A stretch of DNA of 64,000 nucleotides from a virus: IMG/VR virus record IMGVR_UViG_3300034111_001103, positions 62,001 to 126,000 of that record. One strand, written 5' to 3'. Positions within the stretch are counted from its first letter, which is position 1, and each line of letters opens with the position of its first letter. A program made the translations under genes and the position numbers. This document shows, piece by piece, positions 1 through 64,000 of the stretch. The notes beneath the pieces were generated by a model that did no database searches, was not told where the DNA came from, and was given only the letters and a program-made list of their open reading frames with translations.

Positions 1-32
1 ATTAGTTTTAAATATTCTGTTAATTTAGACAT
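1..32 (-). CDS. N-terminus of a leftward gene cut by the window edge
   Basis: Reading the minus strand from an ATG at 32-30 gives MSKLTEYLKL and then the window ends. It lies 40 bases downstream of the next leftward gene (73-603) and shares its orientation. The A-rich stretch before the ATG matches the leaders of neighbouring genes. Too little is visible to say what it encodes. Confidence 0.5.
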   Translation of the reverse strand, partial: MSKLTEYLKL

Positions 33-72
33 TTTTTATTAAATTCAATTTGTAAATATACAACATTTTTAT

Positions 73-603
73 TTAAAAGTCAATAGGGGGTAATTTTTTG
101 TGTTCTATAAAGTATTCAACAAACGTATAATCTGTTGGTTTATAGTCTATTATGATTCTATGAGATTCCCCCTTCTCTCTTAGTTTTTGGTTCCAAGCTA
201 TAGTTCTAATGATTATAACTTTTCTTAGAATTTCTAATTGTTGCCAAGCTATTCTAACTTTATTTTGTAGATCTGTGTAAGCTAGGTAAAGTTTATGTTC
301 TTCAACTACTATATTTTTTTGTTGTTTGAGTCTTCTAACTCTAGGTTTCATCTTCCTCAACTCTATAATAGAAGAATGTAAGAATTTCTTTAAAGGAGAC
401 ATTGATACATCAAAGACTCCTAATTTTGGTAATTCTATTGTAGTGTAAGGAGAGAATTGTTTTCTCTTTATAACTTCCTTCCAAAATTCTGTATATATAG
501 CAGTATGTAATTGAGTAGGAGTTTTTTCCCCTATATCTTTACCTATAGGGGAATCACACTCTTTTACTACTTTATATATTAAATCAGGAATATTTCCAAA
601 CAT
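73..603 (-). CDS. Conserved phage protein, possibly IHF/HU-like
   Basis: This is a 176-residue basic protein of unknown function. Residues ~30-75 (EFWKEVIKRKQF, then ELPKLGVFDV and KKFLHSSI) faintly recall the arrangement of HU/IHF-like proteins, in which a helix is followed by a short strand segment around G-x-F. crAss-like phages do encode IHF-like proteins beside their structural genes, so this is a reasonable but weak guess. Residues ~80-145 are helical and rich in Lys and Arg. It is the last complete gene of the leftward block and sits 9 bases from the GroES-like gene. The assignment needs a profile search, and the protein could be a structural or packaging accessory instead. Confidence 0.6.
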   Translation of the reverse strand: MFGNIPDLIYKVVKECDSPIGKDIGEKTPTQLHTAIYTEFWKEVIKRKQFSPYTTIELPKLGVFDVSMSPLKKFLHSSIIELRKMKPRVRRLKQQKNIVVEEHKLYLAYTDLQNKVRIAWQQLEILRKVIIIRTIAWNQKLREKGESHRIIIDYKPTDYTFVEYFIEHKKLPPIDF

Positions 604-612
604 ATATTATTT

Positions 613-918
613 TTAAAGTACAGCTATAATTTCAGATTCCTTAATTAGAGCAAATAAAACTTTCTCATTAGCTGTTTCATCTCTCTCACCCCATACTTTA
701 GGATAAGCATAAGAAGTAAGAACAGTATCTCCTACATTACAGAAAGTAACATCTTCAGCTTTGGTAATAACTTCTCCCTTAAAGAAAGCTTCTTGTGTCT
801 CTAAAACAGCATCTTCAGCAGAGATAATAATTCCAGATTCTGTTTTTTTAGGGGGCATAATTTGTTTTACTAAGATATGTCCTTTGTTAAATCTGGCATT
901 TTGATATTTTGATTGCAT
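613..918 (-). CDS. GroES-like co-chaperonin (Cpn10 fold)
   Basis: The 101-residue protein has the length and strand order of GroES. An N-terminal strand (GHILVKQI, residues 13-20) leads into a mobile-loop-like segment ending in SGIIIS. A central GEVITKA strand and a VGDTVLTSYAY segment follow, and the protein closes with a LIKESEIIAVL strand like the C-terminal strand of Cpn10 proteins. Known phage co-chaperonins such as T4 Gp31 replace GroES on host GroEL to fold the major capsid protein. Its place in the leftward block, next to genes that run out of the window, fits a role in virion assembly. No GroEL-like gene is seen, so it would have to work with host GroEL. The fold call is fairly firm; the partner and client are inferred. 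Confidence 0.75.
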   Translation of the reverse strand: MQSKYQNARFNKGHILVKQIMPPKKTESGIIISAEDAVLETQEAFFKGEVITKAEDVTFCNVGDTVLTSYAYPKVWGERDETANEKVLFALIKESEIIAVL

Positions 919-941
919 AATTTGGTTTTTTATTTATTTAT

Positions 942-1271
942 TTATTTAATTAATTTAAAAAATTTCTCAAAAAAATTCTTTTTTGGTTGAGGTTGGGGTT
1001 TATTATTAATAATTCTTTTTAATAGCATTATTTCTTCTTTTAAAGTACTCACTTCATCTAGTAGTCTTTTTTCTTTTTTCCAATTGTCAGCTAATTGTTC
1101 TTCATGTTTTTTCATAAGTTCTAGTAACATATCTTCTTTTGTATAAACAAAGAATTTATCTCCACTACATCTGTTTATATACGCAATGTGATTATGCTCT
1201 AATAAAGTACTATCTCTAAGTAATTTATGATAGTGACTAAGTTCTAATACAACTGTGTTTACTTTTTGCAT
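942..1271 (-). CDS. Small coiled-coil protein
   Basis: A 109-residue protein of unknown function. Residues ~45-90 form a long helix rich in Lys, Glu and Leu (MLLELMKKHEEQLADNWKKE and onward) that should make a coiled coil. The C-terminus is basic and Phe-rich. It starts four bases from the next leftward gene and is surely part of the same transcript. No enzyme motif is visible. Confidence 0.65.
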   Translation of the reverse strand: MQKVNTVVLELSHYHKLLRDSTLLEHNHIAYINRCSGDKFFVYTKEDMLLELMKKHEEQLADNWKKEKRLLDEVSTLKEEIMLLKRIINNKPQPQPKKNFFEKFFKLIK

Positions 1272-1275
1272 ACTT

Positions 1276-1623
1276 TTATTTATTTAATAATTTTAATTCT
1301 ATTAGGTTTAATTGGGTAGCTAGAGACATATTCAATTCTTTACAGAGAGTTTCAGAATGTGAATCTTTTACTAGTATCCCTAGGGTTCTATATTTAGATA
1401 TACAGTTTGTTAAGACTTGTTTGTTTTTGCAAAGTTTTAACTCCTCTATAATCTTAGTCTTTGTAAACTCATTATATCCTTCTATCATAAAGGTACTTAT
1501 AATCAAGTTATCATTAGAAGTAATTCTTATGTTCTTTATAAGGCAAATCAACTCTATATAGAATCTAACAGAATCTATGTAGGAAGAAGAATATTTTGTA
1601 ATTTGTATCTTTTGGGCTTTCAT
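1276..1623 (-). CDS. Hypothetical protein with XRE-like length
   Basis: A 115-residue protein with no recognised domain. It is Lys, Ile and Leu rich with helical segments (FIELICLIKNIRI at ~21-33, FTKTKIIEELKLCKNKQVL at ~53-71). The spacing of short helices could suit a small DNA- or protein-binding fold, but no motif proves it. It lies in the leftward block with gaps under 10 bases on both sides, so it is co-transcribed with the GroES-like gene. Confidence 0.6.
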   Translation of the reverse strand: MKAQKIQITKYSSSYIDSVRFYIELICLIKNIRITSNDNLIISTFMIEGYNEFTKTKIIEELKLCKNKQVLTNCISKYRTLGILVKDSHSETLCKELNMSLATQLNLIELKLLNK

Positions 1624-1632
1624 ATTTATATT

Positions 1633-1947
1633 TTATATTCCTAATACTGAATCTATAAGTGCATCTAAAGTATCTACTGATTCTGGAGAAGTAAAAGTAA
1701 TATCTATACCTGGGATAATAATCTCTGTTTGTTCAAAACTTACCTCATCAAATGCATAAGGTATCAAAACTATTCCTTTTATACTATCTCCATATACTAC
1801 TAAGTCTCTAACAGAATAATCTGATGGAGCTATTTCTACCTTTACTATATCACCTTCCTCTTTACCCTCTAATTCTTTTTCTATTTTATCTGAAACTCTT
1901 TTATTGTTACAGAATATAGGAATTCTTACTTTTAATATTTTATCCAT
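1633..1947 (-). CDS. Hypothetical acidic protein
   Basis: A 104-residue acidic protein rich in Val, Ile, Asp and Glu, predicted to be mainly beta strand (ILKVRIPIF at the start, VSFEQTEIIIPGIDITFTSP near the end). No catalytic motif is seen. It is part of the leftward run. The 85-base space on its 3' side, before the next leftward gene, is AT-rich and shows no clear hairpin. Confidence 0.6.
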   Translation of the reverse strand: MDKILKVRIPIFCNNKRVSDKIEKELEGKEEGDIVKVEIAPSDYSVRDLVVYGDSIKGIVLIPYAFDEVSFEQTEIIIPGIDITFTSPESVDTLDALIDSVLGI

Positions 1948-2032
1948 TATCTAATAATTTTTGGTAAAGTTACAAAGAATTTTTGACATTTAGTATGCTT
2001 TTTACATAAAAAAGTTATCAACATTTTATAAC

Positions 2033-2254
2033 TTATTGATTTTCAAACACACTAGTTTCTATATAGAAATATTTAGGTTTTGATTTTTGATCTTCAGGAA
2101 ACATTTTTAAGTACCAACCATTTTGTTTTAAATGGTTTTGTAACCAAAGATTTTTCATTACAATATTATACACTAATTCTACTTCATCTTCCCTACAACT
2201 AAAACTAGAATATTGTTTATCCTCTTGTAAATCTTTAAATTCTGTTAATTTCAT
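2033..2254 (-). CDS. Small hypothetical protein
   Basis: A 73-residue protein with a Trp- and Tyr-rich C-terminal half (NGWYLKMFPEDQ). It is the leftward gene that follows the tRNA-Gln in transcription order. No known family was recognised. The ATG sits behind an A-rich leader like its neighbours, which supports it being a real gene. Confidence 0.55.
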   Translation of the reverse strand: MKLTEFKDLQEDKQYSSFSCREDEVELVYNIVMKNLWLQNHLKQNGWYLKMFPEDQKSKPKYFYIETSVFENQ

Positions 2255-2279
2255 ATTTTTGATTTTTAGTTATTTTTAG

Positions 2280-2351
2280 TTTTCTCTTTAGGATTTGAAC
2301 CTAAATTTCCTCAGTCAAAGTGAGGTATCCTGCCAATTAGATGAAGAGAAA
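2280..2351 (-). tRNA. tRNA-Gln (anticodon TTG)
   Basis: On the minus strand the sequence folds as a cloverleaf. The acceptor stem is TTTCTCT with AGAGAAA (seven pairs), and the D arm is ATCT with GGAT around a loop containing GG. The anticodon stem CCTCA/TGAGG has the loop CTTTGAC, giving anticodon TTG (Gln). The T stem TTAGG/CCTAA closes the loop TTCAAAT. The discriminator base is A, and CCA is not encoded, so host enzymes must add it. It lies between two leftward genes in the same direction. CAA is the dominant Gln codon in these AT-rich genes, so it may support phage translation. Confidence 0.88.
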
Positions 2352-2358
2352 ATATATT

Positions 2359-2724
2359 TTATTCAGAACAAAAACTTATTATTTTATAAAATCTAGTACC
2401 TTTCTTTATAGTTACAGGATTACAACTATCTGTTAGTAATTTAAATCTATTAGGGTAAGCTACACAAAATATAGAAATTACAGGATTACTTTGATAAGTT
2501 TCAAGTCTTTCTCCTGTTTTAAATACAAACCCATCTAAATAAAAAGTAGAACAATCTTCCACAGTAACATCTTCTAACACTTTATACCCTCCTAAATTTA
2601 AATTTTCTATTTCTTCTTGTAATTTAGAGATTCTAATATCTAAATTTTTAATAGAATGTTCTAAAAGTTCTTCTTTAGTACAATTGCAATTTCTATCCCA
2701 ACATCTTCCACAAGCTATTTTCAT
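2359..2724 (-). CDS. Small protein with N-terminal Cys cluster and coiled coil
   Basis: A 121-residue protein. Residues 5-15 carry four cysteines (CGRCWDRNCNC), a possible small metal-binding knuckle. A predicted coiled coil follows (~20-45, IRISKLQEEIENL). The C-terminal ~70 residues look like beta strands (FYLDGFVFKTGERL). The Cys cluster resembles those of short phage proteins of unknown role; metal binding is an inference. Its start is close behind the leftward gene at 2736. Confidence 0.6.
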   Translation of the reverse strand: MKIACGRCWDRNCNCTKEELLEHSIKNLDIRISKLQEEIENLNLGGYKVLEDVTVEDCSTFYLDGFVFKTGERLETYQSNPVISIFCVAYPNRFKLLTDSCNPVTIKKGTRFYKIISFCSE

Positions 2725-2735
2725 AATCTTATACT

Positions 2736-3191
2736 TTAATTTATATTTAATAATTCTTTAGTTATATATCTAAATTCATTAATACTTGGACATATACCAT
2801 GATAAACAGGATAACTATTCCAACTGCTATTTTTTGTTATAACTATTGTTTTAAATCCAAATCTGTTACCATCCCCCGTTATTATTAGGGTAAAACTAAT
2901 ACTATCTGTATTTTTAATATCATAAATAAAAGAATTAGAATCTTTAGAATATACCCAACCTTCAGATTCTATTTGTTCTTTAGTTAGGTAAAGTGTCCTA
3001 AACTCTGCATAACCATCATCATGAGCTATAACAATATCATCTAAATCTGGACAATAAACACCCTCTTCATCCTTTAACCTTGTATTTAAAGGTATAAATT
3101 CTTCAGAATACCCTCTACTCCAATTTACTTCACATTCATAGCCAATCCTAATATCTGTAATTTTAGGTGTATAGTATAATTCTTTTTCCAT
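2736..3191 (-). CDS. Bacteroidota-phage family protein with LTKE-IE-EGW motif
   Basis: A 151-residue protein of unknown function. It opens with YYTPKITDIRIGYECE, has LTKEQIESEGWVY in the middle and ends in INEFRYITKELLNI. The protein at 59103-59558 shares all three landmarks at similar positions, so the two are paralogs. I recall this pattern as common in phages and prophages of Bacteroidota, without an assigned role. It is two bases from its upstream neighbour and is co-transcribed leftward. No catalytic residues stand out. Confidence 0.7.
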   Translation of the reverse strand: MEKELYYTPKITDIRIGYECEVNWSRGYSEEFIPLNTRLKDEEGVYCPDLDDIVIAHDDGYAEFRTLYLTKEQIESEGWVYSKDSNSFIYDIKNTDSISFTLIITGDGNRFGFKTIVITKNSSWNSYPVYHGICPSINEFRYITKELLNIN

Positions 3192-3192
3192 A

Positions 3193-3564
3193 TTATATAA
3201 TACTTGTTAAGTTAAAGCTACAAAAACCTAATTCTCTAGCATCAAGAGAATCTCCATCAAAACCAGAAGTTTGAACCCTAAACATTTGTAACATATCTAC
3301 TTCTTTATTCATAAGTTTCAATACTATTTTATCTTTTAAAATTTCTTCAGGATTAGAGACAAACATTTTAAAATAACAATTATCCCCCACAATATCTATT
3401 TCTACTCTATCATATTTAATAATAACACCCTCTCTAAAATCTACCATAAAGGTTTTCTTCTTTATAAGATGGTTTAGTAAAAGTTCTAAATTTTCATTTA
3501 AGTTAGACTTAGGTTTTAAGTCAAACATAAAACTATCAAACTCTATTTTTCCTTGTAATATCAT
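3193..3564 (-). CDS. Hypothetical protein
   Basis: A 123-residue protein, mainly beta strand by composition (FMVDFREGVIIKYDRVEIDI around residues 39-58). No family was recognised. It starts one base after the gene at 2736-3191 in genome order and follows the 3570-3878 gene in transcription, so it is part of the leftward unit starting near 3.9 kb. Confidence 0.6.
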   Translation of the reverse strand: MILQGKIEFDSFMFDLKPKSNLNENLELLLNHLIKKKTFMVDFREGVIIKYDRVEIDIVGDNCYFKMFVSNPEEILKDKIVLKLMNKEVDMLQMFRVQTSGFDGDSLDARELGFCSFNLTSII

Positions 3565-3569
3565 TTTCT

Positions 3570-3878
3570 TTATAATTTTATTGTTCCTATAATTAATTCA
3601 CTTACATAAATATCTGGATAATTGATTATATAATATGACCCACTTTTAAATCCATAGTAACCAATTATTACTTTATCTAAAACTTCTGTTTTAGAAAGAC
3701 CTTCATAGGAAAAAGAAGTATGAACTTTGCCATTAGAATCTACCACTTTATCCTTATAACTAATAGTTTTCCAAAATAATCCATATTTCTTCTCTTGTAA
3801 AAAATAAACCCTTTCCATTTTTTCAGTATTAGTATTAAACATATCTTGTATAATATACCTAATTTTAATTTTTTTCAT
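3570..3878 (-). CDS. First gene of the left leftward unit, hypothetical
   Basis: A 102-residue protein with an alternating hydrophobic and Tyr-rich pattern (GYYGFKSGSYYIINYPDIY near residues 73-91). Its function is unknown. It is the promoter-proximal gene of the left leftward block. Its start faces the divergent region, and a TATATTTG sequence on the minus strand (3948-3941) may be its -7 element. Confidence 0.6.
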   Translation of the reverse strand: MKKIKIRYIIQDMFNTNTEKMERVYFLQEKKYGLFWKTISYKDKVVDSNGKVHTSFSYEGLSKTEVLDKVIIGYYGFKSGSYYIINYPDIYVSELIIGTIKL

Positions 3879-4055
3879 ATTAATTATGATTTTTATTTTA
3901 TATTTAAAACCCCAAAGATAATACTTTTATACTATATATACAAATATATTTATACTTTTCTTTGTTTTTATCCCCCTATACTTAGTTTTTATAAAAAGAG
4001 ACCCCCCCTACCCCATTTTACTTTTTTTTTGTTTTTTGAAAATGTTAAATGTGTA
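3879..4055. promoter_or_regulatory. Divergent promoter region between the two transcription blocks
   Basis: This is the only place in the left part where transcription diverges. It is very AT-rich and has long T tracts. On the minus strand TATATTTG (3948-3941) matches the Bacteroidota -7 consensus TAnnTTTG, 63 bases before the 3878 start, but no clear TTTG -33 box was found at the usual distance. On the plus strand TTTG occurs at 3961-3964 without a good -7 partner. The short rightward reading frame across it has low-complexity composition and is not believable as a gene. Confidence 0.45.
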
Positions 4056-4132
4056 GGTGAATTGGAACCTGGTCACCATTACTACCCCTATTCAAAATTA
4101 GGGTTTGGGTATACCGCCTATGAATGTAGGGG
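4056..4132 (+). promoter_or_regulatory. Strongly folded leader upstream of the 4173 gene
   Basis: Two hairpins are visible in this unusually GC-rich island. The first is GGTGA (4056-4060) with TCACC (4073-4077). The second is a long stem: CCCCTATTCA (4085-4094) pairs with TGAA plus TAGGGG (4121-4132) with a two-base bulge. Inside it, TAGG pairs with CCTA and GGTA with TACC. It ends 40 bases before the first gene of the rightward block. It could be a 5' untranslated-region regulator, a protein binding site or a fold used in replication. No known riboswitch consensus matched. Confidence 0.5.
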
Positions 4133-4172
4133 ATATTTGAATTTTTAAATAAATATTTAAATTTTAAACAAA

Positions 4173-4604
4173 ATGGCAACAGTTATTTTAAAAGGTGCAA
4201 GACTTAGTAATAATCCTGAAACTAAGACTATAGCAAATGAACAAGGAGTAAATGGATTAGTAAATGTTACTAGCAGTGGTAAACAGTTTTATCAAACAGA
4301 CGTGACATTGTTGAATGGATTAACACCTGTAAACAAAACTCACACAGTTTGGGCTGATGATAATGGAAAATTTCCAGTATCTGTAGCAGAGTACAATGAA
4401 ATGTACAAGGGAGAGAAAACACAAGGTAGACTTGTAAGATTTGATGAAATCCCAACATACGAGGTTGAGGGTAAAGAATTCAACCATGTAACATTACTTG
4501 TAATGGAGGGAGAATCTGAGAGTGCAGTGATTGCAGGTTGGATTAAGAGAAATGAAAGAGCAGAAACATCTGTAAATAGTATGAAAGTAGAAGTGGACAT
4601 GTAG
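4173..4604 (+). CDS. First rightward gene, hypothetical (ssDNA-binding-like possibility)
   Basis: A 143-residue protein, predominantly beta strand, starting MATVILKGARLSNNPETK and ending with an acidic tail (MKVEVDM). The strand pattern and the length fit a small OB-fold protein, so a single-stranded-DNA-binding role is possible, but no diagnostic motif was seen. Its codon use is less extreme in AT than that of its neighbours, it stands alone between a folded leader and a strong terminator, and it is first in the block. Together these suggest high early expression. Confidence 0.65.
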   Translation: MATVILKGARLSNNPETKTIANEQGVNGLVNVTSSGKQFYQTDVTLLNGLTPVNKTHTVWADDNGKFPVSVAEYNEMYKGEKTQGRLVRFDEIPTYEVEGKEFNHVTLLVMEGESESAVIAGWIKRNERAETSVNSMKVEVDM

Positions 4605-4632
4605 TCCACTTTCTCTTTCTTTTGAAAGTTAT

Positions 4633-4676
4633 CCTCTACAATACTATAGTAATATAGTGTTGTGGAGGGTATTTTT
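4633..4676 (+). terminator. Intrinsic terminator after the 4173 gene
   Basis: CCTCTACAA (4633-4641) pairs with TTGTGGAGG (4660-4668), and the inner bases extend the stem (TACTATA with TATAGTG). A T-rich run (GTATTTTTATT) follows. It separates the first rightward gene from the structured RNA region. Confidence 0.8.
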
Positions 4677-4681
4677 ATTAA

Positions 4682-4816
4682 TGCATCATAACTCTATTCC
4701 CAAGGTAGAGCAAGTTGTAATATAATAAAGCCATATCATATCCTATGCAGTATAGTAAAGTGTACACTTTATGATTCTGTTGGTTGAGGTTAATAAATTA
4801 TTACAACTTGAATGCA
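4682..4816 (+). ncRNA. Structured RNA A (three-way junction)
   Basis: TGCAT (4682-4686) pairs with ATGCA (4812-4816). Inside, CTCTA/TAGAG makes a hairpin at 4692-4710. CAAGTTGTAATA (4711-4722) pairs perfectly with TATTACAACTTG (4799-4810). A further palindromic hairpin AAAGTGTACACTTT sits at about 4758-4771. Nested helices of this kind in a non-coding gap, between a terminator on each side, point to a small RNA gene. It matches no RNA family I recognise. Orientation is inferred from the terminator downstream. Confidence 0.6.
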
Positions 4817-4924
4817 GAGGGATAAAACAAAAAACTTAATAACTTTCCAAGTTGTTGAGGACACCAGTTTCTTATACTATATACCAGGGGAATTGCGTAT
4901 AAGTTTTAGGTGTAAAACACAAAA
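4817..4924 (+). ncRNA. 3' part of structured RNA A
   Basis: No reading frame is seen here. AACTT (~4832) can pair with AAGTT (~4850), and CTTATAC pairs with GTATAAG across the CCAGGGG segment (~4873-4905). The segment leads straight into the terminator at 4925-4967, so it is probably the 3' domain of the RNA starting near 4682. Confidence 0.45.
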
Positions 4925-4967
4925 AACCTACTCTTATTATTAATATATAGGAGTAGGTTAATTTTTT
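4925..4967 (+). terminator. Intrinsic terminator of structured RNA A
   Basis: AACCTACTC (4925-4933) pairs perfectly with GAGTAGGTT (4951-4959) and is followed by AATTTTTTG. It lies before the gene at 5020, with no gene between it and the previous terminator, which supports an independent RNA transcript in between. Confidence 0.8.
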
Positions 4968-5019
4968 GTCTACTTTTACTTTATTTTTTTAAACTCAATA
5001 AACAAACAATTTAAAAATC

Positions 5020-5274
5020 ATGAAAACTATATTATTAGATGAATTTACAAATACAATAGCTGTAGCTTGTTCAGAAGAGCAATGTATAATTAATTATTTT
5101 GACACTGTAGAACATGCTCTTAAAATGTATTCTGATGCAATAATTGACTCTGATTTAGATAAAATTAATATTAGTATTGATAATAATTCTGTTATTATTA
5201 CACTTACTAATCAAAAATTAATCCTAAATAAAGAACAAGCTTATATTTTAAGAAGTGTTCTTGAATCTATTTAA
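5020..5274 (+). CDS. Hypothetical acidic protein
   Basis: An 84-residue acidic protein (MKTILLDEFTNTIAVACSEE at its start) with strand-like alternation in the middle and a helical C-terminus (EQAYILRSVLESI). Its family is unknown. It forms a one-gene unit between two terminators, with an AT-rich leader. Confidence 0.6.
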   Translation: MKTILLDEFTNTIAVACSEEQCIINYFDTVEHALKMYSDAIIDSDLDKINISIDNNSVIITLTNQKLILNKEQAYILRSVLESI

Positions 5275-5280
5275 GTTTTT

Positions 5281-5325
5281 GAGTTTTAGGGGAGATAATA
5301 TCAAACCTAAACTCAATTATTTTTA
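5281..5325 (+). terminator. Intrinsic terminator after the 5020 gene
   Basis: GAGTTTTAGG (5281-5290) pairs with CCTAAACTC (5306-5314), with one G-T pair and a 15-base loop, and is followed by AATTATTTTT. It begins six bases after the stop codon. Confidence 0.7.
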
Positions 5326-5344
5326 AAGAACTCAATGTTTATAG

Positions 5345-5447
5345 GTTAAACAAAATGTAGTCATTTTAGGCTATTTTGAGGAAATAAATTGTTTTTCTCC
5401 TAGAGAAAAATTTACTTTTTACTCATTTTAGTCATATTTTGTTTAAC
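5345..5447 (+). ncRNA. Structured RNA B
   Basis: GTTAAACAAAAT (5345-5356) pairs perfectly over 12 bases with ATTTTGTTTAAC (5436-5447). The centre holds a perfect eight-pair hairpin, TTTTTCTC/GAGAAAAA, with loop CTA (5392-5410). The sequence CATTTTAG occurs near both ends of the interior. No open reading frame fits. It could be a small RNA or a cruciform-forming DNA element. The strand is arbitrary, because the stem is symmetrical. Confidence 0.5.
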
Positions 5448-5832
5448 TCTTTTTACATAACTAATTGATAATCAAGTATAGCATATTTTAGAGTATTAAA
5501 CAGTTTATATTTTGCTAAAAATATTAGCAATTTACTAAAAATATTAGTAAAATAGTTAGTTTTTTAGTTTAAAATGCTAAAAATATTAGTAGAGGAGTAC
5601 CAGGTTACCCTCTATCCTGTTTATCTACTTTAAAACTTTACTATAATACATAATAGTTTTACTATAGTGAAATAATATTTTATATTATGTTTGGTAGCAT
5701 TACTACTCTATATATTGTATTGATTATCAATACTTTATGTTCTTTTTACCCTAAAAATACACTATTTTAGCTAAATTTGCTATTATATGTTGTGTTAATA
5801 TTATTTATATATTATACCTATATATATATTTT
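5448..5832. other. Gene-free AT-rich stretch with hairpins
   Basis: No gene is visible. Apart from the triple repeat it holds a hairpin TAGAGG/CCTCTA with inner GTACC/GGTTAC (5590-5614), a short GTATTGA/TCAATAC hairpin near 5730, and a TATGTTTG sequence near 5686 that matches the Bacteroidota -7 consensus. That last could start transcription of the RNA at 5833, although a -33 TTTG at the right distance is lacking. Confidence 0.4.
5515..5589. repeat. Three copies of CTAAAAATATTAG
   Basis: The 13-base imperfect palindrome CTAA-AAATA-TTAG occurs exactly at 5515-5527, 5535-5547 and 5577-5589. The first two copies are 20 bases apart, near two helical turns, and the third 42 bases further on. They sit in a 785-base gene-free stretch beside a compact hairpin (5590-5614). 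They could be operator or iteron sites, or three small RNA hairpins. Confidence 0.6.
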
Positions 5833-6002
5833 CCCTTTTGTACTAGCTTATTCTCATAAAATAAGTAGTTGTAATATGTAACCTAGATATACTACTTAGG
5901 TGAATTACAAATAGGAGTAGAGTAAATAAGTCAATGTATCAAGAAGCAAGGCTTGAAGTAAATACTTTGATGGTATCTCTATTACAACTAAGTACAAAAG
6001 GG
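5833..6002 (+). ncRNA. Structured RNA C with 12-pair closing stem
   Basis: CCCTTTTGTACT (5833-5844) pairs perfectly with AGTACAAAAGGG (5991-6002). Stacked inside, AGTTGTAATA (5867-5876) pairs perfectly with TATTACAACT (5980-5989). Side hairpins are CTTATT/AATAAG (5847-5865), CCTA/TAGG (~5883-5900) and TCAAG/CTTGA (~5940-5957). This is a multi-branched fold of about 170 bases with no reading frame, upstream of a membrane-protein gene. It is either a small RNA gene or a structured leader of the 6069 gene. The family is not recognised. Confidence 0.6.
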
Positions 6003-6068
6003 GTTAATTTTAATTTTAAATATATATATACTTCTGGGAGGAGTTATAAAACCTAAATTTTCAATATC

Positions 6069-6242
6069 ATGAAAAACTTTATATTTCTTATCTTATTAAT
6101 AATAATATTCATAGTAATATTATTTCCTGTTATACTAGCATTTGCTGTAGGAAACTATTGGCTCATACTATTATATATTGTTTGGTGGATACCAGGACTT
6201 GTATTAGTAAACTTTTGTGTAGAATTATCTAAAAATCTTTAA
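6069..6242 (+). CDS. Small membrane protein
   Basis: A 57-residue protein beginning MKNFIFLILLIIIFIVI. Two hydrophobic stretches (residues ~3-27 and ~31-50) are separated by GNYW, so it is probably a two-pass inner-membrane protein. Function is unknown; small phage membrane proteins in such regions often act in lysis control or superinfection exclusion, but nothing here proves either. It lies about 65 bases after structured RNA C and is the first of three consecutive tiny membrane proteins. Confidence 0.6.
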   Translation: MKNFIFLILLIIIFIVILFPVILAFAVGNYWLILLYIVWWIPGLVLVNFCVELSKNL

Positions 6243-6259
6243 ACTTTAAAATAAAAAAA

Positions 6260-6451
6260 ATGAAAATATTACTTACTTTATTCCTATTATTCCATATATT
6301 ATATTTATCTATAGTATTAATGAATATATTCTTTATTTGGTTTTATAATACTATAGAAGAAACAAATAGTAGAAATGATAGTATAGATATTATAAACTAT
6401 CAAAAGGCTTTAAATCCAATTTATTTAATTCAAATTATAAAAAAATTTTAA
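6260..6451 (+). CDS. Small membrane protein
   Basis: A 63-residue protein with a hydrophobic N-terminal helix (LLTLFLLFHILYLSIVLMNI) and a polar tail. It is likely a single-pass membrane protein. It starts 17 bases after the previous gene and two bases before the next, so the three tiny membrane genes form one unit. No family is recognised. Confidence 0.55.
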   Translation: MKILLTLFLLFHILYLSIVLMNIFFIWFYNTIEETNSRNDSIDIINYQKALNPIYLIQIIKKF

Positions 6452-6453
6452 AA

Positions 6454-13104: not shown

Positions 13105-13263
13105 ATGAAAACATTTGGATTATTTATGCTATTATTTATTACAACAGCTATGGTAGTTAAATTAACAATTCCTGGATATTCAGTAGGAGAAATTGGTATA
13201 CAAAGTACTTTATATGCTTATATTATGCAACAATATATGACTAAGAAAGACAATGATAACTGA
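13105..13263 (+). CDS. Tiny membrane protein
   Basis: A 52-residue protein starting MKTFGLFMLLFITTAMVV. The start at 13105 is preferred over an in-frame TTG 24 bases upstream, because it sits behind an A-rich leader and puts the hydrophobic helix at the N-terminus. Residues ~4-22 form one membrane helix, with a second hydrophobic patch at GIQSTLYAYIM. The stop overlaps the start of the next gene. Confidence 0.55.
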   Translation: MKTFGLFMLLFITTAMVVKLTIPGYSVGEIGIQSTLYAYIMQQYMTKKDNDN

Positions 13264-13483
13264 AGCACAAAAAGAAGCACAAGAATTATTTGATAAATTT
13301 AATAAAGAAGGTTTACATCAGATTTCTAGCATAATAAATAGAACTATTAGAAAACAAATGATTAAACAATGTGCAATTATATCAATAAATGAAACAATTA
13401 AATATGCTAAAACATTTGGAGATGTAACAGAATTAGATATTGTACATTATGAAGAAACTAAACAAGAAATAGAGAAATTATGA
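13253..13483 (+). CDS. Small helical protein
   Basis: A 76-residue protein, mainly helical (MITEAQKEAQELFDKFNKEG at its start, with HQISSIINRTIRKQMI and ETIKYAKTFG further on). It resembles the short phage proteins of Bacteroidota that begin with a 'TEAQKKAQELFDKF' helix; their function is unknown. It overlaps the genes on both sides by a few bases, so translation is coupled. Confidence 0.65.
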   Translation: MITEAQKEAQELFDKFNKEGLHQISSIINRTIRKQMIKQCAIISINETIKYAKTFGDVTELDIVHYEETKQEIEKL

Positions 13484-13539
13484 GAAATGTATACTTAATA
13501 GAAACAGATAAACCAAGTAGGTTATGGGAAAATTATTAA
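13480..13539 (+). pseudogene. 19-residue peptide, possible remnant of a longer gene
   Basis: ATG at 13480 overlaps the previous stop (ATGA). It encodes MRNVYLIETDKPSRLWENY and then stops. The 'TDKPSRL' segment is familiar from longer Bacteroidota phage proteins, so this looks like the N-terminus of such a gene cut short. It could also serve as a coupling leader for the gene starting inside it at 13524. Confidence 0.4.
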
Positions 13540-13757
13540 ATAGTTTAAATAAACAACTCAAATCAGAACATAAATCAGATGCGGAAGATTGTTTAAAAAT
13601 TTATAATCATTTAAAAGAAACTAATGATGGTAGAGTTTGGGAAAGTCAATGGAATAATTTAATATCTACAAATTTTGAAGGTACATATCCTAATTCTATT
13701 AGAATTTCAAAACCTAATTCCATAGGTAAAATATTTTTAAAAGGTTTAGATAAATAA
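13524..13757 (+). CDS. Small hypothetical protein
   Basis: A 77-residue protein (MGKLLNSLNKQLKSEHKSDA at its start, with RVWESQWNNLISTNFEG in the middle). Its function is unknown. Its start overlaps the short peptide frame before it. It is the last gene before the promoter of the ribbon-helix-helix/HNH insertion. Confidence 0.5.
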   Translation: MGKLLNSLNKQLKSEHKSDAEDCLKIYNHLKETNDGRVWESQWNNLISTNFEGTYPNSIRISKPNSIGKIFLKGLDK

Positions 13758-13758
13758 A

Positions 13759-13790
13759 TTTGGTTTTGTAATTTATTTGTTGTATATTTG
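13759..13790 (+). promoter_or_regulatory. Bacteroidota-type promoter
   Basis: TTTG (13759-13762) and TATATTTG (13783-13790) are separated by 20 bases, matching the Bacteroidota consensus of a -33 TTTG and a -7 TAnnTTTG. The start codon of the ribbon-helix-helix gene lies 21 bases after the -7 box. It suggests the inserted pair carries its own promoter. Confidence 0.7.
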
Positions 13791-13811
13791 TAGGATAAAA
13801 TATATAACATT

Positions 13812-13949
13812 ATGATAAAAGAAAAAGACTTAACAATCAGGATTGAGTTTGAACTCAAAGAAAAACTACAACAAAAAGCTAAATCACTAGGTTTATCTAC
13901 TTCTGCTTATGTGAGAATGATAATTAAAAAGGAGATTGAGAATGAATAA
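13812..13949 (+). CDS. Ribbon-helix-helix (Arc/CopG-like) DNA-binding protein
   Basis: A 45-residue protein with an N-terminal strand DLTIRIEFEL, then helix LKEKLQQKAKSLG, turn and helix STSAYVRMIIKKEIEN. This is the ribbon-helix-helix pattern, including the L-x-x-G turn and the S/T-x-S-A-Y helix start. It would bind DNA as a dimer and may repress its own promoter (13759-13790) and so the downstream HNH gene, with which it overlaps by eight bases. It is too short to be other than a single domain. Confidence 0.8.
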   Translation: MIKEKDLTIRIEFELKEKLQQKAKSLGLSTSAYVRMIIKKEIENE

Positions 13950-14514
13950 TCAAGAAATATGGAAAGATATCATAGGTTATGAAATGTTTTATCAAGTTTC
14001 TAATTTTGAAAATGTTAGAAGTTTAGATAGAATAGTTAATAAACCTAATGGAATTTTTTATATAAGAAAAGGTAAGCTTTGTGTTCAATCTAAAAGCAAT
14101 CTTGGGTATATGACTGTTGGATTTACAGTTAACAATAAGAAAGTAAACAAGTATGTCCATAGATTAGTTGCAGAAGCTTTCATTATTAATAACAACAATT
14201 ATCCACAAGTAAACCATATAGATTGTAACAAAACCAATAATAGAATGGATAATCTTGAATGGTGTACTAATTCTCAAAATCATATTCACGCATCTAAAAA
14301 TGGATTAAACAAACTTCATTTACATAGAGTTGCATATTCAGGAGAAAAAAATGGTAGGTCATTATTAACTAAAGAACAAGTTTTAGAAATAAAACAAAAG
14401 TATATTCCTTATAAGTATTCTGCTAAAAAATTAGCTAAAGAGTATAATGTAAGTGAATCATGTATAACACATATTTTAAATAACACATCATGGAAAGAAA
14501 TATCTATAAAATAG
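13942..14514 (+). CDS. Free-standing HNH homing endonuclease (NUMOD4-HNH-HTH)
   Basis: The 190-residue protein has a NUMOD4 segment (IWKDIIGYEMFYQVSNFENV). The HNH core has VHRLVAEAFI, QVNHIDCNKTNNRMDNLEW and CTNSQNHIHA, and a C-terminal helix-turn-helix reads LAKEYNVSESCITHIL. It would cut a related locus lacking it and promote its own copying. The start at 13942 is chosen over the in-frame TTG at 13936 because AAGGAG lies seven bases before the ATG, one of the few Shine-Dalgarno-like sites here. Its end overlaps the next gene, so it is wedged between small genes. Confidence 0.88.
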   Translation: MNNQEIWKDIIGYEMFYQVSNFENVRSLDRIVNKPNGIFYIRKGKLCVQSKSNLGYMTVGFTVNNKKVNKYVHRLVAEAFIINNNNYPQVNHIDCNKTNNRMDNLEWCTNSQNHIHASKNGLNKLHLHRVAYSGEKNGRSLLTKEQVLEIKQKYIPYKYSAKKLAKEYNVSESCITHILNNTSWKEISIK

Positions 14515-15209
14515 GAAAAGAATTGTTTATCACTAATGATGAAGAAATTAAAGAAGGAGATTGGTTTATGTCAGACTTTAATAGTTTTCCAATACATAAT
14601 ATTAAAGAACTTTCAGAAAGAGAAGGAACTTTAAGTTGGGAACAAAAGGATTTAAAAAACAATCTTAAAATCATACTTACAACAGATGACTTGTTAATTA
14701 AAGATGGTGTACAAGCTATTGATGATGAGTTTTTAGAATGGTTTGTTAAAAATACCTGTTGTGAGTTTGTTAAAACTACAAATTATTTTGAAGAATTTGG
14801 AAAAATGGATTTAATAAAATACAAAATAATAATTCCAAAAGAAGAACCTAAACAAGAAGCAAGAGTTTTTGGTGGTAAAGATAATAAAATTTTTTGGATA
14901 GATAAACCTGTTCAAAAAGGACACCCTGACTATAAAGAAACACCTGAAGAAGCTGCGTTAAGATTATATCCGAAAATTATTACTGACCCTTACAATCCTT
15001 CTGAAGATTTATTAGAAGAAGAAAGAGATATTTTTGTCAATGGTGCTAAATGGCAACAAAAAAGAATGTATAGTGAGGAAGAAGTTGAGTCAATATGGAA
15101 ATTTGCTCTATATTTGGCAGAACAGCATGATAAATTTGGAACTAAAAATAAAAGTAATTTTATTAGAAAAGATGTAGAAGAATTTATTGAACAATTCAAA
15201 AAGAAATAA
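14490..15209 (+). CDS. Conserved Bacteroidota-phage protein, unknown function
   Basis: A 239-residue protein. The N-terminus has KIGKELFITNDEEIKEGDWF. A central ILTTDDLLIKDGVQAIDDEF and FVKNTCCEFVKTT part follows, and then a C-terminal helix with MYSEEEVESIWKFALYLAE. I recall this order from many phages and prophages of Bacteroidota, always without an assigned role. The IIPKEEPKQEARVF linker divides two parts. The start overlaps the HNH gene by 25 bases, so the HNH insertion probably happened right before it. Confidence 0.7.
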   Translation: MERNIYKIGKELFITNDEEIKEGDWFMSDFNSFPIHNIKELSEREGTLSWEQKDLKNNLKIILTTDDLLIKDGVQAIDDEFLEWFVKNTCCEFVKTTNYFEEFGKMDLIKYKIIIPKEEPKQEARVFGGKDNKIFWIDKPVQKGHPDYKETPEEAALRLYPKIITDPYNPSEDLLEEERDIFVNGAKWQQKRMYSEEEVESIWKFALYLAEQHDKFGTKNKSNFIRKDVEEFIEQFKKK

Positions 15210-15210
15210 A

Positions 15211-15381
15211 ATGGAAATTATAATAATAACAATATTTGCATTAATTCTACTATATTATCATTACAAACCTTTTTTAGAAAAACAACAAAATGGGGATTGG
15301 TTACTATGGTATAATGATCATGAAAAAATAATATCTGGTAGAAAATATATTTTAATTAAAAAAAGACATAAATATGACTAA
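15211..15381 (+). CDS. Small membrane-anchored protein
   Basis: A 56-residue protein starting MEIIIITIFALILLYYHYKP. The ATG at 15211, one base after the previous stop, is chosen over an upstream in-frame ATG inside that gene. One N-terminal helix is followed by a basic tail (IKKRHKYD) that should lie in the cytoplasm. Function unknown. Confidence 0.55.
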   Translation: MEIIIITIFALILLYYHYKPFLEKQQNGDWLLWYNDHEKIISGRKYILIKKRHKYD

Positions 15382-15475
15382 TTGGCTTATAAGAAATAAA
15401 GAATTATATACTAAATTCCTTTCAGATGAAGTATCTATAGAAGATATAAAGAAATTATATAATGAAAAAATATAA
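15374..15475 (+). CDS. Tiny 33-residue protein
   Basis: The frame MTNWLIRNKELYTKF followed by an acidic helix overlaps the genes on both sides (ATGACTAA at its start, ATGAAAAA near its end). The tight overlaps and the position in an operon-like chain support it being translated. No family can be named. Confidence 0.4.
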   Translation: MTNWLIRNKELYTKFLSDEVSIEDIKKLYNEKI

Positions 15476-15635
15476 AATAACTTTTTTAATGATAAGTCAA
15501 GGACATTACTTTAAAAATGAAATAAAAGAAATTCAAGGAACTTTATATATTTCTGAAAATTATTATAGTATAATAGATGATAAAGGAAAAAGACATTTAT
15601 TTCCAATAAATAATATTTATATTGAAGAAATATAA
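15462..15635 (+). CDS. Small hypothetical protein
   Basis: A 57-residue beta-rich protein (MKKYKITFLMISQGHYF at its start, GKRHLFPINNIYIEEI at the end). It overlaps the previous tiny gene by 14 bases. It may be a small barrel; function is unknown. A TATATTTG at 15637 right after its stop may start the next unit. Confidence 0.5.
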   Translation: MKKYKITFLMISQGHYFKNEIKEIQGTLYISENYYSIIDDKGKRHLFPINNIYIEEI

Positions 15636-15636
15636 C

Positions 15637-15644
15637 TATATTTG
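15637..15644 (+). promoter_or_regulatory. Possible -7 promoter box for the ATPase-primase unit
   Basis: TATATTTG matches the Bacteroidota -7 consensus and lies 34 bases before the ATG of the 15679 gene. No TTTG is found at 18-21 bases upstream (ATTTATATT occupies the region), so the promoter is weak or needs an activator. Confidence 0.4.
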
Positions 15645-15678
15645 TATTTTTAAAACACAAATAAAATAAACAAAAAAT

Positions 15679-16344
15679 ATGGCAGAATTTATAGCAATAG
15701 CAGGAATTAGTGGCAGTGGAAAATCAACAGCAATTCAATATTTAGATCCAAAAGAAACATATTTAATAAATGTTTCAGGTAAAAGATTACCTTTTAAAGG
15801 TAGTTCAAAACTATACAATACAGAAAATAAAAATTATTATGAACCTTTAAGTATAGAAGATACTATTAATAAAATTAAAGTAGTAGCAGAAAAAGCTCCT
15901 CATATTAAAGAATTAGTTATAGATGATAGTAATTATCTTCAAACTTTTAATATGATGTCTAAAGCAACAGAGACTGGTTATACTAAATTTACTCTTTTAG
16001 CTAGAGATATTGTAAAATTAATTCAAGAAGGGAAAAAACTAAGAGATGATTTAATTATTTATTATATTTCTCATATCGAAGATGTAAAAGACGGAGAAGA
16101 TATTGTTTCTTATAAATTAAAAACAATCGGAAAAATGCTTGATAATCAAGTAGTTATGGAAGGTTTATTTACTGTTATACTTTATACTAATGTAGAATGT
16201 AAAGGAGATGATTGTAAATATCAATTTATAACTAATAGATATGGTAAACTCTTAGCTAAAAGTCCTTCAGGAATGTTTAAAGACCTTAAAATAGATAATA
16301 ACTTAAAAATTGTATCTGATACTATTAGAGAATATTATAACTAA
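15679..16344 (+). CDS. P-loop ATPase (Sak4/AAA_24-like)
   Basis: The 221-residue protein begins with a strand and Walker A (IAIAGISGSGKSTA, residues 5-18) and has a Walker B-like ELVIDDSNYL (~77-86). Long helices follow, with a DLIIYYISHIEDVKDG segment, and the C-terminus is variable. This arrangement is that of phage AAA_24/Sak4-type single-domain RecA-like ATPases, which assist strand annealing or replication. It is 11 bases before the primase gene, which suits a replication or recombination helper. The fold is fairly sure, the subgroup less so. Confidence 0.75.
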   Translation: MAEFIAIAGISGSGKSTAIQYLDPKETYLINVSGKRLPFKGSSKLYNTENKNYYEPLSIEDTINKIKVVAEKAPHIKELVIDDSNYLQTFNMMSKATETGYTKFTLLARDIVKLIQEGKKLRDDLIIYYISHIEDVKDGEDIVSYKLKTIGKMLDNQVVMEGLFTVILYTNVECKGDDCKYQFITNRYGKLLAKSPSGMFKDLKIDNNLKIVSDTIREYYN

Positions 16345-16355
16345 AATAAAATAAT

Positions 16356-17369
16356 ATGAATATAGTAGAAAAAGTTAATTTAAAAGACCTTATAGAATCT
16401 AAATTAACTCATTTAGATCTTTATTCTTACTATATGCCTCATAGTTTTGAACTAAATAAGAATTGTTCAAATCCTTTTGTAACAAAAGATAAAAACCCTT
16501 CTTTTAGAGTATTCTATAAGGAGGGTTCTTATTTTCATAAAGCTTATAATAGTAGTCATAAAGGTACTATATATGATTTTCTTAAAGATTTATATAATAT
16601 ATCTTACAAAGAAGTATTAGATAAAATAGCTGAAGATTTTGGTTTAAAGGAAAAAACAGGTAAAAAGTATGAAAAAATTATTACTGAATTACCTAAAATA
16701 GAAATAAGAGAATCTATTTTACCAAATATTAAAGCTATATCTAAGAACTTTCAGAAAGAACATATTGATTACCTGGCACAATTTGCCTTAACTTTAGATA
16801 GTTTAAACTCTGTAAAAGATACAGAAATTTTAGCATTATCTAAATTTTGGATAAATAACAATCTTTATTCTTTAGATAAAGAAGAAGTAGGTTTTATCTA
16901 CTATTGTACAGATATAAACAAAGTAAAAATATATCTTCCTCAAAGAGATAAAGGTAAAAGATTTTATTCTTGCTTACCTTTTACTTATATACATGGTAAA
17001 GAATCTTTTAAATGTGTAAATGATCAAAAACACAAGAAAGGTATCTTAACAAAGTCTATAAAAGATGCTTTGGTGCTTTCTAAATATATTCAATATCCAA
17101 TAGGAGTAGTACAAGCAGAAAATCCTACTTCTATAACACAAGAAGATATAGAATTTTTTAATGAAAATGTTGAAGAAATGTTTATATCTTGGGATTCTGA
17201 TGGACCTGGGGTAAAAAATTGTAAAGAATTAACCTCAAAATTAGGTTGGAATTATATAAATCCTCCTAAAAGATATTTACCAAACATAAAAGATTGGGCA
17301 GATCTTCAGAAGGAAATAGGAGAAAAAGCTCTTTTAAATGAATTCAAAAAGAAAAAATTAATTTTATAA
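16356..17369 (+). CDS. DnaG-like primase
   Basis: The 337-residue protein has an N-terminal part like the DnaG zinc-binding domain (NCSNPFVTKDKNPSFRVF, HKGTIYDFLKDLYNISY) in which most zinc ligands are missing. The C-terminal part is a TOPRIM domain: KGILTKSIKDALVLSKY, then ISWDSDGPG with the D-x-D metal motif. It would make RNA primers for the lagging strand, with the DnaB-like helicase at 44829. It is smaller than bacterial DnaG and lacks the helicase-binding domain. The catalytic Glu usual in the first TOPRIM strand appears replaced by Lys or Ser. Confidence 0.75.
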   Translation: MNIVEKVNLKDLIESKLTHLDLYSYYMPHSFELNKNCSNPFVTKDKNPSFRVFYKEGSYFHKAYNSSHKGTIYDFLKDLYNISYKEVLDKIAEDFGLKEKTGKKYEKIITELPKIEIRESILPNIKAISKNFQKEHIDYLAQFALTLDSLNSVKDTEILALSKFWINNNLYSLDKEEVGFIYYCTDINKVKIYLPQRDKGKRFYSCLPFTYIHGKESFKCVNDQKHKKGILTKSIKDALVLSKYIQYPIGVVQAENPTSITQEDIEFFNENVEEMFISWDSDGPGVKNCKELTSKLGWNYINPPKRYLPNIKDWADLQKEIGEKALLNEFKKKKLIL

Positions 17370-17384
17370 CAAAATAAAAACAAA

Positions 17385-19427
17385 ATGAAAGAAAATGAAG
17401 AAATATTAAAAATAACAGATTTAGTAAAAAATGAAATTTACTATTTTGAATCTAATGTAAAATGGATTTTAAGATTTGATAGTTTAACAGAAGAAAATAT
17501 ATTAGTTAATGGTTCTATTTCTGAAAGTTTGTATTATGGAGAAAAAGAAGCGTTTTGGGGGCAGCTTAATGATGCTAAAAATATAAGAAAAGCTACAAAA
17601 AAAGAAATTTATTGGTTTTTAGAATGCGAAAAATTAAATAAGTTTATCAAATATGAAGAAGCAATGAAAACTTTTATAGAAGAATCAGAATTATATGATA
17701 TAAGTAAATTAACTCCTTATCCTAGAGGATATAATGATTTAAAAAGAGGAGATAAAGCTATTTATATAAGTCATGATAAAACTTCTAATAATTGTAAAAA
17801 ATATATACCTTTAGGTAGTATAGTAACTATTAAAGAAAATGGTAGTAATATTCCTATAATTTCATATGATAAATATCCTGAAGCAATTTTTTGTTGTAAT
17901 ACTTATAATTTAGCTCCTATACCAGAAAAACAAAAAGAAAATACTTCTTTAGTAGGTAGATATTTAAAAGCTTTAGTAGATGATGCTCAAAGTACAACTT
18001 TTAAAAAAGGTACATATGTAGAAATAATTGAAAAAATTAATGATAATCAATATAATTTAAAAGGATATTGGACTTATACTATTAATAATAGTACAGCTGA
18101 CAATTGGCAATTAATGCCTGAAGGATTTAATCCTGAAGAAATTAAAGTAGATAGTGTTCCTGAATATGTAGAATACATTGAAACTCAATATAAAGGGCAA
18201 ATTGTTAAAGTTGAAAATTGGGGTTCAGCAAGTTATTGTAAAGTAATATTTCATGATGGTAATAAAGAACAACCTTTTAAATATTTAGTTAAAAAATCTT
18301 CTAAAGCAGAATACGATTTACAAAATAAACCTAAAGAAATGAAAAAAGTAGAAGATTTAGTATATCCTGATGTAATAGAATTAGAATCTCAAGAACAATT
18401 AGATAAGATTTTAAAATATAATCCTAGATTATATAAAAGTTTTAAAAGATATATGTTATTTGGAGAAAAAGATGCGAAAATAGGTTGGGGTACTTCTACT
18501 AGTTATAGTGATATATTTTATAACAATTACAAATTTTCAGATATTATATTTCCAGAAGAAACTACAAAACAATATGATTATGAAGTAGTACATTGTACAA
18601 CACAAGAAGAGTGGGATTTTGCTTGTGATAAATATAATAAAGGTATTTATGTAAAAGAACAATTTGTAAAATATGGTTATAATACTTTTGTGATGTCTAA
18701 TTTTAGTGGATGGAATAAAAAAGAATTTTTTTTAAGTGATCCTCTTTATAATAAAAGTCTCAAAATCTACACTTTCAAAGAATATTGTGATAAATTTGGA
18801 TATACACCTGATTTTATAGAAAAAGAAGAAAAATGGATTCCTAAAGTAGGAGAATGGATTGTAGCCTTAGAAACAATAGGAGATTTAATTACTAAAAATA
18901 AGGTTTATCAATTGAAAAAACTAGATCAATTTGGAATGTGGCATTTATGTGATGATGGTACAACAAATGGTTATGATAGTTCTAAATATAGATTAGCTTT
19001 TCCACATGAAATACTTAATAATCAACAAAATGATCAAACTATAGATATAGGAGATACAGTTAATACTTCTGATGGTAATGGTATTGTTATAGGTATTAAT
19101 ACTAGAAACATGTATTTAGTTAAAGGGGCTAGGAAAATACATCATGGTTTTCCCCAATATAATACTTTAATAAAAGGAAATTTTAGTGATAAAGAAGATA
19201 GTTATTATTATGACTTAGACCAATTAACTTTAGTTAAAAAAGCTAATAAATCTAATATTGATATTGTCAGAGAAACAAAAATATTATCTATAAACACTAA
19301 TTTACCTCTTAAAAAAACAATAGTAGAGTTTGAAATTTATGATCAAAATATTAGTCTTAAAAAAGATACAATTATAGAATTAGATACAAATTTATTAAAA
19401 AACATTAAAAAACCAATTAAATTTTAA
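17385..19427 (+). CDS. Large multi-module protein of unknown function
   Basis: A 680-residue soluble protein. It seems to be built from several short beta-rich modules of about 60-100 residues joined by linkers. Modules with Trp, Tyr and Gly at similar spacing recur: IKVDSVPEYVEY then GQIVKVENWGSASYCKVIF, and later KWIPKVGEWIVALETIGD then DTVNTSDGNGIVIG. These look like small SH3/KOW-like barrels. The N-terminal ATKKEIYWFLECEKLNKFI segment is a pattern I recall in Bacteroidota phage proteins. It has no enzyme motif. It lies between primase and a MATK-type protein in one transcript. Confidence 0.65.
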   Translation: MKENEEILKITDLVKNEIYYFESNVKWILRFDSLTEENILVNGSISESLYYGEKEAFWGQLNDAKNIRKATKKEIYWFLECEKLNKFIKYEEAMKTFIEESELYDISKLTPYPRGYNDLKRGDKAIYISHDKTSNNCKKYIPLGSIVTIKENGSNIPIISYDKYPEAIFCCNTYNLAPIPEKQKENTSLVGRYLKALVDDAQSTTFKKGTYVEIIEKINDNQYNLKGYWTYTINNSTADNWQLMPEGFNPEEIKVDSVPEYVEYIETQYKGQIVKVENWGSASYCKVIFHDGNKEQPFKYLVKKSSKAEYDLQNKPKEMKKVEDLVYPDVIELESQEQLDKILKYNPRLYKSFKRYMLFGEKDAKIGWGTSTSYSDIFYNNYKFSDIIFPEETTKQYDYEVVHCTTQEEWDFACDKYNKGIYVKEQFVKYGYNTFVMSNFSGWNKKEFFLSDPLYNKSLKIYTFKEYCDKFGYTPDFIEKEEKWIPKVGEWIVALETIGDLITKNKVYQLKKLDQFGMWHLCDDGTTNGYDSSKYRLAFPHEILNNQQNDQTIDIGDTVNTSDGNGIVIGINTRNMYLVKGARKIHHGFPQYNTLIKGNFSDKEDSYYYDLDQLTLVKKANKSNIDIVRETKILSINTNLPLKKTIVEFEIYDQNISLKKDTIIELDTNLLKNIKKPIKF

Positions 19428-19432
19428 ACATT

Positions 19433-19909
19433 ATGGCAACTAAAAGAAATTCAAGTAAAAAAGTAACAGTAAACACAAATTCATCATCAAACAAAAATCA
19501 AAATCAAAACACAATGGGAGCAACAACAAAAGTATCAAACTTTACAAGTAAAGTATTAGCAGAATTTAACAAATCTGACAAAGAAAAACAAATGGAATCT
19601 GTAGAAGATTTTAGACTTCATGCTATTATTGAAACAGAAAGTGTTATAGGATCATTAAAAACAAATGCTATTCCTTCTTTAGAATTAGACCTTAAAAAAG
19701 CAGAAAGAACTTTAGAAAGTGCTGAAAAAACTTATGAAAAATGTAGATATTCTACAGCATATTCTTATCAAGAGTATTTAGAAGCAAGAAAATATGCTTT
19801 AGGTTCTATTAGAGATGCAAAAAACACTATTAATGACATTAATAGTAAAATTGAGAATCAAAAAGCTCAATTAGCTATGTATCAAGAAATTTTAGCAGAT
19901 CTATCTTAA
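19433..19909 (+). CDS. MATK-type coiled-coil protein
   Basis: A 158-residue protein with a low-complexity leader (MATKRNSSKKVTVNTNSSSN) and a long helical body. The coiled coil (LELDLKKAERTLESAEKTYE, then AKNTINDINSKIENQKAQLA) covers residues ~75-158. It resembles the 9943 gene product in layout. The arrangement suits a DNA-associated or scaffolding protein, but the function is unknown. A perfect terminator follows. Confidence 0.65.
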   Translation: MATKRNSSKKVTVNTNSSSNKNQNQNTMGATTKVSNFTSKVLAEFNKSDKEKQMESVEDFRLHAIIETESVIGSLKTNAIPSLELDLKKAERTLESAEKTYEKCRYSTAYSYQEYLEARKYALGSIRDAKNTINDINSKIENQKAQLAMYQEILADLS

Positions 19910-19931
19910 TATTTTAAGATTTTAAGTATAA

Positions 19932-19970
19932 AAGTCCTAGTATAGTAAAATATACTAGGACTTATTTTTT
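19932..19970 (+). terminator. Strong intrinsic terminator
   Basis: AAGTCCTAGTATA (19932-19944) pairs perfectly over 13 bases with TATACTAGGACTT (19951-19963), loop GTAAAA, followed by ATTTTTT. It ends the ATPase-primase unit. Confidence 0.92.
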
Positions 19971-19986
19971 CATTAAAACAAACAAA

Positions 19987-20571
19987 ATGATAAAATTATA
20001 TAAAGTAAACAATAAAGAAATAGGTATGCAAAAATTAACTTTTATAGAGTTAATCTTAATAAATATACCTATATCTATAGTACTTTTCTTATTATTTATA
20101 GCAATAGGTTCTTCAAACCCTAAAATAATAACTAAAACAACAACAAACACTACAATAATACATGATACTTTACAACAATTAGTTGTGCTCAGATCAGGTC
20201 TTACAGAAATAACCCTAGATAGAAATAAAAATATAGCTAAATTTTGCTATAATCCAGGTAATATAAGACCAGGAAATAAACAAATAGATGCTTTAGCAAT
20301 AGGCACAATAAGCTCTATAAATGGAGAATTTTTATACTTTCCCAGTGAAGAACAAGGATTTAAAGCTCTTGAAATTCTTCTACAAACTAAATATGCAGAA
20401 AATACTATACAAGAATGTATACAAAAATATGCTCCTCCTTGTGAAAACAATACCTCTAAATATATACAAGATATTTGTAACAAACTAAAAAAACCTTCTA
20501 CTACTAAGATAAAAGACTTAGATATTAAAAAACTATCTAAAGAAATAGCTATTATAGAAGGGTATTATTAA
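19987..20571 (+). CDS. Membrane-anchored lysozyme-like protein (NPGNIR family)
   Basis: The 194-residue protein has one N-terminal membrane helix (residues ~18-41) and a periplasmic domain starting at the NPGNIRPG motif (89-96). A YFPSEEQGFKALEILLQTKY segment and CIQKYAPPCENNTSKYI follow. These three landmarks define a phage lysozyme-like family (structural protein P5/lytic transglycosylase type) that cuts peptidoglycan. The anchor suggests a signal-arrest-release or inner-membrane-tethered lysin. No holin is obvious, but tiny membrane proteins are plentiful. It starts after a terminator, so it has its own expression. The exact cleavage chemistry is not determined. Confidence 0.78.
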   Translation: MIKLYKVNNKEIGMQKLTFIELILINIPISIVLFLLFIAIGSSNPKIITKTTTNTTIIHDTLQQLVVLRSGLTEITLDRNKNIAKFCYNPGNIRPGNKQIDALAIGTISSINGEFLYFPSEEQGFKALEILLQTKYAENTIQECIQKYAPPCENNTSKYIQDICNKLKKPSTTKIKDLDIKKLSKEIAIIEGYY

Positions 20572-20591
20572 TAAAAATAAAACTTATAAAA

Positions 20592-20960
20592 ATGGAAAAA
20601 TACTTTTTATCTTATGATTTAGCTTCAGAAATAGAAAAATTAGGATTTAATGAATCTTGTTTAGGTAGATGGGTAATTGTTACAGAATGGGAAAACCCTA
20701 CAGGAGAAATTATATTTCAATTGGGAAGAGAAAAAGACAATAACAATACTACTAGATTTCAATATATAGCACCACTTTATCAACAAGTAATAGATTGGTT
20801 TGAAAAAGAACATAATATATTCATAGGTAGAACTTGTTATGATGATGGTAAAACTCCTAAAAGATGGGTATATCATGTAGATAGTTATTATGTACAAGAA
20901 CAATTTTATGATGGGGCTATAAGATATGCAATAGATAAAATTAAAAATACACAATTATGA
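20592..20960 (+). CDS. Conserved phage hypothetical protein
   Basis: A 122-residue protein with a Trp-rich middle (LGRWVIVTEWENPTGE), QQVIDWFEKEHNIFI and a C-terminal YYVQEQFYDGAIRYAIDKI. The 'VIDWFREKHNI' pattern is common in small proteins of Bacteroidota phages, with no known role. It overlaps the next gene by four bases (ATGA). Confidence 0.65.
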   Translation: MEKYFLSYDLASEIEKLGFNESCLGRWVIVTEWENPTGEIIFQLGREKDNNNTTRFQYIAPLYQQVIDWFEKEHNIFIGRTCYDDGKTPKRWVYHVDSYYVQEQFYDGAIRYAIDKIKNTQL

Positions 20961-21205
20961 ATTATTTAGTAATAAAAGATGATACAATAATACAAGTTTG
21001 TACTTCTGTAGAAGATTTATTAGAATATCTAGAAGTAAATGTTACTGATAAAGGAATTGTAAAAATTGGTAATAATAATTTACCTACTACTTATAATATG
21101 AAAGAATATACTAAAGAAGAAATAATATCAGATATTATAAAATATAAATTAAAAACTATAGAATCTGTGTTAAAAATTGGTATTTATAAATTAGAAAGAA
21201 TATAA
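20957..21205 (+). CDS. Hypothetical protein
   Basis: An 82-residue protein (MNYLVIKDDTIIQVCTSVED at its start) with an N-terminal beta hairpin and helices (VEDLLEYLEV, EEIISDIIKYKL). No family is known. Coupled to the gene upstream by an ATGA overlap. Confidence 0.6.
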   Translation: MNYLVIKDDTIIQVCTSVEDLLEYLEVNVTDKGIVKIGNNNLPTTYNMKEYTKEEIISDIIKYKLKTIESVLKIGIYKLERI

Positions 21206-21210
21206 AAATT

Positions 21211-21501
21211 ATGATAGATATAAATAAAGAAGCAGAAGAATATGCTAAACAATTTGATTATCCTGAAGATTCTGCTCCATCAACTTGTTTTATAGCAGGA
21301 GCAAACTCAAAATATGTAAAAGAACAAATAATACAAGCTAAAATAGATGTATTAGATAATTGTTTAGCTGATATGTATCTTTATTCTAGTTTTGAAAATG
21401 GATTTGAACAATATTCTGATGCTTATTATAATTTAGAAAATTCATATAAAAAAAGTTTAAATAAACTTAGAGAAGAATTAAAACAATTACAAGATGTATA
21501 A
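21211..21501 (+). CDS. Conserved phage hypothetical protein
   Basis: A 96-residue helical protein that begins with a segment (IDINKEAEEYAKQF, then TCFIAGANSKYVKEQIIQAKI) I know from many Bacteroidota phage proteins: an A-x-x-Y 'FIAGAxS' helix pair followed by a coiled coil. The function is unknown. It overlaps the next gene by eight bases. Confidence 0.65.
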   Translation: MIDINKEAEEYAKQFDYPEDSAPSTCFIAGANSKYVKEQIIQAKIDVLDNCLADMYLYSSFENGFEQYSDAYYNLENSYKKSLNKLREELKQLQDV

Positions 21502-21742
21502 AGACAAATATATAACATCAGAAAAACTAGAAGGTACATTTAGACAAGATTTACCAATAGGTAATTTTTTAATACAAGGTTATTGTAGATTTGGTATAGA
21601 AGTAGGAAAGCCTATAGATTTATTTAGTCATCTTATAAAAGGAGTTAGACCAGATTGTTGGACTTCTATAGTTAAAGAAATAAATGGAGATATTATTAAG
21701 ACAGAAAATAGTATTTATAAGATTACAATAAAAGAAAAATAA
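21494..21742 (+). CDS. Hypothetical protein
   Basis: An 82-residue protein (MYKDKYITSEKLEGTFRQDL at its start), beta-rich, with no family recognised. It ends one base before the first DGR target gene, so it may be transcribed with it. Confidence 0.6.
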   Translation: MYKDKYITSEKLEGTFRQDLPIGNFLIQGYCRFGIEVGKPIDLFSHLIKGVRPDCWTSIVKEINGDIIKTENSIYKITIKEK

Positions 21743-21743
21743 A

Positions 21744-22328
21744 ATGACACAAAAAATTAGTAGAGTTAATCTCAAAGTCATCTATGACAATGTTTGTCAA
21801 GATTGGAAAAATATAATAACTGATATGTTATTATGGAATGTAGAAAGTTCTATAGAAATAGAAGAAGAAACTATCTTAAAAGGATATAATCAAGCAAATT
21901 CTGAACAAAAAATATTATTAGAAAAATACTTTAAAATAAACACACCTAAAGACTTAACAAAAACATTAAAAACTTGGAAAGATGTGTTAAAATATGCTAA
22001 AGAAAAAGGATATAACTTTAAGTTACCTTATTCTGAAAAAACTCAAGTAAAAGAAGAAATATCTTTAAATGCTTTATGTAAAATACATTTATTAGCTAAA
22101 GTATTTAATGAAGATTGGACAGCAAATTTTAAAGACTCAACTCAATACAAATATTATCCTTGGTTTGAAAGAAAAAGTTCTGGGTGGGTCTTTAGTGTTG
22201 TTTATTATCGGGCTTCTGTTTCTTCTAGTGGCTGGGGTGCTCTTTCATACTTTAAAAGTTCAGAAATAGTAAATTATATCGGTAACAATAAAGAATTTGT
22301 AAATATTTATAATGAATATTTACAATAA
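21744..22328 (+). CDS. DGR target protein 1 (variable lectin-like C-terminus)
   Basis: The 194-residue protein has a helical N-terminus (residues ~1-75) and then TWKDVLKYAKEKGYNF, a segment shared with target 2. A KYYPWFERKSSGWVFSV region runs into a variable stretch and a conserved end, SSEIVNYIGNNKEFVNIYN. This C-terminal domain is one I know from Bacteroidota phages (KYYPYF...SSG..., then the FKSSE-type end) and is a DGR variable domain of C-type-lectin-like character. VR1 (22179-22253) lies inside it, and TR1 is 95 bases downstream. Diversified residues would be on the ligand-binding face. What it binds is unknown. Confidence 0.85.
   Translation: MTQKISRVNLKVIYDNVCQDWKNIITDMLLWNVESSIEIEEETILKGYNQANSEQKILLEKYFKINTPKDLTKTLKTWKDVLKYAKEKGYNFKLPYSEKTQVKEEISLNALCKIHLLAKVFNEDWTANFKDSTQYKYYPWFERKSSGWVFSVVYYRASVSSSGWGALSYFKSSEIVNYIGNNKEFVNIYNEYLQ
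22179..22253 (+). repeat. DGR variable repeat VR1
   Basis: This 75-base stretch lies in frame within target 1 and matches TR1 (22349-22420). Counted by hand over 24 aligned codons, about 18 differences fall at an A in the template and only one (TAT to TAC) does not. VR1 also has one extra codon. Adenine-specific changes are the mark of DGR mutagenesis. Confidence 0.88.
22299..22323. repeat. Hairpin just downstream of VR1
   Basis: GTAAATATT (22299-22307) pairs perfectly with AATATTTAC (22315-22323) with a seven-base loop. It lies within the last codons of target 1, about 45 bases after VR1. In the Bordetella BPP-1 DGR a hairpin at the equivalent place helps target recognition, so this may be its counterpart. 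Confidence 0.5.
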
Positions 22329-22348
22329 AGTTAATTATTTTATATTAT

Positions 22349-22420
22349 TCTAGGTAGGTCTTTAATGATGTTAATTATCAGAATTCTAATTCTAATAGCT
22401 AGAGTACTCTAACATATTTT
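22349..22420 (+). repeat. DGR template repeat TR1
   Basis: This 72-base non-coding stretch is rich in AAT, AGT and ACT codon-like units, as template repeats are, and contains TAG in the target's frame (so it is not translated). It lies between target 1 and the reverse transcriptase gene and matches VR1 apart from A positions. Its RNA would be copied into mutagenised cDNA. Confidence 0.88.
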
Positions 22421-22519
22421 GTATTTAAAGAAATAATTAACTTATCCTATAGGATAAAAATCAAGAAATATTTTAAAAAGTGTTTGGTAGGTCTATTCTC
22501 GAAGAACATTTAAATTAAT
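22421..22519 (+). other. DGR RNA segment between TR1 and the RT gene
   Basis: No gene. It contains a perfect 16-base palindrome, TTATCCTATAGGATAA (22442-22457), and a GGTAGGTCT (~22486) that repeats a piece of TR1. DGR template RNAs extend past TR and fold for cDNA priming, so this is probably part of that RNA. Confidence 0.45.
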
Positions 22520-23470
22520 ATGAAAAGAATAGGAAATTTATACAATCAAATATGTGATAGAAATAATATAGAATTAGCTATAAAAAATTCACAAAAAAGT
22601 AAGAAGAAAAATAAGAATGTTATAGAATTTAACAAAAATTATGAAAATAATTTAGAAATTTTAATAAATTTACTAAAAGAAGAAAAATATGTTATTTCAG
22701 ACTATAAAATAAAATATATTAAAGATGGAAATAAAATAAGGGAGTTAAAGATACTCCCTTATTTTCCAGATAGAATTATACAACATTGTATATTAAATAT
22801 AATATCTTTTACGTTATTAAAAACTTTTCCTACTAATACTTATTCAGCAATTAAAAATAGAGGTATACATAAGTGTTTGTACAAGTTAAAAAGTATAATA
22901 AATAAGTATGACTATTGTTTAAAACTGGATATTAAAAAATATTATGAAAATATAGATAATGACATATTAAAATCTTTTCTTTTAAAAAAATTTAAAGATA
23001 AACAATTATTAGATTTACTTTTTCATATAATAGACAAAGAAAAGGGATGTGTAATTGGCTCTTATTTGTCACAATGGTTTGGTAATTTTTATTTATCTTA
23101 TTTTATACACTATTTAAATGATAAAAAAGATATTAAAGTTTTAGTTTATATGGATGATATTGTTATATTAGGTAATAGTAAACAATTATTGTATGATTTA
23201 AAGTTAGAAATAATAGAATATTTAAGAACTAAACTAAAGTTAGAATTAAGTAATCATCAAGTATTTTCTCTTACACAAGGTATAGATTTTTTAGGCTACA
23301 AAACATTTAAAACACACATTTTAATAAGGAAAAGAATAAAATTAAATTTTATTAAAATGATTAAAACAAATTATAATGAAAAGTCAATTAATAGTTATTT
23401 AGGTTGGCTTTGCCACGGAAATACATTAAATTTACAACAAAAATACATTAAAAATGCAAAAAACAATTAA
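22520..23470 (+). CDS. DGR reverse transcriptase
   Basis: The 316-residue protein has the reverse transcriptase motifs in order: FPDRIIQHCILNII, LKLDIKKYYENIDNDIL (motif A with D), GCVIGSYLSQWFGNFYLSY (motif with the G-x-x-x-S-Q signature of DGR enzymes, ~residue 180), VLVYMDDIVILG (YMDD, ~211), and GIDFLGYKTF. It lacks intron maturase or HNH domains. It copies the template RNAs with errors at adenines. It lies between TR1 and target 2 and overlaps target 2 by 17 bases. No Avd-like accessory gene was recognised next to it. Both TR/VR pairs would be served by this one enzyme. Confidence 0.92.
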   Translation: MKRIGNLYNQICDRNNIELAIKNSQKSKKKNKNVIEFNKNYENNLEILINLLKEEKYVISDYKIKYIKDGNKIRELKILPYFPDRIIQHCILNIISFTLLKTFPTNTYSAIKNRGIHKCLYKLKSIINKYDYCLKLDIKKYYENIDNDILKSFLLKKFKDKQLLDLLFHIIDKEKGCVIGSYLSQWFGNFYLSYFIHYLNDKKDIKVLVYMDDIVILGNSKQLLYDLKLEIIEYLRTKLKLELSNHQVFSLTQGIDFLGYKTFKTHILIRKRIKLNFIKMIKTNYNEKSINSYLGWLCHGNTLNLQQKYIKNAKNN

Positions 23471-23948
23471 TTTAACAAAAAAAGAAGCTATTAAATTTTA
23501 TAATAGTGCACAAGATCAAGGATTTAAAGATTTATTAGAAACAAATTTTGGTAAAGATTTCTGGAAACAAGAAATTACAGATTTAGTATATGATTTAGAT
23601 TCTTTAAAAGAATATTGTAAAAATAACAATATATCTTTTTCTTTACCTTATCTTTGTGATACTCAAGATAGTTTAGAAAAAACATTAAATGCTACTTACA
23701 TATTAGCAAAAGTTGCTAAAATATATAATAAAGGAACTATTTTAAATTGGAAAAACAATAATGAATACAAGTATTTACCTTATTTATATTTTTCTGGTGG
23801 TTCTGGGGTTGCTGCTGGTGTTTCTTTTTATTGGGATTCTGATTTGTTTGCTTCTTATTGTTTGTACTATAAAAACTCAAATTTAAGCACAAAATCTTAT
23901 AATAACTTTAAAAAATATTGGGAAGATTATTGGGGAGTAGAACAATAA
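23454..23948 (+). CDS. DGR target protein 2 (variable lectin-like C-terminus)
   Basis: The 164-residue protein is a shorter relative of target 1: LDSLKEYCKNNNISFSLPY matches the VLKYAKEKGYNFKLPY region, YKYLPYLYFSGGSGVA matches the KYYPWF region, and both end in a helical tail. Its N-terminal helical part is shorter. VR2 (23793-23867) lies in the Gly/Ser/Tyr-rich stretch and TR2 is 107 bases beyond it. It probably displays a diversified binding surface. It could form a hetero-oligomer with target 1 or serve as an alternative. Confidence 0.85.
   Translation: MQKTINLTKKEAIKFYNSAQDQGFKDLLETNFGKDFWKQEITDLVYDLDSLKEYCKNNNISFSLPYLCDTQDSLEKTLNATYILAKVAKIYNKGTILNWKNNNEYKYLPYLYFSGGSGVAAGVSFYWDSDLFASYCLYYKNSNLSTKSYNNFKKYWEDYWGVEQ
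23793..23867 (+). repeat. DGR variable repeat VR2
   Basis: This 75-base segment in target 2 matches TR2 (23975-24046). By hand, about 18 of 19 differences fall at template A positions; the exception is a C-to-T. VR2 has one codon more than TR2, as VR1 has relative to TR1. Confidence 0.88.
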
Positions 23949-23974
23949 TATAAAAAAGAGATAAATAAATATTT

Positions 23975-24046
23975 TCTAGTAGTTCTAGGGTTACTAATGA
24001 TTCTAATAATTGGAATTCTAATTTGAATACTCCTAATTGTTTAAAC
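23975..24046 (+). repeat. DGR template repeat TR2
   Basis: This 72-base AAT- and AGT-rich stretch lies in the non-coding space after target 2 and matches VR2 except at adenines. It is separate from TR1 in sequence and place, so each target has its own template. A terminator at 24116 ends the cassette. Confidence 0.88.
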
Positions 24047-24115
24047 TTAATTATAATACAAACAATTTTATTTATCTTAACCTATTGGTTAAAAAAACAA
24101 GCAAAATCTTAAAAC

Positions 24116-24154
24116 AAATCCCTTAGTACCTTTAGTGTGGAAAAGGGATTTTTT
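24116..24154 (+). terminator. Intrinsic terminator of the DGR cassette
   Basis: AAATCCCTT (24116-24124) pairs with AAGGGATTT (24143-24151), with an 18-base loop, followed by a T run. It closes the transcript containing TR2. Confidence 0.8.
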
Positions 24155-24182
24155 AATTAAGTACAAAAATATAAAGTAAAAT

Positions 24183-24368
24183 ATGGAATTACCAATATTA
24201 ATACCTACAATATATGTAGATACTCCAGAACATAAAAAAACTATTCAATATGGGAAATATTTAGTAGTAAGAAAAGATGGTAAAACTCACTTAGAAACAT
24301 TTAATGGAACTGGATGGGCTTATAATCATAATACTATTATAGCTTATTATTTACCTAAAATTAATTAA
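24183..24368 (+). CDS. Small hypothetical protein
   Basis: A 61-residue beta-rich protein with YGKYLVVRKDGKTHLETFNG and a C-terminal IIAYYLPKIN. This shape, a small Trp-containing fold followed by 'ITHYYLP', is common in short Bacteroidota phage proteins of unknown function. It begins after the DGR terminator. Confidence 0.65.
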   Translation: MELPILIPTIYVDTPEHKKTIQYGKYLVVRKDGKTHLETFNGTGWAYNHNTIIAYYLPKIN

Positions 24369-24370
24369 AA

Positions 24371-24661
24371 ATGAATTATTTAGATACATTAAAACAAAAA
24401 AAATCAATAGATACAGAGTATGAAACTCAAAAAGAGTTATTATTACAACAAATAACTAACATAAATACTCTATATAGTAAATATAATGGAGATTTTTTAA
24501 AAGAATTAAGTCAATTTACTAAAGATTATGAAGAAAGAAGAAAAATTAAATTGGGACAACTTCTCACTGAAATTTCATCCAACTTGGAGAAACAAAATGA
24601 AAAAAATAGTGGAAAGCCCTCAATTATTTCAGATATTCCAAGAACTGAAGAAGCAATCTAG
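24371..24661 (+). CDS. Small helical protein overlapping the UDG-like gene
   Basis: A 96-residue helical protein (MNYLDTLKQKKSIDTEYETQ at its start). It shares 134 bases with the next gene in another frame. Residues 1-52 lie outside the overlap. Both frames look real: this one has a continuous helical pattern and a normal leader two bases after the previous stop. No family known. Confidence 0.5.
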   Translation: MNYLDTLKQKKSIDTEYETQKELLLQQITNINTLYSKYNGDFLKELSQFTKDYEERRKIKLGQLLTEISSNLEKQNEKNSGKPSIISDIPRTEEAI

Positions 24662-25217
24662 CCAAGGAAACAAATTATATCCTCAAAGTAAAGATATATT
24701 TGAATTTTTAAATTTTGATATATCTAAACTAAAAGTATTAATCTTAGGAGATATTCCTCATACCTATAGTAATGGGATATGGTTAGATTGTAGTAATAAC
24801 ACAATAGTTTCTAAAGATTTAGAATATTTTTATAATAATATAGAAAAAGATCTTTATAACCTAGATTTTAACTATGATAGAAACAATAAAAGTTTAGAAT
24901 ATCTTAAGGAACAAGGGGTTATATTATCTTCTTGTTCTTTAGTATCTAATAATATAGAACTTTTTAAGCTTTTTTGGAAGTTAATGTTTGAAGAAATCTT
25001 TAACACACAAGCAGGTTTACATATTATAGCTGTAGGAAAAGAAGCTCAAAAAATATTAGTAGAGAACTCAGAACCTTTTATACACTATACTTATTACCTA
25101 GAATCTTGGGATAAAACTCTAGAATATCCTAAATTTAATACTTTTTCTATTATAAATAAACTATTAGAAAAAGATAATGGTAAAGAATTTACAATACAAT
25201 GGCTAAAAACAATTTAA
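24528..25217 (+). CDS. Uracil-DNA-glycosylase-like protein with altered active site
   Basis: The 229-residue protein aligns by eye with family 1 uracil-DNA glycosylases: LNWDNFSLKFHPTW at the N-terminus, KLYPQSKDIFEFLNF, then KVLILGDIPHTYSNGIWLDC where the family has the ILGQDPYH water-activating loop, and LEYLKEQGVILSSCSLV for the W-x-x-QGVLLLN segment. The aspartate of GQDPYH is shifted or lost, and the C-terminal HPSP loop is not visible (HYTYYLESW instead). It may therefore bind DNA without normal catalysis, or act on another base, or block the host enzyme. crAss-like phages commonly encode UDG. The start at 24528 keeps the family's N-terminus. Confidence 0.7.
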   Translation: MKKEEKLNWDNFSLKFHPTWRNKMKKIVESPQLFQIFQELKKQSSQGNKLYPQSKDIFEFLNFDISKLKVLILGDIPHTYSNGIWLDCSNNTIVSKDLEYFYNNIEKDLYNLDFNYDRNNKSLEYLKEQGVILSSCSLVSNNIELFKLFWKLMFEEIFNTQAGLHIIAVGKEAQKILVENSEPFIHYTYYLESWDKTLEYPKFNTFSIINKLLEKDNGKEFTIQWLKTI

Positions 25218-25369
25218 AACATCTATTATTAATACCTTGTATAATATTTATAACTCTAATAATGAAAGATTTGACAAATATTCCTTTAGTAAGAGATTGG
25301 TTATATTTTATATTATTAGAGTTTTTCTTACAAGTATATTATAATAGAATAGTAAAAGAAGATTTATAA
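25199..25369 (+). CDS. Tiny two-pass membrane protein
   Basis: A 56-residue protein (MAKNNLKHLLLIPCIIFITL at its start, second hydrophobic part DWLYFILLEFFLQVYY). It overlaps the end of the UDG-like gene by 19 bases, so translation may be coupled. Function unknown. Confidence 0.55.
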   Translation: MAKNNLKHLLLIPCIIFITLIMKDLTNIPLVRDWLYFILLEFFLQVYYNRIVKEDL

Positions 25370-25388
25370 ATAATAAAATAAATAAAAA

Positions 25389-25694
25389 ATGAAACAAGTA
25401 AATATAAAAAAACAAAAAATAGTATTAACAGGATATTTATTTAATATATTACCTGGAATTTTAATAACAGATGATCATAAAGAACAATTTGAGTATCATT
25501 TTGAAAAAAAAGATATATTAGATATTATACTAGATAATATTTCTGACTATAACAGTAAAAAAACAGTAACTTTAGATAAGTTGACAAATCAAGAAATTAA
25601 CAAAGCTGTTTATATTTGTCAACAAATAGTTCAAGATGTAGACTATGCTAACAATTTATTTGCTTTGAGTAAAAAATATAGAGGTTTATTATAA
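25389..25694 (+). CDS. Hypothetical protein
   Basis: A 101-residue protein with an N-terminal strand part (KKQKIVLTGYLFNILPGILI) and a helical C-terminus (INKAVYICQQIVQDVDYANN). No family is recognised. Its stop overlaps the ATG of the next gene by one base. Confidence 0.6.
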   Translation: MKQVNIKKQKIVLTGYLFNILPGILITDDHKEQFEYHFEKKDILDIILDNISDYNSKKTVTLDKLTNQEINKAVYICQQIVQDVDYANNLFALSKKYRGLL

Positions 25695-26245
25695 TGAAAA
25701 CTATATTTTCAGATAAATCAAAGATAATTGACCTTTGGATAGAACAAAAACAAGATTTTGCTGGGACTCCTTTAAGTGTAATAACAGATAGTAGTATAAA
25801 ACAAAGAAGATTATTCTTTAAAGGAGATACTATTTATAGTTATAGAGAATCTTATCCTTTAGCTAGATTATTAGGAGATAAGATATATTTAAGAGAGGAA
25901 AATTATAGTAGAACAACAAGTAAACAAAAACTTTGTATACAAAGTAGGGCTTTAAAATATAATAAAAAAATAATATTTTCAGATGATTTGAAAAATGAAA
26001 ATATTAAAGATAAAAAATTACAAATTGCTTTAGAAAAATTATTAAAAGCTAGACTTTGGAAAGATTATTATATTTATGCTATTTCTAATTTAATAGCAAA
26101 TAATGAAAATAATCTTATAACTAAATCTAAATTTCCTTTATTATTTGATGAAAAACATGAAAAAGTAAAACAAATGTTATTTTCTCAAGATAATGAAACA
26201 GTTAATTTAGCAATAAAAATTATAAAACAAGAAAAACTAATATAA
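25694..26245 (+). CDS. Hypothetical protein with C-terminal SxDxETxxLA motif
   Basis: A 183-residue protein. The first half is basic (RLFFKGDTIYSYRESYPL, KQKLCIQSRALKYN). The C-terminal 30 residues contain MLFSQDNETVNLAIKII, which fits a motif found in several proteins of this window. It may be a helical protein-protein interaction tail. No enzyme motif is visible. Confidence 0.6.
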   Translation: MKTIFSDKSKIIDLWIEQKQDFAGTPLSVITDSSIKQRRLFFKGDTIYSYRESYPLARLLGDKIYLREENYSRTTSKQKLCIQSRALKYNKKIIFSDDLKNENIKDKKLQIALEKLLKARLWKDYYIYAISNLIANNENNLITKSKFPLLFDEKHEKVKQMLFSQDNETVNLAIKIIKQEKLI

Positions 26246-26246
26246 T

Positions 26247-26504
26247 ATGTATGCAATAAAAGTAAAAAATAAAGATTTATATTTAAATCTTGATAGTCTA
26301 ATAGGATATTTTATATCTTCTTATCCTTATATAGCTTCTAAAAAACAAATAACAGATATTTTTTTAAATATTAATTCTGAAAAACCTTATTACGAAATTA
26401 ATTCTAATACAGAAGAATTAAGTTTTGAAGATGATATAAAAAATTATATATTAGAAAATATTGAAGATTTAGAAATTAAAGAAATAAAAATAGAATTAAT
26501 ATGA
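26247..26504 (+). CDS. Small acidic protein
   Basis: An 85-residue acidic protein (MYAIKVKNKDLYLNLDSLIG at its start, with strands then EDDIKNYILENIEDLEIKEI). The family is unknown. It is the last gene before a 190-base space with a small terminator and a tRNA-like element. Confidence 0.55.
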   Translation: MYAIKVKNKDLYLNLDSLIGYFISSYPYIASKKQITDIFLNINSEKPYYEINSNTEELSFEDDIKNYILENIEDLEIKEIKIELI

Positions 26505-26555
26505 CAAAATCAAATGAAAAAGAAGCTATCTCGTATTAAATAACAGAAATGTAGG

Positions 26556-26582
26556 ATACTATCAACAAAAATAGTATTTTTG
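26556..26582 (+). terminator. Weak intrinsic terminator
   Basis: ATACTAT (26556-26562) pairs with ATAGTAT (26571-26577), loop CAACAAAA, followed by TTTT. The stem is short and AT-only, so termination is probably weak. It separates the 26247 gene from the tRNA-like element. Confidence 0.5.
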
Positions 26583-26608
26583 AGGATAATAATCAACAAT
26601 AATAAAAT

Positions 26609-26678
26609 AGTCAGGTGGCGTAAGGGAAACGCAGTCTCCACAAAGAAAGAAAGCAGGTTTGAATCCTTGTCCTGACTA
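26609..26678 (+). tRNA. tRNA-like element, degenerate or unusual
   Basis: AGTCAGG (26609-26615) pairs with CCTGACT (26671-26677) as a seven-base acceptor stem with an A discriminator. GCGT/ACGC (26618-26632) makes a D stem with a GGG-containing loop. A T arm CA-GG/CC-T-TG around TTTGAAT has a bulge. The anticodon arm is not formed: GTCTC and AAAGA do not pair, and no U33 is in place. So no amino acid can be assigned. It could be a decayed tRNA, an unusual one, or a tRNA mimic that host enzymes recognise. Confidence 0.45.
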
Positions 26679-26692
26679 CAAAAAATAAAAAA

Positions 26693-27058
26693 ATGATAAT
26701 ATTTAAATTTACACTATATACTTTAATTCTTAGTTATAGTCCTTGTGATGTATTTAAACATTTTAATGTAACTGAAATGCATGGTCTTAATTTAGTTGAT
26801 TGTGAAAAATACAATAACACTAATGAAGATGCTTATATAGCAGGTTTTTGTAATGTATCTCCTATTGATGGTAAACCATTTGTGTTTATAAATTTAAGTA
26901 GATGTAATAATGATGTTGAAACAACAGCATTAGTATTTCATGAGATGATGCATCTTTCAGGTATAAAATATAATGATGAATGGTTATCTAATGAAGAAAA
27001 TATGATAACATTTGCAGAAAATGAAACATATAAAGTTGTTAAACTAATTAAAAAATAA
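26693..27058 (+). CDS. Small secreted or membrane zinc-metallopeptidase-like protein
   Basis: The 121-residue protein opens with a hydrophobic segment (FKFTLYTLILSYS). A Cys-containing middle (residues 18-69, with DAYIAGFCNVSP) and FVFINLSRCNN follow. FHEMMHLSGIKY then carries the H-E-x-x-H zinc motif, and a Glu appears further on in WLSNEENMITFAE. This suits a minimal gluzincin or metzincin-type peptidase fold. It is small for a peptidase. Secretion and activity are inferred. It follows the tRNA-like element by 15 bases. Confidence 0.6.
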   Translation: MIIFKFTLYTLILSYSPCDVFKHFNVTEMHGLNLVDCEKYNNTNEDAYIAGFCNVSPIDGKPFVFINLSRCNNDVETTALVFHEMMHLSGIKYNDEWLSNEENMITFAENETYKVVKLIKK

Positions 27059-27061
27059 TAA

Positions 27062-27199
27062 AATGGAAAAATTTTAATTTTTAATTCTATTTCAGAAGCT
27101 TCTAAAATTTTAAATATTAACATTAGTAATATTTCTAGAATAGCAAAAGGAGAAAGAAAAACTAGTAAAAAATTAAATATGACATTTCAATTTATATAA
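27062..27199 (+). pseudogene. Remnant of a homing endonuclease (NUMOD1 module)
   Basis: The frame starting right after two stops reads NGKILIFNSISEASKIL, then INISNISRIAKGERKTSKK and LNMTFQFI. This is a NUMOD1 DNA-binding module, the C-terminal part of many GIY-YIG and HNH homing nucleases. No start codon or nuclease domain precedes it. It is probably what remains of a lost homing endonuclease. Confidence 0.65.
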
Positions 27200-27218
27200 A
27201 TTATAAAAAAAAAAGAAT

Positions 27219-27611
27219 ATGAACCCACATTTGCATTCAAAATCCTCTGTAAAGCGTTGGGGAGGAAAAATAGAAGACTACATAGAATTACATAAATTTT
27301 TAGATAGTCCAAAATCTTGTATGAATAATAATACTTCTAGGATGTTAACACACAATACTTGGTTTATTTATGAAGTTATTCCTAGAGTATTTGGTTATAA
27401 TATAATAAACTCAGAAGGAAAATCTGTAGATACTGTAGATATAGCTATGTTACATGTGAGTGAAGACTTTAGACATAAATTTATACCTACTCCACAAGAT
27501 TATTTAAAAAATATGAAAATACAATCTTGGATGAATAATGGAGTAAAAGATATTGATAATCCTGATTCAATAGAATTAGCTAAAAAAGTAATAGAAAAAT
27601 GGAAAAATTAA
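27219..27611 (+). CDS. DUF6915-like protein
   Basis: The 130-residue protein begins MNPHLHSKSSVKRWGGKIED and continues YIELHKFLDSPKSCMNNNTS. It also has the DTVDIAMLHVSEDFRHKFIP and PTPQDYLKNM segments. These match the pattern I recall for the DUF6915 family in phages (HSHAKSSxRKWGGxxEDYxxIHxWxDxSK, then HVxED and IPTxxDWL). Function is unknown for the family. It has several conserved His residues that could bind metal. Confidence 0.7.
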   Translation: MNPHLHSKSSVKRWGGKIEDYIELHKFLDSPKSCMNNNTSRMLTHNTWFIYEVIPRVFGYNIINSEGKSVDTVDIAMLHVSEDFRHKFIPTPQDYLKNMKIQSWMNNGVKDIDNPDSIELAKKVIEKWKN

Positions 27612-27624
27612 TAAAAATTAAAAG

Positions 27625-27741
27625 ATGGAATGGTTATTAGTAAAAATAAATAATGAAATAGATGTTATTTGGAATTGGGAAGTGTATAATATTAATTTAA
27701 AATGGAAATCTTGTAAAATAATTAAAAAATGGAAGAATTAA
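27625..27741 (+). CDS. Tiny Trp-rich protein
   Basis: A 38-residue protein (MEWLLVKINNEIDVIWNWEV, then IINLKWKSCKIIKKWKN-like basic tail). It overlaps the next start by 13 bases. Plausible because of position and coupling, but nothing identifies it. Confidence 0.4.
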   Translation: MEWLLVKINNEIDVIWNWEVYNINLKWKSCKIIKKWKN

Positions 27742-28340
27742 TAAAAGAATGGTTAGATAAAAAAATAGATAGAGCAGAATTTGAGTTTAGTTGTGGGGGA
27801 GATTCTATGAATAATATTTCTTTAATCTTCTTTGATAAAGAAAATAAAGAGGTTATTATGAGTGATGAAAGCAGAGAAACCCTAGATGATAATATTTATG
27901 AAAATGTAGAATTTTATGAAGACTCTGATGGACATTATCAAGGAGAATTTGGAAAAGTTTTAATTGAATTTGATGAAGAAGAAAATGAATTTAATTACAG
28001 TAAAAGTGCTACAGAAGAATGGTCAGAGTCTTTTACTGATATTATAAAATTAGAAATAACTCCAGAACTACATAAATTCTGTAAAGAGTATGTACTTGAA
28101 ATATCAGGAGAGTCTGATTTTTTAGATATTGAATATGCTAAAGATTTTTACATTAATTCAGAAAAATGTAAAATGCTTGAAGATATTCAAGAAATTATTA
28201 ATGAAGCTATTGATAATCATGAACCAGAAAATACATTAGCAGGAGAATTAGAAGATTATGTAAATATGTCTAACTTTGCAACTATTGATAACAATAAAAT
28301 AAAATTTAACTATGACTATGGAAAAACAGTTTATAATTAA
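27729..28340 (+). CDS. Acidic hypothetical protein
   Basis: A 203-residue very acidic protein (EFDEEENEFNYS, EDIQEIINEAIDNHEPEN). Strands dominate residues 15-85 and helices the remainder. High acidity is common in DNA-mimic phage proteins that block host nucleases or restriction enzymes; this is only a possibility. It overlaps the next gene by 29 bases. Confidence 0.6.
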   Translation: MEELIKEWLDKKIDRAEFEFSCGGDSMNNISLIFFDKENKEVIMSDESRETLDDNIYENVEFYEDSDGHYQGEFGKVLIEFDEEENEFNYSKSATEEWSESFTDIIKLEITPELHKFCKEYVLEISGESDFLDIEYAKDFYINSEKCKMLEDIQEIINEAIDNHEPENTLAGELEDYVNMSNFATIDNNKIKFNYDYGKTVYN

Positions 28341-28614
28341 ACATGATAAATACAGCCTTAAACAAGGAATAAGATTCTTAAAAACCACTGTAACAAACAA
28401 TTATGATGAATTACCAGAGTATTTTAAAGATGAAGAAGTTAAAAATAGTTGGGATTTATATGAAGGTATACCTTTAAAACTGTATCAAATGACTCAATCT
28501 AAAGATGAAGAAACTTTAGAATTAGCTATAGAATTATTAAGAAAAGCTGATATTAAATTTACATATAGAAAAAACCATTTTGGACCAAATAAAATAGAAT
28601 TATGGAACAATTAA
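28312..28614 (+). CDS. Small protein with SxDxETLELA motif
   Basis: A 100-residue protein. The middle has YQMTQSKDEETLELAIELL, which fits the motif shared with the proteins at 25694, 31246 and the four genes at 33158-34250. It ends IELWNN with the ATG of the next gene inside its last codons (TTATGGAACAATTAA), the same coupling design as the IELWI genes near 11 kb. Function unknown. Confidence 0.6.
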   Translation: MTMEKQFIIKHDKYSLKQGIRFLKTTVTNNYDELPEYFKDEEVKNSWDLYEGIPLKLYQMTQSKDEETLELAIELLRKADIKFTYRKNHFGPNKIELWNN

Positions 28615-30974
28615 AAATTAAAAATGATACTACAAAGCTACAACAACTTTTAGGATCTAAATTATATTCAGATAAATATAGTTTTATATCAGAAGCTTTA
28701 CAAAATAGTACTGATGCTATGCGTAAAATAGGTAAACAAGAAGAAAACTTTGATATAGGTATAAAACAAGTAGATTCTGATTTTTATTTTTATATAAGAG
28801 ATTATGGTTGTAGTTTTGATAGTATAGAAGAATTTAAAAGATTAGTAGGTACTCTTTTAGAGTCTAGTAAGACTCAAAGTAAAGATAGTACTGAAAATCA
28901 AGAGCTAGGAAAGTATGGGATAGGATCCATTAGTTTTAGTGCATATCAAAAAAGCTGTAATTATATAGTATATAAAAATGGGAAAGGGTTTAAAGCTAGA
29001 CTAGAAGAAGTTGAAAACAAAGGTTTATTTATAAAATGTGAAGATTATTTTGAAAGTGATGAGCCTCAAGGAGTTTACTTTGAATTAATAATTGATAAAT
29101 ATGATTTAACTACATTTTATGACAAACTAATAGAAAAATCTAAATATTTTCAAAATATTAGATTCAAATTTGATTTAAGTTTTATTAATTCTCAAAAATA
29201 TATAAAAGAAGAATTATTAGAAATTAACGACAAATTTGCAATATATAAGTCAGATGACTTTCAATTTAGTACTTTAAATCAAGATAAATACTTACATATT
29301 TGTTTAGATCAATATAGTTATCCTATTAAATGGGAAGAATTAGGTATAGATAAAATTTCAATGCCTATAGCATTAAGATTTAACTTAAATGATTTTGAAA
29401 CTAATCCTACAAGAGAAGTAATTACTATAGAAAAAGATTATAAGGATAAAGTATTAAATAAAATTAAAAAAGTAGCTGATTGGTTTTACAATAAATATAA
29501 TGAAGAAAATCCTGTAAAAGAATGTACTAATATGTTTAATTTTAGAGATTCTATAGATAACTTAAGAGATGTTATAAAAATAGGAGAAAATACTTTTTAT
29601 ATTAATAACTTAAAAGCACATACTGATATTATTTTAAATAAACCTGTTTATAAAGAATATTCTTATACAGATATTAATAATTTTAGTAATTTTATGTCAC
29701 AAACCTGGAGTATGCATTATACTTTAAAATATAGTCTAAAGCATAATGTGTTGGCGAGAAATGGTTTTAGTAGATATTCAGAAAATAATAATATTTTTAT
29801 GGGTAAATCTTTAAAAAGAGTAGAACAAGAATATTATAAATCTTTAGGAGAACTTTTTAAATTTTATAATAAATCTGAAGTAATTTATCATAAATTATAT
29901 GAAGAAATTATAGATGAAGTTGGAAATATTACTTATAAATCAAGAATATGTTTTTTAAATTATGTAGGTAAATCTATGGAGAAATATCTTGAAGATGAGG
30001 TTTTAAAAGCATATGTAGATACTGAATATGATAAATTTATGAAACTAAAGGAAGAATTTGAAACTTTATGTTTTAAAAATATTGAAATTCCTAAAGAATT
30101 CTTAGATAAAGCTAAAGTTGTAAAAGAGTCTAAACCTAAAGTAGTTAAAAACAATGACCAAATAATACTTAAATATCCTAGAAAACCACAAAAATGGATT
30201 AGTTGGAATGCAATTTGGGAAGATACAGCTGTAAATATATTAGATTTAAGAAAATTACCTAAGTTACATATCTATGGTTTAGAAAGTCAAAGAAGAAAAC
30301 TAGAATTTATATTTACAAATCTTAAAAACAGAATTAACAATTTAGAACTTATAATGGTATCAGAAAAAACAAAGAAAATGATAGAACAAGAAAATCCACA
30401 TAATTTTATTTATATAGAAGATTTAAAATCTAGATTAGATTTAATGAGTAAATATGTAACAGCTAATTATATCAGAATTAATTTAGAAAAACATAAAGAA
30501 GTAGTAAATCATACTAATATTAAAATCATAAAAGAACATATTTCTACTAAAATAGGAGATGATTTGTTACATTTAATGAATTTTTTACAAAAATATAATA
30601 ATGAAAAGTTATTTGAATATCCTTCTGAAGATCAAGTACATTTCTTAGAAGAAATCTTCAATCTTTTTAAAGATAATCCTAAATTATATCATCAAGAATA
30701 TATTGATTTATTCAATAGATTAGATAAAAACTTAGAAAAATTAGATTTTGTTCCTTTATTTACTCAACAATTGTATTATTTAGATAGACAAGATATGAAA
30801 TTAGATTATACAAGAGCACAAATTGCTTTAAAAACTATGAGAGATTTATGTAAATATAAACAATTAAGGATGGATTGGGGATATTATGTATTAGATAAAG
30901 TACAAGAAGTTATTACTCCAGTAGAAGAAGAATTAAAAATTGATATTTTAGAAGAAACAGAAAATTTTGCATAA
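28602..30974 (+). CDS. GHKL (Hsp90-like) ATPase, rIIA-like
   Basis: The 790-residue protein begins with a GHKL fold: N box SEALQNSTDAM (~29-39), G1 region FYIRDYGCSFD (~62-72), and G2 LGKYGIGSISFSAY (~102-115). The second domain has the NDFETNPTREVITI segment that recalls T4 rIIA and Hsp90/MutL linkers. The rest (330-790) is helical and unrecognised. T4 rIIA with rIIB protects phage from Rex-type exclusion; here no clear rIIB follows, though the 30974 gene is adjacent (ATGTTAG after overlapping ATAATG). It may control host membrane or chromatin. The GHKL call is firm, the rIIA relation is inference. Confidence 0.8.
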   Translation: MEQLKIKNDTTKLQQLLGSKLYSDKYSFISEALQNSTDAMRKIGKQEENFDIGIKQVDSDFYFYIRDYGCSFDSIEEFKRLVGTLLESSKTQSKDSTENQELGKYGIGSISFSAYQKSCNYIVYKNGKGFKARLEEVENKGLFIKCEDYFESDEPQGVYFELIIDKYDLTTFYDKLIEKSKYFQNIRFKFDLSFINSQKYIKEELLEINDKFAIYKSDDFQFSTLNQDKYLHICLDQYSYPIKWEELGIDKISMPIALRFNLNDFETNPTREVITIEKDYKDKVLNKIKKVADWFYNKYNEENPVKECTNMFNFRDSIDNLRDVIKIGENTFYINNLKAHTDIILNKPVYKEYSYTDINNFSNFMSQTWSMHYTLKYSLKHNVLARNGFSRYSENNNIFMGKSLKRVEQEYYKSLGELFKFYNKSEVIYHKLYEEIIDEVGNITYKSRICFLNYVGKSMEKYLEDEVLKAYVDTEYDKFMKLKEEFETLCFKNIEIPKEFLDKAKVVKESKPKVVKNNDQIILKYPRKPQKWISWNAIWEDTAVNILDLRKLPKLHIYGLESQRRKLEFIFTNLKNRINNLELIMVSEKTKKMIEQENPHNFIYIEDLKSRLDLMSKYVTANYIRINLEKHKEVVNHTNIKIIKEHISTKIGDDLLHLMNFLQKYNNEKLFEYPSEDQVHFLEEIFNLFKDNPKLYHQEYIDLFNRLDKNLEKLDFVPLFTQQLYYLDRQDMKLDYTRAQIALKTMRDLCKYKQLRMDWGYYVLDKVQEVITPVEEELKIDILEETENFA

Positions 30975-31249
30975 TGTTAGAAGAAAAAGAAGAAAAAGAA
31001 CCTATAAAAAATGAATTATTGGAGCAATTGATTAATTCTGAAATAGAAGAAAATAAAGAATTTGGGAGTCTACTTTTGAATTCTGAAAATATTCCTCAAG
31101 AAGAAAGAGAAGTCTATATAAATCAATTGCTTAAAAAATTCTTAAGTAGTAATAACTTAAATATATCTATACAAGTATTAGAAAATGTTATAAATGCAAG
31201 AAATAATTTAAACATTAATTATGCTAAAAACAAAATAAAGAAAATATGA
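30974..31249 (+). CDS. Small acidic helical protein
   Basis: A 91-residue acidic helical protein (LEEKEEKEPIKNELLEQLIN at its start, FLSSNNLNISIQVLENVINA towards the end). The tail resembles the SxDxET..LA motif of neighbours in spacing. Its ATG overlaps the stop of the GHKL gene by one base, so the two are co-translated and may work together. Confidence 0.6.
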   Translation: MLEEKEEKEPIKNELLEQLINSEIEENKEFGSLLLNSENIPQEEREVYINQLLKKFLSSNNLNISIQVLENVINARNNLNINYAKNKIKKI

Positions 31250-31887
31250 TAAAACAATATAAACCAGGAGATACTTTACTAAAAGTTGATTATGATAATA
31301 TAAAAAATAAACTAAACAATCTTCCAAAAAGTTCTACTTTAGAAGAAGGAAAAACTGTATATTTTAATAAAGCTGTACAAACTTCTAGAACAGAATTTAA
31401 AAAACAATATCCTACTAATAAAATAGTACATGATCTTTCAAAAGCTAATTATTATATAACTAATAGTTTACCTTATATAACTTATTATTTTGAAAATGGT
31501 TTACAAGTAGTTGCAACTCTTATAATATCTAATGATAGTTGGAGATCAAAAGAATCTTTAAATAATCTTAATTTAGCATGTATTTTAGCTAATACGCCAG
31601 AACTCAAATTTATTTTTCCAGAAAATATTAAATTTAAATCTTCTAATACTGATTTACCTGAAGAAATGATTGAAAGAATAACATTAATGTTAAAATCTTC
31701 AGATCAAGAAACATTTAATTTAGGTTGGACTATATTATGGGAATATGATCATAGTTTAAATAGAGATAAATTTTTAGTTATTTTAGCTAATTCTCATCCT
31801 ATGTCTTATTATAGGAGAAAAAAGTCTAGAATTATAGAACAAAAATTAAAAATATTAAAAACATTTTATCCAAATAAAAACTTTTAA
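31246..31887 (+). CDS. Hypothetical protein with SSDQETFNLG motif
   Basis: A 213-residue protein. Residues ~140-165 carry ITLMLKSSDQETFNLGWTIL, a relative of the motif in the 25694, 28312 and 33158-34250 genes. N-terminal parts are beta-rich (YITYYFENGLQVVATLIISN). It overlaps the previous gene by four bases. It is followed by the MoxR-type ATPase, suggesting a common unit. Confidence 0.6.
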   Translation: MIKQYKPGDTLLKVDYDNIKNKLNNLPKSSTLEEGKTVYFNKAVQTSRTEFKKQYPTNKIVHDLSKANYYITNSLPYITYYFENGLQVVATLIISNDSWRSKESLNNLNLACILANTPELKFIFPENIKFKSSNTDLPEEMIERITLMLKSSDQETFNLGWTILWEYDHSLNRDKFLVILANSHPMSYYRRKKSRIIEQKLKILKTFYPNKNF

Positions 31888-31897
31888 ATAAAAAAAT

Positions 31898-33094
31898 ATG
31901 ATAAATACAGAATTAAAACCTTCAGAAGTAGTAGAATTATTAAAATATGTAATTCCTCAAAACATAAAATTAGCAGAAAAAGGACATCATCCAGTTGCTT
32001 ATAATATAATAGGAGAACCTGGTATTTCTAAATCAGCTGTAGTAGATCAAACAGCTAGAGAATTAAACACTCATCATTATATATCATTAAATCTTTCAAT
32101 GGCTGAAGTAGGTGATTTAATTGGATTTCCTATAACACAATACAAAGTTTGTAAAAATGAAGAATGTTTGTGGATAGGAGATAAATTATTAAATGATTAT
32201 ATTTTACAAGGTTATCATGCTAATGGAGAAAGTAGAATGAGTTATGCTAAACCTGAATGGTTAGTTGGAAAAGAAGATAAACCTGTAATATTAAATTTAG
32301 ATGATTTTTCCAGATGCTCTCCTATGATGATGAATGCTTGTATGCAATTAATTGTAGCTCAAGAAACAATTTCTTGGACATTACCAAAAGGTAGTACTGT
32401 AATTTGTACTTCTAATCCTGATGATGGGGATGAAAGTTTTTCAGTTACAACAATGGATGAAGCTCAAAAAACTCGCTATATCCCTATAAGAATGAAAGCT
32501 AGTGTAGAAGATTGGGCATTAAACTTTGCAGAAAAAGCTGAAATAGGAAGTCCTTTTATAAATTTTCTTTTAAAAAATCCTGAAATAATAGAAGGGTCTA
32601 ATGTAGATGCTGATGGTAATCATTGTAAAAAAGGAAATTTAAGAATTTGGACTAAATTTTTCCAAGCTTCAGAAGGATTATGTAATAATTTATCTGATAA
32701 TTGGAAGATAGTCTTTAATTTAGGACAAAATGCTGTTCCTCAAGAACATCTATTAATGTTAAATAAGTTCATAGAAGATAAATTAGACAAATTATCTACT
32801 CCAGAACAATTATTAAAGATGAAACCAGAAGATGCTTTAAAAGACTTAAAAACTTGTATTGGTGAAGGTTCTAAGAAAAGAATAGATATTTCTTCCATAA
32901 TGAGTAGAAGAGTTATGAATTATGTGTTAGTAAACCATAAAAATTTCACTAAAGATATGATAAATAATTATGCTGAAATTATGGAATCTGAATATATGAG
33001 TCCTGATCTTGTTTTACTTTCAGTTAAGAAAACTACTAAGTTATTTCCAGAGTTGATCAAGCGAGAAAAATTAATTAAAATATTAACTACTTAA
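31898..33094 (+). CDS. MoxR-type AAA+ ATPase
   Basis: The 398-residue protein has Walker A YNIIGEPGISKSAVVDQ (~34-50), Walker B PVILNLDDFSR (~128-138), sensor 1 STVICTSNPDDGD (~166-178) and an arginine-finger region (QKTRYIPIRM). It then has a helical lid with DALKDLKTC. This pattern is that of MoxR ATPases, which remodel protein complexes with VWA-domain partners. A metallopeptidase-VWA protein (34240, split by an intron) follows in the same unit, exactly the usual partner. It probably works on a phage or host protein complex with it. Four small paralogs lie in between. Confidence 0.85.
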   Translation: MINTELKPSEVVELLKYVIPQNIKLAEKGHHPVAYNIIGEPGISKSAVVDQTARELNTHHYISLNLSMAEVGDLIGFPITQYKVCKNEECLWIGDKLLNDYILQGYHANGESRMSYAKPEWLVGKEDKPVILNLDDFSRCSPMMMNACMQLIVAQETISWTLPKGSTVICTSNPDDGDESFSVTTMDEAQKTRYIPIRMKASVEDWALNFAEKAEIGSPFINFLLKNPEIIEGSNVDADGNHCKKGNLRIWTKFFQASEGLCNNLSDNWKIVFNLGQNAVPQEHLLMLNKFIEDKLDKLSTPEQLLKMKPEDALKDLKTCIGEGSKKRIDISSIMSRRVMNYVLVNHKNFTKDMINNYAEIMESEYMSPDLVLLSVKKTTKLFPELIKREKLIKILTT

Positions 33095-33108
33095 TAATAA
33101 TAATAATA

Positions 33109-33146
33109 AAAGTGGTATATTTGTAAAAGAGTATACCACTTTTTAA
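33109..33146 (+). terminator. Terminator with an embedded -7 promoter box
   Basis: AAAGTGGTATA (33109-33119) pairs perfectly with TATACCACTTT (33132-33142), followed by TTT. The 5' strand and loop contain TATATTTG (33116-33123), the Bacteroidota -7 consensus. No TTTG lies 18-21 bases upstream, so a promoter role is uncertain. It separates the ATPase gene from the paralog series. Confidence 0.65.
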
Positions 33147-33157
33147 ATTTTATAATT

Positions 33158-33451
33158 ATGATAGAAGAAAAATGGGCACAAGAATTTCAATATTTATATT
33201 CAGATGATACAGAAATAGTTTGTTTATATTTAAATATAATTTATGAAAAATATGGTAAAGATGTTTTAATAGACTATTTTAAAGCAAAAGAAGATATGGA
33301 TAGGTTATTTTATGCTTATGGTGATCCTACAACTAATACTTTAATAGCAATATCAACAAATTTTAAACCTACTTTTTATTTTTTATTTGAAAATAATAGA
33401 TTTATTTCTAGATCTGAACAATTGAAAAATAATAAAAATCTTATAATATGA
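33158..33451 (+). CDS. Tandem paralog 1 (DDTEI-LYL-IIY family)
   Basis: A 97-residue protein whose residues ~9-32 read LYSDDTEIVCLYLNIIYEKY. Three more genes follow with the same landmark. C-terminal parts differ. The 'S-D-D-x-E-I-x-x-L-Y' helix is the shared element and resembles the SxDxETxxLA helix in other proteins here. Function unknown; duplicates in tandem suggest dosage or fast divergence. Confidence 0.65.
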   Translation: MIEEKWAQEFQYLYSDDTEIVCLYLNIIYEKYGKDVLIDYFKAKEDMDRLFYAYGDPTTNTLIAISTNFKPTFYFLFENNRFISRSEQLKNNKNLII

Positions 33452-33696
33452 CATTAAAAAAAGCATTAGAAGGGGATGATTTAGATATTATAAATCTTTA
33501 TTTACAAATAGTATATCAAAATGAAGGTTTAGGAGCTGTTACTAAAGCTTTTGAAGGAACAAAAAAGTATTCATTTTATGAGTTAAATGGTATACTTACT
33601 TTATTAAGATGTAATGCTTTTTATGAAAATATGTGGTTAAAAGATCCAACTAAATCCATTTTAATAGAACTTAATAATAATGATGACAATGATTAA
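33448..33696 (+). CDS. Tandem paralog 2
   Basis: An 82-residue protein with LEGDDLDIINLYLQIVYQNE at residues ~6-25, matching the landmark of the previous gene. It overlaps that gene by four bases and the next by 17. Function unknown. Confidence 0.65.
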   Translation: MTLKKALEGDDLDIINLYLQIVYQNEGLGAVTKAFEGTKKYSFYELNGILTLLRCNAFYENMWLKDPTKSILIELNNNDDND

Positions 33697-33946
33697 AGAA
33701 TTACAAAATCTATTTAAATTTGTAAAATCTAAAGATAGAGAAATATCAGAATTATATTTAAAATTAGTATTAGATAAGTATAAAATTGATATAGTTGAAG
33801 ATTATGTTTTTAGATATGAACCTAATATTATAATAACAAACCATTTAATACCTCAAGTAAAATCTATTACTATAAGATTATTTGCTACCCCAAATTATTA
33901 TTATGAATATGATACGAAGATAAAAGAATTTTTAAATTCTCGTTAA
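33680..33946 (+). CDS. Tandem paralog 3
   Basis: An 88-residue protein with FVKSKDREISELYLKLVLDK at residues ~12-31. The landmark helix is more divergent than in its neighbours, with Lys in place of the first Asp. The start at 33680 overlaps the previous gene; a second ATG in frame (at 33686) is also possible. Function unknown. Confidence 0.6.
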   Translation: MMTMIKELQNLFKFVKSKDREISELYLKLVLDKYKIDIVEDYVFRYEPNIIITNHLIPQVKSITIRLFATPNYYYEYDTKIKEFLNSR

Positions 33947-33959
33947 ACCCTTTAAAGAA

Positions 33960-34250
33960 ATGAAAAAAGAAGATTACTTAGAAAGTGATGATATAGAAAT
34001 AGCTACTTTATATGCTAATATTATATATCAAGAAAAAGGGTTAATAAATTTACAAAAACTATTACATGATAAAAATAAATATATAGTGAATGTTGAAAAA
34101 CTTAATATTACTGGTAAAGTAAAATTAGTTGTAATATGGCAAAATATAGTAAGTAAAATAATAATAGACCAAACTGAAAAACAACTAAAATATACTACTA
34201 AAGAATTTAATGATTTAATATTAAAAACAATAATTAAAAATGGAATATAA
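33960..34250 (+). CDS. Tandem paralog 4
   Basis: A 96-residue protein with YLESDDIEIATLYANIIYQE at residues ~5-24, a close match to paralog 1. It overlaps the metallopeptidase-VWA gene by 11 bases, so the small paralog and that gene are translationally coupled and may act together. Function unknown. Confidence 0.65.
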   Translation: MKKEDYLESDDIEIATLYANIIYQEKGLINLQKLLHDKNKYIVNVEKLNITGKVKLVVIWQNIVSKIIIDQTEKQLKYTTKEFNDLILKTIIKNGI

Positions 34251-35151
34251 AAAACAAGAAAAAGAATTACAAAATATAATATTTACTATTATAAATAATT
34301 CTAAATTAGTATTTTTTGGATTATTTTTAACTGAAGTTGGTAAGTTTTTTGATAAAAGAATACAAACAGCATGTTTAGCCAAACATCCAAATGCTAAAAT
34401 ACCTGTAATGTTATTTAATCCTGATTTTTGGGATACATTAACTGAAAAACAAAGAATATTCTTAGTTTTACATGAAACAGACCACTTAATTTCTCAGGCT
34501 TTCTTATTCTGTAAAGAATTTGGATTAGAACATCCTTTAGATAATATAGCTTTAGATCTTACTATCAATTCTAGATTAGTAAACAATTATCAAAATGAAT
34601 TAGAATTTATAGAAGGAGGAATGCTACCTAAGATTTTTCCTGAATTAAAGTTAGAAGAAGAAAAAGATAGTCTTTATTATTATAATAAGCTTAAAGAAGC
34701 TAAAGACAATAAGCAAAAATCTAAAGAGAAAGGAGAAGATAGTCAAGCAGGTGAACCTGGCAATGGTAATGGTACTTCTGGAGATAAAAACTTAGATGAT
34801 TTGTTAGATAATCAAGAAAAAATAGATAATCACTCCCAATGGTCAGAGCTTACAGAAGGTATGTCAGACCTAGAAAAAGAAGTTCTTAAAAGAGATATTA
34901 TGAGTAGATTAGATAAAATATCTGAAGAAGTAACTAAGCAAAATGGTACTATACCAAAACATTTAAAAGGACAACTAAACAAAATAACTAAAATAAAAGA
35001 AGTAGTTAATTGGAAATCTTTATTTAGAAAGTTTATTGGTTCTACTATATCTTCTGAAATACTATCAAATAGAAAAAGACCTAGTAAAAGATTTGAAGAA
35101 AATCCTTCTACTAAACATAAATTTAAAGTAAGAGGTGTATTTTTATCTGAT
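34240..35151 (+). CDS. Metallopeptidase-VWA protein, exon 1
   Basis: The 304-residue N-terminal part (before the intron) has FLVLHETDHLISQAF (~75-89) with the HExxH zinc motif of the DUF2201 putative metallopeptidase domain. An acidic and Gly/Ser-rich linker (~155-185) and a helical part with NWKSLFRKFIGSTI follow. It ends in VRGVFLSD, where the VWA domain begins. The last Asp (35149-35151) is the first residue of the MIDAS motif. The family pairs with MoxR ATPases, as here. After splicing, the frame continues without a break into exon 2 at 36523. Without splicing, translation stops at the TAA right after the junction. Confidence 0.85.
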
Positions 35152-36522
35152 TAAAAATTGGCATGGTTTTTGTGTTTTATATGTGGAACTATTTCTCATT
35201 AAGACTAACAAAAATTAAAAATGATTAAAAAAAAAATATGGACAAAAGAAGAAGAAGAACTTCTTAAAAAATTGATAATTGATAAAAAAACAACTGTTAA
35301 ACAATTAGAAAGTATTTTTAGCACTTTAAAATCAAACATTTATAGTAAAATAAAAAGATTAAATTTATCTTTTACAGATTATTCTTTATTAAAAAATAAA
35401 AATTATCTTATAAAAGATGATATTATAACTGATTATAAAAATGGTTTAAATTGCTATCAAATAGCTAAAAAATACAAGACAACAAACACTTCTGTTGCAA
35501 AAATATTAAAATTAAATAATATTAAAATCATACCTTATCATTTAAAAAGTGCTAAAAAATATGATTTTAATGAAAACTATTTTGATTTAATAGACACAAA
35601 AGAAAAAGCTTATTGGCTTGGATTAATATATGCTGACGGAAATATATCAAAAAATTCTTTAAGAATATCTTTAAAAATATCAGATATTGATATTTTAAAA
35701 AAATTTAAAGATTGTATAGAATACACAGGAGATATAAAAATAAGTCGGAAAAAAGATAACATTATTTATGGTAAAAATTGCAATTTTGAAGATACTGCAA
35801 CTATAAATATTTACTCAAAGCATATTTTTAATACAATACAAAAGTGGGGAGTTGTTCCTAACAAAACACATTTATTAACTTTTCCAAGTTTTTTAAAAAA
35901 AGAATTAATTAAAAGTTTTATGTTAGGATATTTTGATGGAGATGGTGGAGTGAGTTTAACAAAAAGAACAGGTGAAATTAACATTAGTATTATAGGAACG
36001 GAAATATTTATTTTAGAATATCAAAACATATTAATAAAAGAGTTAGATTTTAAAAAAACTAAACTATATGAAAGATATCCTGAAAGAAATACAAATACTA
36101 GAAATTTTAATTACGGTGGAAATAAACAATTATCAAGATTTATAGAATGGTTATATAAAGATGAACCATTATTTTTGTCCAGAAAATACAATAAATTAAT
36201 CAACAATGTCAAGAGTCCTGTAAAAAAGTAATTTTTTATAAGTATGTAGTGAATTGACTGGAAACCCCTTAGAGCTTTGTACACTCTCACAAACAGTAAT
36301 GTTTTGTGTATAGTAAAAGAGACAAAGATTGGGCAATCAGCAGCCAAGTATCCTAATTAAAGGATAAAGGTTCAACGACTATTCCAGTGATGGAAGTACA
36401 CTCAAGTGAGTGGAAGTGCTACACACCCTTATGAAAGGGTGATGATATAGTCTAATCTTATAGGAAACTATAAGCAGTTTAATAAACGAATATAAATTAA
36501 CGACTTATATTGAATACAAATG
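35152..36522 (+). mobile_element. Group I intron in the VWA gene
   Basis: The 1371-base intron begins right after a T (GAT) and ends in G before TCAAGT. Splicing joins GAT to TCA-AGT-GGT-TCA, restoring D-S-S-G-S, the MIDAS D-x-S-x-S. The core lies after the nuclease gene: GAATTGACTGGAAACC (~36250), AATCAGCAGCCAAG, GACTA (36377-36381) pairing with TAGTC (36448-36452) as P7, and CTTATAG/CTATAAG capped by GAAA (36457-36474). The 5' guide pairing is less clear than in the tmRNA intron. The TGATGATATAGTCTAATCT segment is identical to that intron's, so the two share a recent ancestor. Confidence 0.88.
35221..36231 (+). CDS. LAGLIDADG homing endonuclease in the VWA intron
   Basis: The 336-residue protein has N-terminal helix-turn-helix segments (WTKEEEELLKKLIIDKKTTV, and ITDYKNGLNCYQIAKKY). 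It then has two LAGLIDADG motifs: AYWLGLIYADGNI (~129-141) and SFMLGYFDGDGGV (~233-245). The acidic catalytic residues are present in both, so it should act as a monomeric nuclease cutting intronless VWA genes. It lies near the 5' end of the intron in the same direction, upstream of the ribozyme core. The nuclease differs in family and place from that in the tmRNA intron. Confidence 0.92.
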   Translation: MIKKKIWTKEEEELLKKLIIDKKTTVKQLESIFSTLKSNIYSKIKRLNLSFTDYSLLKNKNYLIKDDIITDYKNGLNCYQIAKKYKTTNTSVAKILKLNNIKIIPYHLKSAKKYDFNENYFDLIDTKEKAYWLGLIYADGNISKNSLRISLKISDIDILKKFKDCIEYTGDIKISRKKDNIIYGKNCNFEDTATINIYSKHIFNTIQKWGVVPNKTHLLTFPSFLKKELIKSFMLGYFDGDGGVSLTKRTGEINISIIGTEIFILEYQNILIKELDFKKTKLYERYPERNTNTRNFNYGGNKQLSRFIEWLYKDEPLFLSRKYNKLINNVKSPVKK

Positions 36523-36888
36523 TCAAGTGGTTCAGTTAGTAATCAAGATTTAGAAAGATGTAATGCTGAATTATATAATGTTTGGAAAGCTGGAGGAAAT
36601 ATAGATTATGCTAGTTGGGATGCAGAAGTAGAACCTACTAAAAAATATGATGGTAAATTAGAAATTACAAGAACTAAATGTGGTGGCACAGATTTAAATT
36701 GTGCTTTAATAGAGACAAACAACAATTATAGACAAAAAGGTTGGAATTTTGCTATTATAACAACTGATGGATATATACCTGCTATTACTGTAAAAACTAA
36801 AATTCCTACTATGATTATTATAACTGAAGGAGGTTCCACAAGTTTTAATAATCCTTATAATTATAAAATAGTTAAAATTAATAAATAA
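36523..36888 (+). CDS. Metallopeptidase-VWA protein, exon 2
   Basis: Exon 2 encodes 121 residues after the junction: SSGSVSNQDLERCNAELYNV continues the MIDAS, with RTKCGGTDLNCALI carrying the second Thr of the metal site and FAIITTDGYIPAI the third region. A VWA domain is complete only when both exons are joined. It binds a divalent metal and a partner ligand. Its stop is directly followed by the next gene (TAATGG). Confidence 0.85.
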   Translation, partial: SSGSVSNQDLERCNAELYNVWKAGGNIDYASWDAEVEPTKKYDGKLEITRTKCGGTDLNCALIETNNNYRQKGWNFAIITTDGYIPAITVKTKIPTMIIITEGGSTSFNNPYNYKIVKINK

Positions 36889-37205
36889 TGGAAAGAAGTA
36901 ACACATTTTATAGAAAAATAGGAAGGAAATATGTAGAAACGATAGATTGTACTAATCTTGGAGAAGGATTATGGTTAATTACAAATAAACCTTCTAGTAA
37001 AGAAACAAATAACATACTTTATGCTGTAAAGACTCATGATATACAAAATGTAGGTAAATTTGCTGATTTTTATAATGCACATAAAGATAAATTACAAGAT
37101 TTAATAAAAGTAGAATATGATAAATTTTTTAATACTGACAAATCATTTAGTATTTCAGACCTGGTAAATTGTATTATTTCAGCTTTAAGTAAAGTAAAAG
37201 ATTAA
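36888..37205 (+). CDS. Hypothetical protein
   Basis: A 105-residue protein (MERSNTFYRKIGRKYVETID at its start) with a beta-rich first half and a helical end (VNCIISALSKVKD). It overlaps the end of the VWA gene by one base (TAATG). Function is unknown; it may be part of the MoxR-VWA unit. Confidence 0.6.
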   Translation: MERSNTFYRKIGRKYVETIDCTNLGEGLWLITNKPSSKETNNILYAVKTHDIQNVGKFADFYNAHKDKLQDLIKVEYDKFFNTDKSFSISDLVNCIISALSKVKD

Positions 37206-37209
37206 AAAT

Positions 37210-37389
37210 ATGAAAAAAATAATAATTTTAGATTTCAGTACAACAGAAGTACATGTATTTCCTTATGATGAAAATGTATGGGACAATGCAGAAGATTTTT
37301 TTGATAGTGATTATTGTATAGAAAAAGGAATAAAAGAAACAAATTGTCAATACATGGTTGTAGAGGATTTAAATATACAAATACATTAA
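37210..37389 (+). CDS. Small acidic protein
   Basis: A 59-residue protein that reads MKKIIILDFSTTEVHVFPYD, then an acidic part (DNAEDFFDSDYCIEKG) and TNCQYMVVEDLNIQIH. I recall this shape, with 'KIVILDFSTGEVHI' and a C-terminal 'CQWMITD', from many short Bacteroidota phage proteins of unknown function. It ends two bases before the next ATG. It is missed if the next gene is started at an earlier ATG. Confidence 0.7.
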   Translation: MKKIIILDFSTTEVHVFPYDENVWDNAEDFFDSDYCIEKGIKETNCQYMVVEDLNIQIH

Positions 37390-37391
37390 AT

Positions 37392-37907
37392 ATGATAACA
37401 CTTAATTATGATGATTGGTTTGAAAAGTATAAACCAATTAAAAATACAATAACAAAGAATTCCTCTTATGGTGGGACTATGTTTGAAACTTTTGGAGATG
37501 ATTTAGATTTTATTAAATCTCAACTTAATAATCAAATTTGGACATTATTATCTGTAGAAGATGAAGAATTTTGGATTATTCCAGGTTTTCATTGGGTTAA
37601 TAGAATGGGGTGTTTTGTTACAGAAATACCTTGGGAATTAAAAAACATACAAGTAAATGATAATGAAATGTGTACTATTGAAGAAGCTATTGAACATTGT
37701 ATAGTATTTGCAAGTAAAGAATTTGGTATAGAATTAAATTGGAATGATGTAAATAAACATTTTCAAAAAAACTTAGATATTACATTTAACAATGAAATGA
37801 CTATAGGTAGAGCTAAATATACTGCAATAGCTTATTATGAAGATAGTTTAAACAAAGAAATGAAAGAATTTGAAGATAAAATACATGATTATTACTCACA
37901 ATTATGA
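37392..37907 (+). CDS. Conserved phage protein
   Basis: A 171-residue protein starting MITLNYDDWFEKYKPIKN. This start is chosen over an ATG at 37314 because the latter lies inside the preceding gene and adds a basic stretch without pattern. The middle has VEDEEFWIIPGFHWVNRMG and VTEIPWELKNIQVND. The 'IIPGFHWVNRxG' and 'TxxPW' landmarks are common in Bacteroidota phage proteins. Function is unknown. The stop overlaps the helicase start (TTATGATGA). Confidence 0.7.
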   Translation: MITLNYDDWFEKYKPIKNTITKNSSYGGTMFETFGDDLDFIKSQLNNQIWTLLSVEDEEFWIIPGFHWVNRMGCFVTEIPWELKNIQVNDNEMCTIEEAIEHCIVFASKEFGIELNWNDVNKHFQKNLDITFNNEMTIGRAKYTAIAYYEDSLNKEMKEFEDKIHDYYSQL

Positions 37908-38992
37908 TGACTAAAAAAGATATAGTACAACAAGATATTAAAAAAACTATTATAGCTAATAACTTTAAAGGTATTGTGTTGGCAAGTATGAGGGTAGGAA
38001 AATGTAGAGTAATTTTAGAATCTATTAAAAAATTAGATATTGAAAATCCTAAAGTATTAATATTATATCCTTTTGTAGATATAAAAATCTCTTGGGAAGA
38101 TGAATGTAAAATTTTAAATTATTATCCTAATATTACTTATAGTACATTTATATCTATAGAAAAAGTAAAAGATTTAGATTTTGACATTATAATAGCAGAT
38201 GAGGCTCACAATCTTGTTGTAGAAACTCAATTACCTATTGTAAATCAATTGGTTAATAAAACTAAACACATTCTTTTAATTTCAGGTACTTATAACACAG
38301 AAACCTTAAATACATTAAAATTTAACACAGGATTAGATTTAATAGTTAATTATTCTACAGAACAAGCTATAAAAGATGAATTAATAATTGATTATCAAAT
38401 ATTTATACATCAATATGATTTAGATGCTACTACTATAAAAGAATTTGGTAAAAGTAAGAAATGGAAATCTACTGATTATAGAGAGTTAAAAAGATTAACA
38501 AATAAAATAGCTACTTCTCAATTTGAAAAAGAAAAGTTTTTTCATACTTTAAATAGGATGAGATTTATTAATTCTTGTGATTCTTTAGTAAATTGTGTAA
38601 ATAATTGGATTAAAAACAATCAAGATAAAAGATTTCTTTTGTTTACTGGAGATGAAAATGTAGGAAAAAGATATAATTTACCTATGTTTAATTCTAAATC
38701 TAAGGATAATAGTGTGTTAGAAGATTTTCAAAATGAAACTATAAATCAATTATGTCTTATAAGAAAAGGAAGTATAGGTAAAACATATAGAAACCTTAGA
38801 ATAATTCTTTTAACAGCTATTAATAGTAATGGAGAAAACCTTCAACAGCAAATTGGAAGATCACTTTTAGATGATACTGAAGATGCAGAAATACATATTT
38901 TTGTATCTTCAGAACCTTTTCAGCAAAAGTGGTTAATGTCAAGTTTGCAAAACATTCCTAAAAATAAAATAAAATATATAAATGAACAATAA
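37904..38992 (+). CDS. SF2 DNA helicase
   Basis: The 362-residue protein has motif I GIVLASMRVGKCRVI (~22-36), motif II IIIADEAHN (~97-105, DEAH), motif III LLISGTYNTE (~125-134) and a C-terminal domain with FLLFTGDENV, GKTYRNLRIILLTAI and QQIGRSLLDD (motif VI with an arginine finger). The Walker A lysine is kept. This is an SNF2/DEAD-like superfamily 2 helicase. It likely unwinds DNA or remodels it during replication or recombination. It is small for the class; no accessory domains are seen. Adjacent genes are small and of unknown function. Confidence 0.85.
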   Translation: MMTKKDIVQQDIKKTIIANNFKGIVLASMRVGKCRVILESIKKLDIENPKVLILYPFVDIKISWEDECKILNYYPNITYSTFISIEKVKDLDFDIIIADEAHNLVVETQLPIVNQLVNKTKHILLISGTYNTETLNTLKFNTGLDLIVNYSTEQAIKDELIIDYQIFIHQYDLDATTIKEFGKSKKWKSTDYRELKRLTNKIATSQFEKEKFFHTLNRMRFINSCDSLVNCVNNWIKNNQDKRFLLFTGDENVGKRYNLPMFNSKSKDNSVLEDFQNETINQLCLIRKGSIGKTYRNLRIILLTAINSNGENLQQQIGRSLLDDTEDAEIHIFVSSEPFQQKWLMSSLQNIPKNKIKYINEQ

Positions 38993-39203
38993 AATAATAT
39001 TAATAGAAAGTCAACCTTCATTAACTATAAACTATTATCCTGGAAGTATAACATTAGAAGGTAAAGATTTTTACTTTGAAGTAAGAGAAGAAAGTGATGG
39101 ATTAGGATTTTTTGAAATTGTAGTTGTTTGGGCAGATCAAAAACCTATAAATTCTACAGAAATAGAAAGTGAAATAATAGAAATATTTACAAAAGGAAGA
39201 TAA
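38982..39203 (+). CDS. Small beta-rich protein
   Basis: A 73-residue protein (MNNKIILIESQPSLTINYYP at its start, FFEIVVVWADQKPINSTE further on). Its function is unknown. It overlaps the helicase end by 11 bases and its stop abuts the next start (TAATGG), so it is translated in a chain. Confidence 0.6.
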   Translation: MNNKIILIESQPSLTINYYPGSITLEGKDFYFEVREESDGLGFFEIVVVWADQKPINSTEIESEIIEIFTKGR

Positions 39204-39451
39204 TGGGAGAAAATAAAGCATATATCAATCTATTACAATCTATAGATTGGACAGATTATACAAAAGCACAAGCAGGTTATGTAGATTTATGTATTGTGTT
39301 GAGAATAGAACTAGAAAAGATTAAAGATTCTTTTTTAATGGAAGGTAAACCTAAAGAAGAAAAATTTATAAATACTTTAGAACAAGTAATGTCATTATTA
39401 TCTTTGTTAGATGAAGAAAAATTAGATAAAGTATTAGCAAATGATATATAA
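39203..39451 (+). CDS. Small helical protein
   Basis: An 82-residue helical protein (MGENKAYINLLQSIDWTDYT at its start, FINTLEQVMSLLSLLDEEKL towards the end). Function unknown. It overlaps the RusA-like gene by 11 bases and may assist it. Confidence 0.6.
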   Translation: MGENKAYINLLQSIDWTDYTKAQAGYVDLCIVLRIELEKIKDSFLMEGKPKEEKFINTLEQVMSLLSLLDEEKLDKVLANDI

Positions 39452-40115
39452 AAAATATACTATAGAAATACCTAACTATATAACCCATATTGAATTATCT
39501 AAAGCTAGAAGACCTAAATATTATAAAGTTACAGAAGAAGATAAAATACCTAAGAAACATAAAAAATTAGGTATTACTTATGATAAAAAAGGTATGGCTT
39601 TAGATAGTAATGGAGAGAAAATAGTTAAAAATACTAGAGTAGCAGGTACACCTAAATTATGGAAGATTAATTCCCAGGATTTATATTCTGGGAATCTTCA
39701 TCATCATTCTAGAGCTAAAATAATGGTAGAATTACATAAATACTTTGTAGATGTAGTGACTAAAAATTTACTTAAATCTTTGAAAGACAATAAAATAGAA
39801 CTAGAAGAAGGACAAAAATTAGCTTTCTACTATACTTTTGAAGGTTCTTTAAGTAAAAATAAAAGTGATTTAGGAAACAAAGCTTATCTTTATGATAAAG
39901 CTTTTCAAGATACTATTACTCAAAGAGATCTTTCTAATACTAAACAACAAAATGTACATAAAATACCTATAATACAAGATGATTCTTTAGGTTATGTATA
40001 TAACATTAACTTCAACTTTATAGAGAAAGAAGAAGAAAAATTAATTATTAATATCTATATTTGTGATAAAGAATTTAATATTACAGATTTAATAGATAAA
40101 ACATTTAAATTATGA
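39441..40115 (+). CDS. Possible RusA-like Holliday junction resolvase
   Basis: A 224-residue protein. Residues ~130-185 show NKSDLGNKAYLYDKAFQDTI and IPIIQDDSLGYVYNINFNF. This resembles the RusA arrangement D-x-x-N-x-x-K-x-x-x-D followed by a D-D pair before a beta strand. The N-terminal 90 residues (ARRPKYYKVTEEDKIPKKHK) are basic and extra. Its place between a helicase and the DNA polymerase suits a junction-resolving role. The match is by eye and not complete, so I hold it as likely but unproven. Confidence 0.55.
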   Translation: MIYKKYTIEIPNYITHIELSKARRPKYYKVTEEDKIPKKHKKLGITYDKKGMALDSNGEKIVKNTRVAGTPKLWKINSQDLYSGNLHHHSRAKIMVELHKYFVDVVTKNLLKSLKDNKIELEEGQKLAFYYTFEGSLSKNKSDLGNKAYLYDKAFQDTITQRDLSNTKQQNVHKIPIIQDDSLGYVYNINFNFIEKEEEKLIINIYICDKEFNITDLIDKTFKL

Positions 40116-40270
40116 ATAAATTAAAAAAATTACTTAAAGAAAACTTTGGAGATTTATGTTATTTAGGAGAAAACGAAACTATAATATACTATAAAGAAGG
40201 TATAGATTTAAAGGAACTTTCTAAAGTAATTAAAGGTTATAATGTAGGTATACAATTAAATTTATTATAA
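40112..40270 (+). CDS. Tiny hypothetical protein
   Basis: A 52-residue protein (MNKLKKLLKENFGDLCYLGE at its start). It overlaps the previous gene by four bases (ATGA) and ends four bases before the DNA polymerase start. Position and coupling support it; function is unknown. Confidence 0.5.
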   Translation: MNKLKKLLKENFGDLCYLGENETIIYYKEGIDLKELSKVIKGYNVGIQLNLL

Positions 40271-40274
40271 GTAA

Positions 40275-42290
40275 ATGGCAAATTATATTATCACAAAAGA
40301 CCAGAATTTTTTTCAGAAAATAGGAGATTATAATTATTGTAATCTTGAAGATATGATACTACCTGATACTATTGCATATGATAGTGAAACTACTTCATTA
40401 AAACCTATATTAGGAAATATATTTGCTACACAAATAGGTACAGGAGAAAATAATTATCTTATACATTGTTATGATAATAATTATGAACCTAAAGATGTAA
40501 TACCTTATTTAGAGGGTAAAACATTAATAGGTCATAATTTATTATTTGATTTAGGATTTTTATATAAATATGGGTTTTATCCTACCAGTACTAAAGATAC
40601 TTTTATAGCTTCTAAGTTATTATATAATGGTATTATGGAATATAGACATGATTTTGGTGCTGTATTTTATAGAGAATTAGGTATTATTTATGATAAAACA
40701 GAGCAAAAAAATATACATTCTGTTAAATTATCAACTCAAACAAGTATTCAATATTGTTTCAATGATGTAGATAGATTAATAGAATTACATAATTTTTTGG
40801 AAAATAAACTTTATCAACAAGGCTATAAAGAAACATATGATTTACATTGTAAACATATTCAAGCTTTAGCTTATATAGAACAATGTGGCGTTCCTTTATC
40901 TGAAAAAGCTTGGTTATCTAAAGTAGAAAAAGATAAAGAAGTTAAAAAAGAAAAAGAATTACAAGTTATTGAATATATTTATAATAACTTACCTCAATTT
41001 AGAGATAATCAAATAGATATGTTTGATACTTCTAAAAGATTAAAAATATCTATATCTTCAGCTAAACAAATGATTGATGTGTTTAAAGAACTAAAAATTA
41101 ATATAATTACTTCTGAAGGAAAAGAAAGTATAGGAGAGGATATTATTAATAAATCATCTCATGAATTTGTTAAAATATGGTTAGAATATCAATCTGCTTC
41201 TCATGATGTATCTACTTTTGGTCAAAATATATTAGATAAAGTAATACAAGGAAGAATTTACAGCACCTATAATCCTATTTTAGATACTGCTAGGATTTCT
41301 ACCAGAAGAGGAGATATTAATACACTTAATCTTCCTGCTAATCAAAGAACTAGAGAATGTATAGAAGCTAAAGAAGGTTTTCAAATGATTGTATCTGATT
41401 ATGCTGGACAAGAAAATATAGTAGGTGCTGACATATCTGGAGATGAAATGATGATAGCTTCTGTAGTACAAGATTTAGATTTACATTGTGCTTTTGCTAG
41501 AGTATTATATCCTGAAGAATTACAAGATTTAAGTGATGAAGAGATTATTAAAGACCATAAATCTAAAAGAAACTCAGCTAAAGCTCCAAGATTTTTATTT
41601 GCTTATGGTGGTAATGCATTTACTTTACATCAAAATGAAGGCATTCCTATAGAAAGAGCACAACAAATAGAAAATTCTTTTAAAGAATTACATTCAGGTT
41701 TATATGAAACAGGTAATAAAAAATTACAAGAAGCTACTAAATTAGGATATATTGAATCTGCTTTAGGATTTAAATTACATTTACCTTATTATAAAGAATA
41801 TAAAGAATTAGAAACTAAAATACAAGCTATTACTAAAGATAATTGGGATTTATATAAAATAGGTAAAAAAGAGTATAAAGCTCAATTTAAAGCTAAAGAG
41901 GATAAAAAAGAATATACTATTTTAAATCAAATAGCTTATAATTATTATTATAATAATAAAAGTAAAATATCTAAATTTTTTAAACTAAAATCTCAATATA
42001 TGAGATTATGTTTAAATAATCCTGTACAAGCTACTTCTGCTCATCAAACCAAACAAGCTACTATAGCTTTATTTAATTTTATTAAAAAAAATAATCATAT
42101 AGGTAAAGCTAAAATAGTATTAGTAGTTCATGATGAAATAGTTATGGAAGTAGAAGATAATTTAACAGAATTATATAAACAAAAATTAGGAGAAATTATG
42201 GTTACAGAGGGTAATAAATTTATTAAAAACCCTATATTAACCATAAAAGCAGATGCAAATGTTGGTAAAAACTGGTATTTAGCTAAATAG
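40275..42290 (+). CDS. Family A DNA polymerase with 3'-5' exonuclease domain
   Basis: The 671-residue protein has the exonuclease I motif AYDSETT (~34-40) with D-x-E, exo II HNLLFDLGFLYK (~90) and a C-terminal exo III region YCFNDVDRL (~160). Polymerase motif A is IVSDYAGQENIVG (~372-384, D present), motif B KAPRFLFAYGGNAF (~435-448) with K, F and YG, and motif C VVHDEIVMEV (~615-624). It is therefore a full proofreading replicative Pol I type enzyme like T7 Gp5. It is the main replicase here. The usual DYSQIELR has the variant DYAGQENI. Confidence 0.94.
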   Translation: MANYIITKDQNFFQKIGDYNYCNLEDMILPDTIAYDSETTSLKPILGNIFATQIGTGENNYLIHCYDNNYEPKDVIPYLEGKTLIGHNLLFDLGFLYKYGFYPTSTKDTFIASKLLYNGIMEYRHDFGAVFYRELGIIYDKTEQKNIHSVKLSTQTSIQYCFNDVDRLIELHNFLENKLYQQGYKETYDLHCKHIQALAYIEQCGVPLSEKAWLSKVEKDKEVKKEKELQVIEYIYNNLPQFRDNQIDMFDTSKRLKISISSAKQMIDVFKELKINIITSEGKESIGEDIINKSSHEFVKIWLEYQSASHDVSTFGQNILDKVIQGRIYSTYNPILDTARISTRRGDINTLNLPANQRTRECIEAKEGFQMIVSDYAGQENIVGADISGDEMMIASVVQDLDLHCAFARVLYPEELQDLSDEEIIKDHKSKRNSAKAPRFLFAYGGNAFTLHQNEGIPIERAQQIENSFKELHSGLYETGNKKLQEATKLGYIESALGFKLHLPYYKEYKELETKIQAITKDNWDLYKIGKKEYKAQFKAKEDKKEYTILNQIAYNYYYNNKSKISKFFKLKSQYMRLCLNNPVQATSAHQTKQATIALFNFIKKNNHIGKAKIVLVVHDEIVMEVEDNLTELYKQKLGEIMVTEGNKFIKNPILTIKADANVGKNWYLAK

Positions 42291-42312
42291 ATAAAAACAA
42301 ACAAATATAATT

Positions 42313-43089
42313 ATGGCAAAAATAGAAATGGATATATCAGAATATGATATAATGAGAGAAAATAAGACATTGTTAGAGAAGTCTTTAGAAAATGAAAGAT
42401 TGTTACAGAAAGATATTGAAAAACTACAAGAAGAAAAAATAAAAGCATTAGAAGATGCTAAAATGAAAGTAGTTAAAATTACAAAAACTGAAAAAAGAGA
42501 AGTTTTATATAATCATTGTGATGAATATAGTGCTTATCAAAAATTATGTACTTTTTTAGGTTTAAATGTGAAAGATAATACACATTTTTTAAGAAGTAGA
42601 GTACATTATCAAGATTTAATAGAGACTTTTTTTGTTAAAAATGAATATTTTACTCCTACTACAGAAGAAATAACTTTACATGGTTTAGATGAAATTAAAG
42701 TTGAAATTAGAGAAAATCTTAGGAAGGAATTGAATAAAGAAATTCAAAACAAATTAGACAAAGCAGAAAAAACTCTATTAGAACATACTAAACTATTAGA
42801 ATCTAATCAAAAATTAATGTCTGATAATGCTGATTTATTTAAATATAATGAAAGTTTGTTAAAAGAAAGACAAAAATTACAATCTCAATTAGAAATTCAA
42901 AAAGAAACTATAACTAAAGAATTGACAGAATCTATTACTAAAGAAGAGTATAAAAAAGTAGAAAAAGAAATAACTGAAGGTCAAATAGCTATTAAAATAG
43001 TTAGTAAGATAAAAGAGATATTAGGGGATGGTTATAGATTATTTAATAAATCTGATTTATTAGATAAAATTATAAATTTAACAAAATAA
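42313..43089 (+). CDS. Long coiled-coil protein
   Basis: A 258-residue protein with coiled coil at ~15-55 (ENERLLQKDIEKLQEEKIKA) and ~135-220 (EIQNKLDKAEKTLLEHTKLL and beyond). The middle has YNHCDEYSAYQKLCTFLG and a VHYQDLIETFFVK segment. No enzymatic motif. It lies between the polymerase and a likely ssDNA-binding protein, so a role in organising the replisome is a fair guess. Confidence 0.6.
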   Translation: MAKIEMDISEYDIMRENKTLLEKSLENERLLQKDIEKLQEEKIKALEDAKMKVVKITKTEKREVLYNHCDEYSAYQKLCTFLGLNVKDNTHFLRSRVHYQDLIETFFVKNEYFTPTTEEITLHGLDEIKVEIRENLRKELNKEIQNKLDKAEKTLLEHTKLLESNQKLMSDNADLFKYNESLLKERQKLQSQLEIQKETITKELTESITKEEYKKVEKEITEGQIAIKIVSKIKEILGDGYRLFNKSDLLDKIINLTK

Positions 43090-43159
43090 AATTTTTATAT
43101 TCACTATATTATATTATATTTACACATTATTAAACAAAAAAAAATTAAATTAAAAAAGT

Positions 43160-44143
43160 ATGAATTTACCACAAAGAGAACAGACAAACACAGAAAAGAA
43201 ATTATATGTAGGGTATGGAGAATCTACATTAGTAGGAATTAATCCTACAAAAGAAGAACTTATGACATTATTAGGCATAGATAATGAAGAAACTATTGCT
43301 AAATTTAAAGATCCTGAATATACAGGAGAAACTACAGAAGGAGATAAATACTTCAGATTAGCTTTTTATGTTAGAAATACAAGAACAGAACAAATAGATC
43401 AATTGAGTTTTCAAGTAACAGACAAAGAAAGAGTATCTAAAGAAGGTAAACCAGAATGGGTTAATCAATTGGGAGCTAATCAATGGGCTATAACAGAAGA
43501 TGAATTATGGGATAATTTTAAATCTTTTAGTAAAGTATTAAGTTGGAAAAATGTAGATGGTAGTGTTACAGAAAAATATAATGCTGGAGCTAAACCAGAA
43601 AAAGTAGATAATTTAGGAGATAAAGTATTTAGAAAAGCTTTAGAAGGAGAAGTTGCTGTATATAGCTTTATGATTAATATGTTTAATTTAGATATATATA
43701 GTCAAGATTTAAATCTTTTATTAGATATACCTACTATGCTAAAAGGAAACTTTAAATCACTAAGAAAGACTCTAATGGACATCAGATTTGATGTTAGTGG
43801 AAATGAAAAAACTGTAGTATGTTCTTATGGAGTTAAGTTGAAAGATGATGGAACTCCTGTACAAACTGTTTATAACAGAGCATTTTTACCTGGATATATG
43901 TTTAAAAATGTAAAAGCTTATAATCTAGACCCTACTAAATTAGCTTCTTTAGTACAAGTTAAAGAAGCTAAATCTAGAAAAATTACTCCAGTAGAAACAT
44001 TTTTAATAGACACTATGGATGAAATAAATGGATTTAGAAAAAGTAGCTATTTCTTACCACAGGAAATAGATATTTATGACTCTTCAAAAAACTTTTTAGC
44101 TTCTGGAGCAGTTGTAGCTAGTAGTACAAGTGATGATTATTAG
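43160..44143 (+). CDS. Possible ssDNA-binding protein of crAss-like type
   Basis: A 327-residue protein. The central part is rich in strands (DKYFRLAFYVRNTRTEQID, VVCSYGVKLKDDGTPVQTVY) and the last residues are SSTSDDY, an acidic and flexible tail as in single-stranded-DNA-binding proteins. It has its own transcript with a strong terminator after it and an AT-rich promoter-like stretch before it, as expected for an abundant protein. It lies between the polymerase and the replicative helicase. The identity as an SSB is inferred from this and not from a motif. Confidence 0.55.
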   Translation: MNLPQREQTNTEKKLYVGYGESTLVGINPTKEELMTLLGIDNEETIAKFKDPEYTGETTEGDKYFRLAFYVRNTRTEQIDQLSFQVTDKERVSKEGKPEWVNQLGANQWAITEDELWDNFKSFSKVLSWKNVDGSVTEKYNAGAKPEKVDNLGDKVFRKALEGEVAVYSFMINMFNLDIYSQDLNLLLDIPTMLKGNFKSLRKTLMDIRFDVSGNEKTVVCSYGVKLKDDGTPVQTVYNRAFLPGYMFKNVKAYNLDPTKLASLVQVKEAKSRKITPVETFLIDTMDEINGFRKSSYFLPQEIDIYDSSKNFLASGAVVASSTSDDY

Positions 44144-44167
44144 TAAATAAATTATATTAAGTCTTAG

Positions 44168-44206
44168 ACCCTCTTATATAATTTAAAAAGTATAAGAGGG
44201 TTTTTT
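44168..44206 (+). terminator. Strong intrinsic terminator
   Basis: ACCCTCTTATA (44168-44178) pairs perfectly with TATAAGAGGGT (44191-44201), followed by TTTTT. It ends the unit of the possible ssDNA-binding protein. Confidence 0.92.
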
Positions 44207-44235
44207 AATAATTATAATTAAAAAAAAACAAAACT

Positions 44236-44829
44236 ATGTACAACTTAGAAACTTTATTAAAAATAAAAGAACTAGGTTTATCTGTAAGGTATTATCTTCT
44301 ATTAAAATTAGTAGAAGATAATGCTCTTTTTAACTTTAGAGAAGAATATTTAGATATTATAGTAGGTATGAAAACTGAAGGTTTTCTAACAAATACTGAA
44401 GAATTAACTACTAAAGGTTATGAAATTTTAAAGGAAATAGAAGGTAAAAATGATACAAAAGGTATTAATTATCCTCTTTTACATAAAAAACTTCAAGATG
44501 AATTGTTTAAACTTACAGGAGAAAGACAATATAGAGTAGATGGTAAATATTCTTTTTTTCCAAATTTAAAAGATTTCACAGATAAACTTAAAAAAGTAGT
44601 TCTAAAATATAAACTAAAAGACTACAATAAAATAGAAACTATACTCTTAAATCACATAAGAAAAGCTGTAAAAGCTAATTTTAAATATATTCCTCTCTTA
44701 GGATACTATATAAGTAAAGATAGTAAGAGTATGTTAGTAGATGATTATGAGAATTATGATGGAAAAGAAAATACAACTATTCAAGCTAATCACAATACAA
44801 GTACACCAATAAACACATTTGATATATAA
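44236..44829 (+). CDS. Winged-helix-like protein before the helicase
   Basis: A 197-residue protein. Residues ~1-60 (YNLETLLKIKELGLSVRYYL, then EGFLTNTEELTTKGYEIL) look like a winged helix: helices and then a Leu-Thr-x-x-G-x-x-hydrophobic ending typical of that fold. The C-terminal tail is disordered (TTIQANHNTSTPINTF). It overlaps the DnaB-like helicase gene by one base. A helicase loader or an origin-binding role is plausible, but not shown. Confidence 0.6.
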   Translation: MYNLETLLKIKELGLSVRYYLLLKLVEDNALFNFREEYLDIIVGMKTEGFLTNTEELTTKGYEILKEIEGKNDTKGINYPLLHKKLQDELFKLTGERQYRVDGKYSFFPNLKDFTDKLKKVVLKYKLKDYNKIETILLNHIRKAVKANFKYIPLLGYYISKDSKSMLVDDYENYDGKENTTIQANHNTSTPINTFDI

Positions 44830-45962
44830 TGATAGATTATTTTGATGATTTAGAGAAAGAAATAACAGAAGGATTAAATAAAGAACTTATTTCAATGGGT
44901 TTTGATAGATTAAATTATCATATAGGGTTAAGAAAAGCTACTTATTACCTAATAGGAGGTTTTACAGGTTCAGGAAAAACTACATTTTTAGATGATGCTT
45001 TTGTATTAAATCCTTATGAGTTTGTTTTATCTCCTAAAAATACTAAAGGATTGAAGTTAAAAATCTTCTATTTTTCTATGGAAAGAAGAAAAAACTACAA
45101 AATAGCTAAATGGATAAGTAGAAAAATATTTACTGATACAGGTCAAATTATATCTGTAAATAAGATTTTAGGTTGGGTTTCTAAAGAAAATAAATTAACT
45201 GCTGAAGAACTAGAAATAGTAAAATCTTACAAAGATTATATAAATACTATGTTAAATAATGTAGTTACTATTATAGAAAATCCTCAAAATCCTATGGGTA
45301 TTAAAAAAACTATAGATGCTTATGCTGAAGCTAATGGTAAAAAAGTAAAAATAGATGAACATAATTATAAATATATCCCTAATGACCCTAATGAGCATGT
45401 TATAGTAATTTATGACCATATTGGTTTACAAAAGAAAGAAACCAGAAGTTATCCTAATGGAGATAAAGTTAGATTATCCTCTAAAAAAGAAATTATAGAT
45501 CAATCTTCAGAAGATGCTAGAAAATTTAGAGATGTTTATGGTTATACTATAGTAAAAATATCTCAATTTAACAGAGATATATCTAACCCTATAAGATTAA
45601 AAAATGGAGATGTAGAACCTATGTTAGAGGACTTTAAAGATTCTGCATCAACACAAGAAGATAGTGAGGTATGTATAGCTTTATTTGATCCAATGAGATA
45701 TAAAATACCTGACCCTATTGGTTATAATTTAGAAAAATTAAGAAACTCTTATGGTAATAAAATGTATAGAAGTATTAAAATATTAAAGAATAGTTATGGC
45801 TCAGATGATGTCAGAATTGGACTTGCCTTTAATCCAGTAGTGGGAATCTTCAAAGAAATGCCTAAAGTTCAAGATACTACTGAAGAAACTTATAAATCTA
45901 TTATAGATAATACTTACTTTACACAAAGAAAATTAACACCTTTAAAAGAATTAAAACTATAA
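44829..45962 (+). CDS. DnaB-like replicative helicase
   Basis: The 377-residue protein has Walker A YLIGGFTGSGKTTFLD (~40-55), a KIFYFSMERRKNYKIAKW segment like DnaB motif H1a, Walker B VIVIYDHIGL (~194-203), and the QFNRDI region (~240, like SQLNR). It continues DSASTQEDSEVCIALF and a basic C-terminus. It is the RecA-like C-terminal domain of DnaB and lacks the N-terminal DnaG-interaction domain. It would unwind DNA ahead of the phage polymerase. The Arg finger is probably R in KNSYGSDDVRIG. It overlaps the next gene by one base. Confidence 0.88.
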   Translation: MIDYFDDLEKEITEGLNKELISMGFDRLNYHIGLRKATYYLIGGFTGSGKTTFLDDAFVLNPYEFVLSPKNTKGLKLKIFYFSMERRKNYKIAKWISRKIFTDTGQIISVNKILGWVSKENKLTAEELEIVKSYKDYINTMLNNVVTIIENPQNPMGIKKTIDAYAEANGKKVKIDEHNYKYIPNDPNEHVIVIYDHIGLQKKETRSYPNGDKVRLSSKKEIIDQSSEDARKFRDVYGYTIVKISQFNRDISNPIRLKNGDVEPMLEDFKDSASTQEDSEVCIALFDPMRYKIPDPIGYNLEKLRNSYGNKMYRSIKILKNSYGSDDVRIGLAFNPVVGIFKEMPKVQDTTEETYKSIIDNTYFTQRKLTPLKELKL

Positions 45963-46831
45963 TGCAATTAGAACTTAAATATCAAAAGACTAAAACTCTT
46001 AATATTAAAGAGAATGGTAGGTCATCTGACTGGGTAACCCCCAATTTTATTATGGGATGCAATGCTGGATGTTCTAATAGTTATTGTTATACTAGAAGAT
46101 TTGGAAGAAAATATATTTATATTAATACTAATGTAGATGAAATATTAGAATCAATAAGACAACATTCTTTAAAATTAGGTACTAAAATCCCTAATCAAAC
46201 AGATTTAAAGTATTGGACTTTTGATGTGGGATGTGATGTAGATCTTAATTATCATTGGAAAGATTATAATTGGGATAAAGTATTAAAGTTTTTTACAGAA
46301 ACTCCTAATATTAAAGCTACTTTTGCTACTAAATTTGTTAATAATCAATTACTACCTTATGGTAATGAAAAACTAAGAATTAGATATAGTTTAATGCCTC
46401 AACATATGTCTGATATTTTAGAACCTAAAACTTTTAAAATAGAGAAAAGGATTGAAGCTATTAATAAATTTATAGAGCATGGTTGGGATGTACATATTAA
46501 TTTTAGTCCTATTGTATATACTAATACTTGGAAAAAAGATTATGAAGAATTATTTAAACTAATAGATCAGAAAGTATTATATAAAGATAAAGTAGCTTGT
46601 GAAGTTATATTTTTAACTCATAATCAAAACTTACATAATATTAATTTAGAACAAAATGCTATAGAAATAGAAAACCTACTTTGGAAACCAGAAATACAAG
46701 AAACTAAAATATCTCAATATGGAGGAGAAAATATTAGGTATCAATGGGAGTTTAAAAATCAATTAATTAATGAATTTAAAGAATTACATAATAATATCAT
46801 ACCTTGGTGTAATATTAGGTATATTTTTTAA
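45962..46831 (+). CDS. Radical SAM protein, spore-photoproduct-lyase-like
   Basis: The 289-residue protein has SSDWVTPNFIMGCNAGCSNS followed by YCYTRRFGRKY. This matches the 'TPSFxxGCxxxCxYCYxxR' start of spore photoproduct lyases. C33, C37 and C42 would hold the Fe4S4 cluster, but the spacing is C-x3-C-x4-C and not C-x3-C-x2-C. The later WTFDVGCDVDL segment also fits the family. The enzyme type repairs UV-made thymine dimers of spores by radical chemistry; phages may use it for DNA repair or modification. It overlaps the helicase by one base and belongs to the replication unit. Confidence 0.75.
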   Translation: MQLELKYQKTKTLNIKENGRSSDWVTPNFIMGCNAGCSNSYCYTRRFGRKYIYINTNVDEILESIRQHSLKLGTKIPNQTDLKYWTFDVGCDVDLNYHWKDYNWDKVLKFFTETPNIKATFATKFVNNQLLPYGNEKLRIRYSLMPQHMSDILEPKTFKIEKRIEAINKFIEHGWDVHINFSPIVYTNTWKKDYEELFKLIDQKVLYKDKVACEVIFLTHNQNLHNINLEQNAIEIENLLWKPEIQETKISQYGGENIRYQWEFKNQLINEFKELHNNIIPWCNIRYIF

Positions 46832-46852
46832 AATAAAAACATAAAAACTATT

Positions 46853-47152
46853 ATGATACAAACAACAGATCAATTATTTAACTATTATAAAGAACATGTT
46901 GCTTTAACAGAAGGACATTACGCTTATTTAATAGATAAAGAAGATTTTAAAGAAGCATTAAAAAAATTTGCTACTTTACATGTTGAAAAAGCATTAGAAC
47001 AAGCATTTTTAAATAGTGAAATGAGAGTTTCAGAAAATGATACAAATGAAACACCTGGTTTTACTAATAATTATGATGATGGTTATGTAACTATTACAGT
47101 AAGTAAAGATTCTATTTTAAATGCTTATAATATAGAAGAAAATATAAAATAA
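46853..47152 (+). CDS. Hypothetical protein
   Basis: A 99-residue protein (TTDQLFNYYKEHVALTEGHY at residues 3-22) with helical first part and a strand-rich C-terminus (GYVTITVSKDSILNAYNI). The function is unknown. It overlaps the Rieske gene by one base (TAATG). Confidence 0.6.
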   Translation: MIQTTDQLFNYYKEHVALTEGHYAYLIDKEDFKEALKKFATLHVEKALEQAFLNSEMRVSENDTNETPGFTNNYDDGYVTITVSKDSILNAYNIEENIK

Positions 47153-47682
47153 TGAAAGATAAATATACAATAGGTAATTATTATAAAATCCCTTGTATAG
47201 AATATAAAGAAGTTTATAATAGATTAGAGCAAGTAAAGTTATATGAGTTAAATATAGGTTATCCTACATATAAAAAATTTGAATATATTTATTATTTACC
47301 TGTTACTTCAGAAAAACCTCATAGTGATAGAGAAAATGGACAAAATTACTTACATTATCATGTAGATTATAGATTTGAATTTGGAGAAAAAAGTAAACAT
47401 TATTTATTTGAAGATAGTAATATTAGATTAGAACATACTAAAAATACTAAAATAGTCTATATGATGATGAAATGTATAAAAAAATCTAATGAATTTACCA
47501 CTCCTGTAAGTTATATAAAAAACTCTAAACTAAAACATAAATGTATAATAAAAGGTAAATGTCCTCACAGAGGTCAAAACTTAACTTTAGAACCTGATAT
47601 TAATGGAGTAATAACTTGTCCTAATCATGGTTTACAATTTGATGCTATAACTAAACAATTAATAACAAATAATGATAAATAA
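47152..47682 (+). CDS. Protein with C-terminal Rieske [2Fe-2S] motif
   Basis: The 176-residue protein has a Rieske signature near its end: C137-P-H139-R-G, then TCPNHGLQFDA with C156 and H159. This is C-x-H-x16-C-x2-H with the usual 'CPxHGxxFD'. The first ~125 residues are unrelated to known Rieske oxygenases and lack a catalytic domain. Rieske clusters pass electrons. Such a domain next to a radical SAM gene could donate electrons to reduce the latter's cluster, although this is inference. A Rieske motif in a phage is unusual. Confidence 0.75.
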   Translation: MKDKYTIGNYYKIPCIEYKEVYNRLEQVKLYELNIGYPTYKKFEYIYYLPVTSEKPHSDRENGQNYLHYHVDYRFEFGEKSKHYLFEDSNIRLEHTKNTKIVYMMMKCIKKSNEFTTPVSYIKNSKLKHKCIIKGKCPHRGQNLTLEPDINGVITCPNHGLQFDAITKQLITNNDK

Positions 47683-47890
47683 CAAAGATTTACCAGGAAC
47701 AAATAGTGAAACTTTTAAAATTAGATTTACTGAAGATTGGTTTCAAAAAAGTGAAACAGGTATATACAATACTCATAAATTACTAATACTAGAAATACCT
47801 CATAAAAAATGGTATAAACAATTATTACAATTTATTAGTTTTGGACTATATGAAGCTCCTATTCAATACAAAGTAATACAAATTAAATAA
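47672..47890 (+). CDS. Small basic protein
   Basis: A 72-residue basic protein (MINNKDLPGTNSETFKIRF at its start, HKKWYKQLLQFISFGLYEAP in the second half). It overlaps the Rieske gene by 11 bases. The C-terminal hydrophobic stretch may sit at the membrane. Function unknown. Confidence 0.55.
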   Translation: MINNKDLPGTNSETFKIRFTEDWFQKSETGIYNTHKLLILEIPHKKWYKQLLQFISFGLYEAPIQYKVIQIK

Positions 47891-47897
47891 AATAAAA

Positions 47898-48737
47898 ATG
47901 AATTTAGTAACAAAAAGTAATAATGATTATATAGAACCTATTCCACATGACAATAATATTAATAGTATTATAAGTGATTTTAATGTGAAAGAGGAAAAAG
48001 TAGTTGTATTTGATGCTGATAGCTTACCTTTTATTTGTAGTTATCAGCCTAAAAATGATGAATTTGGTAATCCTACAGAATATTATACTAAAAAAAATGG
48101 GGGTTTTGATATAGCTGAAGGTATTTTAAATGAGAAATTATTAGGAATTTTTAACAAAATAGAAGAATATTTTACTATAAAAACCATTTATTTATGTGTA
48201 AAAGGTAATAATAATCCTAGAAAACAATGGTTAAGTTCTTATAAAACTCATAGACCAGAAACTCCAGAAATAGTTAACTATTTGCACAATATTCTTATAG
48301 AAAAACATAATGCTTTTATAGCTCCTATAGGAGAAGCTGATGATGCAATTAAAACATTAGTAGATACTTTAGGAGATAATGCTTTAATTTGTGGAATAGA
48401 CAAAGATTTATTAACTATTTCTGGATACCATTACAACTATTCTAAAGATTTTTATCAATATATTGATGAAAAAACAGCTAATTATAACTTTTGGACCCAA
48501 GTATTGATAGGAGATAGTACAGATTTTGAAAATCTAAGCCCAAAAATAGGTAAAAAATATGCAGAAAAAGTATTAGATATAGATATGACTGAAGAAGAAT
48601 ATAAAGAAGCTGTATATAATGGGTTTTTAAAAGCTTGGAAAGGAAATGTTGATTTAGCTAAAGAAAAGATGGAATTATCTTATAAATTAGTTAAATTATG
48701 GAATTTTAAAGAATTAGAAAATGTTGAAAATAAATAA
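47898..48737 (+). CDS. 5'-3' exonuclease (FEN/PIN-like)
   Basis: The 279-residue protein has VVVFDADSLPFICSY (~36-50) with the first catalytic acid, LSSYKTHRPETPEIVNY, GEADDAIKTLVDTLG (~146-160) with the E-A-D-D motif, ALICGIDKDLLTISG (~164-178) with the D-x-D, and DSTDFENLSPKIGKKYAEKV (~205-224), the helix-two-turn-helix that binds DNA. This is the layout of phage T5 D15 and T4 RNase H nucleases, which remove RNA primers and flaps. As the phage Pol A lacks a 5' nuclease domain, this would process lagging-strand primers. Confidence 0.85.
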   Translation: MNLVTKSNNDYIEPIPHDNNINSIISDFNVKEEKVVVFDADSLPFICSYQPKNDEFGNPTEYYTKKNGGFDIAEGILNEKLLGIFNKIEEYFTIKTIYLCVKGNNNPRKQWLSSYKTHRPETPEIVNYLHNILIEKHNAFIAPIGEADDAIKTLVDTLGDNALICGIDKDLLTISGYHYNYSKDFYQYIDEKTANYNFWTQVLIGDSTDFENLSPKIGKKYAEKVLDIDMTEEEYKEAVYNGFLKAWKGNVDLAKEKMELSYKLVKLWNFKELENVENK

Positions 48738-48740
48738 AAT

Positions 48741-49037
48741 ATGGAAAAACAAGAGCAAATAGATGTAATAATTGCACATCACATGGAGCTAATTAATAAA
48801 TTAGAACATGAAAAAGCTTTACTAGATTATAATATTATTAAGTCATTTAAAACAATGAATCAAGATAATATAGCCTTAATTTCTTATGAATTTTATGATT
48901 ATATGGATAAACAAATGAAAATATGTGATAAAATTAATGAAAAATATAAATATATGACAAAAGAAGTATATGAGCTGAATGAAGTTGATTTAAGATTAAT
49001 GAATAAAAATATTGATAATTATAATAAAAGTAAATAA
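48741..49037 (+). CDS. Small helical protein
   Basis: A 98-residue charged helical protein (EQIDVIIAHHMELINKLEHE at residues 3-22). It is probably a coiled coil. No family is recognised. It follows the FEN-type nuclease by three bases. Confidence 0.6.
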   Translation: MEKQEQIDVIIAHHMELINKLEHEKALLDYNIIKSFKTMNQDNIALISYEFYDYMDKQMKICDKINEKYKYMTKEVYELNEVDLRLMNKNIDNYNKSK

Positions 49038-49040
49038 AAT

Positions 49041-49487
49041 ATGAAATTAAGTAAAAAACCTACAGATTGGATTATAGCTACAGCAAATAATAATGATGAT
49101 TACTTTGTAAGTGACTTTATTATAATAAATGCAAAACAATGTATAGACTTTAAAGAAAGAATTATACCTATACTAGAAAATAATGGATTAAAAGGAGAAT
49201 ATTCTGAGCATGGAGTAATTATGTTTGAATTCTTTGACTCTAGTAATGAATATTACCCTATCATAAATGATTTTTTAGAAAATAATGAAGAAGGTTGGTC
49301 TTATATAGAATTAACAGATAAAGAATTTGAAGAAATACAAGAAAATTGTGTTATACTAGATAGTTGTGAAAATGAACTTAGAGTAGATTGTACTATTACT
49401 GGTATAGATAGAAGTGGATTTTCTTTTAAATCTTATGGAAAGTATTGTGGTACAGAACTTTATGCAAATTTACCTTTAAATATATAA
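49041..49487 (+). CDS. Hypothetical protein
   Basis: A 148-residue acidic protein (SKKPTDWIIATANNNDDYFV at residues 4-23). Strands and helices alternate (FKERIIPILENNGLKGEYSE, WSYIELTDKEFEEIQENCVI). A role is unknown. It is the last gene of the unit before the hairpin-promoter at 49504. Confidence 0.6.
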   Translation: MKLSKKPTDWIIATANNNDDYFVSDFIIINAKQCIDFKERIIPILENNGLKGEYSEHGVIMFEFFDSSNEYYPIINDFLENNEEGWSYIELTDKEFEEIQENCVILDSCENELRVDCTITGIDRSGFSFKSYGKYCGTELYANLPLNI

Positions 49488-49503
49488 AATAATATTAGAT
49501 AAG

Positions 49504-49545
49504 AACCTTATAATTTGGAATTATAAGGTTTAAGTCTTATATTTG
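49504..49545 (+). promoter_or_regulatory. Hairpin overlapping a Bacteroidota-type promoter
   Basis: AACCTTATAA (49504-49513) pairs perfectly with TTATAAGGTT (49521-49530). TTTG (49514-49517), in the loop, and TATATTTG (49538-49545) are 20 bases apart, matching the -33/-7 consensus. The 49567 gene starts 21 bases later. The hairpin may end the upstream transcript while the promoter starts the RecA unit. Confidence 0.65.
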
Positions 49546-49566
49546 AAACTTAATTAAAAGAAAAAT

Positions 49567-49920
49567 ATGGAAGAAAAAATTAATTATTATTTAGTTTTAG
49601 AACAACAAACTCATTTTAATGGACATGGAGAACCTGAAGAAGGAAAACTCACTAAATTTATAACTACTAATAAATTATATGAGCAATTAATTGGTAAAGA
49701 AGGTGTTATGTTTTATGAAAATCCTGTAGAATCTTTTATAGAAGATTCTGTTTTTGTAAATATAGATAAACATTTTAGAAGTTTATTTGCTTTTCCTGAA
49801 GATAAACAAGCTCAAGATAGTTACCATTGCATTATGTATAGTTATGAAGTTAGTATTGTTTCTAAAGAAATGGCTGAAAAATTAACAGAAATTATTAAAT
49901 CTTATAAGAATATTAATTAA
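49567..49920 (+). CDS. Hypothetical protein
   Basis: A 117-residue protein (MEEKINYYLVLEQQTHFNGH at its start) with mixed strands and a helical end (MAEKLTEIIKSYKNIN). It is the first gene after the 49538 promoter and may be part of the RecA unit. Function unknown. Confidence 0.6.
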   Translation: MEEKINYYLVLEQQTHFNGHGEPEEGKLTKFITTNKLYEQLIGKEGVMFYENPVESFIEDSVFVNIDKHFRSLFAFPEDKQAQDSYHCIMYSYEVSIVSKEMAEKLTEIIKSYKNIN

Positions 49921-49922
49921 AT

Positions 49923-50099
49923 ATGAATCAAAATCTAGAAGTAGGAAACTTAGAGTTAATAAAGTGGAAAGATAAACATGATATCCTTTTAGAAGAAATA
50001 TCTAATCTTTGGAAAGATATAAAAGATGCTATAGAAAGTAAAAACTTAAGGTTATTAGAAGAAAAGTTGAAGGATAGTGTAGAATTTATAAAAGAATAA
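49923..50099 (+). CDS. Tiny helical protein
   Basis: A 58-residue charged helical protein (MNQNLEVGNLELIKWKDKHD at its start, EEISNLWKDIKDAIESKNLR in the middle). Starts two bases after the previous stop and ends 15 bases before recA. No function can be named. Confidence 0.55.
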   Translation: MNQNLEVGNLELIKWKDKHDILLEEISNLWKDIKDAIESKNLRLLEEKLKDSVEFIKE

Positions 50100-50114
50100 A
50101 TTAAATAAAAAAAT

Positions 50115-51152
50115 ATGGCAAAAGAAGTAAAAAAAGAACAAAATATTGATGGTTTTCAATCAGAAATTGAAAAATTATTTGGGAAAGGAAGTATTATAAC
50201 AGCAAATGAAGAAATTCCTCCTGGAGATATTATTCCTTTAACCAGTTTAACATTATGTAATGCTTTGGGTAAAGGAGGATTTGCTAAAAATAAAATTATA
50301 GAAATTATTGGTTGGGAAAGTGCAGGAAAAAGTACTCTATCTTGTGATGCTATAGCAAATGATCAAAAAACATATGGAGATAATTGTCTTTTAATAGATA
50401 AAGAAAATAGTTTTGATAAATTTTATGCTGAAAGATTAGGAGTAAATTTAGATAAACTACAATTAGCCTATCCTAATTCTTTAGAAGATTGTTATAGTTT
50501 AATAGAAAAAGCACTAGACTCTAGACTTTTTGGTTTAATTGTAGTAGATTCTTTAACTTCTTTTCAACCTCAAGCAAGTTTAGATAATCCTGGAGGTGCT
50601 ATGGGTAAAGAAGCTAGAATTAATTCTGATAGAATGAGAATGGTTAATGATAAAGTTAGAAACTCTAATTGTTGTGTAGTATTTATTAATCAAATTAGAG
50701 AGAAGATAGGGATATTATTTGGAAGTCCAGAAACTACATCAGGAGGTAACGCATTAAAATTTTATGCTCATGTTAGAATTATGATTAGAAGAAAAGAAAT
50801 AAAAGCTGAAAATCAAACTAATACTATGCACTTTAAAATCATTAAAAATAAATTAGCTCCTCCTATGAAAGAAGCAGAAACTACTATTATTTGGGGTAAA
50901 GGTTTTGATAAAGAAAGTGAAATATTTTATTTAGCTAAAGATTTTGAAATTATTAAAAAACATGGTAAAAAAGTTACTTATAATGGGGAAATATTTGAAT
51001 TAAGTGATAAAGATGCTATGGATGAATATTATGCCTATTTAGATGAAAATCCTGACATTAAAAAAGAAATAGTAGATAAAGTGTTAGATAGATTAAATAA
51101 CCCAATAACAACAGAAGAAAATGGACAAATTAGTGAGGAAAAAGTACTTTAA
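50115..51152 (+). CDS. recA: RecA recombinase
   Basis: The 345-residue protein has the RecA core: EIIGWESAGKSTLSCDAIA (Walker A, ~63-81), CLLIDKENSFDKFYAERLGV (~94-113, with the conserved E), GLIVVDSLTSFQPQASLD (Walker B, ~139-156), and the L2 region CVVFINQIREKIGILFGSPE with TTSGGNALKFYAHVRI. The L2 and the TTSGGNALKFYA segment are close to bacterial RecA. It forms filaments for homologous strand exchange, used in repair and replication by the phage. A C-terminal acidic tail (ITTEENGQISEEKVL) is present. It lies before a run of nucleotide genes. Confidence 0.92.
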   Translation: MAKEVKKEQNIDGFQSEIEKLFGKGSIITANEEIPPGDIIPLTSLTLCNALGKGGFAKNKIIEIIGWESAGKSTLSCDAIANDQKTYGDNCLLIDKENSFDKFYAERLGVNLDKLQLAYPNSLEDCYSLIEKALDSRLFGLIVVDSLTSFQPQASLDNPGGAMGKEARINSDRMRMVNDKVRNSNCCVVFINQIREKIGILFGSPETTSGGNALKFYAHVRIMIRRKEIKAENQTNTMHFKIIKNKLAPPMKEAETTIIWGKGFDKESEIFYLAKDFEIIKKHGKKVTYNGEIFELSDKDAMDEYYAYLDENPDIKKEIVDKVLDRLNNPITTEENGQISEEKVL

Positions 51153-51360
51153 TGACTTAATAAATTTAAATGGTTCTAAAAATATGTTTAATTTTGGTTA
51201 CTTTAAAAATATAAGTTATAATGATAATGAATTTAGAAGATTATGCAACTATGTTAATCAAAAGTTTAGAGATATAGGAACTTTTTTAGATAAAGAAGAT
51301 GTTAATGATATAGAATTATTAAAAGAATCTAGAGAACAGGGATTAGAAAAAGAAGATTAG
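51121..51360 (+). CDS. Small hypothetical protein overlapping recA
   Basis: A 79-residue protein (MDKLVRKKYFNDLINLNGSK at its start) whose frame overlaps the last 32 bases of recA. Helical with charged C-terminus (LLKESREQGLEKED). Function unknown; coupling to RecA suggests a role in the same process. Confidence 0.5.
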   Translation: MDKLVRKKYFNDLINLNGSKNMFNFGYFKNISYNDNEFRRLCNYVNQKFRDIGTFLDKEDVNDIELLKESREQGLEKED

Positions 51361-51367
51361 AAAATAT

Positions 51368-51973
51368 ATGATAGAAGAAAGAAAAAAAGTAAATTTACAT
51401 AGTCTTAGATATAATCTGGCTACTAAATACTTGATAAATACCTTAGATATTAATTCTAAAGGGGTTACTTTTAAGTTATTGAAAGAATTAGGATTTGTTA
51501 ATGCTTATCTTATAGATGTTGGATATGATCATAAAGTATCTGATACTTTAACTTTAATATTTTCTATTCCTAACTCTTTCAAAGATAATTTCTTTAACTT
51601 TATTAAAGAGTTAGAAAAAGATGTACCTAATTATCTTTTACATTATGAAATAGATATTAATACTTATGGGGTTCTTTTTAAAATATCTGAAAAATATAAA
51701 TATATAATACCTTTATTTTTAGAGGGTAAATATTCTAAATTTGGTAAAGGATATGCTGATTTTTTTAAAGAAGTTAGTGGAGGAAAAGTTAACTATTTAT
51801 CACAATATAAGATTATCCTAAAAGACAAGGATTATCAATATGCTTTAGAAAATAAAATAGGAGCAGATATAGGAGAACTAGATGATAGAGAATTAGATAG
51901 TTCTCCTGATGAAAAAGATTATATATTTGATTATGAACAACTTATAAAAGAACAAGAAAATGCAAGTAGATAA
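51368..51973 (+). CDS. Hypothetical protein
   Basis: A 201-residue protein. Mixed alpha-beta (YLIDVGYDHKVSDTLTLIFS, YGVLFKISEKYKYIIPLFLE) with an acidic C-terminus (ELDDRELDSSPDEKDYIFDY). No family recognised. It overlaps the dATP/dGTP diphosphohydrolase-like gene by 14 bases. Confidence 0.6.
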   Translation: MIEERKKVNLHSLRYNLATKYLINTLDINSKGVTFKLLKELGFVNAYLIDVGYDHKVSDTLTLIFSIPNSFKDNFFNFIKELEKDVPNYLLHYEIDINTYGVLFKISEKYKYIIPLFLEGKYSKFGKGYADFFKEVSGGKVNYLSQYKIILKDKDYQYALENKIGADIGELDDRELDSSPDEKDYIFDYEQLIKEQENASR

Positions 51974-52631
51974 CAAAGAAAACTTAATACTAAACATTAA
52001 TAATAAGACACAACTATATTCTGAACAAGAAGTTAAAAAAGCTTTAGAAGAATATGAAAAAAACAAAATAGCTACTAGTCAGGTTAGTTTTTGTGCTAAT
52101 CATGATAGAGATACTCAAGAAGCTATTAATGAATATTATAAAGCTCCTGAACAAGTAGTTTGGGATGCTAGACCTGGTATTAAAATGAGTAATGCTTACT
52201 TTCCAACAGCAATTCCAACAGCAAATTGGATAACTACACATACAGCAGAAAGAATTAAAACAGACCCTGTTGTAGAAGCTGTAAAACATGACAAAGATAA
52301 AGTTAAAATGGAATTGTTACCTCCTTATAGTTTAGAAAAGATTGCTAAAGTATTTACTTTTGGAGCTAATAAATATGAAGATTGGAATTATCTTAAAGGA
52401 GATGGGTTAAAATTAAGTAGAGTTTATGGTTCTTGTTTAAGACATTTAAATTCCTGGTATAAAGGAGAAGAATTAGATCCTGAAACAGGAGAAAATCATT
52501 TAATTCATGCAGGATGTTGTATTATTATGCTCATAGAACTAATAAATGCTAAAAACAATGATGATAGACCTAAACATTATGTAAAAGATAATAAAATAAG
52601 TAATTTATTAAATGTACATGAAATGGATTAA
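51960..52631 (+). CDS. dATP/dGTP diphosphohydrolase-like protein
   Basis: The 223-residue protein has a C-terminal domain (~95-200) with DKDKVKMELLPPYSLEKIAK, VFTFGANKYEDWNYLKGDGL and LSRVYGSCLRHLNSWYKGEE, then DPETGENHLIHAGCCIIMLI. This is the pattern of the phage dATP/dGTP diphosphohydrolase N-terminal family, which is all-alpha with conserved E, H and D. Members cleave dNTPs and shape the nucleotide pool. The N-terminal ~90 residues are extra, with a disordered linker. It sits in a nucleotide metabolism unit with dUTPase and ribonucleotide reductase. Confidence 0.75.
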   Translation: MQVDNKENLILNINNKTQLYSEQEVKKALEEYEKNKIATSQVSFCANHDRDTQEAINEYYKAPEQVVWDARPGIKMSNAYFPTAIPTANWITTHTAERIKTDPVVEAVKHDKDKVKMELLPPYSLEKIAKVFTFGANKYEDWNYLKGDGLKLSRVYGSCLRHLNSWYKGEELDPETGENHLIHAGCCIIMLIELINAKNNDDRPKHYVKDNKISNLLNVHEMD

Positions 52632-52634
52632 AAA

Positions 52635-53315
52635 ATGGAAAAAATACAAGTTATAAGTGATACACATGGATTTCACAATCAAGTATTTATACAAGATAAT
52701 GTAGATTGTATTATACATTGTGGAGATAGTACTAATTATTATGATATTTATCATAATCAACCAGAATTTGATGATTTTATTAGTTGGTATTCTACTATAA
52801 ATGTAGAACATAAAATTTTAATACCAGGCAATCATGATTCATGGAGTATGAAAAAATATAATATTGATAAAGTAAAAAGTTTAGGTATTATCTATTTAGA
52901 ACATGAATATTATAAATTAGAAGGTTTAAAGATATTTGGTTCTCCTTATACTCCTACATTTGGAAATTGGCATCATATGAAAGATAGAGCTAAATTATTT
53001 AGATATTGGGAAGAATTAGAAGAAAATATAGATATTCTTATAACTCATGGACCTCCTTATGGTATTTTAGATTTATCAGAAAACAGAGATGGTCAATTAG
53101 AAAATTGTGGAGATAAAGCTCTTTTTAAGAAAATATTAAAAGTACAACCTAAATATCATTGCTTTGGTCATATTCACAACAATAATAATTGTTATAATCA
53201 AGGTACTAGAACTATTCAAGGTTGTAAAACTACTTTTATAAATTGTTCTATGGTAGAAGATGGTAAATTTAGTAAAGGTTTAATAAATAATGGATTAATA
53301 ATTAATTTAAAATAG
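52635..53315 (+). CDS. Calcineurin-like metallophosphoesterase
   Basis: The 226-residue protein has the five motifs of metallophosphoesterases: VISDTHGFHN (D-x-H, ~6-15), CIIHCGDSTN (G-D, ~27-36), LIPGNHDSW (G-N-H-D, ~62-70), ILITHGPPYG (~136-145), and CFGHIHNNN (G-H-x-H, ~176-184). It binds two metal ions and cleaves phosphoesters. Substrate is unknown: possible targets are nucleotides, cyclic nucleotide signals used by host defence, or DNA ends. The spacing is typical for the MPE fold of phages. Confidence 0.85.
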   Translation: MEKIQVISDTHGFHNQVFIQDNVDCIIHCGDSTNYYDIYHNQPEFDDFISWYSTINVEHKILIPGNHDSWSMKKYNIDKVKSLGIIYLEHEYYKLEGLKIFGSPYTPTFGNWHHMKDRAKLFRYWEELEENIDILITHGPPYGILDLSENRDGQLENCGDKALFKKILKVQPKYHCFGHIHNNNNCYNQGTRTIQGCKTTFINCSMVEDGKFSKGLINNGLIINLK

Positions 53316-53318
53316 AAT

Positions 53319-53777
53319 ATGAAAGTAAAAATAAAGAAACTACACAAAGATGCAGTAATACCTAAATATGCTAAACCTGGAGATGCTGGAATGGATTTAA
53401 CTGCTATAGAAATTAGTTATGATAATAATGGAAATATAGTTTATAGAACAGGATTATCTTTTGAAATACCTGCTGGGTTTTTTATGATGCTTGTACCAAG
53501 AAGCTCTAATTCTAAAACAAATTTAATGCTCACTAATCATTGTGGAATAGTTGATTCTGGATATAGAGGAGAAGTAATGTTTAAATATAAACCTTATAAA
53601 TGGAATGATAATTCCCAAGAATCTTTTTTAGAAATGGTAAAATTTGAAACTTATAAAATAGGGGATAGAGTAGGTCAAGGAATTATACTTCCTTATCCTC
53701 AAATAGAATTTGAAGAAGTAGAAGAATTATCTGTAACTGAAAGAAACACAGGAGGGTATGGTAGCAGTGGTGCTTAG
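53319..53777 (+). CDS. dut: dUTPase (trimeric)
   Basis: The 152-residue protein has the five dUTPase motifs: KPGDAGMDLTAIE (~20-32), PRSSNSKT (~61-68), CGIVDSGYRGEVMFKY (~75-90), GDRVGQGIILPY (~115-126) and ERNTGGYGSSG (C-terminal, ~141-151). It hydrolyses dUTP to dUMP and stops uracil entering DNA. Next to ribonucleotide reductase, it completes the nucleotide unit. A small insertion between motifs III and IV (PYKWNDNSQES) is unremarkable. Confidence 0.95.
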   Translation: MKVKIKKLHKDAVIPKYAKPGDAGMDLTAIEISYDNNGNIVYRTGLSFEIPAGFFMMLVPRSSNSKTNLMLTNHCGIVDSGYRGEVMFKYKPYKWNDNSQESFLEMVKFETYKIGDRVGQGIILPYPQIEFEEVEELSVTERNTGGYGSSGA

Positions 53778-53895
53778 TTACATAAAACAATTATTACCTA
53801 AAAAAGTAATAATTACAAATCAAAATTTAAAAAAATTAGAAATATTATATAACAAAGAAATAAATAAATTAAGGTATGGTAAAAAAAGTATTTAG
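53758..53895 (+). CDS. Tiny bridging protein, uncertain
   Basis: A 45-residue basic frame (MVAVVLSYIKQLLPKKVIIT at its start) that overlaps the dUTPase end and the ribonucleotide reductase start by 20 bases on each side. The continuous overlaps suggest it serves translation coupling, but it may be chance. Confidence 0.35.
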   Translation: MVAVVLSYIKQLLPKKVIITNQNLKKLEILYNKEINKLRYGKKSI

Positions 53896-55618
53896 GACAG
53901 ATTTTAGTGAAAGTATATTCAATTTTAAGTATAAGCATGAAAATGCTGAAACTTGGGAAGAATTAAGTAGAACTTTAATAGAAGATGTTTGTAGAGAATA
54001 TTTATCTAAAGAAGAAAAAGAAGAACTTATAGAAATGCATAGCAATATGGAATTTATTGCTGGAGGTAGATACTTATATTATGCAGGAAGAATTAATAAA
54101 TTTTTTAATAATTGTTATCTATTAAAAAGTTTAGAAGATTCTAGAGAAGATTGGGCTGATTTATCTTGGAGAGCTGAAAGCTGTTTAATGACTGGAGGAG
54201 GTATAGGTAATGATTATTCTATTTATAGAAGTAAAAATACACCTATTAAAAGAACAGGAGGTAAAGCTTCAGGTCCTATTTCTAAAATGAAAATGATTAA
54301 TGAAATAGGAAGAGAAGTAATGCAAGGGGGTAGTAGAAGAAGTGCTATATATGCTTCTTTAAACTGGAAACATAGTGATGCTGGGGAATTTTTACATTGT
54401 AAAGATTGGAAATCTATTCCTGTAGCAGGAGCTTTTGATGAAAATGGAAATCAATTATCTGTAGGAGACTTAAAAGAAAAAGATTTTAATTATCCTGCTC
54501 CTTTAGATATGACTAACATATCTTTAAATTATGATAATAAATTCTTAGAAGAAATATATGATAAAACTTTTGAAGAATTATTACAAATTTATAAAGAAGG
54601 AGGTAAAAATGCTATTTTTAATTTACCTATTATTAAAATTCCTATTACTTTTTTAGAAAATTGTAGACAAGCTTTAAAAACAGGGGAACCTGGAATGAGT
54701 TTTAATTTTTTTGAAAAAGTATTAGAGACCCTCAGAAATGCATGTTGTGAAGTAACAAGTGAAGATGATAGTGATGTTTGTAATTTAGCTAGTATTAATA
54801 TGTCTAGAATAACTACTAAAGAAAGATTTGAAAGAGTTTGTTATTTAGTAGGTAAATTTTTACTTTGTGGTACTATGGTAGCAGAATTACCTTATCAAAA
54901 AGTAATAGATGTTAGAGAAAAAAATAGAAGATTAGGTATGGGATTAATGGGTGTACATGAATGGTTACTACAAAGAAATAGTGGATATGAAGTAACTCCA
55001 GAATTACATAGTTGGTTAACTGTTTATAAAGAACAATCAGAAGTTGGAGCTAATGAATTAGCTATTAAATTAAATATAAATAAACCTGTTGCTTATAGAG
55101 CTATTGCTCCTACTGGGACTATAGGTATTATGGCAGGAACTACTACAGGTATTGAACCTTTATTTGCTGTAGCTTATAAAAGAAGATATTTAAAAGGACA
55201 AAAAGAATGGCATTATCAATATGTAATAGATGGTACAGCTAAACTTTTAATTAAAGAATATGGAATAGATCCTTATAAAATAGAAACAGCTTTAAGTCTA
55301 GCTAATGATTATGAAAGAAGAATTAAATTTCAAGCTGATATTCAAGATTATGTAGATATGGCAATTTCATCTACAATTAATCTCCCTAAATGGGGTACTT
55401 CATTAAATAATGATACTAAAGTAGATGATTTTGCTCATGTACTAGCTAAATATGCAATTAGATTAAGAGGTTTTACTTGTTATCCTGATGGAAGTAGAGG
55501 TGGTCAACCTTTAACTATTGTAGATTATAAAGAAGCTATTTCTCAAGAAGGGCAAGAATTTAAAGAAGAATTCTTTGATGTCTGTGACCTGACTAAAGGG
55601 GGAACTTGTGGTATTTAA
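53876..55618 (+). CDS. nrdJ: Class II (adenosylcobalamin-type) ribonucleotide reductase
   Basis: The 580-residue protein has the RNR barrel: FFNNCYLLKS (first redox Cys, C80), LMTGGGIGNDYS, GPISKMKMINEIGREVMQGG, and NACCEVTSEDDS with N288, C290 (thiyl radical) and E292, then DVCNLASINM (C302, partner). APTGTIGIMAGTTTGIEPLF follows and a C-terminal DVCDLTKGGTCGI has the cysteine pair that re-reduces the active site. The compact form and GGGIGxxYS are like adenosylcobalamin-dependent NrdJ, and no NrdB is adjacent. It makes deoxynucleotides for replication. It would use host cobalamin. Confidence 0.85.
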   Translation: MVKKVFRTDFSESIFNFKYKHENAETWEELSRTLIEDVCREYLSKEEKEELIEMHSNMEFIAGGRYLYYAGRINKFFNNCYLLKSLEDSREDWADLSWRAESCLMTGGGIGNDYSIYRSKNTPIKRTGGKASGPISKMKMINEIGREVMQGGSRRSAIYASLNWKHSDAGEFLHCKDWKSIPVAGAFDENGNQLSVGDLKEKDFNYPAPLDMTNISLNYDNKFLEEIYDKTFEELLQIYKEGGKNAIFNLPIIKIPITFLENCRQALKTGEPGMSFNFFEKVLETLRNACCEVTSEDDSDVCNLASINMSRITTKERFERVCYLVGKFLLCGTMVAELPYQKVIDVREKNRRLGMGLMGVHEWLLQRNSGYEVTPELHSWLTVYKEQSEVGANELAIKLNINKPVAYRAIAPTGTIGIMAGTTTGIEPLFAVAYKRRYLKGQKEWHYQYVIDGTAKLLIKEYGIDPYKIETALSLANDYERRIKFQADIQDYVDMAISSTINLPKWGTSLNNDTKVDDFAHVLAKYAIRLRGFTCYPDGSRGGQPLTIVDYKEAISQEGQEFKEEFFDVCDLTKGGTCGI

Positions 55619-55636
55619 ATTAAATAAATAAATATA

Positions 55637-55942
55637 GTGATATTAACAGAAAAAGAAATAAGAGATCTTTTATCTAAAGATTTTAAACAAGTAAAGAAAA
55701 CTTCTTCAGGAGAAATATTTAATCAATATACTTATGATGAAAAAGAATGTTTAAATCTTATAGAGAGTTATATTTATGAAAGAAAAGGTCAGAAGATAGG
55801 GGATATTCAATCCCCTTCTTTTGCTCTTAAACAACATGGACAATTAGGAGGATTAGTTGCTCAACAAAGATATAACAAAATGGAAATAGCTTTTGATAAA
55901 GCTTTACAATTTTATAATGAAAAATATAATAAATATGGCTAA
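55637..55942 (+). CDS. Small protein with GTG start
   Basis: A 101-residue protein that starts at a GTG (MILTEKEIRDLLSKDFKQVK). No ATG fits. It has AGAAAGGTCAG-like coding in the middle and a C-terminal helical segment (ALKQHGQLGGLVAQQRYNKM). It overlaps the next gene by eight bases. Function is unknown. The use of GTG suggests weak expression or coupling to RNR. Confidence 0.55.
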   Translation: MILTEKEIRDLLSKDFKQVKKTSSGEIFNQYTYDEKECLNLIESYIYERKGQKIGDIQSPSFALKQHGQLGGLVAQQRYNKMEIAFDKALQFYNEKYNKYG

Positions 55943-56132
55943 AAAAAATCAATTAGAAGTAAAAGTATATACTATTTTAGAGGAATGTGTAGAAAGTGGT
56001 ATTAATTGGGGTTTCTTGAAAGCTTTTAAACATGATGATGATCCTTCTGAAGATAAAATAAAAGAAGAAATATTAAGGGCTATTATGTTATCTATTAGTG
56101 AAAAGTTTAATTTTCCTGAATTTAATGATTAG
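55935..56132 (+). CDS. Small acidic protein
   Basis: A 65-residue protein starting MAKKNQLEVKVYTILEECVE. This ATG is preferred over in-frame starts inside the previous gene, since it follows an A-rich leader. The 'IEVKVYxxLxxCVExGI' start is a pattern I recall from short Bacteroidota phage proteins. Function unknown; overlaps the next gene by eight bases. Confidence 0.6.
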   Translation: MAKKNQLEVKVYTILEECVESGINWGFLKAFKHDDDPSEDKIKEEILRAIMLSISEKFNFPEFND

Positions 56133-56583
56133 GAAAAAAAAGACCTGTTTATCTTGTAATACTGAACAATTTATTTTTTCTAAAAATAGGTGCAAATCAT
56201 GTGCTTCTAAAGAAGATAGTAAACCTATTAAAAAAGTATCTACTAAACAAACAGAAAAGAATAAAGATAAAGCTTTAAAAACTAAAGAGTTACATTCTTG
56301 GTTTTTAACTTTATTTGATAAACTGAAAGAAAAAGATGATAAAGGTTATTTTGTAAGATGTTTTGAAACAAGTTTTAAAATGTATGAAGATAATTATAAA
56401 TTTAACAGTTGTATATATTCACATTATTTACCTAAAAGTACATACCCACAATATGCTTTAGAAGAATGGAATATAGAATTAGTTACTCCAGATACACACA
56501 GTCAATGGGAGCAAGATCATACAAAATGCCCTAAAATGTATAAGAAATACTTGGAATTAAAAGAAAAAGTATTATATTTGTAA
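56125..56583 (+). CDS. NinG/HNH-like nuclease
   Basis: The protein (152 residues from the ATG at 56125, MIRKKKTCLSCNTEQFIF) has C-x-x-C (CLSC) and CKSCASK at the start and a basic linker. A C-terminal nuclease-like segment reads GYFVRCFETSFKMYEDNYKF, then SHYLPKSTYPQYALEEWNIE and LVTPDTHSQWEQDHTKCPKM. The H-Y-L-P-K...N-I...P-D-x-H order is that of NinG-type HNH proteins, involved in recombination. The later ATG is chosen because it gives a classic eight-base overlap with the previous gene. Confidence 0.7.
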   Translation: MIRKKKTCLSCNTEQFIFSKNRCKSCASKEDSKPIKKVSTKQTEKNKDKALKTKELHSWFLTLFDKLKEKDDKGYFVRCFETSFKMYEDNYKFNSCIYSHYLPKSTYPQYALEEWNIELVTPDTHSQWEQDHTKCPKMYKKYLELKEKVLYL

Positions 56584-56594
56584 ATAAATAATAT

Positions 56595-56801
56595 ATGGTA
56601 ACAAGTCAAATTAAATATAAAAACTTTGTAAAAGGTAGTAAAAATACTTTAGCAGGTAAAGAAATGGAAGCTAAAATAGTAGATAAAATAGAAATAGAAG
56701 GTACTACTCATTATTTAGTACAAAATAATAAAGGAGAATTAATTATTATTCTACCTAATCAATTAACTAAAATAGTAAATACAAAAAATGTTAACACCTA
56801 A
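56595..56801 (+). CDS. Small hypothetical protein
   Basis: A 68-residue beta-rich protein (MVTSQIKYKNFVKGSKNTLA at its start, GELIIILPNQLTKIVN at the end). A TATATTTG at ~56573 precedes it and may be a promoter -7 box, lying within the end of the previous gene. No family known. Confidence 0.55.
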   Translation: MVTSQIKYKNFVKGSKNTLAGKEMEAKIVDKIEIEGTTHYLVQNNKGELIIILPNQLTKIVNTKNVNT

Positions 56802-56959
56802 GAAACAAGCAGAAGAATTAGTAAGAGATTTTGGTAATATAGGTTTAGCTTTATTGTGTGTTAGATATATATTAAGATCTACTGGAATAACTCATGTTTA
56901 TGATTATTGGATAGAAATAAGAGAAGAATTATTAAAATTAAAAAAAGATAATGAATAAA
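56789..56959 (+). CDS. Tiny helical protein
   Basis: A 56-residue protein (MLTPKKQAEELVRDFGNIGL at its start, HVYDYWIEIREELLKLKKDN at the end). Overlaps the previous gene by 13 and the glycosyltransferase gene by nine bases, so the chain of translation is continuous. 'TPKEKAEELVxxF' starts are common in small Bacteroidota phage proteins. Function unknown. Confidence 0.6.
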
Positions 56960-58663
56960 ATAAAAATATTAGCTATAATGGGAGATAATAATCTAAGTGC
57001 TTCTAAGTATCATAGATTATATCTTCCTTTAACAGCCTTAGAAGGTAAAGTAATCAAAGTAGAAGAAGAAGATAAAGAGATAAATGTAGATTTTATAGAT
57101 ACTTTTAATCCTCCTTTAGAAATATTAGAAAAGTATAATATTATTTGGAATAATTTTTCTTGTAATATTCCTAATACTATTATAGGACTTTTACAAAGTA
57201 AAGGTATTATCTTTATAGAAGATGTAGATGATTATTGGGAATTACCTAAAAAGAGCATAATGGTTCCTATAGTAGGTAGAAGTTATGATAATGTACCTAT
57301 TCTTTCTAGTTTAAGTGATGTTACTATTTGTGCTACTGGTACTTTAGGAGTTAGTGTTATTCCTTATAGTAACAATATTTCTATATCCAACAATGATTTA
57401 CCTATAGGAGAAGGACAATTTACTGTAAGAGATAATATTAAAGAAGGAGAAAAGATAGTCATAGGAGTAATAGGTTCTGTATCACATCTTCCTGATTATC
57501 AAAGTATTGCTAATGTTATTAAAAGGATTACTTTAAATAAAGAGATAAAAGAAAAATGTAAATTTGTTATAGCTGGATATGTAGAAAAAGATAAAAATTG
57601 GGATAAAATTGTAGCTATCTTTAGTCAAAATGGATTTGAAGTAGAATTAAGAAATTCTTTACCTTTAGAGAATTATATGGAAGCTTATAAAGGAATTAAT
57701 ATTGTGTTAGCTCCTTTAAGTGATGTAGAATTTAATAGGAAAAAATCGGCTTTAAAGGCTCTTGAGTGCTCTTTATGGAACATTCCTATGATAAGTAACC
57801 TAATGTATGCTGATAAAGAATTTAATGGTGTTATAGTAGCTAAAACTGATAAATCTTGGATAGAAACTATTAGATACCTAATACAAGATGATAACTATGT
57901 AGAAATAGGTAAAAGATTAGGAGAAGTTAACAGAAACTTATCTAATTTTGAAGGTAGAATAGAAAACTTAAGATTATTGGTAGAAGCTAGTATGAATAAA
58001 AAACTAGTATCTGATTTAGAAACTTTAGATATGTATTCTATTAAATATAGGGAAGATCAAAATACTGAATATCAAAGTTATTTAAATCAAAATAAAGAGA
58101 CTTCTTGGAGGTTTGAGTATAATCCCTTGATGAATATAGTACCTAAAGTAGAAAAAGAATATGTAGGAGTATTAAGTTGGAGATTTCTTCAGAAAACAGG
58201 TTTAGCTAAGAATTTACTTTATAATATGATTAAACCTTCTTTAAAAGAAGGCAATGTAGATATGATTAATTTATCTCCTAGAAAATGGTTAAGTGGTAAA
58301 GAATATATGGAGTTTAGTGAAAAACAACATCCTGGACTTGAAAACTTATTAAAATTAATATGTTTAAAATTAGGAGTTATTTATAACCCTAATCCTAAAA
58401 ATATAGTTTACTCTAATTTTTTCATTCTAAAAACTTCTATTTACAAAGAATATGTAGAAGAATGGATTAAACCTGCTTTAGCTTGTTTAGAAGGGGAATA
58501 TTGGACTTTAGCCAACAAAGATGCTAATTATATAGGAGGATTATCTAAAGAAGATTTAAAACTACATACAGGCTTAGATTATTACAATATGATTACTTTT
58601 GTATTAGAAAGATTAATTCTTCAATTTATAGAAACTAAAAAATTAAAAGTAAAAAATGTCTAA
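56951..58663 (+). CDS. GT-B type glycosyltransferase
   Basis: The 570-residue protein starts with ILAIMGDNNLSASKYHRLYL, a Rossmann-like start with the 'S-x-x-R' binding loop. Residues 170-340 hold the second Rossmann domain: IVIGVIGSVSHLPDYQSI, KCKFVIAGYVEKDKNW, INIVLAPLSDVEFNRKKSAL and KALECSLWNIPMISN, as in GT4-type enzymes (K and E in E-C-x-W-x-x-P). A C-terminal extra domain (350-570) is unrecognised. It transfers a sugar to an unknown acceptor; possibilities are phage DNA, virion proteins or host surface glycans. It is followed by another glycosyltransferase and methyltransferases. Confidence 0.75.
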   Translation: MNKIKILAIMGDNNLSASKYHRLYLPLTALEGKVIKVEEEDKEINVDFIDTFNPPLEILEKYNIIWNNFSCNIPNTIIGLLQSKGIIFIEDVDDYWELPKKSIMVPIVGRSYDNVPILSSLSDVTICATGTLGVSVIPYSNNISISNNDLPIGEGQFTVRDNIKEGEKIVIGVIGSVSHLPDYQSIANVIKRITLNKEIKEKCKFVIAGYVEKDKNWDKIVAIFSQNGFEVELRNSLPLENYMEAYKGINIVLAPLSDVEFNRKKSALKALECSLWNIPMISNLMYADKEFNGVIVAKTDKSWIETIRYLIQDDNYVEIGKRLGEVNRNLSNFEGRIENLRLLVEASMNKKLVSDLETLDMYSIKYREDQNTEYQSYLNQNKETSWRFEYNPLMNIVPKVEKEYVGVLSWRFLQKTGLAKNLLYNMIKPSLKEGNVDMINLSPRKWLSGKEYMEFSEKQHPGLENLLKLICLKLGVIYNPNPKNIVYSNFFILKTSIYKEYVEEWIKPALACLEGEYWTLANKDANYIGGLSKEDLKLHTGLDYYNMITFVLERLILQFIETKKLKVKNV

Positions 58664-59096
58664 ACCATTAAGTAGGGAATTTTTGTTGGAAAGAGGTAAA
58701 TGTTGCAAAAATTCTTGTAAAAATTGCCCCTGGGGTTTTGGTAAAAGATTAATAGATCGAATAACAAATTTACAATTAGAGCAAAATTTACTTATGTCAA
58801 AAGTAGATGATTTAATAAATAAAACTAAAAATATGAATAAAAAAAAATATAATTACTCTAGTTATTGTTTAGGGAGTTCAATATCAATAAACAATAAGAA
58901 GTTAAATCATTTAGATTCTTCTCAAGATAACTCATTATTACTACAAGAAACTGAAAAATTATTTAATAAATTACTATTAAAACATGGTTCATTTGAACTT
59001 TATAAAACATTATTACAAGCATATGGAGAATATGAATCTACAGAAGTCTGTGAACAATGTGGTAATTATGATGAAATTATTAATTTAGAAATATAA
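58656..59096 (+). CDS. DUF5522-like Cys-rich protein
   Basis: The 146-residue protein begins LSREFLLERGKCCKNSCKNC followed by PWGFGK, which matches the DUF5522 pattern I know (LSREYLLxRGxCCxNGCxNCPY) and has four Cys for metal binding. A coiled coil (NLQLEQNLLMSKVDDLINK) and a C-terminal segment with CEQCGNYDEI follow. The first part is common as a short standalone protein in Bacteroidota; here it is extended. Function unknown. Overlaps the glycosyltransferase by eight bases. Confidence 0.7.
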   Translation: MSKPLSREFLLERGKCCKNSCKNCPWGFGKRLIDRITNLQLEQNLLMSKVDDLINKTKNMNKKKYNYSSYCLGSSISINNKKLNHLDSSQDNSLLLQETEKLFNKLLLKHGSFELYKTLLQAYGEYESTEVCEQCGNYDEIINLEI

Positions 59097-59102
59097 TAAA
59101 AT

Positions 59103-59558
59103 ATGAATACAGAAGAAAAATACTATGTACCTGATAGAGAAGATTTTAAAGAAGGTTTTGAATATGAAAAACTTTATAATACATACAGTCCTCCAGATTT
59201 TAAATTAACATCTAGTAATTGGCTTAAAGAGACTTTTGATGATTTTACTTCAGAAGAAAATTATCTTTTCAATAGACAACTTATGGATAATAATATAAGA
59301 GTACCTTTTCTAACAAAAGAAGATATTGAAAAAGAAGGTTGGGTATATAATGGTAAATCTATAGATTTATGGTTTTATAAAGAAGGAGAATTTGAAAGAA
59401 CTTCTTATACTGTTTATAAAGTGACATTACATTATAATTTAGAAGATAAATGGTTACTTATTTATTTAAAAGATAATGGAGAAGATGTATTAATATTTCA
59501 AGGTAAGTGTAGATGTATAAATGATTTTAAAACTGTTTGTAAACTATTAAATATATAA
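59103..59558 (+). CDS. Bacteroidota-phage family protein, paralog of 2736
   Basis: A 151-residue protein with YYVPDREDFKEGFEYEKLYN, LTKEDIEKEGWVYNGKSIDL and CRCINDFKTVCKLLNI. The same length and landmarks occur in the leftward gene at 2736-3191, so these are paralogs at opposite ends of the window. I recall this family as common in phages of Bacteroidota, with no function known. Confidence 0.7.
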   Translation: MNTEEKYYVPDREDFKEGFEYEKLYNTYSPPDFKLTSSNWLKETFDDFTSEENYLFNRQLMDNNIRVPFLTKEDIEKEGWVYNGKSIDLWFYKEGEFERTSYTVYKVTLHYNLEDKWLLIYLKDNGEDVLIFQGKCRCINDFKTVCKLLNI

Positions 59559-59561
59559 AAT

Positions 59562-60254
59562 ATGAATAATATACAAATTTTTGTTATCACATATAACGAG
59601 GAATATATGTTACCTTTCTTTATAAAATGGTATAGAGATAGATTTCCTGATTGTAAAATAGTTGTCTATGATAATATGTCAACAGATAACACAGTACAAA
59701 TAGCTAAAGATAATAATTGTGAAGTGATACTTTATGATACTAATAATCAACTTTCAGACAGTAAATACTTAGAAATAAAGAATAATTGTTGGAAAAATGC
59801 TACAACAGATTGGGTATTAGTGTGTGATGTAGATGAACTATTAGACATTAAACCAGAAGATTTAAATACAGATCAAACATTATTTAAATCTAAAGGTTAT
59901 AATATGTGTAATGTAAATAATGTTGAAGATATATTAACTATTAAACATGGAATAGAAGCTGTACAATATGATAAAATATTATGTTTTAATAAATTATACA
60001 TTAAGGAGATAAACTATACTCCAGGTTGTCATTCTTGTAATCCTATAGGGGATGTTATATATACTTCTAAAAGACCTAAACTATTACATATGAAGTTTAT
60101 GAATGAAGATTTGTTGGTAGAAAAATATAAATCTTATGCTAGTAGACTTTCAGAAGAAAATTTAAAGCAAAATTGGGGTTATCATTACAAATCTGAAGAA
60201 GAAAATATCAAAAGAGATTATCAAAATCACCTTAAACAAGCAAAATTAATATGA
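59562..60254 (+). CDS. Family 2-type glycosyltransferase
   Basis: The 230-residue protein has IQIFVITYNEEYMLPFFIKW (residues 4-23), CKIVVYDNMSTDNTVQIAKD, WVLVCDVDELLDI (D-x-D, ~85-97) and a late LLHMKFMNED. This is the GT-A fold of GT2-type enzymes, with the D-V-D metal site and a conserved His-Met-Lys near the end. It transfers a sugar from a nucleotide donor. The acceptor is unknown. It overlaps the next gene by four bases and so works in the same module with the methyltransferase. Confidence 0.8.
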   Translation: MNNIQIFVITYNEEYMLPFFIKWYRDRFPDCKIVVYDNMSTDNTVQIAKDNNCEVILYDTNNQLSDSKYLEIKNNCWKNATTDWVLVCDVDELLDIKPEDLNTDQTLFKSKGYNMCNVNNVEDILTIKHGIEAVQYDKILCFNKLYIKEINYTPGCHSCNPIGDVIYTSKRPKLLHMKFMNEDLLVEKYKSYASRLSEENLKQNWGYHYKSEEENIKRDYQNHLKQAKLI

Positions 60255-60823
60255 TAAAACATAACTATAAAGAAATAGAAGGTTGGTTTAATATGGAAGA
60301 CCAATACTTAGAATTATTAGAAAATACTCCAGAAGGAGGAATATTTGTAGAATTAGGAGCTTATAAAGGAAAAAGTACTTCTTTTATAGTAACTGAAATG
60401 GTTAATAGAGGTAAAGACATAAAATTTTTTACAATAGATACTTTTTTAGGAGATAGTGGTTCTACAGATCAAAAAGAAATAGAAGCTTATAAACAAGTAA
60501 ACATTTCTAAAATGTATGAAGAATTTAAAGAAAATACTGAACATTTAGAAGATAAATTTACAGTAATTAAAGACTATTCTTGGGAAGCTGCTAGATTATT
60601 TGAAGATAATAGTATAGATGTTTGTTTTTTAGATGCCAGTCATGCAGAAAATTCAGTTTTTTTAGATCTTCAAGTATGGTATCCAAAAATTAAAAATAAT
60701 GGTATTTTAGCTGGACATGATTATTATGCTTGGACAGGCGTTCAAAATGCTTTTAAAAAATATTTTAAAAAAAATCCAGACAAAATTGAAAACGATTGCT
60801 GGTTTATTAAAATAATTAAATAA
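60251..60823 (+). CDS. Class I SAM methyltransferase (Methyltransf_24-like)
   Basis: The 190-residue protein has GGIFVELGAYKGKSTSFIV (~28-46, the SAM-binding motif I), KFFTIDTFLGDSG (~57-69), the SIDVCFLDASHAENSVFLDL strand (~119-138) and GILAGHDYYAWTGVQNAFKK. This is the pattern of Methyltransf_24 enzymes, which methylate sugars or small molecules. In context with two glycosyltransferases, it may methylate a sugar. The D-x-x-H in the last motif fits a metal-dependent member. Confidence 0.8.
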   Translation: MIKHNYKEIEGWFNMEDQYLELLENTPEGGIFVELGAYKGKSTSFIVTEMVNRGKDIKFFTIDTFLGDSGSTDQKEIEAYKQVNISKMYEEFKENTEHLEDKFTVIKDYSWEAARLFEDNSIDVCFLDASHAENSVFLDLQVWYPKIKNNGILAGHDYYAWTGVQNAFKKYFKKNPDKIENDCWFIKIIK

Positions 60824-60834
60824 TAAGTTAATTC

Positions 60835-62082
60835 ATGGATAAAATTTGTGGAATTTATAAAATAACTAGTCCTTCTAATAGAGTATATATTGGACAATCT
60901 AGAAATTACAATAAAAGAATAAATGGATATAAAAAATATAATTGTAAGGGACAACCAAAATTATATAATTCTTTAAAAAAATATGGTTTTAAAAATCATA
61001 TAGTTGAATTAGTTCATGAATTAACTTTAGATATTGATCAAAAAGATTTAAATTATTGGGAACTTTTTTATTATAATAAATATAAAAATGAAGGTTTTCA
61101 TTTATTAAATTTAAGAGAATGTGGTGCTAATGGTAAATTTTCAGAAGAATCTCGATTAAAAATGAGCATTTCTGGTAAAAATAAAATAATAACAGAAGAA
61201 CATAAAAGAAATATGGGGTTAGCTCAAAAAGGCAGAAAACATACTGAAGAAACTAAAAAGAAAATGAGTGCCTGGCAAAAAGGAACTATTTTAGGTACAG
61301 GTAAACCTATTTTAAAACTTGATTTAAATATGAATTTAATAAAAGAATATGCTTCTGTAACTCATGCTCAAAGAGAAGAAAATATACCAAAACAAAATAT
61401 AACAGAATGTTGTAAGAAAAATTTACAAAAATTAAAAACAAAAATTAGAAATAAAACAAATAAATTTACATGTAGAGGGTTTATTTGGGAATATAAAAAC
61501 AAAGATAATATGAAAGAAATAAGTGAAACAGGTTATTGGAATGGAGAAACAGCTCATATTCATCATGTACATTGTAAAGAACTAAGTAAATGGATATGTG
61601 AGTTTTTAGAAGAAAATGTAGGTCTAGATTGTCCTATAAGAGATCTGGCATGTGGATTGGGGAATTATCTTAGAGATTTAGATAATGAAGGTTTTATAAA
61701 TTTAGCAGGATTTGAAGCTGATCTTCCAAAACATAAAGTATTTGATAATATTTTACAACAAGATTTAACTATACCTTTTACTATATCTCCTAAAGGAGTA
61801 GTTATAAGTCTTGAATGTGGAGAACATATTAATCAAATATATATGGATAAATATATAGACAATATATGTAATAATTGTAATAATTATCTTATTATGTCTT
61901 GGGCTATAAGAGGGCAAGAAGGATTTGGTCATGTTAATTGTCTTGACAATCATGAAGTTATACCATTAATAGAAGAAAAGGGTTTTAAATTAATGGAAAA
62001 AGAAACAGAGGAAGTTAGAAATATAGATCTTTCAGAAGCTCCTTGGTTTAAGAATACATTATTAATATTTAAAAAAGTATAG
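60835..62082 (+). CDS. GIY-YIG homing endonuclease fused in frame to a methyltransferase
   Basis: Residues 1-~95 are a GIY-YIG domain (CGIYKITSPSNRVYIGQSRN with the Arg on the helix). NUMOD3 repeats come next (SEESRLKMSISGK, EEHKRNMGLAQKGRKHTEET), and a NUMOD1-like part (~160-222) ends in CRGFIWEYKN. Then, without a stop, the class I methyltransferase starts: METGYWNGE-like sequence after M226, with AHIHHVHCKELSKWICEFLE, IRDLACGLGNYLRDLDNEGF and GVVISLECGEHINQIY. M226 (ATG at 61510-61512) is the likely original start of the methyltransferase. The nuclease gene may have been inserted ahead of it and its stop lost, or translation may restart at M226. Confidence 0.8.
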   Translation: MDKICGIYKITSPSNRVYIGQSRNYNKRINGYKKYNCKGQPKLYNSLKKYGFKNHIVELVHELTLDIDQKDLNYWELFYYNKYKNEGFHLLNLRECGANGKFSEESRLKMSISGKNKIITEEHKRNMGLAQKGRKHTEETKKKMSAWQKGTILGTGKPILKLDLNMNLIKEYASVTHAQREENIPKQNITECCKKNLQKLKTKIRNKTNKFTCRGFIWEYKNKDNMKEISETGYWNGETAHIHHVHCKELSKWICEFLEENVGLDCPIRDLACGLGNYLRDLDNEGFINLAGFEADLPKHKVFDNILQQDLTIPFTISPKGVVISLECGEHINQIYMDKYIDNICNNCNNYLIMSWAIRGQEGFGHVNCLDNHEVIPLIEEKGFKLMEKETEEVRNIDLSEAPWFKNTLLIFKKV

Positions 62083-62084
62083 AT

Positions 62085-62297
62085 ATGAAAGAAAATATAG
62101 TTTTAAAAATAACATTTAAAGAAGATTTATTAAAACAAAATGATTATGAAATAATGTACACTAAGGGTAATATTGATAAACTTAAATTACCTAAACTTGA
62201 TAAAACAATGGTATATTATTTAAAAGATATGTCAGAATTTCCTGAAGTTATAGGTTATTTTAACTTAGATGAAATAGAAAGTATTCAATTTAAATAA
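62085..62297 (+). CDS. Small hypothetical protein
   Basis: A 70-residue beta-rich protein (MKENIVLKITFKEDLLKQND at its start). It is the last gene of the rightward block and ends before a strong terminator. No family known. Confidence 0.6.
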   Translation: MKENIVLKITFKEDLLKQNDYEIMYTKGNIDKLKLPKLDKTMVYYLKDMSEFPEVIGYFNLDEIESIQFK

Positions 62298-62311
62298 TAC
62301 AAAAAAACAAA

Positions 62312-62344
62312 AGACCTACTAAATTAATAGTAGGTCTTTTTTTT
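62312..62344. terminator. Strong terminator between converging blocks
   Basis: AGACCTACTA (62312-62321) pairs perfectly with TAGTAGGTCT (62328-62337), followed by TTTTTTT. The other strand has AAAACAAAAG upstream and a T-rich run after it, so it can work in both directions. It lies between the last rightward gene and the last leftward gene. Confidence 0.93.
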
Positions 62345-62397
62345 CATTAACATTAAAATTACAGCAAAACATGAAAAGTATTAAAACAAAAAAGTTA

Positions 62398-62694
62398 TTA
62401 TTTCTGAATATTATTTCTAGTGAAGAATTCTTCTTTTAGGGTTTTATCTTCGTTAAGATCTGAAGCAGTATAGAGTAATAGATTTTTCTCTTCTATATTT
62501 CTATCTTTTATAGCATTTATGATAGCTACTGGTTCTTCAAATATTTGAAGAAAGTGTTGTAAAGCCATAAATTCTCTAGGTTGTAATGTGATTAGTTTAT
62601 CTGTAGTTACATATCCTATTGGAGCTTCATTTAAGATTTGTGGTATATCTTGTATGTCATTTGTTAAAATATCAGGATTATCTGTTGGTGTCAT
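62398..62694 (-). CDS. Small acidic protein of the right leftward block
   Basis: A 98-residue acidic protein (MTPTDNPDILTNDIQDIPQI at its start, with LQPREFMALQHFLQIFEEPV in the middle). The second part is helical. It is the last gene of the right leftward block and probably part of a virion or assembly unit that extends beyond the window, as small acidic partners often sit beside large virion proteins. Function unknown. Confidence 0.6.
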   Translation of the reverse strand: MTPTDNPDILTNDIQDIPQILNEAPIGYVTTDKLITLQPREFMALQHFLQIFEEPVAIINAIKDRNIEEKNLLLYTASDLNEDKTLKEEFFTRNNIQK

Positions 62695-62763
62695 ATATTT
62701 TTTGTTTTAATTGTTTAATAATTTGTAAAAGTAATAATAAAAATTGATATAACCAAATTTATT

Positions 62764-64000: not shown

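Follow-up and report, generated by a model that had tools for sequence, protein, structure and literature searches.

The window analysed in the present study is a stretch of 64,000 nt that covers positions 62,001 to 126,000 of the viral record IMGVR_UViG_3300034111_001103 (168,934 bp in total), and positions in the DGR are given in window numbering unless another record is named. On the plus strand, target gene 1 (21744-22328, 194 aa) carries the variable repeat VR1 (22178-22250) in its C-terminal part and is followed by the template repeat TR1 (core 22348-22417), which is enclosed by the two arms of a closing stem (22329-22340 and 22431-22442). The gene of the DGR reverse transcriptase (RT, 316 aa) occupies 22520-23470, and the start of target gene 2 (23454-23948, 164 aa) overlaps its end. 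The second target holds VR2 (23790-23868), and TR2 (core 23972-24047) lies behind it within a closing stem of its own (23959-23970 and 24066-24077). Thus both templates are intergenic and near the RT, and both variable repeats lie in a coding gene towards its 3' end, as looked for in a DGR. Small ORFs surround the element, which belongs to a block that also holds replication genes (a Sak4-like annealing protein, a DNA polymerase and a ribonucleotide reductase). Portal and head genes are on the other strand elsewhere in the record, and the portal protein is closest to that of Leptolyngbya phage Lbo-JY46, followed by those of crAss-like phages. Some further features of the record were recorded in passing. 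A tRNA-like sequence with matching ends GTCAGG/CCTGAC and a T-loop-like GTTTGAATC was seen at 26609-26680, for which ARAGORN makes no call. In the whole record of the phage, two adjacent giant ORFs of 3143 and 4717 aa on the minus strand (G000:C1:124767-148366) are reminiscent of the virion RNA polymerase genes of crAss-like phages; the record appears to begin and end with the same 44 bases (1-44 and 168891-168934), and a further occurrence of its last 100 bases lies near 43294.

The two variable repeats differ from their templates almost only at template adenines. The alignment of VR1 with TR1 spans 70 bases and contains 18 mismatches, of which 17 stand at a template A (hypergeometric P 2e-10); that of VR2 with TR2 spans 76 bases and contains 19, of which 18 stand at a template A (hypergeometric P 5e-12). 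This confirms the sequence-only reading, which had counted about 18 differences at template adenines and one other in each pair. Apart from the adenines, each pair shows over its 70-76 bases one substitution and one codon indel, and in neither pair does the variable repeat carry an adenine opposite a non-A template base. Both variable repeats are longer than their own templates by one codon (+3 nt), which suggests a 3-nt slippage during cDNA synthesis or homing. An unbiased A-tolerant scan at every offset and in both roles yielded only VR1/TR1 and VR2/TR2 in the 12 kb around the RT. The same scan of the whole 168,934-bp record, on both strands and with a spacing within 2.5 kb, again gave only these two pairs, and a T-for-A control scan of the whole record at the same spacing gave zero matches. 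In the record, TR1 and TR2 have exactly one good partner each, which is their own variable repeat; the cross-alignments VR1/TR2 and VR2/TR1 score 28-30, compared with 98 for the true pairs. Judged by these alignments, TR1 and TR2 are different sequences that each match only their own target. The earlier claims of two distinct templates, and of one RT with two independent template-target pairs, are therefore upheld, as these scans of the record found only two pairs, with one DGR-type RT between them.

TR1 contains two TAG codons in the frame of the target, both of which are TGG in VR1, so that an unmutated copy of TR1 in VR1 would truncate target 1. Recoding of TAG was considered for these codons and rejected, since TAG terminates 14 of 128 long ORFs and so serves as a stop. 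Pattern scans of IMG/VR for variants of the TR1/VR1 and TR2/VR2 sequences returned this phage only, together with two chance matches (L326 and L327). One further record (G001, also L002) was rejected as a population variant because it is 100% identical to the window phage over 53.6 kb. As a single sequence variant of the phage was found, ongoing mutation is invisible in these data, and the activity of the DGR is one that we infer from the purity of the A-restriction.

In profile searches, the window RT matched RVT_1 (E 1e-14) and the reverse transcriptase family phrog_1423 (E 8e-90). The hallmarks of DGR RTs are GxxxSQ in place of GxxxSP and a catalytic YxDD, and the alignment with 22 relatives places IGSYLSQ and YMDD at these motifs of the window RT. 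It is the only RT of its family in the whole record. The protein is divergent, since it departs from its relatives at 31 of 115 positions that are otherwise nearly invariant, compared with 1-4 such positions in seven other RTs, and it forms a very long branch; its reading frame, catalytic DD and GxxxSQ are intact.

To collect relatives, the targets and the RT were used as queries against IMG/VR and GTDB genomes, which gave several hundred related loci; relatives of target 1 were met in 69 loci with related targets in viral contigs. These loci come from metagenomic contigs, and counts of loci are not counts of independent species. Clustering of the RTs at about 95% identity in an earlier-fetched part of the loci gave 203 clusters, the window not counted, with the layouts VR-VR-TR-RT in 138, VR-VR-VR-TR-RT in 21 and VR-TR-RT in 27, and with no pair in reach in 10. 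The two template-target pairs had been described as rare, and this is borne out by the relatives, as nearly all of about 200 related RT clusters have a single template, usually serving two tandem targets.

A few relatives resemble the window. The 94-kb contig L090 has the layout VR-TR-RT-VR-TR, with 15 A-mismatches and zero others in each pair, and carries a single RT of the window RT's family, which is 56% identical to the window RT. The 89-kb contig L337 holds three complete cassettes of target, template and scaffold (within L337:3361-6245), of which one precedes the RT and two follow it; the mismatches of their TR-VR pairs, 16, 16 and 19 in number, all stand at a template A. In L323, a template scaffold lies shortly before the RT, and a complete pair follows the RT. 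L255 and L312 each have a pair before the RT and another target after it, and the contig end falls inside the second variable repeat, which may be a hypervariable site that breaks assembly. A different layout, VR-TR ... VR-TR-RT, occurs in L144 and L145, where both pairs are upstream of the RT and each has a scaffold; the pairs of L144 are at L144:903-1304 and 3580-3987, its 25-kb contig contains one RT, and it is placed outside the window's RT clade. Except for L144 and L145, the multi-template layouts belong to the nearest relatives of the window RT. The RTs of these phages, including that of the window, form one group with an SH-aLRT of 96, or 98 without the long window branch, in quick trees built with no bootstrap and without L337, which was found later. 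Several of the multi-template phages have a target 2 that begins directly next to the stop of the RT or overlaps it. Separately, the locus at L023:3717-5440 has a single template and variable repeats that flank the RT; the downstream repeat belongs to a short ORF close to the end of the contig, and this arrangement looks like an intermediate layout.

An Avd or another accessory protein is common in DGRs and is not required by the definition used here. Searches of the record of the window phage with PF05635 and PF22296 gave no match, in agreement with the earlier statement that no Avd gene is seen. The same statement had called this atypical, which is wrong for this RT lineage, as none of nine related records passes the model cut-off for Avd (PF22296). 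What most relatives have instead is a protein of about 100 aa, whose start lies near the RT stop or overlaps it; it was counted in 183 of 214 relatives, and four further, divergent cases were recognised by eye. It corresponds to phrog_19665, of unknown function (for example L137:4945-5247), has no match in Pfam and NCBIfam, and was modelled by AlphaFold with a pLDDT of 86, for which Foldseek gave no usable PDB match. We regard this protein as a candidate accessory protein in place of Avd. A search for it in the record of the window phage, the L090 contig and the L337 stretch did not find it, and in these three phages a second target occupies its usual position. It is also absent from the gut crAss-like DGR stretches that carry the window RT's family.

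Both templates of the window are accompanied by a structured RNA element, here called the scaffold. The closing stem of TR1 forms 12 of 12 pairs and that of TR2 11 of 12, in contrast to 7-8 of 12 when the arms are crossed between TR1 and TR2. Directly 3' of each stem come a hairpin and an A-run, and a search of the 64-kb window for a stem, hairpin and A-run found the TR1 and TR2 sites only (eight shuffles, 0-2 each). Further 3' is a second hairpin with a strongly conserved internal loop, YTRGUA ... GAA, present in 41 of 45 loci against a first-half background of 5%. At TR1, the scaffold (22433-22518) comprises hairpin 1 at 22443-22456, the A-run and hairpin 2 at 22478-22511; at TR2 (24074-24157), hairpin 1 lies at 24078-24091 and hairpin 2 at 24116-24152, and the latter is followed by T's and might also act as a terminator. 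Because most family members have a bulged G in the closing stem, ungapped scoring of the whole family understated it, and the stem was hence scored in register. Its inner nine positions were paired in 88% of cells in 43 relatives, versus 67% with the arms exchanged between loci (maximum 73% in 1000 exchanges). The two hairpins gave 87 double-change cells in 41 relatives outside the multi-template clade; shuffling gave 23.2, and sliding never more than 20.

A covariance model, R1, was built from these 41 loci. It gave one match in each of 51 further single-template loci, some of which are closely related to training-set loci or come from overlapping contigs, and so are not fully independent of them. 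Two matches each were obtained in L144, L145, L090 and L323, three in L337, and one each in the truncated L255 and L312. In an unfiltered search of the window from 20000 to 26000, the TR2 scaffold ranked first with 23.1 bits and the TR1 scaffold second with 20.3, and the next hit scored 8.7. With default filters on the whole record, the TR2 scaffold was found (E 0.006), the TR1 scaffold was missed, and one coding stretch at 15260 scored 19.8 bits. At the modest level of 20-23 bits, the window scaffolds are taken to be divergent members of the scaffold family. Thus a structured RNA lies downstream of both templates, by the R1 matches in the window and the covariation in relatives; Rfam holds no match to it. 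In each of seven DGRs of crAss-like or gut phages, R1 also gave one match where TR and RT meet, and phage Perkons showed a marginal one (E 0.026) at this junction. The model further served to reject second pairs suggested by the scanner in three loci with one R1 scaffold each: that of L246 sits in a tandem-repeat stretch, and those of L137 and L204 are paralogous coding parts of tandem targets.

Both target proteins match phrog_11581, a family of unknown function, target 1 with E 2e-13 and target 2 weakly with E 5e-4. They had been described as lectin-like, a label that nothing here bears out. A search of the targets against Pfam and NCBIfam gave no lectin or other match, and the AlphaFold model of target 1 (pLDDT 82 overall, confident in part of the helical region, about 59-75 and thus weak in the variable repeat) found no match in the PDB by Foldseek and VIA-align; the targets may still have a lectin fold. 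Their relationships among the multi-template phages cross the RT. Target 2 of the window, which lies downstream of the RT, has as its orthologue the upstream target of L312, with 52% identity over 162 aa and 149 bits; it is more distant from the upstream targets of L337 and L255. The best template match of TR2 is likewise in L312, namely TR1. The three targets of L337 are most like, in turn, the upstream targets of L255 and L312, the upstream target of L090, and the downstream targets of L090 and L323. As targets and templates are orthologous across the two sides, a target and its template appear to have travelled together and have changed sides of the RT, so that such cassettes seem to move as units around it.

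In our judgement it is highly probable that the locus is a DGR with one RT for two self-contained cassettes, and that each cassette consists of a target gene, a template repeat and a structured RNA scaffold. An element that worked formerly, with an RT since inactive and both pairs left as relics, is an unlikely explanation. The divergence of the RT at 31 of 115 conserved sites and its very long branch speak for it, but the frame and the catalytic motifs are intact, and relics change at all bases, whereas each pair here has only one non-A substitution beside its codon indel. In comparison, pairs 2 and 3 of the phages Lera and ct1yV3, which their authors suspect no longer work, are reported with 3 and 10 non-A changes (PMC12386605).

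The position of TR2 outside the usual place between target and RT could mean that this template is decayed or passive, with TR1 alone in use and VR2 a relic or edited by TR1. We consider this very improbable. A decayed TR2 without transcription had been named at the outset as the finding that would speak against two working pairs; its closing stem, both hairpins and its orthology to L312 TR1 mark TR2 as no decayed copy. It also keeps the AGUA/GAA motif and scores above TR1 with R1, VR2 has no match to TR1, and complete templates downstream of the RT occur in L090, L323 and L337 as well. Since the target-template modules look portable, TR2 might alternatively be served by another RT, from a second DGR in the genome, from the host or from a co-infecting element. 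There is little chance of this, as the record has only one RT of the family and the L090 contig repeats the layout with a single RT of this family. Metagenomic contigs do break or join at repeats, but an assembly artefact that joined two DGRs has a negligible probability, given that the same kind of layout recurs with different sequences in L090 and L337, contigs of other metagenomes, and that several of these phages have a target 2 whose start adjoins or overlaps the RT stop.

The reading of one RT with two cassettes starts from what is directly observed: A-restricted pairs, a scaffold in both templates with covariation in its family, a multi-template layout in related phages, and orthology of cassettes across the RT. 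A mechanism may be proposed as follows. Both template RNAs would be produced, and each transcript would fold so that the 12-bp stem closes the template, with the two hairpins next to it. The RT would then recognise the shared 3' scaffold, a presumed counterpart of the folded spacer 3' of TR in phage BPP-1, which recruits bRT-Avd and in which an adenine primes cDNA synthesis (PMC12875486). By the same analogy, priming may take place at the invariant A-run that follows hairpin 1; cDNA would be primed near the scaffold and the enclosed template copied with errors at A. If the RT recognises any scaffold-bearing template, the specificity of homing comes from TR-VR homology, so each cDNA would home only to the variable repeat that shares its non-A sequence. 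The two small target proteins, presumably binding proteins, would thus diversify independently. Recognition of the scaffold by the RT is, by analogy with BPP-1, most likely the reason that target-template cassettes can be added or swapped. As a wider proposal, towards which we lean only slightly, this phage lineage has turned the DGR into a multi-cassette machine, where cassettes independent of each other (two here and, in L337, three) are gained, swapped and traded around one RT. This enzyme would do without Avd and without the usual accessory protein of the lineage, because it would recognise a conserved RNA scaffold rather than the template, and it would hypermutate several small proteins independently.

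Among known systems, the Bordetella phage BPP-1 DGR shares with the window an RT with YMDD and the A-restricted transfer from TR to VR; unlike the window, it has one template and one variable repeat and needs Avd. The Bacteroidota phage and prophage DGRs, which make up most of L013-L324, have a homologous RT (about 40-48% identity), phrog_11581 targets and the same template scaffold, but their one template usually serves two or three tandem variable repeats upstream of the RT, and the accessory ORF that overlaps the RT end in most of them is missing in the window. Crassvirales DGRs such as cr52_1, cr60_1 and cr10_1 have the same RT family and one R1 scaffold each at the TR-RT junction, whereas they carry one template and one variable repeat in a larger protein, mostly annotated as a tail protein. 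The Zeta crAss-like phages Lera and ct1yV3, likewise of the Crassvirales, have several (three) TR-VR pairs in one DGR; as reported, they carry Avd and diversify tail-fibre proteins, while the window phage is without Avd and has small stand-alone targets and two clean pairs (PMC12386605). The accessible part of that report (PMC12386605) describes no shared RNA scaffold for them, in contrast to the templates of the window. In a genome survey, 271 of 948 DGRs had several variable repeats, and 216 of those had one template only; its two-template example, Stenotrophomonas SKA14, has six variable repeats, and the accessible part of the survey describes neither paired cassettes nor a scaffold there (PMC6642488). 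Within the literature found, a clade with clean extra pairs, a covarying scaffold common to all templates, the swapping of cassettes and a three-template case with clean pairs may be undescribed; the extensive 2018 classification of DGRs (Wu et al., NAR) lay outside this comparison, so precedents are possible.

The present findings suggest that a single DGR RT is able to operate with two or three different templates in parallel, and they indicate an RNA element that would enable it. The conserved scaffold, absent from Rfam, offers a direct handle on the choice of template by DGR RTs that lack Avd, and a natural and compact multi-template system would be a useful start for targeted hypermutation tools for use in laboratory strains. 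As the targets are small, free-standing and located among replication genes, what else such phages diversify, apart from tail fibres, becomes a testable question.

Follow-up and report, generated by a model that had tools for sequence, protein, structure and literature searches.

A cochaperone gene of an uncultured phage, coding for a metallopeptidase-VWA (DUF2201) protein, is interrupted directly after the codon for the aspartate of its MIDAS motif by a 1371-nt insert, which we take, with a probability of roughly 0.9, to be a mobile group I intron, possibly of the subgroup IA type, equipped with a LAGLIDADG homing endonuclease. The gene occupies positions 34240–36888 of the window (the whole 64,000-nt stretch of DNA analysed here, part of a 168.9-kb virus record). 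The insert adds a new and well-documented case to a known class of selfish elements, the mobile group I introns with an endonuclease. The interrupted gene comprises:

34240–35151, plus strand: 5′ exon, 304 aa, with the metallopeptidase domain and the first part of the VWA domain, ending with the MIDAS Asp codon (PF13203 DUF2201_N, 1.4e-08; phrog_1314, 3e-28)
35152–36522, plus strand: group I intron, 1371 nt, beginning with an in-frame TAA and ending with AATG (boundaries from the empty site of contig L007)
35221–36231, plus strand: LAGLIDADG protein, 336 aa, with an N-terminal helical/HTH-like region (PF14528, 8e-10; phrog_4645, 5.7e-55)
36523–36888, plus strand: 3′ exon, 121 aa and stop, the remainder of the VWA domain from S-S-G-S (PF09967, DUF2201 VWA-like, 1.1e-04, under the family cut-off; phrog_1314, 9.9e-14)

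Both exons align to separate stretches of one family, PHROG 1314, and the HExxH motif of the metallopeptidase domain, located in the 5′ exon, reads HETDH. The ORF 34240–35154 terminates with ...VFLSD followed by TAA (35152–35154), the VWA reading frame resumes at 36523 with TCA AGT GGT (S-S-G-S), and with 35151 joined to 36523 a single frame reads D-S-S-G-S. This restoration of the motif had been claimed in an earlier note on this DNA. In L007, a contig of another phage with the same gene neighbourhood, the metallopeptidase-VWA protein is encoded by one 420-aa ORF without an intron, and GTATTTTTATCTGAT directly adjoins TCAAGTGGTTC; since the L007 frame is uninterrupted there, the proposed join, far from being a construct, exists as coding sequence in a relative. 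The GAT codon 5′ of the insertion point is identical in all five relatives in which the motif was located (L007, L140, the Vibrio phages Va1 and vB_VhaP_PG11, and Sulfitobacter phage phiCB2047-B). Gene callers split intron-interrupted genes such as this one. In PHROG 1314, which is annotated as HNH endonuclease, the members seen here are metallopeptidase-VWA proteins; this annotation, which has been propagated into phage records, looks wrong.

The empty site of L007, ATCTGAT|TCAAGTGG, fixes the insert at 35152–36522 and provides the exact base for the insertion into the MIDAS codons that the earlier note had described. The sole ambiguity is a shift by one base (a T is present at both ends), and the boundaries given here were preferred to the shifted ones because group I introns are preceded by U and end in G, a rule that is satisfied by GAU|UAA ... 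AAUG|UCA. A further contig, L004 (IMGVR_UViG_3300021121_000001), has this intron too, in the identical position. The intron RNA would most likely remove itself from the transcript, yielding the full 425-aa protein with D-S-S-G-S; the predicted spliced junction reads ATCTGATTCAAGTGG.

In addition to the empty site, the group I nature of the insert, likewise proposed earlier, is supported by a covariance model: Rfam RF00028 matches 36198–36474 with 87.5 bits (E = 1.5e-22 for a 1.7-kb query; gathering score 50), and the alignment spans the first to the last of the 253 model positions. Rfam scans of the whole 64-kb window (in both modes) and of whole loci listed no intron, and only short stretches revealed the match, most likely owing to the speed filters. 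Default-filter Rfam surveys of long phage contigs may undercount group I introns. The following RNA elements were recognized:

36198–36474, plus strand: catalytic core P3–P9 (RF00028, 87.5 bits)
36246–36251 with 36416–36422, plus strand: P3, GUAGUG with GUGCUAC, read from the sequence
36377–36382 with 36447–36452, plus strand: P7, GACUAU with AUAGUC, read from the sequence
36219–36240, plus strand: P2 hairpin, UGUAAAAAA-GUAA-UUUUUUAUA, in which a G-to-A change in L004 preserves the pairing (G-U to A-U)
36382–36411, plus strand: two small P7.1/P7.2-like hairpins between P7 and P3′, UUCC..GGAA and ACUCAAGUGAGU, identified by eye

The P7.1/P7.2-like hairpins may place the intron in subgroup IA. 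About half of the introns examined possess, ahead of P3, a hairpin with a GNRA loop and a likely guide sequence 5′ of it, a pattern that the window intron fits through its P2 hairpin. The R element is common, at least 119 IMG/VR stretches containing AGGTTCAACGACTATTCC. In the 169-kb record there is a single occurrence of the R-element pattern GTTCAANGACTA, and therefore no second intron of the window type was found there.

The two-motif LAGLIDADG nuclease that the earlier note had read in the insert is borne out by the PF14528 match, by the presence of both motifs (LGLIYADG and LGYFDGDG) and by the predicted fold. In an alignment of five proteins, all encoded directly 5′ of a group I core, neither the motifs nor their acidic residues vary. 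When the AlphaFold2 model of the 336-aa protein (mean pLDDT 76.7) was used for a fold search, all 13 PDB matches with E < 0.001 were to LAGLIDADG-fold proteins (endonucleases, a maturase, inteins and WhiA); the bI3 maturase ranked best, followed by I-Tsp061I, and I-SceI was also matched. A sequence search found no relative of the nuclease in the PDB. Comparison of the window with L004 by the Nei-Gojobori method gave a dN/dS of 0.19 for the nuclease ORF, which has thus been under selection since the two copies parted, and of 0.17–0.31 for the exons, indicating purifying selection.

The metallopeptidase-VWA gene is accompanied by its MoxR partner, as had been supposed:

31898–33094, plus strand: MoxR-type AAA+ ATPase gene, uninterrupted in the window but interrupted in relatives (phrog_1297, 7.5e-27)

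The assignment relies on the PHROG match, the Pfam matches to AAA being weak, and such a pair is known in jumbo phages (PMC7824862). In L004 (positions 1470–1780 of the locus) an ORF-less group I intron (73.6 bits) with a strong P1 is inserted in the MoxR gene between GD and LVGFP. In L140 (IMGVR_UViG_3300031813_000006, approximately 4952–5995) the MoxR gene contains a group I intron with a GIY-YIG/NUMOD1 ORF (62.3 bits) directly after the Walker B region (LDDFTRAD); the gene is uninterrupted in the sister contig L139, which represents the empty site. All three introns, the one in the VWA gene and the two in MoxR, follow a GAT codon, begin with an in-frame TAA and end with ATG. Judged from these sequences, introns have entered the MoxR-VWA pair at three different positions, all of them within conserved motifs; this is a small sample found while inspecting these genes and not a measured preference. 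Another ORF-less group I-like insert is present at approximately 1525–1990 of L141, on the same contig as L004, in a gene that we take to be DUF932-like. Its core and that of the VWA intron show 91% identity across 164 nt, a likeness which suggests intron spread or gene conversion within one phage. The window also contains, at 60835–62082, a GIY-YIG/NUMOD3 homing-endonuclease-like gene.

The weakest element of the window intron is P1:

36208–36215, plus strand: best candidate internal guide sequence, GUCAAGAG, which may form a weak P1 with exon UAUCUGAU

This candidate falls within the final codons of the nuclease ORF and its pairing amounts to -2.3 kcal/mol (-2.7 for the corresponding L004 stretch, the best placed near the core); stronger exon pairings exist, but far inside the ORF. 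The 5′ leader of the intron (35155–35220) yielded no guide sequence, and a convincing P10 was not found either. GUCCUGU at 36215 was rejected as a guide, as it runs into the P2 hairpin and its pairing is poorer than that of the candidate above. The P1 helices of the MoxR introns are unmistakable (GGGGAU with GUCCCC, -10.6 kcal/mol, in L004; UGCGGAU with GUCCGCA, -12.3 kcal/mol, in L140), and both guides directly precede P3 and are accompanied by P10-like pairings. A 9-mer, AATGTCAAG, is common to the likely guide region of the window intron (AATGTCAAGAG, 36205–36217) and its 3′ junction (AATG|TCAAGTG, 36518–36530). Because P1 is weak and no convincing P10 is present, the efficiency of splicing is uncertain: either the intron is poorly fitted to its exon, or it is helped by a protein, or the true pairing was missed. 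Such help might come from the LAGLIDADG protein itself, doubling as a maturase and offsetting the weak P1, which would be compatible with a mobile intron. The bI3 maturase is indeed the top fold match, and a maturase-like LAGLIDADG protein is known from an intron in Thermotoga 23S rRNA (PMC3984707). However, endonucleases follow bI3 among the fold matches, the protein retains the acidic residues of its motifs on which DNA cleavage depends, and the same kind of intron occurs nearby without an ORF, so that we regard a maturase role as possible but rather unlikely.

As the earlier note had pointed out, reading of the unspliced RNA would stop at the TAA (35152–35154), directly after ...L-S-D. Many group I introns have an in-frame stop behind the upstream exon, which is believed to stall translation and allow the RNA to fold (PMC3984707). 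In the window intron, too, the TAA would most likely halt the ribosome before the folding of the ribozyme is disturbed. The further proposal that both the truncated and the full form could matter was not upheld, since stops of this kind are usual, the MoxR introns also start with TAA and the relatives encode one protein. We see no evidence in favour of a role for the 304-aa form, which keeps a small probability in view of the ATG at the start of exon 2 and the lack of clear Shine-Dalgarno sequences in this phage.

The same junction allows for an intron that no longer splices, in a gene that is simply split and yields two proteins, one with the metallopeptidase and one with the VWA part, the latter initiated at an ATG. 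A conserved ATG does stand at the start of exon 2, in frame at 36520, where the intron ends. Its leader does not argue against a start there, because a clear Shine-Dalgarno sequence was absent at all 26 starts inspected, and the weakness of P1 would suit such a reading as well. Nevertheless, we consider it improbable: the window and L004 both have an intact core, with 98% identity between the copies and the indel in the P8 loop; a VWA part devoid of the MIDAS Asp would be crippled; and exon 2 is constrained like exon 1. Moreover, in every relative in which the gene was seen the metallopeptidase and VWA parts form one protein, and not the separately made VWA protein that the earlier note had named as evidence against its own interpretation. 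Gene starts in the region 31898–53876 have A-rich leaders, as in Bacteroidota.

A switch, in which the metallopeptidase-only form would be produced in early or stressed infection and the full protein later, is very improbable. It could draw on the in-frame TAA at the junction and on the translation-dependent splicing argued for an intron in a T4 RNR gene (PMC11878797), but stops after the upstream exon are common among group I introns (PMC3984707) and the intronless sister L007 manages without a switch. Equally doubtful is the broader idea that different group I introns settle by preference in the MoxR-VWA pair, each at a metal- or nucleotide-binding motif, and that splicing of the VWA transcript serves to switch from the metallopeptidase alone to the complete cochaperone and back.

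The reading as a mobile intron is strengthened by the way the element has spread. Between the window and L004 the intron is 97.1% identical (1367 positions), whereas the exons are only 79.0% and 81.4% identical, and dS (Nei-Gojobori) is 0.10 in the nuclease ORF versus 1.2 and 0.77 in the exons. The intron at this site is therefore much younger than the split between the phages. In a sample of two distinct phages with the VWA intron (the window and L004) and one with the empty site (L007), this contrast in divergence is the signature expected of recent horizontal homing. Vertical inheritance of an intron that is merely more conserved than its exons would account for the shared insertion site, but it is refuted by the synonymous divergence (0.10 in the nuclease ORF against 0.8–1.2 in the exons), unless exons recombine much faster than the intron, and L007 lacks the intron at a similar exon distance, which leaves this explanation with next to no credibility. 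Identity of the exons is not clearly raised beside the intron (81.7% over 60 nt on the 5′ side; 87.3% of aligned positions, with gaps, on the 3′ side), and no long co-conversion tract was seen between the window and L004. Transfer was probably indirect, or the co-conversion tract short.

In the homing mechanism that we propose, the endonuclease would most likely cut intronless alleles around ATCTGAT|TCAAGTGG, and repair of the cut allele would copy the intron in. The codons for Asp-x-Ser-Gly-Ser are nearly fixed in the family, so that a target would always be present, and an imprecise deletion of the intron would destroy the MIDAS motif. The suggestion that insertion at conserved codons serves as a homing strategy is thus backed by the empty site and by the contrast between intron and exon divergence. 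An empty site, an occupied site and the same intron with diverged exons together provide a natural series in uncultured phages.

The closest annotated introns are those of the crAss-like phages cr116_1 and cr114_1 (Crassvirales), the 3′ cores of which are 74% (196 nt) and 73% (168 nt) identical to that of the window intron. As in the window, a LAGLIDADG relative (approximately 36% identity) is encoded upstream of the core. Their host genes differ from that of the window, and their boundaries were inferred in this analysis, not annotated; the cr114_1 intron would lie between GNH and D of a metallophosphoesterase, an active-site motif like the MIDAS site. Matches of the window DNA polymerase include crAss-like phages, at 25–28%. 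Group I introns also interrupt conserved genes of T4 (td, nrdB and sunY). Dense group I introns have been described for crAss-like phages (PMC7886860), and the conserved targets of group I introns are covered in a review (PMC3984707). The introns of Bastillevirinae and other phages share with the window a self-splicing core, with or without an ORF, in conserved host genes, but the Bastillevirinae nucleases are mostly HNH (PMC11878797), whereas that of the window is a LAGLIDADG protein whose ORF lies on the 5′ side of the core and includes the candidate guide in its last codons.

With regard to the host genes, a literature search joining group I introns and MoxR found nothing relevant. The pair of MoxR and metallopeptidase-VWA genes has been described in jumbo phages, where a role in virion assembly was proposed (PMC7824862). 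The window likewise has a MoxR gene near a metallopeptidase-VWA gene with both MIDAS and HExxH, and the order, ATPase gene and then metallopeptidase-VWA gene, is that of the jumbo-phage MoxR-vWA pair and of the ATPase/gp25-like pair of Schitoviridae. Unlike in the window, no intron is described for these pairs in the text consulted. The MoxR-VWA pair, with its proposed role in virion assembly, joins the host genes of phage introns, and the more interesting part is its recurrent invasion at active-site codons.
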